Shown: piece by piece, positions 1-33,602 of the stretch | How positions within the stretch are numbered: the stretch's first letter is position 1 | Layout of the letters: every line of letters begins with the position of its first letter | NCBI GenBank assembly: GCA_905235515.1 | Contig: CAJOLV010000013.1 | Location: 1-33,602 of the forward strand | Direction: 5' to 3' | DNA: 33,602 nucleotides | DNA from: an uncultured Bacilli bacterium | GTDB lineage: Bacteria > Bacillota_I > Bacilli_A > RFN20 > CAG-826 | Translations under genes and position numbers: made by a program | Notes under the pieces: model-generated | Seen by the model: only the letters and a program-made list of their open reading frames with translations | Databases searched by the model: none | What the model was told of the DNA's origin: nothing

Positions 1-46
1 GCTGCTTAAAAATATCCTTTCTGGTTTGGCAAAAATATGATACCAC

Positions 47-84
47 AAAAAGAAAAAGCGCTGATGGTTAATCATCAACACTTT
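47..84 (-). terminator. Rho-independent terminator, distal of a tandem pair
   Basis: Read on the minus strand, an imperfect stem (outer arms 79-84 and 55-60, inner arms 73-77 and 62-66, loop 67-72) is followed by a U-rich tract (47-54). It lies downstream of rplT and a first terminator at 103-130, so it probably acts as a back-up stop for the infC operon. Confidence 0.6.
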
Positions 85-102
85 GCTTTATTGGCCTGTT
101 GC

Positions 103-130
103 AAAATAAAAGAGGGAATTTAATCCCTCT
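103..130 (-). terminator. Terminator of the infC-rpmI-rplT operon
   Basis: The arms AGAGGGA (124-130, minus reading) and TCCCTCT (111-117) form a 7-bp stem with a short AT loop, followed on the minus strand by TTTATTTT. It begins 18 nt after the rplT stop codon. Confidence 0.8.
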
Positions 131-147
131 AATATCTTGTTAGCTAA

Positions 148-504
148 TTATTTAACGTTCTTCTTTGCTAATTTCACTAAATCGGCAAAGGCTTTTGGAT
201 CGTTAATTGCTAATTCTGAGAGCATTTTACGGTTAATGTTAACTTTTGCTTCTTTTAAACCGAACATGAATTTGCTATAGGAAATGTCGTTTAAGCGGCA
301 GGCAGCGTTGATACGTCTGATCCATAATTTTCTATAGTCTCTTTTAAGTTTACGACGATCAATATACGCATAGCGTAAGCTGTGCATAACTTGCTCTTTA
401 GCGGTTTTAAAGAGTAAGTGTTTGCTTCCGAAGTAACCGGAGGCTCTTTTTAAAACTCTCTTGCGGCGTGCGTGTGTAACGGTGCCACCTTTAACTCTTG
501 CCAT
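148..504 (-). CDS. rplT: 50S ribosomal protein L20
   Basis: Large-subunit ribosomal protein L20 binds 23S rRNA early in 50S assembly. In Firmicutes it also represses its own operon by binding the infC leader RNA. The 118-aa length is the family's usual size. The Lys/Arg-rich N-terminus ([18 protein letters not shown]), the YAYIDRR segment and the central WIRRINAA motif are diagnostic. The ATG is preceded by a strong AAGGAGG. It is the last gene of infC-rpmI-rplT, 14 nt behind rpmI, and is followed by two terminators. The leader at 1290-1420 is its likely autoregulatory target. Confidence 0.97.
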
Positions 505-518
505 TATCGATTACCTCC

Positions 519-713
519 TTACTTGACGATGAGGAACTTAATTCTCTTATAGTCGGACTTGTGGACAAGGCCAGCTTTCATTAAGTGTCTCTTTTGTTTT
601 GTTGTTTTGTGTGGGGCTAAATGTGAACGGTATGCATGACCACGGACAACTTTACCGGTGCCTGTAACCTTAATACGCTTCATTAAAGCGCGTTTGCTTT
701 TCATTTTTGGCAT
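519..713 (-). CDS. rpmI: 50S ribosomal protein L35
   Basis: Small basic large-subunit ribosomal protein of 64 aa, the normal size for bacterial L35. It starts with the family signature MPKMKSKRALMKR and has the HLAPHKTTKQKRHL core. An AGGAGGA Shine-Dalgarno precedes the ATG. It sits 18 nt downstream of infC and 14 nt upstream of rplT, which is the standard conserved order. Nothing about it looks unusual. Confidence 0.96.
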   Translation of the reverse strand: MPKMKSKRALMKRIKVTGTGKVVRGHAYRSHLAPHKTTKQKRHLMKAGLVHKSDYKRIKFLIVK

Positions 714-731
714 AACTAGTTTCCTCCTACT

Positions 732-1280
732 TTATTTGTTTTTCTTTGGTGCGAGGATTGCGTACATCCACTTTCCTTCCATCGCACTTGGTTTCTCGAC
801 TACTGCGTAGTCACTTAATAAAGCGATAAACTTATCCATAGCTTCTTGACCGACTTCAATGTGAGTCATTTGACGGCCTCTGAAGCGAACACCAACTTTA
901 ACTTTATTGCCTTCTTGAATGAATCTAATGGCAGCGCGTGCTTTTGTTTCCATATCATGCGCGCCGATTTGGGGAGTTAATTGAATTTCTTTAACTTCGA
1001 TGATGCGTTGATTTTTCTTCGCTTCTTTAGCTTTCTTTTGTTGCTCGAAGCGGTATTTCCCATAATTGAGAAGTTTGCATACTGGTGGTTCTGCTTTTGG
1101 AGAAACACACACGAGATCTAATTCATATTCGTTAGCTTTTAATTGAGCTTCACGAGATGACATAACTCCTAGTTGTTCACCATTTGGGCCAATGAGTCGA
1201 ACACTTGGAAAACGAACAGATTCATTAATTAATTCACTCTGTTGCTTGTTAGGTTTCTTTTGGTTGTTGTTCGGTACGAT
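732..1280 (-). CDS. infC: Translation initiation factor IF-3 (probable AUC start)
   Basis: IF-3 binds the 30S subunit, prevents premature 50S joining and rejects non-canonical start codons. The N-terminal domain has INESVRFPSVRLIGPNGEQLG, and the C-terminal domain has the VKVGVRFRGRQMTH core and ends in LAPKKNK. The start needs care. A GTG at 1287-1289 gives a longer reading, but the Shine-Dalgarno AAAGGAGA (1290-1297) touches it, leaving no spacing. An in-frame ATC at 1278-1280 is 9 nt from the SD, and an ATA lies at 1284-1286. infC classically starts with AUU or another rare codon so that IF-3 can repress itself, so I favour ATC; 1289 is the alternative. First gene of infC-rpmI-rplT, behind an attenuator leader. 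Confidence 0.93.
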   Translation of the reverse strand: MVPNNNQKKPNKQQSELINESVRFPSVRLIGPNGEQLGVMSSREAQLKANEYELDLVCVSPKAEPPVCKLLNYGKYRFEQQKKAKEAKKNQRIIEVKEIQLTPQIGAHDMETKARAAIRFIQEGNKVKVGVRFRGRQMTHIEVGQEAMDKFIALLSDYAVVEKPSAMEGKWMYAILAPKKNK

Positions 1281-1289
1281 AAGTATCAC

Positions 1290-1420
1290 TCTCCTTTGCT
1301 AAAAAAACGGATGCATAGTGCACCCGTTAACAAATCTAGCCCTAGAGATGTAGTGTTAAGCCAACTGACTTTTGTCGGTCTGGCGAGAAGCGGGTGCCTC
1401 TGCTTTCTACTGTTTTTGCG
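1290..1420 (-). promoter_or_regulatory. L20-type leader (attenuator) upstream of infC
   Basis: The ~130-nt transcribed leader contains an intrinsic terminator just before the infC ribosome-binding site (1301-1327). Further upstream on the minus strand it has the segment GGCACCCGCTTC (about 1385-1397). That segment is complementary to the 5' arm of the terminator (CGGGTGC), so the RNA can switch between two folds. This is the arrangement of the Firmicutes L20 leader, in which L20 binding favours termination. The identification rests on position and base pairing and has not been checked with a covariance model. Confidence 0.8.
1301..1327 (-). terminator. Attenuator hairpin in the infC leader
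   Basis: On the minus strand ACGGGTGC pairs with GCATCCGT (one G-U pair) around a 5-nt loop and is followed by a run of U. It lies immediately before the infC Shine-Dalgarno and would stop transcription before the coding region. Confidence 0.85.
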
Positions 1421-1426
1421 TGATTG

Positions 1427-1456
1427 ATAATATCACTTAATAATATTATTAGTCAA
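1427..1456 (-). promoter_or_regulatory. Sigma-A-type promoter of the infC operon
   Basis: On the minus strand, -35 TTGACT (1451-1456) and -10 TATTAT (1427-1432) are separated by 18 nt. Transcription would begin near 1420 and give the ~130-nt leader. Confidence 0.7.
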
Positions 1457-1670
1457 CAATTTCTTTTTCACTTATCAATAGATAAAAGGAAAACATCATT
1501 TTTAATAACACTTCTAATCAAAAATAAATATTTTTAAGTAACTAGTTTTCATATAAGCGATGTGATTGTGTCCATTATTCAAAAACAACTAAATTACATT
1601 GTGAAAAAATCCTTTCCGAAGGCAAATAAACTCATAAAACACTGAACCAATTATTTACTAGTAAATAAAG
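1457..1670. other. Divergent intergenic region, mostly uncharacterised
   Basis: This part of the 492-nt gap between infC and the Fic gene is AT-rich, and I see no coding sequence in it. A short 4-bp hairpin with a U-tract on the minus strand (around 1606-1622) is too weak to call. The only clear structure is the palindrome at 1651-1668. Confidence 0.5.
1651..1668. repeat. 18-bp perfect palindrome
   Basis: TTATTTACTAGTAAATAA is a perfect 18-bp inverted repeat without spacer, 57 nt upstream of the -35 element of the Fic-gene promoter. It looks like a binding site for a dimeric regulator, but no regulator is identified. AT-rich palindromes also arise by chance. Confidence 0.5.
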
Positions 1671-1702
1671 AATACCGAGAAAAAATTAACTCGGTATTTT
1701 TT
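1671..1702 (+). terminator. Terminator in the divergent region before the Fic gene
   Basis: A 9-bp perfect stem (AATACCGAG, 1671-1679, with 1690-1698) around a 10-nt A-rich loop is followed by a T run on the plus strand. There is no plus-strand gene upstream, so it may block antisense transcription entering from the left or terminate a short unannotated transcript. Confidence 0.75.
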
Positions 1703-1724
1703 GGCTAAAAATATGTAATTAAAA

Positions 1725-1753
1725 TTGCAAAGGGTCGTACGCTCGTGTATGAT
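1725..1753 (+). promoter_or_regulatory. Promoter of the Fic / EF-G-like pair
   Basis: -35 TTGCAA (1725-1730) and -10 TATGAT (1748-1753) with a 17-nt spacer. The predicted start near 1760 gives a ~20-nt leader that contains the GAGGA ribosome-binding site. Confidence 0.65.
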
Positions 1754-1781
1754 ATCAATAGTTTAGAGGAAAAACCAATAT

Positions 1782-2819
1782 ATGAAAATGTTCGATTTAA
1801 AAGGAACAGTTTTGGCTTTAACTACCCCAAATATTGTATCATTACTCAATTCTATTGAACTCTATAGGGGGAAGACATTAGTAGTTTCTAATTTAAAGAA
1901 GCTCGATGCCTTAAAGAAAATTGCCCGTAAAAGTGGGGCTATTGCATCTAATTATTTAGGAAACGTTTTCCTTTCTGATAATGAAGAAAAAGATTTATTT
2001 GAAAAGGGCAAGCACCCTTCTACTTTTCCCCAACATATTGTTAAAGGTTATTGTGAAGCATTAGATTTAATCGATAAGGTATATAAATTTCAACCATTTG
2101 ATCGCTCTTTTGTATCGACTTTACATTTTTATATGTATCGCGTTTATAACCAAGAGATTGGTGGTAAATTTAAAGACACTCAAAACTATATCCAAGAGAT
2201 GATGCCAGATGGCAATTATCATACGATTTTTGTTCCTGCTGCACCGGAAGAAGTTGTTCCGTTATTAGATAATTTAATTTATCAATTCAACTTATTAGCG
2301 GCCGATGAAGAAGTGAACAAACTATTACTCATTTCTGCGTTCTTATTAGACTTTATGTGTATCCATCCATATAGCCATGGCAATGGACGTTTATCGAGAT
2401 TAATTCTTAATTTCTTATTGAAGAAATTCGGATATATGATTGATGATTATTACTCACTATCTTATATTATCAAACAAAGAATTGGCGACTATATTGATGC
2501 CTTTGAAGCCAGCGCTCACGGATGGGAAGAAAACACAAATGATTATTCAATTTACGTTTCCTTCTTGTTAAGAAGCATATTAGAAGGTTATCATAAATTA
2601 GATTACATCTTAGAAGTTAACGGCATGCCCGGCACTGCTGAAGAAAAAATCTATAAGGTCGTTAATGATAGCGCCACCCCAATTACTAAACAAGTGGTGC
2701 AAAACATCTTATATTCAACGTCCCCAGCGACAATTGAAAAATCCTTAGCCTCATTACAAAAGGCCGGCAAGATTCAATTGATCACCAAAGGTCGTTACTC
2801 AAAATATTTTAGAATGTAA
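1782..2819 (+). CDS. Fic-domain protein with altered active-site and inhibitory motifs
   Basis: Fic proteins usually transfer AMP from ATP to a Ser/Thr/Tyr of a target protein. The 345-aa protein has an N-terminal helical part, the Fic core and a C-terminal winged-helix-like domain (about 285-345), the layout of stand-alone bacterial Fic regulators. The Fic loop is at residues 195-206, HPYSHGNGRLSR: His195 and both Arg are kept, but the Mg-binding Asp/Glu expected at 199 is His. The self-inhibitory motif, normally S-x-x-x-E-G/N, aligns with ASNYLGN at 55-61, where Leu59 replaces the inhibitory Glu. The protein may therefore be unrestrained but catalytically changed, or a non-AMPylating binding protein. 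It has its own promoter, the GAGGA site sets the first ATG as start, and it is probably co-transcribed with the EF-G-like gene 15 nt downstream. Confidence 0.88.
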   Translation: MKMFDLKGTVLALTTPNIVSLLNSIELYRGKTLVVSNLKKLDALKKIARKSGAIASNYLGNVFLSDNEEKDLFEKGKHPSTFPQHIVKGYCEALDLIDKVYKFQPFDRSFVSTLHFYMYRVYNQEIGGKFKDTQNYIQEMMPDGNYHTIFVPAAPEEVVPLLDNLIYQFNLLAADEEVNKLLLISAFLLDFMCIHPYSHGNGRLSRLILNFLLKKFGYMIDDYYSLSYIIKQRIGDYIDAFEASAHGWEENTNDYSIYVSFLLRSILEGYHKLDYILEVNGMPGTAEEKIYKVVNDSATPITKQVVQNILYSTSPATIEKSLASLQKAGKIQLITKGRYSKYFRM

Positions 2820-2834
2820 TTAAGGAGATTGAAC

Positions 2835-4895
2835 ATGGCAAAAGTATTTGAAGCTAAAAACATTCGCAACGTCGTTGTATTAGGTCACCAATCCAGTGGT
2901 AAGACCTCATTAACAGAAGGATTAGCCTTTGTTAGTGGTGGAATCGGTGTCAAAGGTGAGGTGGAAAAGAAAAACACATTATCTGACTACACAGCAGAAG
3001 AACAAAGAAGAGGTTCCTCTACTCAAGCGGCAGTCATCCCAGTCATTTATAGAGACCACAAAGTCAATATTATTGACATTCCTGGCAATGATGACTTCAT
3101 CGGTGAAGTTATCGGTGTGACAAAAATTGTCAAAGGCGCTATTTTGATGGTTGATGCCTCTGTCGGTGTGCAAGTTGGTACAGTTAAACATTGGCAACAA
3201 TTAAAGAGGCATCATATTCCAACCTTCATCTTTATCAATAAGATGGATAAAGAAAATGTCAACTTTGATGAAGTGTTAGATGAAATTAGAGAAAAATTAG
3301 GCAAACAAGCCGTTCCATTCGCTTATCCATTAGGTCATGATGCGAGCTTTGATGGCTTTGCCAATTGTGTTGATATGAAAGCTTTCAAGTTCTCTGGCAA
3401 AGATAGAACAGAAGTCGATATCCACGAAGATAAAAAAGCAAAAGTTCAAGAACTCCACGATGTCATCGTTGAAGAAGTCGCTAAGACTGACGATGCATTA
3501 TTAGATAAATTCTTTATGGGTGAAGAATTCACACCAGAAGAAATCCAAGGCGCTTTAAGAAAAGGTGTCTTAGCCGGTGAAATCGTTCCAGTATTAGTTG
3601 GTGCTTCCACCAAGAATATTGGCTTAAAAACATTATTAGATATGTTTATCGATTTCTTACCATCACCAGCTGATTTAGGCGCATTTGAAGCCACTGATGA
3701 TAATGGCAAACCAGTCGAAAGAAAAACTGATGATAATGAACCATTCTCCGCTTATGTCTTTAAGACAGTTGTCGACCCGTATTCAGGCGTCATTAACTTA
3801 ATTAAAGTTAACAGTGGTGTCCTCCATAGTGGTGATGATGTCTATGTTAATAATGGCACTCAAAGAGTCTCTATGCTCTATAGTATGTGTGGCAAGAAAT
3901 TAGATTCCATTACTGAAGTTCACGCTGGCGATATCGCTGCTATCACCCGTTTAGATGGCGTTGCTTCTGGTATGAGCTTATCTAATCCAAAGAACGTTAC
4001 AATTTATAAACCAGCCCATTATCCAACCGCAGTTATCTTCAAAGCCATTGAAATCAAAAATAAGAACGATGAATCTAAATTAGGTCCAGCACTTCAAAAG
4101 ATTCAATTAGAAGATCCATGTGTGGAAGTTAAACGTAACAATGAAACTAAGCAATTATTATTAGGTGGTGTTTCTAACTCCCATATCGACTTCGTCTTAG
4201 GTAAATTAAAAGATATCTATAAGATCGAAGTTGGCACCTCCCCAATGAAAGTTGTCTATCGCGAATCTATTAAAGCCACCGCAGAAGGTGATGGCCGTTA
4301 TGTCAAACAATCTGGTGGTAGTGGATTCTATGGTGTTGTAAAGATGAGATTTGAACCAACACAAGGTGAATCTGAATTCGCTGAAGAAGTCTTCGGTGGT
4401 GCGGTTCCAAAGAACTACTTCCCAGCTGTTGAAAAAGGTTTCTTTGAAGCCCTCAATAGTGGTCTACTCGCTGGCTTCCCAGTCATCGGAGTTAAAGGTG
4501 TCTTAGTCGATGGTAAATATCACCCAGTCGATAGTAACGAACAAGCCTTCAAGATGGCCGGTATCTTAGCCTTCAAGGATGCATACATGAAATGTAAACC
4601 AATCATTCTTGAACCAATCATGAGAATTCACGTCGTTGCTCCAAGCCAATACACTGGTGATATGATGTCCGACTTAAATACCAGACGTGCTCGTATCCAA
4701 AATATGGAAGAACACGATGGTAACCAAGATATCGAAGCTTTAGTTCCAGAAGCCGAAATCATTGACTACGCAACTCAATTAAAGTCTATTACACAAGCTT
4801 CTGGTTACTTCACCAGAGAATTTGAAGACTACGAAGAAGTCCCAGAATTCTTAAAAGAAAAAGTTATTAAGGAAAATAAAGTTTCCGAACAATAA
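2835..4895 (+). CDS. EF-G-like translational GTPase (second-type elongation factor G)
   Basis: A 686-aa protein with full EF-G architecture: GTPase domain, domain II, and domains III-V, including the domain IV loop (YHPVDSNEQAF) and a domain V like EF-G (MMSDLNTRRARIQNME). G1 is GHQSSGKT (17-24) and G4 is NKMD (135-138). G2 is RRGSST (58-63), where canonical EF-G has RGIT. G3 is DIPGNDDF (81-88), in which Asn85 replaces the catalytic His of DTPGH. These departures place it with the EF-G-like/EF-G2 paralogues rather than the main translocase, and GTP hydrolysis may be slow or differently triggered. ATG 2835 is chosen because AAGGAG lies 7 nt upstream; a TTG at 2829 is too close. Codon use looks like a well-expressed gene. 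A main fusA is expected elsewhere but cannot be seen in this window. Confidence 0.9.
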   Translation: MAKVFEAKNIRNVVVLGHQSSGKTSLTEGLAFVSGGIGVKGEVEKKNTLSDYTAEEQRRGSSTQAAVIPVIYRDHKVNIIDIPGNDDFIGEVIGVTKIVKGAILMVDASVGVQVGTVKHWQQLKRHHIPTFIFINKMDKENVNFDEVLDEIREKLGKQAVPFAYPLGHDASFDGFANCVDMKAFKFSGKDRTEVDIHEDKKAKVQELHDVIVEEVAKTDDALLDKFFMGEEFTPEEIQGALRKGVLAGEIVPVLVGASTKNIGLKTLLDMFIDFLPSPADLGAFEATDDNGKPVERKTDDNEPFSAYVFKTVVDPYSGVINLIKVNSGVLHSGDDVYVNNGTQRVSMLYSMCGKKLDSITEVHAGDIAAITRLDGVASGMSLSNPKNVTIYKPAHYPTAVIFKAIEIKNKNDESKLGPALQKIQLEDPCVEVKRNNETKQLLLGGVSNSHIDFVLGKLKDIYKIEVGTSPMKVVYRESIKATAEGDGRYVKQSGGSGFYGVVKMRFEPTQGESEFAEEVFGGAVPKNYFPAVEKGFFEALNSGLLAGFPVIGVKGVLVDGKYHPVDSNEQAFKMAGILAFKDAYMKCKPIILEPIMRIHVVAPSQYTGDMMSDLNTRRARIQNMEEHDGNQDIEALVPEAEIIDYATQLKSITQASGYFTREFEDYEEVPEFLKEKVIKENKVSEQ

Positions 4896-4914
4896 TCAAT
4901 TACAATTATTAAAC

Positions 4915-4945
4915 AATCCAGGCAGTCAAATGTCTGGATTTTTTC
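4915..4945 (+). terminator. Terminator after the EF-G-like gene
   Basis: A 10-bp stem (4915-4924 with 4931-4940, one G-U pair) and a 6-nt loop are followed by TTTTTT. It closes the Fic / EF-G-like unit. Confidence 0.88.
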
Positions 4946-4967
4946 TTGTCTAAGTGGAAAAGAAAAA

Positions 4968-5091
4968 TGTGGAAAAAAGTATCCACATATTTATATTAAC
5001 TATATTTAATTTATTTATTACTAAAGTATTAACTAAATATAAATATATGGATAACTCTGTGGACAAAAAATAAGTGTTGAATTTATCCAAA
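4968..5091. other. Cluster of five near-consensus DnaA-box 9-mers with an AT-rich core
   Basis: Five 9-mers each differ by one base from TTATCCACA or its complement: 4968-4976 (TGTGGAAAA), 4979-4987 (GTATCCACA), 5046-5054 (TATGGATAA), 5058-5066 (TGTGGACAA) and 5083-5091 (TTATCCAAA). They flank a 58-nt stretch (4988-5045) with only four G/C bases, resembling an unwinding element. None is a perfect box and dnaA/dnaN are not nearby. It could be a replication-origin part, a DnaA-titration site or a DnaA-controlled promoter. Confidence 0.4.
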
Positions 5092-5106
5092 TTAACCCCA
5101 TAAAAT
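5077..5106 (+). promoter_or_regulatory. Promoter giving an almost leaderless transcript
   Basis: -35 TTGAAT (5077-5082) and -10 TAAAAT (5101-5106) are 18 nt apart. The expected start point (about 5112-5114) is only a few bases before the ATG at 5118, and no Shine-Dalgarno is present. A DnaA-box-like 9-mer lies in the spacer. Confidence 0.5.
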
Positions 5107-5117
5107 AGTGGCGTCCT

Positions 5118-5495
5118 ATGAGTAAGAAAACTGATTTAAAAAATGTGAATGATTCCCTGATTGAAGCTATAAAATCCCTTCCTAACCCCATGTTTGATAG
5201 TAAGCACAATCTTGAAATTTATATTGAGGGAAATGCGAGAAGCAATCAAACTAGAGTCGAACATATCGTACAAAAAAGGCACGATTTAAAAGTAAGAGAT
5301 ATCGAATCTGTGTTTGAAGGAATTAAAAAGTATTATTTGTATGTAAAAGACCCTGTATACAAAGATACTTTCAACTATTACATTGTTAGAAAAGGACAAG
5401 ATAAAGGGTTTATAAAAGTATCAATACAAATAGACCATAGAAACCCAAAAAGAGCATGGATTAAAACCATATATATCACTTATCGCATTAAATAG
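5118..5495 (+). CDS. Small unrecognised protein, possibly a BECR-fold nuclease
   Basis: A 125-aa basic protein without signal peptide or membrane segment. I do not recognise it with certainty. The order RVEHIVQKRH (about 46-55), a helical DIESVFEGI segment, then several beta-strand-like stretches (FNYYIVRK, FIKVSIQID, TIYITYRI) resembles the phage/toxin barnase-EndoU-ColicinE5/D-RelE nuclease group. That is a weak fold-level resemblance, not a family assignment. No antitoxin-like partner is adjacent. It stands alone between the DnaA-box-like cluster and the tandem RNA, with an almost leaderless promoter and no ribosome-binding site. The start is the first ATG after the promoter; no better one exists. 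The coordinates and reading frame are clear even though the function is not. Confidence 0.65.
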   Translation: MSKKTDLKNVNDSLIEAIKSLPNPMFDSKHNLEIYIEGNARSNQTRVEHIVQKRHDLKVRDIESVFEGIKKYYLYVKDPVYKDTFNYYIVRKGQDKGFIKVSIQIDHRNPKRAWIKTIYITYRIK

Positions 5496-5497
5496 TT

Positions 5498-5526
5498 TTA
5501 TCAACTTTCTAAAAGTTTGATATAAT
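5498..5526 (+). promoter_or_regulatory. Extended -10 promoter of the tandem structured RNA
   Basis: A perfect TATAAT (5521-5526) preceded by TGA makes an extended -10 element. A weak -35 TTATCA (5498-5503) lies 17 nt upstream. The predicted start is at about 5533, exactly where the first RNA copy begins. Confidence 0.75.
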
Positions 5527-5533
5527 ACAAATG

Positions 5534-5618
5534 TCAGAGGTGGAGAACCAGTGTACGACCACGACGCATTCCTTCGGGAATGGATGCAGCGTTCCGGAAT
5601 GTTAACTGCTCCGGCTGA
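5534..5618 (+). repeat. RNA repeat, copy A
   Basis: First copy of the tandem RNA domain. It has the shared 34-nt 5' block (5534-5567), a TTCG-capped variable hairpin (5567-5582), the shared GATGCAGCG segment, and a second hairpin with the invariant 11-nt loop (5599-5609). Confidence 0.85.
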
Positions 5619-5627
5619 CGAGATTAT

Positions 5628-5713
5628 TCAGAGGTGGAGAACCAGTGTACGACCACGACGCGCCTTGATAAGAGGCGGATGCAGCGATCCAGGATGTTAA
5701 CTGCCCTGGCTGA
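5628..5713 (+). repeat. RNA repeat, copy B
   Basis: Second copy. It has the same 34-nt 5' block (5628-5661), a different variable hairpin (5661-5677) that keeps its pairing, and a covaried second hairpin (5689-5709) with the same 11-nt loop (5694-5704). Confidence 0.85.
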
Positions 5714-5729
5714 AGGTCTTAGTAAAGAG

Positions 5730-5750
5730 ATGTCCTGATGGACATTTTTT
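5730..5750 (+). terminator. Terminator of the tandem structured RNA
   Basis: The stem ATGTCC/GGACAT (5730-5735 with 5740-5745) and tetraloop TGAT are followed by a T run. It lies 16 nt after copy B. The remaining ~130 nt to the next gene are AT-rich with no clear structure. Confidence 0.88.
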
Positions 5751-5881
5751 GTTACTGCCAACAATTTAATCACAGCAATAAAGCAACAAAAGAAATATAA
5801 ATAGCAACAAAAATATATTTTAATCTTATTCCTTAATTAATAATATAAAATTATAAATATGCATGAAAGGAGTCTAACTTT

Positions 5882-8008
5882 ATGAAAAAATGTGTATTTT
5901 TGATGTGCGCATTGTTTTTAGGTGCTGGCGCTTTAGCTGGTGCTAATAGAGGTGGCGCTAAGGTCGCTCGTGCAGATGCGCCTAAAACTGATTTTCAATA
6001 TTTAAACAAAGTTTTAGCCGACTTTGATTTTGAAGATTTAGAACTTGGTGCTACAGATGTATTTGATGCCACAGGTTTTTGGAGCGATGGTTCAATTAAG
6101 GTTGTCGAATCGAATGGATCGAAAGCCATTGAATTTAAGAACGTAGGTGCTGCTCTCGGTGGAATCCGTAGTGATTTTTATGGAGATTTTGTAGATGGAA
6201 AAACTTACCGCGTTGAATTTGATAGTGTTATCGAATCAGAAACAGGCGTAGTTCAAATTGATTTCCATGAAACTAATTACTGGACAAGTTTCTTTGTTAC
6301 AAAGAATAGTGCTTATAAAAATCCAAGTGGCAATGACACAGTTAAAAACGTCCAATGGGTTAACGGGCATGTCACATTAGACATTGTTAGCAATCCCGGT
6401 AATCACTGGTTTAGCATTTATAATTCAGGTTTAGGAGAAAATGAAACCTTCATAGTGGATAATTTCAAAATCTATTCAGTAGAAACGGAAACTTTCCATC
6501 AAAATTTTGGCACAAATTTGAACCAAACATATCTCGAAAACTTTGCTTCATTAGAATCTGCGACATTAACAAGTGGACAAAAAGTTGCTCATTTCTATAA
6601 CAACAATTCAACAGCGGCATCTTGGCCAGTAATGTACTTTAATCAATTACCAGCTTTTGAAGCTGGGCACCAATATAGAATTGTTATTGGCTATGCCGAA
6701 GCACCAGTATACGATGAATATTATATTAATATGGTTGGAAACTGGGGAGGTCACACAACATTCTCAATTAGAAAAGATGGCTCACAATATAAAGACAATG
6801 ATGTTGATGATTGCACCTTAGTGCATTCTTCAGAAATGTTAGTTATTGATTTCAATTGTGTTGCCGCACTTTCTGAACAACAAATCAGATTCTGTGTTTA
6901 TGCTAATACTGGCACAGATATGGATTTCAAATTTAGTGAATTCACAATTTATGATTTAAATAAAGTTGCTGCTAGAGAGGAAGCAATTGCAACATATAAG
7001 GACACCGCAAAAGACCAACTCGATAATTGGAAAACAGCGCACCTTGCTGAATATCGCGAAGCACAACAAACATTAATTACTGATGATATTAGCTCTGCAG
7101 AGACAGCGATTGATGCTGCTGTTAATGAAGCCGCTGTTGATGAAATTGTGACCAAATTATTCGAAGACCTTGCAGAAATTAAAACTGCTGCTCAATACGA
7201 AGCTGAAGAAGCCGCTGCTGCATTAGAACAAGCTAAAACTGCTGCTAAAGCAGAATTAGCTAGTTATGTCGATGAAAATGATTATTATGAAGCTGAATGG
7301 ACAACCATTCAAACCATTATTAGTGAAGCTAATAGTGGAATCGATAATGCTTCCACAATTGAAGATGTTGAAAACTATGTCGCTTTTGCAAAACTTTTAA
7401 TTAATTTGGAATATACGAAAGCACAAAAAGATTTAAGAACTGCTATGGATAATGCTAGAAATGCATTAGACGCTACTGATCTCACAGCCTATCGTGAAGC
7501 AGAAAGAGCCCAAGTTAAAGAATTAATTGCTGCTGGTAAAGGCGCTATTGAAGCTTGCTCAACTGTCGAAGAGGTCGCTACTGAATTGGCAAACTATCAA
7601 GCTTTAATCGCTGCAGTTAAGACTGCTGCTCAATACGAAGATGAAGAAGCCGCTGCATTAGAACAAGCCAAAACTGCTGCTAAAGCAGAATTAGAAGGTT
7701 ATAAAAATGCTGATGATTATCGTGAAGCAGAACAAGCTCAACTAGCAACTATTATTTCTGATGGTAAAGTCGCTATTGATGCTGCTACAAGTAAAGCTGG
7801 TGTTGCTAGTGCATTAGCCGCTGCTAAAGCACAAGCCGATGCTTTAAAAACAAAAGCTCAATATGAAGAGGAAGAGGCTCAACCAGAACCAGAACAACCA
7901 GAAAAGAAAGGTTGTGGTAGTAGTGTTGTCGCTGCCTCTGCATTAATCTCTACTCTTGCTTTAGCAGGATTCGGATTACTCTTCTCCAGAAAGAGAAAAC
8001 AAAACTAA
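5882..8008 (+). CDS. Secreted surface protein: two lectin-like domains, helical repeats, GCGSS C-terminal anchor
   Basis: A 708-aa exported protein with a signal peptide (about 1-32). Two beta-sandwich domains (about 37-195 and 200-355) resemble CBM4/9-type carbohydrate-binding jelly rolls, rich in Trp/Tyr/Asn. Four helical repeats follow (about 360-665), each with a YREAE-like motif and AKTAAKAEL or AAQYE(A/D)EEAA segments; these are FIVAR-like stalk repeats. The C-terminus has an acidic Pro-Glu linker, then Lys-Lys-GCGSS (677-681), a hydrophobic helix (682-701) and SRKRKQN. This tripartite end looks like a sorting signal but has Cys in place of LPXTG. Strong ribosome site AAAGGAG. It probably binds glycans at the cell surface. 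The protein at 17851 has the same anchor and a similar signal peptide. No enzyme motif is visible. It stands just upstream of the sugar locus but has its own terminator. Confidence 0.85.
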   Translation: MKKCVFLMCALFLGAGALAGANRGGAKVARADAPKTDFQYLNKVLADFDFEDLELGATDVFDATGFWSDGSIKVVESNGSKAIEFKNVGAALGGIRSDFYGDFVDGKTYRVEFDSVIESETGVVQIDFHETNYWTSFFVTKNSAYKNPSGNDTVKNVQWVNGHVTLDIVSNPGNHWFSIYNSGLGENETFIVDNFKIYSVETETFHQNFGTNLNQTYLENFASLESATLTSGQKVAHFYNNNSTAASWPVMYFNQLPAFEAGHQYRIVIGYAEAPVYDEYYINMVGNWGGHTTFSIRKDGSQYKDNDVDDCTLVHSSEMLVIDFNCVAALSEQQIRFCVYANTGTDMDFKFSEFTIYDLNKVAAREEAIATYKDTAKDQLDNWKTAHLAEYREAQQTLITDDISSAETAIDAAVNEAAVDEIVTKLFEDLAEIKTAAQYEAEEAAAALEQAKTAAKAELASYVDENDYYEAEWTTIQTIISEANSGIDNASTIEDVENYVAFAKLLINLEYTKAQKDLRTAMDNARNALDATDLTAYREAERAQVKELIAAGKGAIEACSTVEEVATELANYQALIAAVKTAAQYEDEEAAALEQAKTAAKAELEGYKNADDYREAEQAQLATIISDGKVAIDAATSKAGVASALAAAKAQADALKTKAQYEEEEAQPEPEQPEKKGCGSSVVAASALISTLALAGFGLLFSRKRKQN

Positions 8009-8030
8009 TCACTAACCATTAGTGTTAACT

Positions 8031-8054
8031 AGGGGACCCTTCGGGTCCTCTTTT
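8031..8054 (+). terminator. Terminator after the surface protein gene
   Basis: A 9-bp GC-rich stem (AGGGGACCC, 8031-8039, with 8043-8051, one G-U pair) ends in TTTT. A smaller stem CACTAA/TTAGTG lies just before it. It separates the surface gene from the regulator. Confidence 0.88.
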
Positions 8055-8073
8055 AATATGTTTACAATTATGT

Positions 8074-8082
8074 TGTTATAAT
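8074..8082 (+). promoter_or_regulatory. Extended -10 promoter of the fusion regulator gene
   Basis: TGTTATAAT is an extended -10 with a perfect TATAAT (8077-8082); no good -35 is seen. The predicted leader before ATG 8109 is only ~20 nt and lacks a Shine-Dalgarno. Confidence 0.5.
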
Positions 8083-8108
8083 TATTATTTTTGTTGTTAA
8101 ATTAAAAT

Positions 8109-9863
8109 ATGGATTATATTAAAACGAATCTCATCATTGACACTGATATTGGTGAAGATATTGATGACACTTGGGCATTGGTATTTTTACTATCTTCGCA
8201 ATTTGTTGATGTTAAACTCATCTCTGTTTCTACTGGAGATGTTAACTATAAAGCTACTTTAGTAGCAAAGATTCTAACTCTTCTACATATGACTCATATT
8301 CCTATTTGTTTAGGAAAGAGTTCTTCTATTGAAGAATATTCCCAAAAAGCGTGGCTAAATGATTTTAATTTGTCATCATATGAAGGGATTATTTATAAGA
8401 ATTTTGAAGAACCTTATCGTAAGGTTATTGATGAATCACAAAATATCACCATATTAGAGCTTGCTCCAATGTCTACATTAGCAAGTATTAAAAACTTATT
8501 AGAGAATCAACGCGTCAAAGTGATTGCAATGGCGGGATCAATATATCACGGTTATTTTAATAGCAAAGAACCATCTATTGAATGTAATGTTGTTAGAGAT
8601 ATAGAGGCCGCAAAAGCAATCTTCAATTCCAAAATTAATATAACGTTAGTGCCTCTAGATATTTGTGGTGACTTTATCGTTAATGGAGATAACTACCAAA
8701 ATATTTTAAATAGTAAAAATATTCGTTCTCGCATAGTTATTGAAAACTATCAAGTCTGGAGTAAGAAGTATAAAGGAAACGCTAATGCGTTTAATCCAAA
8801 ACAATCATCATCTATTCTTTACGACTTATTAGCGTCTTTTGTCCTTTTGTTCCCACAATATTTTGATTATCTCCATTTACCAATCACTATTACAGATGAT
8901 GGCCATACCTCAGTGCAAGGAAATAGAATGGTTAATGTCGCAATAAAAAAACATAAAACAGATGCGATGTTCCTCACGCTTGTGGAAAGAACTAATACTG
9001 ATATTGAAACAAATAAAAGAATTCTCAAATTATCTGTCGAAGGAATTTATTCTTTAACATATGTTTTACAAACCACTAATCCGACATTATTTGTGACAGA
9101 AGTAGGTTGGGAGCAAAGACATCATGGCTCTAATTTTGGTCCTTTAGAAAGAGATTATTATATTTTACATGTTGTCGAAAAAGGCAAAGGCGTTTTAGAT
9201 GTTGATGGGAAGAAATCTCCATTTAAAGAAGGGGATATATTCTTAGTTCCTCCACACACGAAAGTGGCCTATTCCGCAGATGAAAATGATCCTTGTTTAT
9301 ATCATTGGGTCGCTTATAGTGGGTTATTTGCTAATGAATTAACGGTTAAAACAGGTCTCACTATCAGTGATACTTATGTTATTTCACCAATCAAATTTGC
9401 CAGTGTGCTACAAAAGATTAAAGAGATGAATGAAATTGCCACTAATATCAGTGGTGTAGAATTTAAACTCCTCGGTCATCTATATATTTTGTTTTCTGAA
9501 TTATTTAATGAAAACGAACCTCTTGTATTACAAGATAAGAATCATGTTAATAAAGCAATTGAATATTTGCAAATGCATTATCAAGAAGAACTTCGCATTA
9601 ATGATTTAGCAAAACACCTTTTATTAGACCGCACATATTTATATCGTTTATTCAAACAACAAACTGGTTTAAGTATTAAAGAATATTTAATCAATTTAAG
9701 AATTGAAAAAGCTAAAGATTTAATCGCAAATACAAATCAATCATTACATGCGATATCTGTTTTAGTGGGCTATTCTAGCTATTTATCATTTTCCAACACT
9801 TTTAAAGATAAAGTGAAAATGACCCCTAATGTTTTTAGAAAAATACATAAACAACAAAAATAA
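8109..9863 (+). CDS. Nucleoside-hydrolase domain fused to an AraC-family regulator
   Basis: A single 584-aa reading frame joins an enzyme fold to a transcription factor. Residues 1 to about 320 are an inosine-uridine nucleoside-hydrolase-type domain. The Ca-binding motif DTDIGEDIDD is at 11-20, with an APMSTLASI (normally GPLTNLA) segment, AMAGS, and ECNVVRD in place of the usual EWN motif. Residues about 325-420 form a cupin AraC ligand-binding domain with a GDIFLVPPHT turn. Residues 479-584 hold two helix-turn-helix motifs of AraC type (YLYRLFKQQTG, VGYSSYLSFSNTFK). The Asp cluster is kept, so the domain could bind or hydrolyse a ribosyl-type ligand and report it to the DNA-binding part. 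No signal peptide, so cytoplasmic. Placed directly before the ABC transporter operon, it is the likely local activator. I do not know this fusion as a standard architecture. Confidence 0.88.
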   Translation: MDYIKTNLIIDTDIGEDIDDTWALVFLLSSQFVDVKLISVSTGDVNYKATLVAKILTLLHMTHIPICLGKSSSIEEYSQKAWLNDFNLSSYEGIIYKNFEEPYRKVIDESQNITILELAPMSTLASIKNLLENQRVKVIAMAGSIYHGYFNSKEPSIECNVVRDIEAAKAIFNSKINITLVPLDICGDFIVNGDNYQNILNSKNIRSRIVIENYQVWSKKYKGNANAFNPKQSSSILYDLLASFVLLFPQYFDYLHLPITITDDGHTSVQGNRMVNVAIKKHKTDAMFLTLVERTNTDIETNKRILKLSVEGIYSLTYVLQTTNPTLFVTEVGWEQRHHGSNFGPLERDYYILHVVEKGKGVLDVDGKKSPFKEGDIFLVPPHTKVAYSADENDPCLYHWVAYSGLFANELTVKTGLTISDTYVISPIKFASVLQKIKEMNEIATNISGVEFKLLGHLYILFSELFNENEPLVLQDKNHVNKAIEYLQMHYQEELRINDLAKHLLLDRTYLYRLFKQQTGLSIKEYLINLRIEKAKDLIANTNQSLHAISVLVGYSSYLSFSNTFKDKVKMTPNVFRKIHKQQK

Positions 9864-9889
9864 TACTATAAACAACAATTTTATATTTT

Positions 9890-9918
9890 TTGTGCTTAAT
9901 TAAATATATTAATATATT
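9890..9918 (+). promoter_or_regulatory. Candidate promoter of the sugar operon
   Basis: -35 TTGTGC (9890-9895), a 17-nt spacer and -10 TATATT (9913-9918). The weak -35 would suit activation by the adjacent AraC-type protein. The operon may also be read through from the regulator gene, because no terminator is seen between them. Confidence 0.45.
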
Positions 9919-9949
9919 ATTAGAAGAAAAGTTGATTTGAGGTGAATTT

Positions 9950-11350
9950 ATGAAAAAAAGACTTCATTTTGTTTTATTTGGTATTGCTTTAATGTGCACC
10001 GCATTAACTGCTTGTGGTGAAGGTGGTGGTCAAAGAGATAGAAAAGGCGGTTTAAAAGTTTTGACTTATTTGACAAGCGCTGATTCTACAGCCTATGCCA
10101 CTGTTTTAAATAAGGTTATTGCAGACTTTAACGCTATTATTGAACCAGAGGGTTATAAGATTGAAACAGAAACTCCTGGGGATTCTTATTACACATCTTT
10201 AGCGAATAAATTCTCTAGTAGAAACGCTCCTGATATTTTCATGATGGAAGAAGGCTCATTTAATGGTTTTTCTGATTTATTACTCCCATTAGATGAGTTT
10301 TTAGATGCATCTTCTGTTTTACATAGAACTGATTTATGGGATTTAAATAATTTCTATAAGAACAAAGATGGCAAATTAACATGCTTAATTAAAGACTTCT
10401 CTCCAGACTTTATGCTCATTTATAACAAATCCGTTTTAAATGCTTATAATGAGTCGCATCCTGGTAAGACATTTACCATTTCTGAAACAGAACCAATGAG
10501 TTGGTCTGAATATTATGAAATGTGTAGCACAATTCAAAAAGAAATGGGCTTAGAATATGGTTCATCTTTAGGTTTTGAAGGTGTTAAACACTTACACGAA
10601 CTCGTTCAATCAACCGGCTCTTCAATGTATATCAACAACGACACTAATGTGAATAAATCTAACGCCAATCTCCAAGCAGCTTTTAAACTCTTCTGTGCTT
10701 TACAAAAAGATAAAGCCATGGAATTCCCAGAATATTATGGTTTAAACGCTTTTGCTGCTGAAGATGGCAAAAACGAAGGCAAAGCTCCAGGTAGTTATAC
10801 TTCTGGTAGCCAAACTAGTGAACAACAATTATTTATACAAGGTAGATGTTTCTCCATTTTTAATGGCTTATATGCCTTTGCCTCTTATGACTTCTACGGC
10901 ATTAAGAATTTTGAATATGGTATCGCTCCACACCCAGTAATGAATAAGGGCCAAGGTGCCTTTGGCACAACTAGTGCGATGGTCTCTCACGCTATTAGTA
11001 AAACTACTAAGTATAAAGACATTGCTTGGAGATTCTTGGAATATTATCAAACCACTGGTATTGAACAATTTGCAAGAATTGCCTACAACATTCCAGGCAA
11101 TAAAACCATTGCAGGTAGTGATAATTTCTTAAAGAATGATAATCCGAAGGTGGAATATCTTGCTAACTATTTCTATAACTTTGTCAATAGTGGTGCTTGC
11201 ACTTATACAGTTTATAACAGCAAGATTTCTTATGATGTTATTCAAACTAACTTCAACGCTCAACTTGCCAAATATTACGATGGCAGATTAGACTTCAACT
11301 CTCTATTAAATGAAATTGATACCGCAATTCATAACTCCGCTATTCTTTAA
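9950..11350 (+). CDS. ABC sugar transporter substrate-binding lipoprotein
   Basis: Extracellular solute-binding protein of the carbohydrate (CUT1, MalE-like) class, 466 aa. The signal peptide ends in the lipobox LTAC with Cys22 as the lipidated residue, followed by a Gly/Arg-rich tether. The mature part has family features: an early beta strand (KVLTYLTS), the APDIFMMEEG segment (like PDV...), and a long alternating fold containing aromatic residues for sugar stacking. A GAGGTGA ribosome site precedes the ATG. It is followed after 10 nt by two permease genes and, further along the same run, by the ATPase at 21541. It should capture the imported oligosaccharide; the ligand is not known. Confidence 0.92.
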   Translation: MKKRLHFVLFGIALMCTALTACGEGGGQRDRKGGLKVLTYLTSADSTAYATVLNKVIADFNAIIEPEGYKIETETPGDSYYTSLANKFSSRNAPDIFMMEEGSFNGFSDLLLPLDEFLDASSVLHRTDLWDLNNFYKNKDGKLTCLIKDFSPDFMLIYNKSVLNAYNESHPGKTFTISETEPMSWSEYYEMCSTIQKEMGLEYGSSLGFEGVKHLHELVQSTGSSMYINNDTNVNKSNANLQAAFKLFCALQKDKAMEFPEYYGLNAFAAEDGKNEGKAPGSYTSGSQTSEQQLFIQGRCFSIFNGLYAFASYDFYGIKNFEYGIAPHPVMNKGQGAFGTTSAMVSHAISKTTKYKDIAWRFLEYYQTTGIEQFARIAYNIPGNKTIAGSDNFLKNDNPKVEYLANYFYNFVNSGACTYTVYNSKISYDVIQTNFNAQLAKYYDGRLDFNSLLNEIDTAIHNSAIL

Positions 11351-11360
11351 TTAAACAATT

Positions 11361-12296
11361 ATGAACCTAACTAGAAGATTTATCTTTCTAAAGAAAAGCC
11401 GTTTAGGTAAACGCGAAAACGCTGCTTTCTTCCTTTATATCCTTCCATGGATAATTGGCTTTTCTTTGTTCACAATTGTCCCGATGTGCGCATCGCTTTA
11501 TTATTCCTTCCACACCGTATCAATTATTGATATTTCTTCTGATAGTTATACTTATGTCGGTTTAGACAACTATCGAGCAGTATTCCAAGACAAGATGTAT
11601 ATGTCTTCTATTGGTAATACTTTCTTCTACGCTTTTACTAAAACTGGTTTGATTCTTGTTTTATCTTTGTTACTCGCTTTATTTATCAATACAGCGTTTA
11701 AAGGTAATAAGATTGTGAGAATTCTTATCTATTTACCAGCGATTGTGCCAGGAGTTGCCTCAATTATTATTTGGAGCCAACTATTCTCTAAGGATTTTTC
11801 CTTACTCAATTACTTTTTATCATTCTTTGGTATTCCGGCGATTAACTGGACTAATTACAACACACAGATGGCAAGTGTCATTTTAATGGGTGTTTGGGGT
11901 GGCTTAGGACCACAAATGCTCATTATTTTAGCGGCTTTACAAAATGTGCCAAGTGAAATCATTGAAGCGGCAAAGATGGATGGTGCAGGCCCATTTAAAC
12001 GTTTCTTCCATATTACTTTACCTTGTATTGGACCGACTCTTTTCTTCTTATCTTTAACAGGAATTATCGGCGGTTTACAAGCTTACGCGGAGATGCAATT
12101 ACTCTTTGGTGTCGGTACAGATAGAACAATGACTATGGCGTGGAATATCGTTTTACATGCGATGAGTTATAACGGCGCAAAAACTATGGGTTACGCTTGT
12201 GCCCAAGCCTGGGTGCTCTTTTTAATCATCCTTTGTTTCACTGCAGTTTATTTCATCGCCACCAAAAGATTATTGCCAAATAACGAAAAGAGATAA
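11361..12296 (+). CDS. ABC sugar transporter permease, MalF type
   Basis: A 311-aa integral membrane protein with about six transmembrane helices. It carries the EAA loop that docks on the ATPase, EAAKMDGAGPFKRFF...LP (around residues 208-228). The N-terminal ENAAFFLYILPWIIGF segment is typical of CUT1 UgpA/MalF-like permeases. No good Shine-Dalgarno is seen; translation is probably coupled to the binding-protein gene 10 nt upstream. It pairs with the permease starting 1 nt after its stop. Confidence 0.93.
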   Translation: MNLTRRFIFLKKSRLGKRENAAFFLYILPWIIGFSLFTIVPMCASLYYSFHTVSIIDISSDSYTYVGLDNYRAVFQDKMYMSSIGNTFFYAFTKTGLILVLSLLLALFINTAFKGNKIVRILIYLPAIVPGVASIIIWSQLFSKDFSLLNYFLSFFGIPAINWTNYNTQMASVILMGVWGGLGPQMLIILAALQNVPSEIIEAAKMDGAGPFKRFFHITLPCIGPTLFFLSLTGIIGGLQAYAEMQLLFGVGTDRTMTMAWNIVLHAMSYNGAKTMGYACAQAWVLFLIILCFTAVYFIATKRLLPNNEKR

Positions 12297-12297
12297 T

Positions 12298-13209
12298 ATG
12301 ACACTTAAGACGAGACTTTTCATTATGAAAAAGCATATCCAGAATTCTCCTGGATTATCTCCTCGTGCCAAGAAGATTATTAAAAATGTCCTCTTGCTCC
12401 TTTTGGGCTTATTCATTGGTGCTTTCTTATCCGTTCCATTTTTTTGGATGTTCTATTGCGCTTTCAAGGAAAGTACAAAGGATATTTATATCATGCCGCC
12501 AAGCATGCCTAACTTGTTTAATTTTACAAACTTTAAAGAATTCTTAACTGACACTCCATTCTTAAATCAATTAAAGAACACAATTATTGTTGTCTCAACA
12601 TCGATGTTTTTAAGTATTGGTGCAACTATCTTTGTTGCCTATGGTTTCGCTAGATTTAATGGTCGTGGCAAAAAGATTTTCTTCGGCTTACTATTATCCA
12701 CAATGATGCTTCCATGGGTTGTCACAATGGTGCCAGCCTATATCCTATTTGCCAATTTAGGAATGGTGGAAAATGAAGTCTTCCCGTGGATGCCTTTAGT
12801 CATCCCGTGTATAGGTGGATCTGCCTATAATATTTTCTTACTTAAACAATTTATTGAAGGAATTCCAAAGGAATTAGATGAAGCTGCAAAGATTGATGGC
12901 TGTGGTTCCTTTAGAATTCTTTTTAAAATCTTATTACCGAATTGCTTACCAATTTTAGCAACAATTGTCATTTTCTCATTTATCGGAACTTGGGGAGATT
13001 ATATTGGCCCATCAATTTATTTAACAAATCCAGATAATTACACTCTTGCATTAGGCATTCAATATTTAAAGAATCAATCCGCAGCAGGAGTGATGAATTG
13101 GCCGTTAGTGATGGCTGGATGTGCCATCTATTCTATCCCAATCATTATTATCTTTGCCACATGTCAAAAAGCTTATGTCCGCGGCGCGATTGGAAGCGCA
13201 ATTAAATAA
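12298..13209 (+). CDS. ABC sugar transporter permease, MalG type
   Basis: A 303-aa membrane protein, the second permease of the CUT1 importer. It shows the MalG/UgpE hallmarks: an N-terminal helix with LSVPFFWMFYCAFKES, then an EAA loop DEAAKIDGCGSFRILFKILLP around residues 196-216, and a short cytoplasmic tail. The start ATG is 1 nt after the stop of the MalF-type gene, indicating translational coupling. The two permeases probably form a heterodimer served by the ATPase encoded at 21541. Confidence 0.93.
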   Translation: MTLKTRLFIMKKHIQNSPGLSPRAKKIIKNVLLLLLGLFIGAFLSVPFFWMFYCAFKESTKDIYIMPPSMPNLFNFTNFKEFLTDTPFLNQLKNTIIVVSTSMFLSIGATIFVAYGFARFNGRGKKIFFGLLLSTMMLPWVVTMVPAYILFANLGMVENEVFPWMPLVIPCIGGSAYNIFLLKQFIEGIPKELDEAAKIDGCGSFRILFKILLPNCLPILATIVIFSFIGTWGDYIGPSIYLTNPDNYTLALGIQYLKNQSAAGVMNWPLVMAGCAIYSIPIIIIFATCQKAYVRGAIGSAIK

Positions 13210-13226
13210 AAGGAGGACGAAACTCT

Positions 13227-14921
13227 ATGAAAAAACTTGTTTTTGCTACAGCGGTGGTAGGACTTCTTTCTTTAGGAGCTTTTGCAGGTTCTACAAAATC
13301 TGTCATAGCGGAAGATGAAGAAGACATCTTGTACTACGCTGATTTTGAAGGGAAAGTGGTTAACGCTAATGTTCCACCAGATAAGGTCACAGACTTCATT
13401 TGGGCACAAGAATATTTAAACTGCAAAACCGAAACGCATAATGGTAGCAACATGCTCTACATGAAAGCTGCTAATAGGGCCAATGATTTCTCTGCCTTTG
13501 GTGGTTTTGGAACCGCTTCGAAAAGCAATTTAGCAAAGCTAAGACAAGGTGAACCATATCAAGTTACTACCTATTTAGAATTTGGCAATGTCGATTTTGT
13601 CGAAGTTGAAGCCATTTGTGGTGGTAACAAATGGGGAGCGATTAAGGTATACGCTGATGGTAATATTCTCGCTGACCCAGGCGGAAACAATATTGTTGAC
13701 GCTTCCTATAAAAACAATATTTTAGATTTTAAATTCACATATACATTTAACGTTGATGAGGGAGTGAATGGCTATATTACTTTTAAAGCCTTCAATTCAA
13801 ATAATGGTTATTGTTATTTTGATAATAGTAAGATTGCCAAAGCTCCATGTGTTATGGAAGGTACTTTTGAACAATATCCAGCTGGTGGGTTTGATGGCAA
13901 AAACGACAGTGGTTTAAGAACTATTCTCTATACTCAAACTTCTGATATGATTTCCACTTCTGAGATCGTTGAACAAAATAGTAACAAATTCTTAAGAATT
14001 AGTTATGATTGTTCAGTCGATAACGAACAAGCTGTTTTCTATCTCAACAAAATGCAATTCTTGAATATGGATAGAGAATATATTTTCTCATTTAATTTAA
14101 ATACACAAAATATTACCTCCTTATCTTTACGATACGGTGGTGCATGGATTAGTGAAGACCAACAAATTAATATTGATCCAGTTAATGGCACGATTGAAAA
14201 AGTTGGCGATAAGATTTTTGCTGTATCATTTGTTAATAATTTAGTGACAATTAGATATAAAGTCAGCCCTCTTGATGGTTCCCAAACAGATTCTTATCAA
14301 TTTGAAGTAAGAGCGGTAGCCATTAACGGACAAAACGCTAAAATCGATATCGATAATACAAGATTTGAACAAATCCCAGTTTTATCTAGTATTTCAGTCA
14401 ATCCACTTAACGCCAAAACTAAATTTGACTTTGGTGATACATTCACTTATGAAGGAATAGTGGTTACTGGTCATAATTCCGATGGCACGACAACTCCAAT
14501 TAACGCTAGTGATTGTGAATATAGTGGTTACGATATGAATCAAGAAGGTAATCAAATTGTCTTTGTTACCTATCAAGAATTCCAAGCTTATTATCAAATT
14601 AATGTTTCACGTGTATTAAGTGATATGAGCATTGATACCACAAATGTGAAAAAGAATTATGGCTATGGCGAAAAACTTGATTTAACAGGTTTAGTGGTAT
14701 CAGTCAGCTATGCTGATGGTGGACCAGGTGAAGTCTTACAACATAATGCTTTAACCCTTTACGGCTATGCCGTATTTGCTGGTGGTTTTGATTCCCACAA
14801 ACAAGGAACATACACAATTGAAATTATATATAAACACTTAAAGAAATCATTCCAAGTGACAGTGTCCTTCGAAGAAGAATACGGCTTTGATGGTATTGGA
14901 TATGAAGGGATTGGTGAGTAA
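13227..14921 (+). CDS. Secreted beta-sandwich protein with bacterial Ig-like (Big_3-like) repeats
   Basis: A 564-aa exported protein with a clear signal peptide (1 to about 28, ending in IAEDEE). Two lectin-like beta-sandwich regions (about 30-205 and 210-385) have the DFEGK...N opening and ...FDNSKIAKAP ending typical of CBM-like jelly rolls. Two Big_3-like Ig repeats follow (about 386-463 and 464-550), with the F-x-F/Y-G-D/E...G-I/L-V-V pattern. No membrane anchor or sorting signal is visible at the acidic C-terminus, so it may be released or held by another protein. Strong AAGGAGGA site. The gene overlaps the next start by one base (TAATG). The role is probably glycan binding; no catalytic motif is seen. 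Confidence 0.85.
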   Translation: MKKLVFATAVVGLLSLGAFAGSTKSVIAEDEEDILYYADFEGKVVNANVPPDKVTDFIWAQEYLNCKTETHNGSNMLYMKAANRANDFSAFGGFGTASKSNLAKLRQGEPYQVTTYLEFGNVDFVEVEAICGGNKWGAIKVYADGNILADPGGNNIVDASYKNNILDFKFTYTFNVDEGVNGYITFKAFNSNNGYCYFDNSKIAKAPCVMEGTFEQYPAGGFDGKNDSGLRTILYTQTSDMISTSEIVEQNSNKFLRISYDCSVDNEQAVFYLNKMQFLNMDREYIFSFNLNTQNITSLSLRYGGAWISEDQQINIDPVNGTIEKVGDKIFAVSFVNNLVTIRYKVSPLDGSQTDSYQFEVRAVAINGQNAKIDIDNTRFEQIPVLSSISVNPLNAKTKFDFGDTFTYEGIVVTGHNSDGTTTPINASDCEYSGYDMNQEGNQIVFVTYQEFQAYYQINVSRVLSDMSIDTTNVKKNYGYGEKLDLTGLVVSVSYADGGPGEVLQHNALTLYGYAVFAGGFDSHKQGTYTIEIIYKHLKKSFQVTVSFEEEYGFDGIGYEGIGE

Positions 14922-17809
14922 TGATGAAAAAGAGAATATTTGTTGCTGCAATGAGCGTGCTGATGGTTATGTCAATATCCGGATGCCGCAAAAAGAATAC
15001 TCCAGATAATATCGCTAATGATGATATTCCATCTGGCTATGTGCAAAATTACACACAAGGTATTACTGGCCAACTCCACAATATTGGCATGGGTTGGAAT
15101 GTTTTAGAGGAACAAACTGAATTAGGAAAACTTGATTTAGGAAAAAACGGCACTCTTCCAGAATGTGATAGTGTCGGCATTCAAACCTCTTGGGCATTAA
15201 TTGAAAAAACACCTGGAGAATTTGATTGGTCTTTAATTGATCAAACCATTGATTATTGGGCCTCACAAGGCAAGAGGATTAATTTCCGTATTTGTACGGA
15301 CTCTTTATCTTTGCCAGAAGTCTATTTTGGTGCGCCGAAATGGATTAACGAAGAACCATATAATGTTGATTATGAAGAGTATCAATATAGTGGTGATATG
15401 ATGGCGAGAGTTAATGATTTAGCTGACCCAACATATCAAAGATTATTTGAAAACTTCATGGATAAACTCGCGGAAAGATATGTGGATAATCCATATTTAG
15501 ATACAGTTGATATTAGAGGATATGGAATGTATGGCGAATGGCATAGTGGTCACTCTTTCAAAACTATGCAAGAAAGAATGGATACACTTGCTTACATTAT
15601 TGATGAATATCAAAAACGTTTTGCCAAGAACGGCATTGAATTATGGCTATCCTGTTCTTGGGATTATCAAGGCATCAATAAAGATGGTAGCAGTGCGGCA
15701 ACATATGGCAATTGCTCATATGATAATTATTTAGACTGGTCAAGCATTAGACATGCGATGTATTTACCAAATGTCGGTTATCGTCGTGATGGTCTAGCTG
15801 GTAATGGTTGTACAAAATATGCGACCGATGAAAAAGCCATTTCTGATCAATTTAGAAGTGGCAAAAAAGTTAGCTTCTGTGCGGAATATTTCATGGGTAT
15901 CGCAAGATATAAAGATGGCTATCTCGGTATGTCACCAGTGGAGGCCACAGATGAATTATTATTCAAATCTCATATGAATTATTCCACCGCAATGGGTTGG
16001 GTCAATACTGAGGCAATCAATATTATTGAAAATGGTGATGCTGATGTATTTGATCGTGGTAATGAAAAAATGGGATATCGTTTTAAGGTTGAAAAAGCTT
16101 TATTCCCAGAAGGCGTCAAACAAGGAAAAACCGTGCATATCCTTACTACTTTATCAAATTCTGCAGTTGGACGCTTAACACGTGCAGGTTATAACGTGAG
16201 ATTAATGCTTGTTGATAAAAACGGCAAAGTCAAACAATCTTATGATAATAAAGCCTACGATTTAAGAATCTTAGCTAATGGTGAAATTATGAATATTTAT
16301 TCAGATTTCGTTATCGATTCAAATATCGCTGATGGTGAATACACTTTAACAATGGCGATTGTCGATAAAGATGGTCATCCAGCTATTAGACTAGCGCAAG
16401 TTGGCAATTATGATCAAAAGGTCTATCCATTAGGCAAAATTAAAATAGGTAATTATAAAGAATTAAAACCATTCGTGGAATCTTTGGATTATTCTTCTTT
16501 AAATAAGAAGAAACTCAATAAGAATAGCCACTACGAATTAACATTTGAATACACCCCAAGCCTTAAATTAAAAGACTATTTAATGGGTGATGATAATGGC
16601 TTTGAAGTAAGAGTTACTAATGGTAAAGATTATATTACAGTTTTAAATTGGCAAGATGTCAGCGAAGAAAAATCCATTAAGACAGTCACATTCTCTACAT
16701 TAGGTTTTTCTAATCCAAGAGTGGAAATTGTTGGTACTGGTGTTTACGAAAATAAAATTGCGATTGGTGAATGTAAACTCGTCGAATCTAAAGGTTATTT
16801 GTCTCAATTTGATAGCAACTACGATTTATTGTCTACAAATAATGTTTGGTATAGTGATAATGAAAACGCTGATGTATTAGATAGTGGCATTAATGGTGGT
16901 GCTGCTATTAGCTTGCACGCTTCTACACCTCACCAATTCTCTGATGCATTATATTCTGATCCAAGCTTATTAAAATTGAGAAATAATACTTCCTATACAA
17001 TTTCTTTCGACACAAAAGGTGATTTAGTTGGTGGTAATGGTGCTTACTATTTCCTAAAGTTAGTCGGTGATGGTGTTGAAGATAAGATGATTGCTGAATG
17101 GTATGACCGTCCAGACGAACCACAAACCAATAAAACATATTCATTTATGACTGGTTCAGGTAGCAACTTACGCTTAGTCTTTGGCGTTAAGAACATCGGT
17201 GGTTATTTCATCAATAACATCAATATCTTAGAAAACGCCAAAGGAACATTAGTAACTGGTTCAGATCATGGAGTGGAAAGGAACGTCCGTCCATTTGATG
17301 AAGAAAGACAAGCAGCGGATTATGTAGAAGGCTTTGAAAATGGCAATTTACATGATGGCAAGTTCACATATGGATTCAATCGTTGGGGTTGTTTAACTAA
17401 CGCAAAAGATGAAGTCATTACTGGTAATTTCTCAATGAGTTCTAGAGTTGAAAAAGAAACATATAAGGCTTTTAAGGATAACAACTGGTTCGAGTTTATG
17501 TATTCTGATGCAAAATACTATAAATTTGAAGCTAACGCTCGATATAAGATTACTTTTAAATATAAAGTGGTTGAAAAGATAGTTTTAAATACGGATCCAG
17601 ATACAGCGGGTTATGTCTATATGTGTTTTAGATCCAGTAAAGGTTCAAGCGCTGATGTGAAATTTGGTGGTAATGTTGAACCAGGTGTTTTGAAGAATTT
17701 CACAACATATATCAATAATGTTGATGCCTTAGATTCTTATTTCTTAATGGGTGTCTATGGAAGAGGAGTCATCGTTATCGATGATATTCTTATCCAAAAA
17801 GCAAATTAG
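14921..17809 (+). CDS. Lipoprotein with DUF4832-type TIM-barrel glycosidase domain and C-terminal binding domains
   Basis: A 962-aa lipoprotein; the signal peptide ends at ISGC with Cys22. Residues about 45-370 look like a clan GH-A TIM barrel of the DUF4832/DUF4874 kind. It has the GWN and EKTPGEFDW segments known from GH42-like enzymes, GYGMYGEWHSGH at 200-211 with Glu206 as candidate acid/base, and CAEYF with Glu323 as candidate nucleophile. A beta-sandwich typical of the same proteins follows (about 380-505, GYRFKVEKA...PEGVKQGK). Three jelly-roll binding-like regions make up the rest. It is probably a surface glycoside hydrolase acting on the locus's substrate; specificity is unknown. 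Start is ATG 14921 overlapping the previous stop; ATG 14924 is equally possible and better spaced from GGTGAG. A small hairpin (17817-17830) lies in the gap after it. Confidence 0.8.
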   Translation: MMKKRIFVAAMSVLMVMSISGCRKKNTPDNIANDDIPSGYVQNYTQGITGQLHNIGMGWNVLEEQTELGKLDLGKNGTLPECDSVGIQTSWALIEKTPGEFDWSLIDQTIDYWASQGKRINFRICTDSLSLPEVYFGAPKWINEEPYNVDYEEYQYSGDMMARVNDLADPTYQRLFENFMDKLAERYVDNPYLDTVDIRGYGMYGEWHSGHSFKTMQERMDTLAYIIDEYQKRFAKNGIELWLSCSWDYQGINKDGSSAATYGNCSYDNYLDWSSIRHAMYLPNVGYRRDGLAGNGCTKYATDEKAISDQFRSGKKVSFCAEYFMGIARYKDGYLGMSPVEATDELLFKSHMNYSTAMGWVNTEAINIIENGDADVFDRGNEKMGYRFKVEKALFPEGVKQGKTVHILTTLSNSAVGRLTRAGYNVRLMLVDKNGKVKQSYDNKAYDLRILANGEIMNIYSDFVIDSNIADGEYTLTMAIVDKDGHPAIRLAQVGNYDQKVYPLGKIKIGNYKELKPFVESLDYSSLNKKKLNKNSHYELTFEYTPSLKLKDYLMGDDNGFEVRVTNGKDYITVLNWQDVSEEKSIKTVTFSTLGFSNPRVEIVGTGVYENKIAIGECKLVESKGYLSQFDSNYDLLSTNNVWYSDNENADVLDSGINGGAAISLHASTPHQFSDALYSDPSLLKLRNNTSYTISFDTKGDLVGGNGAYYFLKLVGDGVEDKMIAEWYDRPDEPQTNKTYSFMTGSGSNLRLVFGVKNIGGYFINNINILENAKGTLVTGSDHGVERNVRPFDEERQAADYVEGFENGNLHDGKFTYGFNRWGCLTNAKDEVITGNFSMSSRVEKETYKAFKDNNWFEFMYSDAKYYKFEANARYKITFKYKVVEKIVLNTDPDTAGYVYMCFRSSKGSSADVKFGGNVEPGVLKNFTTYINNVDALDSYFLMGVYGRGVIVIDDILIQKAN

Positions 17810-17850
17810 GTTTTATTTCACGAAGGTGAATTAAACATAAAGGAGGATTT

Positions 17851-19929
17851 ATGAAAAATCTCAAGTTAGCTATTTTACCATTATTAGCATTAGGTATTGG
17901 CGCATTAATTGGCGCTAACCAAATCAAGAAAGCTAATGCTACAGATGAACAAGTTCCACTTGTGGCAGTAGGCCAAGCCTATCAGTATGATTTCGATGAA
18001 TTCGATGATGGTTCATTAACCCCAGATGAATTATATGCTGGCGGATTATTATGGGCTAGAGAGGATGTCGATTTAGCAATTCGTAGTGTCGGAAATGATG
18101 ATTCTCAGACAAAATATCTTGACATGACTATTGTCAGTGATGATGGCGGAGGATATGCTAGAATGCTTGGTATCGGTTCAAATGGAGGTTTAAAAAACCT
18201 CAAAGCAGGAAGAGCATATCAAATCTCTATGGATATTGATCTTTCTGGTGTTACAAGTGAGACAAGTGACCTCAATATTGAATATACTTCAGATGGTTTC
18301 TGGACTGGTGTTGGCATTCGTAATGGCGTTATGAGACCATTAGATGCAAACAATGTTCGTGATTTATATTATGATGCAGAAGGCCATGCTCTTTCATTTA
18401 GCTTTTTAGCAAGAGAACAAGCATTTCAAGAACCAAACGTTAGACCATATATTAAAATCACTATGTGTAATGCTGAAAATAGTGATGTAGTAACATTAGG
18501 TAGTTTTACAATTACTGAAAGCGCTACTTATAGTGAGTTCTTTTCCAATTATTCAGTTGGTACTGAAGCTCCTATGGATAACGTCTCCTCAATTACTAAC
18601 GTCTATAACGCCAACCTTGATTATGTCAAGATTGATAAAAACGAAGATGACAAACATTATTTACACATTAAACACAATAATGAATCTAGTGAAAGTGTTT
18701 GGAAAAATTTCTATTTCAATAGATTGACTGATTTGGTCGATGGCCATGTTTATCGTTTCATAATTGAATTTTTATCTAATGAACATAATTTCCAAGAAAT
18801 GTACGTTAAATATAATGATACAGGCGATGCATGCAATACATTTTTACCAAATGGCACAATTGCTAGTTGGAGTGCCCCAAGTGAATATTTAACTAATCCA
18901 CATTGGGATGGGACAACCTTGTATCAAGATATCCGCTTTACATCTACTAAAAATGCTGATTGGTGGCAACAAGTTGCCATTCAATTCTGTATCCCTGCAA
19001 ATACTGAATTAGATGTGAAGATTTCTAATTACCTTTTATTCGACCTCACTGAATTAGGTTCAACAGAAATTGAAGCAAGTGGTGCTGATAGTTTTGTTTT
19101 AGGAACTGAATATAGCAAGGATGGTCTAAATGTGAATTTTATTAGAGGAGAAGAAAAAGTTCCTTATGAATGGTTTGAAGTTGATTCATCTGCTTTTAAT
19201 AAAGATACAATCGGAGAATATGATATTACCGTCAGAGTTAGTGATGGTGTCTATAGTTTACAAACCACATATAAGGCCTCAGTTCATAATAACAATGCCT
19301 CTATTGAAATGAAGTCCAACCCTAATAAAGTGGAGTATCAATATAATGAAGAATTAGATCTCACTGGTGCAAAGATTAATTTAGTAAAAGAAAATGGTGA
19401 CAAAACCGAAGTTGATGTTACAGCAGATATGGTTTCTGGTTATAACAAAGAACAAGTCGGTGAGCAAACAATTACTGTTACATATCTTGAATTTACCACA
19501 ACATTTAAAGTAAATGTTTCTGATTATATTACTGGAATCGTTCTTAAATCTGCTCCAAGTAAAGTTACTTATGAAAAAGGTGATGAACTCGCTTTAGCAG
19601 GTGCTGTTGTTACAGTCAATAAAGCAAGTGGTGCAACAGAAGATGTTAATGTCACAGCCGCTATGGTTTCTGGCTATAACAAAGACCAATTAGGTGAGCA
19701 AACTATCACAGTGACATATGAAGGCTTTACCGCCACGTTTAAAGTCACAGTGAATGAAAAAGTGACACCTCAACCAGAGCCACAACCAGAACCTCAACCT
19801 GAACCACAACCAGAGCCAGCACCAGCTAAGAAAGGTTGCGGTAGCAGCGTTATCGCCGCTAGTGCCTTAATTTCTGTTCTATCAATCGCTGGAGTAGCCT
19901 TATTAACTCTTAAAAAGAAAGAAAAATAA
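17851..19929 (+). CDS. Second GCGSS-anchored surface protein with Ig-like repeats
   Basis: A 692-aa exported protein. The signal peptide shares the GALxGAN pattern with the protein at 5882. Two beta-sandwich lectin-like regions (about 35-215 and 218-400) precede an Ig-like domain (about 405-482) and two closely related Big_3-like repeats (483-558 and 559-637), both containing MVSGYNK(E/D)Q and GEQTITVTY. Then comes a Pro-Glu-Pro-Gln repeat linker (638-659), a wall-spanning type made by a 12-bp DNA repeat. The end is Lys-Lys-GCGSS (662-666), a hydrophobic helix (667-687) and KKKEK. It is in the sugar operon behind an AAGGAGGA site, so it is probably a glycan-binding surface partner of the glycosidase lipoprotein. 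Confidence 0.85.
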   Translation: MKNLKLAILPLLALGIGALIGANQIKKANATDEQVPLVAVGQAYQYDFDEFDDGSLTPDELYAGGLLWAREDVDLAIRSVGNDDSQTKYLDMTIVSDDGGGYARMLGIGSNGGLKNLKAGRAYQISMDIDLSGVTSETSDLNIEYTSDGFWTGVGIRNGVMRPLDANNVRDLYYDAEGHALSFSFLAREQAFQEPNVRPYIKITMCNAENSDVVTLGSFTITESATYSEFFSNYSVGTEAPMDNVSSITNVYNANLDYVKIDKNEDDKHYLHIKHNNESSESVWKNFYFNRLTDLVDGHVYRFIIEFLSNEHNFQEMYVKYNDTGDACNTFLPNGTIASWSAPSEYLTNPHWDGTTLYQDIRFTSTKNADWWQQVAIQFCIPANTELDVKISNYLLFDLTELGSTEIEASGADSFVLGTEYSKDGLNVNFIRGEEKVPYEWFEVDSSAFNKDTIGEYDITVRVSDGVYSLQTTYKASVHNNNASIEMKSNPNKVEYQYNEELDLTGAKINLVKENGDKTEVDVTADMVSGYNKEQVGEQTITVTYLEFTTTFKVNVSDYITGIVLKSAPSKVTYEKGDELALAGAVVTVNKASGATEDVNVTAAMVSGYNKDQLGEQTITVTYEGFTATFKVTVNEKVTPQPEPQPEPQPEPQPEPAPAKKGCGSSVIAASALISVLSIAGVALLTLKKKEK

Positions 19930-19942
19930 TTAGGTATTAAGT

Positions 19943-20644
19943 ATGTTTCCAGGAAACAAAAGAAAAGCATTGACGTTTTCATTTGACGATGGGGTTATCC
20001 AAGATCGTCGCTTGGTGCAATTATTTAATAAATATGGTTTCAAATGCACATGGAATTTAAATTCTTTATCTTTTGACCTCCCTGGAAAAGTTGAATTCAA
20101 AGGTAAAACTGCAACTCATGACAAAGTTAGTATTTATGAAGTGAAATCATTATACAAAGGTCATGAAGTTGCAGTTCATACCTTGTATCATCCCGATTTG
20201 TGCAAAGAGAGTGATGATTCTATAAGAATTAATATTGAAGCTGATCGCATCATTTTAGAAAAACTAGTGGGTTATCCAATTATTGGCATGGCTTATCCTT
20301 TTGGCACTGTAGATGATAGAGTCGTTAAAATCATTAAAGAAAAGACACCGATTAAATATTCTCGTATAGGGTGGGCGACTTATAACTTCGATCGACAAGA
20401 TGACTTATTAAAATTTAGACCAACAGTCCATTGCCTAGATTTTACTAACTTATCTAAATTGATTGATGAGTTTATTAATTTAAAACCAGAGGAAGATAAA
20501 ATCTTCTATATCTGGGGACATGCCTATGAATTTGATTTTGATGACACTTGGGATAAGTTTGAGCAACTTATTAAAAAAATAGCTAATCGTGATGATATAT
20601 TTTATGGCACGAATAAGGAAGTATTGATTGATTACCATGATTAA
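19943..20644 (+). CDS. NodB-type (CE4) polysaccharide/sugar deacetylase
   Basis: A 233-aa protein with the NodB homology fold. Motif 1 is TFSFDDG (11-17) with catalytic Asp15 and metal Asp16, motif 2 is HTLYH (His79 and His83), motif 3 is AYPFGTVDD, and a late WGHAYEFD supplies the active-site His. Family members remove N- or O-acetyl groups from glycans such as chitin, peptidoglycan or xylan. It has no signal peptide or membrane segment, so it should act in the cytoplasm on imported oligosaccharides, which is less common for CE4. It starts 13 nt after the surface-protein gene and overlaps the nucleoside-hydrolase gene, indicating tight coupling. Confidence 0.88.
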   Translation: MFPGNKRKALTFSFDDGVIQDRRLVQLFNKYGFKCTWNLNSLSFDLPGKVEFKGKTATHDKVSIYEVKSLYKGHEVAVHTLYHPDLCKESDDSIRINIEADRIILEKLVGYPIIGMAYPFGTVDDRVVKIIKEKTPIKYSRIGWATYNFDRQDDLLKFRPTVHCLDFTNLSKLIDEFINLKPEEDKIFYIWGHAYEFDFDDTWDKFEQLIKKIANRDDIFYGTNKEVLIDYHD

Positions 20645-21539
20645 GAACGTCATTTTAGATACCGATTTAGGGAGTGATGTGGACGACGTTGGAGCGCTTG
20701 CTCTAGCGAATATTTTACATAACAAAAAGGCAATCAATCTTTTGTGTGTGACACACACTACAAGCGGATTGTATGGTCCATTAGTGTGTGAAGCAATTAA
20801 TCAATTCTACCACAATGACAACATTGTTGTGGGAGTGCATAAAGGAAAAGAATTCCTCAAAGAGGAATTAGAAAATAATTATCCAATTCCAACTAGTAAA
20901 GCGTTCCCTCATAAACATAAAAGTGTAGAAGAAATGCTTGATGCATTAGAAGTTTTAAAAGACACATTAAAAAAGAATGACCATGTCACGATGATATTTA
21001 TTGGTCAATTGCTCAATTTAGCGAATCTTATGAAGAGTGAAGGCGGCGAGGAATTAATTAATCAAAAAGTCGACGCTATCTATATTATGGGCGGTGGATT
21101 TTCAGATATCACTGGTTTACCAGGTGGTGACCAACCTGAATATAATTTATGCACTGCATTAGAAGAATCGATTTATGTGATTAATAGATTAAAAGTTAAA
21201 ACAGTATTTGTGGATGGAAGTATTGGTTTAAAAGTCTTAACAGGCGCGAGAGTTTGCCAAAAATATGGTGATTCTCACATAGTGAGTTATGCTTATTCAC
21301 GTTACATATATCGTGAAAAAGATAATTCCCGTTTCTCTTGGGATCCAATTACTGTTTATGCTGGCTGTGTAGAAGATAACCTCTTTGAAGAAGTTGGTCC
21401 TGGAATTGTCACAATTGATGATAAAGGCAACACGACATTTAAAGAAAACAGAAATGGTAATTTCTATGTTATTAAAAATAATGAATCATTTGATAAAATT
21501 CAAAATAGATTAGATGACTTGTTGGTGGAGGGCAAATAA
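20637..21539 (+). CDS. Nucleoside hydrolase-family protein
   Basis: A 300-aa member of the inosine-uridine nucleoside hydrolase family, which cleaves N-ribosidic bonds and uses Ca bound by an N-terminal Asp cluster. That cluster is [10 protein letters not shown] near residue 8. A MGGGF segment and PEYNL (in place of EWN) follow, and FSWDP stands where HDP is usual. The replaced His suggests a different or non-nucleoside substrate, as often found for homologues in sugar loci. It is distinct from the hydrolase domain fused to the regulator at 8109. ATG 20637 overlaps the deacetylase stop by 8 nt. A TTG at 20628 is an alternative and has the better spaced AAGGAAG site. Confidence 0.87.
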
Positions 21540-21540
21540 T

Positions 21541-23160
21541 ATGACTGAAGAAAAAAGAAATAAAAAATTATTAAATAAGAAAAGACAAGAAACTCATCGT
21601 GAGCTTCTTTATCAAGGCTATTTAAAAAGACAAGAGACTAAAGTTGCCCCAAAAGATACTTGTATTTCCTTACAACACATCAATAAAATCTATCCTAACC
21701 ATGTCCAAGCCGTCTATGATTTCTCTTTAGATATTAAAGATAAAGAATTCATTGTTTTTGTTGGCCCATCAGGATGTGGTAAATCGACAACTTTAAGAAT
21801 GATTGCGGGTTTAGAAGATATCACCTATGGTGATTTGTTCATCTCTGGTCGTTACGCCAATGAATTGCTACCAAAGGAAAGAGATATCGCAATGGTATTC
21901 CAAAGCTATGCTTTATACCCAAATATGACTGTCTATGATAATATTGCTTTCTCTTTAAAACTTAAACATTTACCAAAACAAGAAGTGAAAGAAAGAGTTG
22001 TTAGAGCTGCGAAAATGCTCGGCATTGATGAATATTTAGATAGAAAGCCATCAGCATTATCTGGTGGTCAAAGACAAAGAGTAGCCCTTGGTAGAGCAAT
22101 CGTGAGAGATGTTAAAGTCTTCTTAATGGATGAGCCATTATCCAACTTAGATGCAAAATTCAGAGTCGCAATGCGTAGTGAAATTGTTAATCTTCATAAG
22201 ACAATCGGTTCCACAACAATTTATGTCACACATGACCAGACAGAAGCTATGTCGATGGCGGACCGCATTGTTGTGATGAAAGATGGTTGGGTCCAACAAA
22301 TTGGTACACCTCGTGAAATATATGAAAAACCAGCGAATTTGTTTACTGCGACCTTTATTGGCGCACCAGCGATGAATGTTTTAGATGTCACATATAATCA
22401 GAAATCTATTACTTTACCAAATGGATTTGTGATTAATCTCACTAAAGAACAACAAAAGACCATTAGTGATTTTATCGATTCTCAAATTAAACACTATGAA
22501 CAAGAAAAGAAAACATTTGAAGATAAATTAGAAAAGAAAATCTATGAGTTATCTCATGTTGAATATAAGAAAGATATGGATAATTATTCGAAAAAATGTT
22601 TGAAACTTAAAAATAAGATTATTGAATACCAAAACGATTTAGAAGAAGTTAAAGATGAAGTGGTTGAAAAAGAGCTCAGAGCGCTTCTTAAAGAAAAACA
22701 AGATGAACTCAATAAATTGACCACCGAAGGATTAAAAGAAATTGAAAATAAAGAATATCAATCTTTAGATGAAGAAAAGCTCAACCAAAAGAAAGAAAGA
22801 GATTCTATGTATAACATACTTCTTAAAGATTTAGCGGAAGTAGATAGTAAACTTTCTTACTATTTAGATGCTAAAAAGAACAACAACCTTAAACTTGCCT
22901 TTGGCATCCGTCCAGAAAACTTACTTGATGATAGATTAATGACTTTATGTAAGAATCCATCTAAACCATTAGATTTAAAAGTCAATATCGCAGAGCTTTT
23001 AGGCGATCAATATTATTTACACACCCAAATTAGTGATGTTCATATCATTGCTAAATCATCCACCGATAAAAACATCAAGAGCGGTGATGAAATTAAATTA
23101 TTCATTGATTTAGACAAAATCTATTTATTTGATAAAGAATCATCTTTAAGGATTATTTAA
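21541..23160 (+). CDS. Sugar ABC transporter ATPase (MsmK/UgpC type) with a long coiled-coil insert
   Basis: ATP-hydrolysing subunit of a CUT1 importer. Walker A is GPSGCGKST (75-83), Q-loop Gln121, signature LSGGQ (173-177), Walker B VFLMDEP (193-199) and H-loop His231. The C-terminal regulatory TOBE region begins as usual ([10 protein letters not shown]) and resumes at [10 protein letters not shown] (454-463). Between them, about residues 302-445, lies a Lys/Glu-rich segment that reads as a long coiled coil. Family members are about 370 aa; this one is 539. A ~40-aa charged N-terminal extension is also present. ATG 21541 is chosen because GGTGGAGG lies just upstream and the preceding stop ends at 21539. 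It likely powers the permeases at 11361 and 12298. Confidence 0.9.
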
Positions 23161-23161
23161 T

Positions 23162-24403
23162 ATGGGGAAGATTGTAACAGTTTCTATTTTAGGCATTGGG
23201 CAAAGAGGGGTTGCTTACGCTAATGAAATGAAAAAGCAACCCGATAAATATCAAATCGTTTCCATTTGTGATATTAACAAAGAAAGACTAACTTTCCGCT
23301 CTTTGGATTATGGTGTTAAAGAAGAAAATCAATTCACTAATGAAAAAGAGTTTTTCAGAGAAAAAAGAAGTGATTTATTAGTCATTGCCACTCAAGATAG
23401 AGACCATGTTTATCAAGCTATTAAAGCATTGGAACTTGGCTATGACATCTTATTAGAAAAACCTATTTCACCAATTAAAGAAGATATTAATCGCTTATTA
23501 GAGGCGCATAAGAAATATGGTGGCAAGATTTTAGTGTGCCACGTTTTAAGATATTCCCCATGTTTCGAAAAGGTTAAAGAAATCGTTGATAGTGGAGTCC
23601 TTGGCCAAATTATGGTTATTGATGATATTGAAAACGTTCAATATGAACATCAATCACATTCATTTGTAAGAGGTAATTGGAGAAATGATAAAGAAACATC
23701 ACCGATGATTTTACAAAAATGTTGTCATGACTTAGATTTAATTACATGGTACGCTAATTCTAAATGTCAAAGAGTGTCTTCCTTTGGTGACTTATCATTC
23801 TTTAAAAAAGAAAACCAACCAAAAGAGGCTAGTGATAGATGTTTAGAATGTAAATTAGTCGATTCTTGTCCATATTCTGCAAAAAATATTTATATTAAAG
23901 ATGAATTTTGGGGAAGAAATATCATTACTGATGTAAGACCGGTGACAAATGAGGCCGTTCTTGAAGCCTTAAAAGAAGGTCCTTATGGACGTTGTGTGTT
24001 TGCTTGCGATAATAACGTTGTCGACCATCAAGTTGTTAATCTTTCTTTTGAAAATGGTGTGACCGCTTCTTTAAGAATGACAGCTTTTATGGATAGATCT
24101 GGAAGAGTAATGAATATTTTTGGCACAAACGGTGACTTATATATCAATGAAGACGATGATATTATCGAATTAAGAATATTTGGCACTCACGAAAGAAAGA
24201 AATGGTCTATTCATGAATTAGGTGACACCAAGAGCAGCGCTCATGGTGGAGCGGATGCTCAATTAATCAAAGAAATGTATGATGCAATATTGGGTAACTC
24301 TGATTGCAAATCATCATTAGAGTTATCTTGTGAATCTCATTTAATCGCTTTAGCGAGTGAAGAGAGTAGAAAACATAAAGGACAAGTAGTTGAAATACAT
24401 TAA
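23162..24403 (+). CDS. Gfo/Idh/MocA-family oxidoreductase with a Cys cluster
   Basis: A 413-aa NAD(P)-dependent sugar oxidoreductase-type protein. The Rossmann motif is GIGQRG (11-16), EKP is at 99-101, and the catalytic-type His-Asp pair is in KCCHDLDL (His189-Asp190). An insertion with Cys227, Cys230, Cys236, Cys278 and Cys282 (RCLECKLVDSC, RCVFAC) suggests a metal or Fe-S site; similar Cys-rich members exist in Firmicutes. The fold also includes the NAD-dependent glycosidases of GH109, so a hydrolytic role on alpha-GalNAc-type linkages is possible but not shown. It starts 1 nt after the ATPase stop and is followed immediately by a membrane-protein gene. Confidence 0.87.
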   Translation: MGKIVTVSILGIGQRGVAYANEMKKQPDKYQIVSICDINKERLTFRSLDYGVKEENQFTNEKEFFREKRSDLLVIATQDRDHVYQAIKALELGYDILLEKPISPIKEDINRLLEAHKKYGGKILVCHVLRYSPCFEKVKEIVDSGVLGQIMVIDDIENVQYEHQSHSFVRGNWRNDKETSPMILQKCCHDLDLITWYANSKCQRVSSFGDLSFFKKENQPKEASDRCLECKLVDSCPYSAKNIYIKDEFWGRNIITDVRPVTNEAVLEALKEGPYGRCVFACDNNVVDHQVVNLSFENGVTASLRMTAFMDRSGRVMNIFGTNGDLYINEDDDIIELRIFGTHERKKWSIHELGDTKSSAHGGADAQLIKEMYDAILGNSDCKSSLELSCESHLIALASEESRKHKGQVVEIH

Positions 24404-24404
24404 T

Positions 24405-25562
24405 ATGCCGATTAAACAATTGGATTTATTAAAAAGTGAAAAACAGACTAGCATTAAAAAGATGCTAACTTTTTTCCTTGATTACTTATTCCTTGTGATT
24501 TTAGGAGTCTTACTCACAATATTGATAGCTACTCCTATATTAAAAACCACAAATGTTTATAACAATTCTTATAACGAGATGGAAGTCACATCAGTGGAAT
24601 GTTATAAAATCCAATGTGAGGCTAAATTATCAATTAAGAAAGATGAGAAATCGATTTTGAATGAGAGTGAATTATTTGATGAATATGTTAATTCACATAT
24701 TTTGTTAAGCTATAGTTATCATGTTGATCAATTTAACGAAGCATCTATTCAAATAGATGATACTTCCAAGAAAGCCTCTTTTGATAATGATTATTTAGGC
24801 TATTACTATAGTCAATACAAACTAGATAAAAATATTGAGATTGAAGATTATAATGGACAGACTGGAATTAATTATTTCATTTCATTGATTAAAGACGGCA
24901 ATTGTGATTCCTTCTTTGAATATCATGAAAATGATTTACCTTCAATTAAAGCGGAAATTGGCATTGATTTATTTAAATATAAAAATGGCGCAAAGAGCTC
25001 TTCCTATTATTCTTCTTTCAAAGATTTTTTCATTAATCTAAATAGAAAGGGTCTCATAGAACTAACTGAATACGCACCTTATAAAGAACAATATGATCAA
25101 TATATCAATGCATACGAAAGAATTTGCAAGGCTCAAAGCAAAACGCTTCTAATAGTGTATTCGTCTTTATATATCGCAATGTTATTATTACCTAGCGTTA
25201 TCTCTGGTAATGGAGTTACTTTAGGGGCATTAATCACTAAAACAAGAACTAGATATGAAAAGAATAAAATCGCATCAGTGATAGTTGATAATGTTTTAAC
25301 ATACATTCTCATGTTTACTTCAATCGGTTTTACTGGTTTATTTTCTTTTGGCATCGCATCGTTAAGTATTAAGTTATTTTACAATGTAACAATCCTAACA
25401 TTTGTGTTGGCGGCTTTAATAATTTTAATAGCAGATTTTATTATCACTTCATTTGTTCCAAAGAATGTTACCTTAGTAGAATTAGCATCGTTTGAAACAA
25501 AAGTTGATGTCCATAAATCTATCAAAAAAGAGGAGGAGCAAAATGAAACGGATCAGGCTTGA
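24405..25562 (+). CDS. Membrane protein, RDD-like, with large extracytoplasmic domain
   Basis: A 385-aa membrane protein. One transmembrane helix lies near the N-terminus (about 20-45), then a ~195-aa hydrophilic loop rich in Tyr, Asp and Lys, then three helices (about 245-265, 295-320, 322-350) and a charged tail. The arrangement and the GxxLGALITKTR segment recall RDD-family proteins, but this is tentative and no function can be given. A TTG at 24390 extends the frame by five residues and is the alternative start. Its end overlaps the alpha-galactosidase start by 20 nt, so the two are probably co-translated. Confidence 0.7.
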   Translation: MPIKQLDLLKSEKQTSIKKMLTFFLDYLFLVILGVLLTILIATPILKTTNVYNNSYNEMEVTSVECYKIQCEAKLSIKKDEKSILNESELFDEYVNSHILLSYSYHVDQFNEASIQIDDTSKKASFDNDYLGYYYSQYKLDKNIEIEDYNGQTGINYFISLIKDGNCDSFFEYHENDLPSIKAEIGIDLFKYKNGAKSSSYYSSFKDFFINLNRKGLIELTEYAPYKEQYDQYINAYERICKAQSKTLLIVYSSLYIAMLLLPSVISGNGVTLGALITKTRTRYEKNKIASVIVDNVLTYILMFTSIGFTGLFSFGIASLSIKLFYNVTILTFVLAALIILIADFIITSFVPKNVTLVELASFETKVDVHKSIKKEEEQNETDQA

Positions 25563-27621
25563 TTCAAAGAATTTAACACTCTGTTTTTCTCTAGATGAAG
25601 ACCAACCAAGATATCTTTATTTTGGTAAAAAACTCGGAAAAAACGCTACTTTTGCAAGGTTTTATGATAAGGAAACCAGTTTTTTCGGTGTCGATTTACA
25701 TAGACCAATCTTCTCTTGTTTTGGCTCATATGAACATCATGAATACTCCCACGTTTTCTTAAATGCCAATGGTGGTTATTCTAATTCATTTAAGTTTATT
25801 GAGTTTTATGAAACGACAAAAGTAATACCAGGAATGCCATCTGGTCATAATGAAGATAGAACAATTTGTTTTACTTTTGTGGACCAAGAAGCAAAGATTA
25901 AACTTGATATTTATTACTCTGTATATTTTGAATCTGATGTCTTTTCTTGTTATTCGAAAATTACTAATTTAGGGACTGATGACATCCATGTTTTAAAAGC
26001 CTCTTCTTTATCCTTCAGAGTTAACCAAAATGATTTCAAAATCGTGACTTTTAATGGGTCTTGGGCAAAGGAAAGAAATAGAACCGAAACATCATTGAGT
26101 AATGGTTTGTTAATTAATTCATCTGTTAATGGTTCATCATCACATTTACATAATCCTTTCACTATGATGATTGATTCTAAAAATCACGCTTATGGATTTA
26201 ATCTAATTTATAGTGGAAATCATAAAACTTCCTATGAAGCTGGTTTTGCTAACCGCATGAATGTTATTGTCGGTATCAACGATTTCTTGTTTGATTGGAA
26301 ATTATCTTTTAAAGAAGAGTTTGTTACACCTGAAGCTATTTTCTCATATGCAGAAAATGAAAATGATTTAATGTATCATTTCCATTCTTTTATAAGGAAC
26401 AATTTAATGCAAAAACAATTTAAAGATAGTGTTAGACCAGTGATTTTTAATAACTGGGAAGGCACTTATTTTGATTTTACCAGCGACAAAATCTATGAAA
26501 TGGCAAAAGAAGCCAAAGAATTAGGTTGTGAATTATTTGTTTTGGATGATGGTTGGTTCTCTAATCGTCATTCGGATGAATCTTCTTTAGGCGATTGGTG
26601 GGCAAATAAAGAGAAAACCGGTGGGAGTCTTTCTGTTTTGAGTCAAAGAATTAAAGGGCTCGGTTTAAAATTTGGCATTTGGATGGAGCCAGAAATGATT
26701 TCTCCTGATTCAGATCTTTATCGTAATCATCCCGAATATGCGATGGAAATACCCGGAAGAAAGCCAACTCTATGGAGAAATGAACTGATGCTTGATTTGA
26801 CTCAAGAGGAAGTCAAAGAATTTGTCTATAAGACAATATGCCAAATTATTGATGAGGCAAATGCGGATTATGTGAAATGGGATTATAACCGACAAATGAC
26901 TGAAATATTTGGTAGAAACTTCTCGACCAGTGAATATTTTCATCGATATATATTAGCTTTATATGACATTTTAGAAAGAATCTCTAAGAAATACCCTCAT
27001 GTATTATTTGAAGGATGCGCCGGTGGTGGTGGCAGATTTGACCTTGGCATGCTTAGATATTTTTCACAAATTTGGACTAGTGATGACACAGATCCAAGAG
27101 AAAGAATCATTATTCAAGATGGCACTTTAAGTGGTTATCCACAAATTGCCATTACCGCTCATGTATCGGCTTCACCAATCCACACAACGAAGAAAACCGC
27201 AAACCTTAAAGATAGATATAACGTGTCTTGTTCTATGAATCTTGGTTATGAATTAGACTCTACTCTGTTAAATACAAAGGAAAAAGAAGCAATCAAAAAA
27301 CAAATTGAATTCTACAAACAAAATAGAGAATTAATTCAATTAGGAAGAACATATCGCCTATCTTATAAAGATGTTATGAAAGGTGTGTTGACAGAAAAAG
27401 ATAATAAATATTTAATATTTATTTATTTACTAAAAGACAAAGATTTTACTGTTAAATTACCTCACATATTTATTGATGATAAGAGATATTCAATTGATGG
27501 AATTCATGTATCTGGTTATGACCTTAATAGAAAAGGGCTACCAAAAACAGTCATATCTGATATGGTTATAGATAATGATTTTACTGTAGAGATTACTAGC
27601 AAAGTATTGAAAATAGAATAA
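25543..27621 (+). CDS. GH36 alpha-galactosidase
   Basis: A 692-aa glycoside hydrolase family 36 enzyme that removes alpha-linked galactose (or GalNAc in some members) with retention. It has an N-terminal beta-supersandwich (1 to about 290) and a TIM barrel with LDDGWF (334-339), FGIWMEPEM (377-385) and KWDYNR (445-450), where Asp447 is the nucleophile. FEGCAGGGGRFD follows, and then SDDTDP (513-518), which contains the acid/base Asp. A C-terminal beta domain completes it. Length is normal. No signal peptide, so it acts on imported sugar. ATG 25543 is chosen for its AGGAGG site; earlier in-frame codons lie within the previous gene. It is followed after 1 nt by the kinase-like gene. Confidence 0.95.
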   Translation: MKRIRLDSKNLTLCFSLDEDQPRYLYFGKKLGKNATFARFYDKETSFFGVDLHRPIFSCFGSYEHHEYSHVFLNANGGYSNSFKFIEFYETTKVIPGMPSGHNEDRTICFTFVDQEAKIKLDIYYSVYFESDVFSCYSKITNLGTDDIHVLKASSLSFRVNQNDFKIVTFNGSWAKERNRTETSLSNGLLINSSVNGSSSHLHNPFTMMIDSKNHAYGFNLIYSGNHKTSYEAGFANRMNVIVGINDFLFDWKLSFKEEFVTPEAIFSYAENENDLMYHFHSFIRNNLMQKQFKDSVRPVIFNNWEGTYFDFTSDKIYEMAKEAKELGCELFVLDDGWFSNRHSDESSLGDWWANKEKTGGSLSVLSQRIKGLGLKFGIWMEPEMISPDSDLYRNHPEYAMEIPGRKPTLWRNELMLDLTQEEVKEFVYKTICQIIDEANADYVKWDYNRQMTEIFGRNFSTSEYFHRYILALYDILERISKKYPHVLFEGCAGGGGRFDLGMLRYFSQIWTSDDTDPRERIIIQDGTLSGYPQIAITAHVSASPIHTTKKTANLKDRYNVSCSMNLGYELDSTLLNTKEKEAIKKQIEFYKQNRELIQLGRTYRLSYKDVMKGVLTEKDNKYLIFIYLLKDKDFTVKLPHIFIDDKRYSIDGIHVSGYDLNRKGLPKTVISDMVIDNDFTVEITSKVLKIE

Positions 27622-27622
27622 A

Positions 27623-29200
27623 ATGAAATGGCGTTTTAAAGAAAATATCACTGGAAGCATTCCCGATCGAAAAACCGAACTAGAAATCATTAAACAGAAT
27701 TCGATATTTTCTTTTAACTTCGCCTGCTCTAAATCTGATTTAATCAGCTATTCGAATAAAAACAATGATTGTTTATATGATGCCTCAGTAGTGGAAGTAT
27801 TTATTGATGTTGGAGAAGATAGTTATTATGAAATCGAAGTAGCCCCTAATGGAGCGACATTCTTCGCTAAAATATTGAATAAAAAAGTCACTTTTATTGA
27901 AAATGACAACTTTTTCACTAGTGAAGTTCATATCGAAGGAGTGAAATATTTTGTCACTATTAAAGTGGATTTAAGTAGAGCAAAAGATATTGACCAAGTG
28001 AAGTTTAATGCTTACCGAATTGAAAAAGATAAAGAGGGCAAACAATCTTTATATGCTTTATTCCCGACTTTTTCCAATACATTTCATGTACCAGAAAAAT
28101 TTGTCTTACTTAATTCATTCTTAGCGGACGAGAAACTATTTGAAATATGTAATTCCTTTAATCTAGGCGGTTCAATTATTAATGTTTTCCCTTATGGGAA
28201 TGGCCATATTAATAAAACATATTTAGTTTCTACAGATAATAAGCGGAAATATGTCTTACAACAAATTAATAACACCGTCTTTCCTGATGTGGACGCCTTG
28301 ATGAATAATATCGTTTTAGCGACCAAGCATTTAGAAAATAAAGGTTTTGAAACCCTTCATGTAGTTAATTATATTGATGGGAAGCCTTATCTATATGAAG
28401 ACAATAAATATTATCGAGTCTATGACGCTATATTGAACGCCGTTTCATATGAAAAAGTAAGCGATAAAATAATGCTAGAAAAACTAGGTTTTTCCATCGG
28501 TGAGTTCCACCAAGCCTTCAGAGATTTTGATGCTAACTTATTAGTGGAGATCATTCCTAATTTTCATAATACAAGGCAAAGATATTTGAATTTATTAGAC
28601 GCTATTGCAAAAGATTCTTTCAATAGAAAGAAAGATGTTTTGAAAGAAATTGAAACAGTTAATAAGTATAAAAATGAATACGGTCGAATTGTCGATGATA
28701 TTAAACTAGGAAAAATCAAATTAGCAACTACTCATAATGACACAAAGATCAATAATGTCATGTTTGATTTAGTGACTGGTGAACCACGTTGTGTTATTGA
28801 TTTAGATACGATTATGCCTGGAAGTTATCTTTATGATATTGGTGATGCGTTTAGAGGACTATTTACTGGTGATAATGAAGATAACCCTGATTTATCTAAA
28901 TTAAATATGTCATATTCGATTTTTGAACATTTTATGAGAGGGTATCTCAAAGAAATGAAAGATGTCTTAAATCCATATGAAATTCAAATGATTCCTTTTT
29001 CAATGTTTTTAATTACTATGGAATGCGGAATTAGATTCTTAGAGGACTATTTAAGAGGGGATACATATTTTAAATGCCATTATCCAAAACAAAACATCAA
29101 TAGATGTCGTAGTCAAATCAAATTAGCGGAAGATATTTATCACAATATGAAAAAATTCCACGAAATCGTGGAAAATCTTCTTCATGAATTAAGTAATTAA
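27623..29200 (+). CDS. Sugar-binding (CBM9-like) domain fused to a NahK-like hexosamine kinase
   Basis: A 525-aa protein with two parts. Residues 1 to about 165 form a beta-sandwich resembling the CBM9/DOMON carbohydrate-binding fold (SVVEVFIDVG, YYEIEVAPNG). Residues about 175-525 are an aminoglycoside-phosphotransferase-type kinase closest in motifs to N-acetylhexosamine 1-kinase (NahK): nucleotide loop YGNGHINKTY (191-200), VLQQINNTVF (211-220), catalytic HNDTKINNV (371-379) and metal site IDLDT (392-396). It would phosphorylate a hexosamine or hexose released by GH36 inside the cell. The binding domain on a cytoplasmic kinase is unusual. Last plus-strand gene of the operon; it overlaps the opposite-strand PIG-L gene by 4 nt. 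Confidence 0.85.
   Translation: MKWRFKENITGSIPDRKTELEIIKQNSIFSFNFACSKSDLISYSNKNNDCLYDASVVEVFIDVGEDSYYEIEVAPNGATFFAKILNKKVTFIENDNFFTSEVHIEGVKYFVTIKVDLSRAKDIDQVKFNAYRIEKDKEGKQSLYALFPTFSNTFHVPEKFVLLNSFLADEKLFEICNSFNLGGSIINVFPYGNGHINKTYLVSTDNKRKYVLQQINNTVFPDVDALMNNIVLATKHLENKGFETLHVVNYIDGKPYLYEDNKYYRVYDAILNAVSYEKVSDKIMLEKLGFSIGEFHQAFRDFDANLLVEIIPNFHNTRQRYLNLLDAIAKDSFNRKKDVLKEIETVNKYKNEYGRIVDDIKLGKIKLATTHNDTKINNVMFDLVTGEPRCVIDLDTIMPGSYLYDIGDAFRGLFTGDNEDNPDLSKLNMSYSIFEHFMRGYLKEMKDVLNPYEIQMIPFSMFLITMECGIRFLEDYLRGDTYFKCHYPKQNINRCRSQIKLAEDIYHNMKKFHEIVENLLHELSN
29150..29173 (-). terminator. Terminator of the PIG-L gene, inside the opposing kinase coding region
   Basis: On the minus strand TTCCACG/CGTGGAA (29156-29162 with 29167-29173), loop ATTT, is followed by TTTTTT. 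It lies ~24 nt beyond the PIG-L stop and within the last codons of the plus-strand kinase gene. It has no T run on the plus strand. Confidence 0.8.
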
Positions 29201-30015
29201 AGATTGTTATTTACATCAGTATATAAATCATCAATGAATGAGGTGGCGTATTCTTTAATGGATAAGCCATCGTTTTTAATTAATGGTGTCAAATCAATCG
29301 CATAGCTAATCATCTTATATGAATCAACAGAGTGGGATTGGAAATAGGTCGCATTAGCGTATCTTCTGCCAATGGATGCTTTCGTATACGCTTTACCGCC
29401 GGCAATTTGGCTTTTAAATACATCTAATAATTGTTTTTGTAATCTTTCGTTACGCGAGACATCAAAGCCAATCTTTTTATCATCATCGACCCAGTCTAAG
29501 CCTCTCCAAACTTCACAACCATAAACAATTTTTGGGCGGTCTTTTCTCTCTAATAGTCTGATGGCTTGAATTACTTTTTTAACAACTCCTAGGTGAGTTG
29601 GGTGTTTATCTAAAATGTTATGGGTATAGATAACTTCAGGTTTTAATTCAAGAATAATATCTTTATATTCATTAACAATATCAATGTTATGATTGTCCTT
29701 TACTTCTTTAGAAGTATAGTTAAGTAAATATAATGAATGATATCTACCAATCTCACTAGCTTGTTTTTGTTCTTCAATACGAACTTTTTTCATCATTTCA
29801 TCGGTGTAATCTTTGAACTCACCAGTTCTCGCTGATCCGCCTCCATCAGTGGTCACGACACACGCGAAAGAAGAATTCTTAGAATAATAACCTTTTAATA
29901 TGCCGTGTATAGCCATGATTTCATTGTCATCTTGATGCGCACATATTGTCAGATATTTAACTTTTTCTATTTTTCTATTTTTAGGATAATAGATTTGACC
30001 CTTTAGTAGTTTCAT
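29197..30015 (-). CDS. PIG-L/LmbE-family N-acetyl deacetylase
   Basis: A 272-aa zinc deacetylase of the LmbE/GlcNAc-PI de-N-acetylase family, whose members remove acetyl groups from GlcNAc-type conjugates. The zinc site is AHQDD (26-30; the family norm is AHPDD) with a distant KHPTH (137-141) supplying His138 and His141. GGGSARTGE is the usual loop. No signal peptide. An AGAGG site lies 9 nt before the ATG. It converges on the kinase gene and shares four bases with it (TTAA serves both stops). The opposite strand means separate control, but its chemistry fits an amino-sugar pathway. Confidence 0.9.
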   Translation of the reverse strand: MKLLKGQIYYPKNRKIEKVKYLTICAHQDDNEIMAIHGILKGYYSKNSSFACVVTTDGGGSARTGEFKDYTDEMMKKVRIEEQKQASEIGRYHSLYLLNYTSKEVKDNHNIDIVNEYKDIILELKPEVIYTHNILDKHPTHLGVVKKVIQAIRLLERKDRPKIVYGCEVWRGLDWVDDDKKIGFDVSRNERLQKQLLDVFKSQIAGGKAYTKASIGRRYANATYFQSHSVDSYKMISYAIDLTPLIKNDGLSIKEYATSFIDDLYTDVNNNL

Positions 30016-30032
30016 AATAATTGCCTCTAATT

Positions 30033-30038
30033 ATTATA
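30033..30038 (-). promoter_or_regulatory. -10 element for the PIG-L gene
   Basis: A perfect TATAAT on the minus strand about 18 nt before the start codon. A TTGATA further upstream (30060-30065) is 21 nt away, too far for a normal -35, so the promoter is only partly convincing. Confidence 0.45.
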
Positions 30039-30063
30039 CTGAACATTTTTATAAAAATATATC

Positions 30064-30089
30064 AATCTGAGAAAATCTCAGATTTTTTT
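30064..30089 (+). terminator. Terminator in the divergent region before the esterase gene
   Basis: The stem AATCTGAG/CTCAGATT (30064-30071 with 30077-30084) and 5-nt loop are followed by TTTTTTT on the plus strand. As at 1671-1702, no plus-strand gene precedes it. Confidence 0.78.
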
Positions 30090-30111
30090 ATCAAACAAAT
30101 CGTAGTAATAT

Positions 30112-31005
30112 ATGTATATGACTTTCCCAAAATGGCTAGTAGACTTTTATATCAGATACACTAAAGAAAGTGGTAAAAAAGCCACTAAAGAATTAATAAT
30201 TGATCGGCATACTGAGAATTATAATATCCCTAAATATTTAAGATTTCCGCGTCCAATCATTAAAAATGATTATTTAGAAATGGAGATATTTGAATCTCAT
30301 TCTAATGGGAAATCTAAGTGGACTTTATTATATTTTCATGGTGGATCCTATATACATAAATTCTCTCCATTTCATTGGAGATTCTTAAGCAAAATTGCCA
30401 AAATGACTGGTTGCGCTTTAGTGGTGCCTAACTATTTTATGATGCCGAAATGGAGTGCAAAGATTTCTAATGAAATCACTATGAATTATTATGAAGCGTT
30501 CACACGTACACATGACATGAGCAAAGTTGTTATCGCCGGCGATAGTGCCGGTGGTGGTTTGGCCTTAGTAATTATGCAACGCGCTATTAAAATGGGATTA
30601 CCTTTACCCGCTAAAGCGATATTAATTTCTCCATGGGTTGATGTTACGGGTGGTAATCCGGAAAAAGACCGCGTTGATAATATGATTAGTTACGATGTGG
30701 CCATGGAATATGGAAAAGCATGGCAAAAAGGATTAAAAGATAAAGATCCATTTGCCTCTCCTTTATATGGAGATATGGCTGGTTTACCGCCAGTGGACTT
30801 ATGGGTGGGAGGAAATGAAGTATTATTTTATGACATCATGTTCTTATTTATGAAAATGAAAGATAATAATGTGCAAGTAAAACTGCATCAAACAATCAAT
30901 GAAGGACATGTATTCCCTCTATATCCGACAAGAAATGGCAAAAACGCTAGAAAAGAGATTGCGGAGTTTATCTTAAATGAAACAAATATTAAGTCTAAAA
31001 GATGA
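30112..31005 (+). CDS. Alpha/beta-hydrolase, hormone-sensitive-lipase-type esterase
   Basis: A 297-aa cytoplasmic esterase-type enzyme. The oxyanion motif is HGGSY (76-80), the nucleophile elbow GDSAGG (143-148) with Ser145, an acidic residue lies in GGNEVL/YD (Glu236 or Asp241), and His266 is in NEGHVFPL. These are the features of the HSL/family IV esterases, which cleave acyl or acetyl esters of small substrates. The start is uncertain: ATG 30112 or ATG 30118. Neither has a Shine-Dalgarno, and TAATAT just upstream (30106-30111) could be a -10 giving a leaderless transcript. It overlaps the Nudix gene by 29 nt and so is the first of a three-gene coupled unit. Confidence 0.88.
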   Translation: MYMTFPKWLVDFYIRYTKESGKKATKELIIDRHTENYNIPKYLRFPRPIIKNDYLEMEIFESHSNGKSKWTLLYFHGGSYIHKFSPFHWRFLSKIAKMTGCALVVPNYFMMPKWSAKISNEITMNYYEAFTRTHDMSKVVIAGDSAGGGLALVIMQRAIKMGLPLPAKAILISPWVDVTGGNPEKDRVDNMISYDVAMEYGKAWQKGLKDKDPFASPLYGDMAGLPPVDLWVGGNEVLFYDIMFLFMKMKDNNVQVKLHQTINEGHVFPLYPTRNGKNARKEIAEFILNETNIKSKR

Positions 31006-31498
31006 ACAATACCCACTAGAATATATTGACCACACTAGATATATTTCTAGAGCCATTTTACTCAATGAAAAAAACGAAGTTGCTTTAATCAAGGTTAATG
31101 GTGATGATATGTTTGGACATCGCGATTATTATGAAACTCCAGGTGGTGGAAAGAAGGATAAAGAGACACTGGCGGATGCTTGTGTGAGAGAAGTCCAAGA
31201 AGAAACCGGTTATCAATCCACAATTATTAAAGAACTTGGATTAGTAGTGGATTATTATAATCTCATCCATAGAAAAAACAGAAACTACTGTTATCTTTGC
31301 AAAACTGTCAAATTTGTTGGAAAACATTTAGATAATTATGAAACTAAGATGCTCGAAAAAGTCATCTGGGTGAGCATTGATAAAGCTATTGAACTATATG
31401 ATAATATGGGTGGTTCTGGAGTGGCTAAATTAGTCAAATATAGAGAATTGCCAATATTAAAGAAGGTTAAAAGAATTATGGAAAGGAGTGCGTTATGA
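30977..31498 (+). CDS. Nudix hydrolase
   Basis: A 173-aa Nudix enzyme, a family that cleaves nucleoside diphosphates linked to another group. The Nudix box G-x5-E-x7-REVQEETGY is complete at 57-79, with all Mg-binding acidic residues present, preceded by YYETPGGG. The substrate cannot be read from the sequence. It begins inside the esterase gene (29-nt overlap) and ends with an ATGA overlap with surE, which implies translational coupling of all three. Confidence 0.92.
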   Translation: MKQILSLKDEQYPLEYIDHTRYISRAILLNEKNEVALIKVNGDDMFGHRDYYETPGGGKKDKETLADACVREVQEETGYQSTIIKELGLVVDYYNLIHRKNRNYCYLCKTVKFVGKHLDNYETKMLEKVIWVSIDKAIELYDNMGGSGVAKLVKYRELPILKKVKRIMERSAL

Positions 31499-32205
31499 AT
31501 ATCTTGTTAACGAATGATGATGGCTATAATTCAGAAGGTATTTTGTTATTAAAAGACAAACTTAAAAAATATGGCATAGTTGTCATTGTTGCTCCTTTAA
31601 AACATATGAGTGCGAAATCTGTTTCTATTACTTTAGGAACTGGCTTCCATGTTTTAGATATGGGTGATAATGTTTTTGCTTGTGATGGCACTCCAGCAGA
31701 TTGTGTCTCTTTTGCTTGTAATGCTCTCAATATCAAATTCGATTTAGTAGTATCTGGCTGTAATAATGGATTCAATATTTCTTATGACACCATGTATAGC
31801 GGCACTATTGGAGCGTGCCTTGAAGCACTTACATATGGAGTGAAAGCTATCGCTGTATCTTGTGAATTCAATTTTGATTTAGTGGATAAATATTTTGATG
31901 AAGTCTTTAAATATGTTTTAGACAAAAATCTATTGTCAAAAGAATATTTATTAAATGTTAATTTCCCAATGGGTGAAGTTATGAAGGGTATCAAATTATC
32001 ATCTTTATATTACAACGTTAATCAATACGATTATTTCTTTACCAAAGAAGAAGATGGGCATCATGCTTATCGCAAATTGAAAACCGATTATAGTGATGAT
32101 AAAGGAAGCGATTGTTTTCTAGTAAGACACGGATATGTTTCTATTACTCCATTAAACAAAAGTTATTTTAATAGAGAATTATTGGAAGAGTTAAAAAACA
32201 GGTAG
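31495..32205 (+). CDS. surE: 5'/3'-nucleotidase SurE
   Basis: SurE is a metal-dependent phosphatase that dephosphorylates nucleoside monophosphates and short polyphosphates. The 236-aa protein has the N-terminal NILLTNDDG signature with the metal-binding Asp pair at 8-9. It also has VAPLKHMSAKS, CDGTPADCV and the VSGCNNGFN...YSGTIGA active-site loop. Length is close to the family norm. An AAAGGAG site lies upstream and the ATG overlaps the Nudix stop (ATGA). With Nudix it forms a nucleotide clean-up pair. Confidence 0.93.
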   Translation: MNILLTNDDGYNSEGILLLKDKLKKYGIVVIVAPLKHMSAKSVSITLGTGFHVLDMGDNVFACDGTPADCVSFACNALNIKFDLVVSGCNNGFNISYDTMYSGTIGACLEALTYGVKAIAVSCEFNFDLVDKYFDEVFKYVLDKNLLSKEYLLNVNFPMGEVMKGIKLSSLYYNVNQYDYFFTKEEDGHHAYRKLKTDYSDDKGSDCFLVRHGYVSITPLNKSYFNRELLEELKNR

Positions 32206-32245
32206 TTTTTATCAACAAATTTATTTAATTTTTTGATAATCATTA

Positions 32246-32251
32246 TATAAT
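32246..32251 (+). promoter_or_regulatory. -10 element for the aldolase gene
   Basis: A perfect TATAAT lies 31 nt before the aldolase ATG. A T-rich stretch upstream provides no clear -35. An AAAAGGAAG ribosome site follows at about 32265. Confidence 0.5.
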
Positions 32252-32282
32252 GAATAATGTATAGAAAAGGAAGTACAAAATT

Positions 32283-33158
32283 ATGCCATTAGTTAGTGCA
32301 ACAAAAATGATTAATGACGCTCACAAAGGTCATTATGCCATCTGTGCTTTTAACATCAACAATCTTGAATGGACCAAATCCATCCTTGAAGCATGTGAAA
32401 AAGCCAAAGCTCCAGTTATCTTAGAAGTTAGCGAAGGAGCCAACAAATATATGTGTGGCTTTAAAACAGTCGCCAATATGGTGAGAGACATTGTTGAATA
32501 TCTCGGTATCACAATCCCAGTCGCTCTCCACTTAGACCATGGTACATATGAAGGCGCAAAAGCCGCTATTGAAGCTGGTTACACCTCTGTTATGTTTGAT
32601 GGTTCTCATTATTCTTTTGAAGAAAATTTACAAAAATCCAAAGAAATCATTGCTTTAGCTCATTCCAAAGGTATCTCTGTTGAATGTGAAGTAGGTGGTA
32701 TTGGTGGTAGTGAAGATGGTGTCACCTCTGCTGGTGAAAAAGCTGATCCAGAAGAATGCCGTATCATCGCTGAATTAGGCGTTGACTTCTTAGCCGCTGG
32801 TATTGGCAACATCCACGGTATCTATCCAGAAAATTGGCAAGGTTTAGACTTTGAAGTCTTAGCAAAAATCCAAGAAGCGACAAATGGTAAACCATTAGTC
32901 CTCCATGGTGGTACAGGTATCCCATTCCCAATGGTTAGAAAAGCTATTGAAAATGGTATTAGTAAAGTCAATATCAATACCGACCTCCAATTAGCGTTCG
33001 CCGCTGGTGAAAGACAATATTTCGAAGAAAAGAAGGACTTAGACCTCAAAGGTAAAGGATTCGATCCTCGTAAATTATTGAAACCAGGTTGTGAAGCAAT
33101 CAAAGTTAAAGTCGAAGAATTATTAAAAGCATTTGGCTCTTACGGCCAAGCTGCTTAA
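32283..33158 (+). CDS. fba: Class II fructose-1,6-bisphosphate aldolase
   Basis: Glycolytic enzyme that splits fructose-1,6-bisphosphate into dihydroxyacetone phosphate and glyceraldehyde-3-phosphate using Zn. The 291-aa protein has HLDHG (83-87) with catalytic Asp85 and Zn ligand His86, the ECEVGGIGGSEDG loop, GNIHGIYP and VLHGGTG. These are the hallmark motifs in family order. The close relatives tagatose-bisphosphate aldolases share them, which would matter in a galactose-using organism. Codon use suggests high expression. It is monocistronic with its own promoter and is followed by a terminator-like stem at the IS edge. Confidence 0.95.
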   Translation: MPLVSATKMINDAHKGHYAICAFNINNLEWTKSILEACEKAKAPVILEVSEGANKYMCGFKTVANMVRDIVEYLGITIPVALHLDHGTYEGAKAAIEAGYTSVMFDGSHYSFEENLQKSKEIIALAHSKGISVECEVGGIGGSEDGVTSAGEKADPEECRIIAELGVDFLAAGIGNIHGIYPENWQGLDFEVLAKIQEATNGKPLVLHGGTGIPFPMVRKAIENGISKVNINTDLQLAFAAGERQYFEEKKDLDLKGKGFDPRKLLKPGCEAIKVKVEELLKAFGSYGQAA

Positions 33159-33177
33159 TAGTTGCTACAACAATAAG

Positions 33178-33223
33178 AAAAGGGGCTGTTAAGAAACCTA
33201 TAAGGTGACTTAGCCCCTTTTAA
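33178..33223 (+). terminator. Terminator-like stem at the IS boundary
   Basis: A perfect 10-bp stem, AAAAGGGGCT/AGCCCCTTTT (33178-33187 with 33212-33221), encloses a smaller hairpin ACCT/AGGT. It begins 19 nt after the aldolase stop and can end transcription from either strand. Its GGGGCTG arm coincides with the probable IS end. Confidence 0.72.
33186..33199 (+). repeat. 14-bp direct repeat, outer copy
   Basis: CTGTTAAGAAACCT at the probable IS end is repeated exactly at 33250-33263, 64 nt inward. Repeats of this kind could be transposase-binding sites. Confidence 0.7.
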
Positions 33224-33249
33224 TTTACGTTTTAGACTTAACAGATCAA

Positions 33250-33263
33250 CTGTTAAGAAACCT
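33250..33263 (+). repeat. 14-bp direct repeat, inner copy
   Basis: Exact second copy of the 33186-33199 sequence. The stop of the alternative transposase frame (33253-33255) falls inside it. Confidence 0.7.
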
Positions 33264-33602
33264 TTTTCTTCCTTTGATGTTCTAATCTCAGTGACTCATT
33301 AATATCTTTTTTGCGAACTGTTTTCTTGAATGTTTTAGCGGCAACTTTCAGGCATTGTTTCATCACTCAAATCTGGTGGAGCGATCCAATAATCAAACTT
33401 GGCTCTTCCATCATAAAATGTGAATAGCTTCCTTAATAGATGGCCAACTAGAGTTAAGCACATTTCGACATGAACTTTATCCAACCCTCTTCTTCTAAAA
33501 CGGTCATATTGCATATCTTGTTTGACTATTCCAAATACACCTTCTACTTGAGAGCTTCGATTAACTCTCATCTCTATTCCTTTGGCAGTCAATAGGTTTT
33601 CT
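33253..33602 (-). pseudogene. IS1182-family transposase, C-terminal part, probably frameshifted
   Basis: A DDE transposase fragment open at the window edge. From the edge it reads ENLLTAKGIEMRVNRSSQVEG, then VFGIVKQDMQYDRFRRRG, the conserved C-terminal block of IS1182-type transposases with the catalytic Glu region. The frame stops at 33335 after METMPESCR-like residues. Shifting by one base near 33340-33350 opens VAAKTFKKTVRKKD and a Lys/Arg-rich tail ending at 33253, inside the inner repeat. Such a basic tail is plausible as the real C-terminus, so a single inserted base probably broke it. If the shorter frame is the natural one, the coding region is 33335-33602. The N-terminal part is outside the window. 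Confidence 0.7.

What the first reader, a model, noticed from the sequence alone, without database searches (positions are those of the whole stretch)
5498..5750. Tandem two-domain structured RNA with covarying stems and its own promoter and terminator
Seen directly: two ~85-nt copies share a 34-nt identical 5' block and an identical 11-nt loop (ATGTTAACTGC), while both hairpin stems change by compensation (CATTCC/GGAATG to CGCCT/AGGCG; CCGGA/TCCGG to CCAGG/CCTGG). An extended -10 promoter places the start exactly at copy A, and a strong terminator ends the unit 16 nt after copy B. There is no reading frame. I cannot match it to a known RNA class from memory. It may be a small RNA acting through the exposed invariant loops or a tandem ligand sensor.
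Basis: partly seen in the sequence, partly recalled or inferred. Interest (0 to 1): 0.88.

Follow-up and report, generated by a model that had tools for sequence, protein, structure and literature searches.

The report
Structured RNA paired with nuclease gene
A small cloverleaf-shaped bacterial RNA, made here in two copies, almost always travels with a gene for an RNA-cutting-type protein; the same pairing holds for the known but unexplained 'skipping-rope' RNAs, so both are probably RNA antidotes to a toxic enzyme.

Summary
In detail: two ~87-nt RNA copies (5533-5619, 5627-5714) with their own promoter and terminator. It is a real RNA family. No Rfam family reaches its cut-off. The best match, skipping-rope (RF02924, 26.3 bits against 36.7), is a distant relative with the same cloverleaf. 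The key finding lies outside the given coordinates. The gene just upstream (5118-5495) encodes a BECR-fold, ribonuclease-type protein whose homologues are followed by this RNA in 59 of 60 cases, while RNAs without the gene are common. Genuine skipping-rope RNAs show the same link: they flank 5 of 5 solo PBECR3 nuclease genes found without reference to RNA, and 11 of 11 plasmid or phage homologues from Bacillota, Fusobacteriota, Spirochaetota and Alphaproteobacteria. Best explanation: a two-part toxin-antitoxin-like system in which the RNA restrains the nuclease, type III-like but with an unrelated toxin, an unrelated RNA and free gene order. Antitoxin activity is inferred, not shown. If right, it assigns a function to an orphan RNA family.

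The parts
4980..5053 (.). 18-bp inverted repeat (38 nt apart) upstream of the protein gene; a possible operator
   Evidence: similar palindromes are visible upstream of most homologous genes of this clade; function inferred
5077..5106 (+). promoter-like TTGAAT-18-TAAAAT of the protein gene, about 11 nt before the ATG (very short or no leader)
5118..5495 (+). 125-aa BECR-fold, ribonuclease-type protein (predicted toxin); invariant H49, H55, D61, R91, near-invariant R41, L57, T117
5498..5526 (+). extended -10 promoter of the RNA (TTATCA-17-TATAAT, TG before the -10)
   Evidence: -10 conserved in front of homologues
5533..5619 (+). RNA copy A: cloverleaf of P1, P2, P3, P4
   Evidence: R1 106.1 bits, E 7e-23; covariation
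5549..5552 (+). copy A P2-loop CAGU, 5' side of the pseudoknot (pairs with 5605-5608)
5605..5608 (+). copy A P4-loop ACUG, 3' side of the pseudoknot
5627..5714 (+). RNA copy B, same cloverleaf; RF02924 26.3 bits (cut-off 36.7)
   Evidence: R1 99.2 bits
5643..5646 (+). copy B P2-loop CAGU, 5' side of the pseudoknot
5700..5703 (+). copy B P4-loop ACUG, 3' side of the pseudoknot
5730..5750 (+). intrinsic terminator of the RNA unit

Best explanation
The RNA is the RNA half of a two-part system whose protein half is the 125-aa gene just upstream, a BECR-fold metal-independent ribonuclease of the PBECR/MuF-C kind. The RNA comes from its own strong promoter, folds into a cloverleaf closed by P1 and locked by a P2-loop/P4-loop pseudoknot, and most likely binds and silences the nuclease, as RNA antitoxins do in type III-like toxin-antitoxin systems. 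The nuclease, made from a tightly controlled, nearly leaderless mRNA, would act as an RNase toxin when free. Here two RNA copies in one transcript serve one gene. The same holds for the relatives known as skipping-rope RNA (RF02924). Shown: RNA structure, promoter placement, genetic linkage, co-diversification. Inferred: nuclease activity, direct RNA-protein binding, neutralisation.
For: (1) Linkage from protein to RNA: 59 of the 60 best protein matches in 196 genomes have an R1 RNA adjacent (lists compared by eye). The exception is a frameshifted gene at a contig end. Two divergent proteins also have an adjacent divergent RNA, one of them convergent. (2) Linkage from RNA to protein: 70 of 126 RNA hits have the gene upstream on the same strand, median 41 nt; no other recurrent neighbour comes near. 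Genome co-occurrence 47 of 50, hypergeometric p 4e-26. (3) Asymmetry: RNA alone is common (52 hits, 19 genomes), an intact protein alone was not seen, and some genes are broken beside an intact RNA. (4) Co-diversification: Mantel r 0.60, 0.53 between genera, 0 of 2000 permutations; in genomes with several pairs, 24 of 28 RNAs follow their protein rather than the genome. (5) BECR fold: Pfam MuF_C in 11 and PBECR3 in 5 of 46 homologues, best E 1.7e-5 and 2.4e-4; AF2 model pLDDT 89 matches phage MuF-C and nuclease proteins at probability 0.97-1.0; invariant His and last-strand Thr fit the BECR active site described in PMC5512222. (6) Generality: RF02924 above cut-off beside 5 of 5 solo PBECR3 genes found by Pfam alone, and beside 11 of 11 plasmid or phage homologues with flank, 10 above cut-off. 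Above-cut-off RF02924 is otherwise rare: 1 of 96 genomes in the family. (7) RNA covariation with pseudoknot. (8) Separate promoters: strong RNA promoter, no Shine-Dalgarno in 34 of 35 protein genes. (9) Precedent: the abiF RNA motif (RF03085) became an RNA antitoxin of a nuclease in C. difficile (PMC12373285).
Against: No experiment shows toxicity, binding or transcription. The window protein itself matches no Pfam model. Its BECR assignment rests on family members below Pfam cut-offs, a profile comparison at 71.6% probability (E 3.5e-5) and a predicted fold without a significant PDB hit (best sensible hit BrnT, probability 0.72, E 0.26). Nearly half of the RNAs have no gene nearby, and the skipping-rope RNAs first met in phage contigs had no nuclease beside them, so the RNA may do something on its own.
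Confidence: 0.68

Rival explanations
1. The RNA is the working molecule (a regulator or scaffold) and the nuclease-type protein is its processing or maturation enzyme or a bound cofactor, not a toxin.
For: Solitary RNAs keep their structure as well as paired ones (stems 96.6% versus 96.4% paired); nuclease-like partner; linkage is equally expected.
Against: RNA ends are already set by promoter and terminator; 19 genomes carry RNA without any such protein; PBECR domains are otherwise conflict effectors (PMC5512222).
Confidence: 0.14
2. The protein is an RNA-binding member with a lost or different activity, and the pair regulates something else (for example phage genes) as a ribonucleoprotein.
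For: Iyer et al. describe catalytically inactive PBECR domains that may only bind RNA (PMC5512222).
Against: H49, H55, D61 and R91 are invariant and T117 nearly so in 46 diverse proteins, which fits retained catalysis.
Confidence: 0.1
3. Type I antitoxin: the RNA base-pairs with the toxin mRNA.
For: The RNA is encoded next to the toxin gene; three homologues or relatives are convergent with it (L254, L287, L288).
Against: Predicted duplex of RNA with its own mRNA is no better than with other loci's mRNAs (mean z +0.28; 2 of 45 in the best tenth); the RNA is a conserved closed fold with little free single strand.
Confidence: 0.04
4. Tandem ligand sensor or riboswitch.
For: Two aptamer-like copies in one transcript.
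Against: Most homologues are single; the terminator is unconditional; no gene is consistently downstream on the same strand.
Confidence: 0.02
5. Mobile RNA-guided nuclease-like element (OMEGA or HEARO type).
For: Nuclease-type gene plus structured RNA, several copies per genome.
Against: BECR proteins are metal-independent RNases; the RNA has no variable guide; the protein is only 125 aa.
Confidence: 0.02

Closest known systems
skipping-rope RNA, Rfam RF02924 (function not described in any held paper)
   Same: Same cloverleaf order P1-P2-P3-P4, 2-nt AG-type linker, no linker between P4 and P1, same P2/P4 loop pseudoknot, same neighbour type (BECR nuclease); weak reciprocal matches: RF02924 on the window E 4e-4, R2 on three skipping-rope loci E 0.003-0.013.
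   Different: Window score is 10 bits below the cut-off; its other clade members do not match RF02924 at all; longer P2 loop, shorter P1, extra P3 base pairs; P2-insert and extended-P4 subtypes.
Type III toxin-antitoxin systems (ToxIN, CptIN, TenpIN, AbiQ)
   Same: RNase-type protein plus pseudoknotted RNA, tandem RNA copies in some loci, terminator after the RNA.
   Different: Toxin is BECR-like and not ToxN-like; RNA usually downstream, sometimes convergent; separate promoters; ~87-nt cloverleaf instead of 34-50-nt repeats.
AbiF system of C. difficile (HEPN protein with ncRNA RCd22, abiF motif RF03085)
   Same: Orphan structured RNA motif, two copies in one transcript, next to a nuclease whose toxicity it neutralises (PMC12373285).
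   Different: HEPN (Abi_2) protein, short abiF hairpin motifs, RNA upstream of the gene.
PBECR / MuF-C nucleases (Pfam PF18810, PF18812, PF18819)
   Same: Fold, His plus last-strand Thr/Ser arrangement, solo versions on mobile elements.
   Different: The window clade scores below the Pfam cut-offs; no RNA partner is mentioned in the passages of PMC5512222 that I read.

Membership tests
skipping-rope RNA RF02924 | covariance-model score at or above the gathering score 36.7 | tested here: not met
   26.3 bits for copy B; no match for 19 homologous loci
skipping-rope RNA RF02924 | cloverleaf P1(P2,P3,P4) with conserved AGG..GGAAA and GAGAU-like segments | tested here: met
   alignment
skipping-rope RNA RF02924 | P2-loop/P4-loop pseudoknot (found here in both groups) | tested here: met
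Type III toxin-antitoxin | toxin homologous to ToxN/AbiQ | tested here: not met
   BECR/PBECR-type instead
Type III toxin-antitoxin | antitoxin repeats upstream of the toxin, one promoter, terminator between (PMC5086642) | tested here: not met
   RNA downstream with own promoter; upstream only in skipping-rope loci L271, L272, L276
Type III toxin-antitoxin | tandem repeats of a pseudoknotted RNA | tested here: inconclusive
   pseudoknot yes; tandem copies 7-51 nt apart in 6 arrays incl. the window, most loci single
Type III toxin-antitoxin | RNA binds and neutralises an RNase toxin | not testable with these tools
   needs toxicity and binding assays
PBECR (BECR-fold) nucleases | Pfam PBECR/MuF_C match over cut-off | tested here: not met
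   window protein none; homologues best 1.7e-5 but not shown over cut-off. Solo partners of RF02924 RNAs are over cut-off
PBECR (BECR-fold) nucleases | BECR fold with conserved His in the N-terminal helix region and Thr/Ser in the last strand | tested here: met
PBECR (BECR-fold) nucleases | ribonuclease activity | not testable with these tools
   needs an enzyme assay

The most novel reading that the evidence does not exclude
Skipping-rope RNAs and this divergent clade are one superfamily of tRNA-shaped RNA antidotes. The layout (closing stem, 2-nt linker, 4-5-bp D-like arm, anticodon-like arm, 5-bp T-like arm stacked directly on the closing stem, D/T-like loop kissing) imitates tRNA, and the RNA blocks a tRNA-cutting BECR nuclease by substrate mimicry. 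Solitary copies in phages and bacteria are decoys or orphan antidotes against such nucleases.
Probability: 0.2. Interest if true: 0.93.

Novelty: new variant of a known kind. Interest (0 to 1): 0.82.

Why it matters
Skipping-rope RNA is a catalogued structured RNA for which I found no described function; only one paper in the held library mentions it as an RNA. A near-obligatory link to small BECR nucleases in four phyla gives it a concrete, testable role. It would add a new toxin fold and a new RNA fold to the few RNA-antitoxin systems, with laboratory-friendly members such as the one on Bacillus subtilis plasmid pTA1060.

Tried and rejected
Rfam at curated cut-offs: no match in the window. 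Plain membership in skipping-rope: rejected on score. Glutamine riboswitch hit on the minus strand (12.9 bits): chance. Known anti-phage system: only scattered weak PADLOC matches. Antisense (type I) action: no cognate duplex preference. Another recurrent neighbour for solitary RNAs: none. Window-type protein in phages, plasmids or viral contigs: none by sequence. Wide distribution of the window clade: essentially confined to one GTDB family; weak hits in G301, G416 and G142 judged false. My first guess that the RNA after a phage MuF-PBECR fusion (L275) is a skipping-rope RNA was not borne out. MuF_C ORFs L266-L268 have none. A viral-contig pattern for skipping-rope was mostly non-specific (6 of the 30 loci scanned). 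DnaA-box enrichment upstream of the gene (21 found, 4.7 expected) comes from closely related loci and was not pursued. A profile search of the PDB found nothing.

Full report
OBSERVATION. The sequence is as described. Two copies, 5533-5619 and 5627-5714, share a 34-nt block and the 11-nt loop. Three stems, not two, change by compensation, because an outer stem P1 also does. A TTATCA-17-TATAAT promoter with a TG extension puts the start at about 5533, and a hairpin with T-run at 5730-5750 ends the unit. Thermodynamic stability alone is unremarkable (z -1.76); the comparative evidence carries the case.

RNA FAMILY. A covariance model from 14 homologues (R1) finds about 126 copies in 66 of 196 genomes of the same GTDB family. 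Beyond that it finds almost nothing in 296 genomes of the class or, with a broader model R2, in 392 of the phylum. Close named records are uncultured Bacillales/Erysipelotrichaceae MAGs, one of them isolate RUG042. On 62 distinct sequences the stated structure has 91.4% of cells paired, against 79.1% in shuffles and 27-48% when slid. 22 of 28 pairs have two-sided changes, and 241 double-change cells stand against 69 in shuffles, 0 of 500. A pseudoknot between the P2 loop and the P4 loop (CAGU/ACUG in the window; CGGUG/CACCG, CGCUG/CAGCG, UGAGC/GCUCA elsewhere) has four core pairs kept in 60-61 of 62 sequences with 10-23 double changes each. Linkers are fixed: 2 nt between P1 and P2 and between P2 and P3 in 62 of 62, none between P4 and P1.

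PROMOTERS. The -10 box lies at -12 to -7 before the RNA in paired and solitary copies alike, so the RNA has its own transcript. The protein gene has its own promoter-like site close to the ATG (5077-5106), and 34 of 35 homologous genes lack a Shine-Dalgarno.

THE PARTNER GENE. The ORF at 5118-5495 had no annotation by itself, but a profile of 46 homologues (A3) has invariant H49, H55, D61, R91 and near-invariant T117. Eleven members match Pfam MuF_C (best 1.7e-5) and five PBECR3 (2.4e-4). The AF2 model is confident (pLDDT 89), and its best viral matches are MuF-C, minor-capsid and nuclease proteins of phages (probability up to 1.0). Profile comparison with PBECR2/3 proteins gives 71.6% probability, E 3.5e-5, aligning the His and the last strand. 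BECR enzymes are metal-independent RNases (PMC5512222).

LINKAGE IN THE WINDOW'S FAMILY. 70 of 126 RNAs have the gene upstream on the same strand at a median of 41 nt; no other gene cluster recurs there. Conversely, 59 of the 60 best protein matches have an RNA adjacent; the exception is frameshifted at a contig end. Two divergent proteins have divergent RNAs beside them, one convergent with its own promoter. RNA-only genomes are common (19) but no intact protein-only genome was found. RNA and protein distances correlate (r 0.60; 0.53 across genera; 0 of 2000 permutations), and in genomes with several pairs 24 of 28 RNAs resemble the RNA of the closest protein in another genus more than their own genome's other RNAs. 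This is the pattern of a two-part module whose RNA can exist alone while the protein cannot.

LINK TO SKIPPING-ROPE. RF02924 hits the window at E 4e-4 but below its cut-off and misses its homologues. R2 in turn finds three genuine skipping-rope RNAs at their exact positions (E 0.003-0.013). I therefore treat the window clade as a distant relative and not as a member. I then searched Pfam PBECR3 in 149 genomes of the class without regard to RNA. All five solo genes, including one fragment (L276), have an above-cut-off RF02924 RNA beside them: downstream in L269 and L270 (70.7, 57.7 bits), upstream in L271, L272 and L276 (51.5, 44.8, 50.3 bits). Homologues of the L269 protein in plasmids and phages repeat this. 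In 11 of 11 loci with flank, RF02924 is adjacent (10 above cut-off, Azospirillum at 30.9 bits): Priestia, Sporosarcina, Brevibacillus, Macrococcus, Streptococcus phage, two Fusobacterium, Azospirillum, Treponema, B. velezensis and B. subtilis pTA1060. L283/L284 and L287/L288 are near duplicates. Three are convergent. Free order and orientation argue for an RNA acting in trans. Fifteen skipping-rope RNAs show the same P2/P4 pseudoknot (two invariant G-C pairs plus a third varying C-G, U-G, U-A, G-C). By contrast, skipping-rope RNAs met first in phage contigs had no nuclease next to them, and MuF_C ORFs or a MuF fusion had no such RNA.

MECHANISM. The most economical reading is an RNA antitoxin for an RNase toxin. 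It works like type III systems and the AbiF/RCd22 pair (PMC5086642, PMC12373285) but fails type III membership on toxin family, gene order and promoter. Antisense action was tested and not supported. The cloverleaf with kissing D- and T-like loops resembles tRNA; since BECR toxins often cut tRNA, substrate mimicry is possible but untested. The two copies in the window would double the antidote per transcript; comparable tandem arrays occur elsewhere (gaps 7-51 nt).

LIMITS. All functional steps are inference. The BECR call for the window clade is below curated cut-offs. The original skipping-rope paper (Weinberg et al. 2017) was not held, so I cannot say whether its authors noted the pseudoknot or the neighbour.

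Noticed in passing
window 4980-5053 and upstream of homologous genes: Long AT-rich inverted repeat with DnaA-box-like TGTGGATAA/TATCCACA at its edges upstream of the protein gene; another protein clade has a different palindrome (ATAAGACTNNGTCTTAT) over its promoter. Possible tight operators.
   Followed up: partly
window 8109-9863: Single ORF fusing an inosine-uridine nucleoside hydrolase domain to a cupin/AraC-type regulator (Pfam 1.8e-26 and 1.7e-18).
   Followed up: partly
window 27623-29200: 525-aa protein with a C-terminal APH-type phosphotransferase domain and an N-terminal stretch of about 170 aa without a Pfam match, in a sugar-utilisation cluster next to a melibiase.
   Followed up: partly
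window 5882-8008 and 17851-19929: Two large secreted proteins share a C-terminal KKGCGSSV(V/I)AASALIS...GF/GV...KK tail, which looks like a cell-surface sorting signal.
   Followed up: no
window 1782-2819: Fic/DOC family protein just upstream of an elongation-factor-G-like gene and of the RNA locus.
   Followed up: no
L018 2420-3111: Three cow-rumen-1 RNAs (RF02946, 73-75 bits) in a row within about 0.6-1.3 kb downstream of a homologous locus.
   Followed up: no
L287 and L288 2080-2135: Bacillus-plasmid RNA (RF01691) lies about 0.1 kb beyond the skipping-rope RNA on B. velezensis and B. subtilis pTA1060 plasmids.
   Followed up: no
L241 3203-4013: A 138-aa ORF followed by an HTH gene that looks like a HigBA-type pair, about 240 nt upstream of a phage skipping-rope RNA.
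   Followed up: no
RNA subtypes, e.g. L034, L121, L126, L143-L168: Two insertion subtypes of the RNA: an extra hairpin-like insert in the P2 loop, and a long extended P4 (GGGGGAAACC...CCTTAATTAGGCTGGCCTGC); the pseudoknot seems kept.
   Followed up: partly
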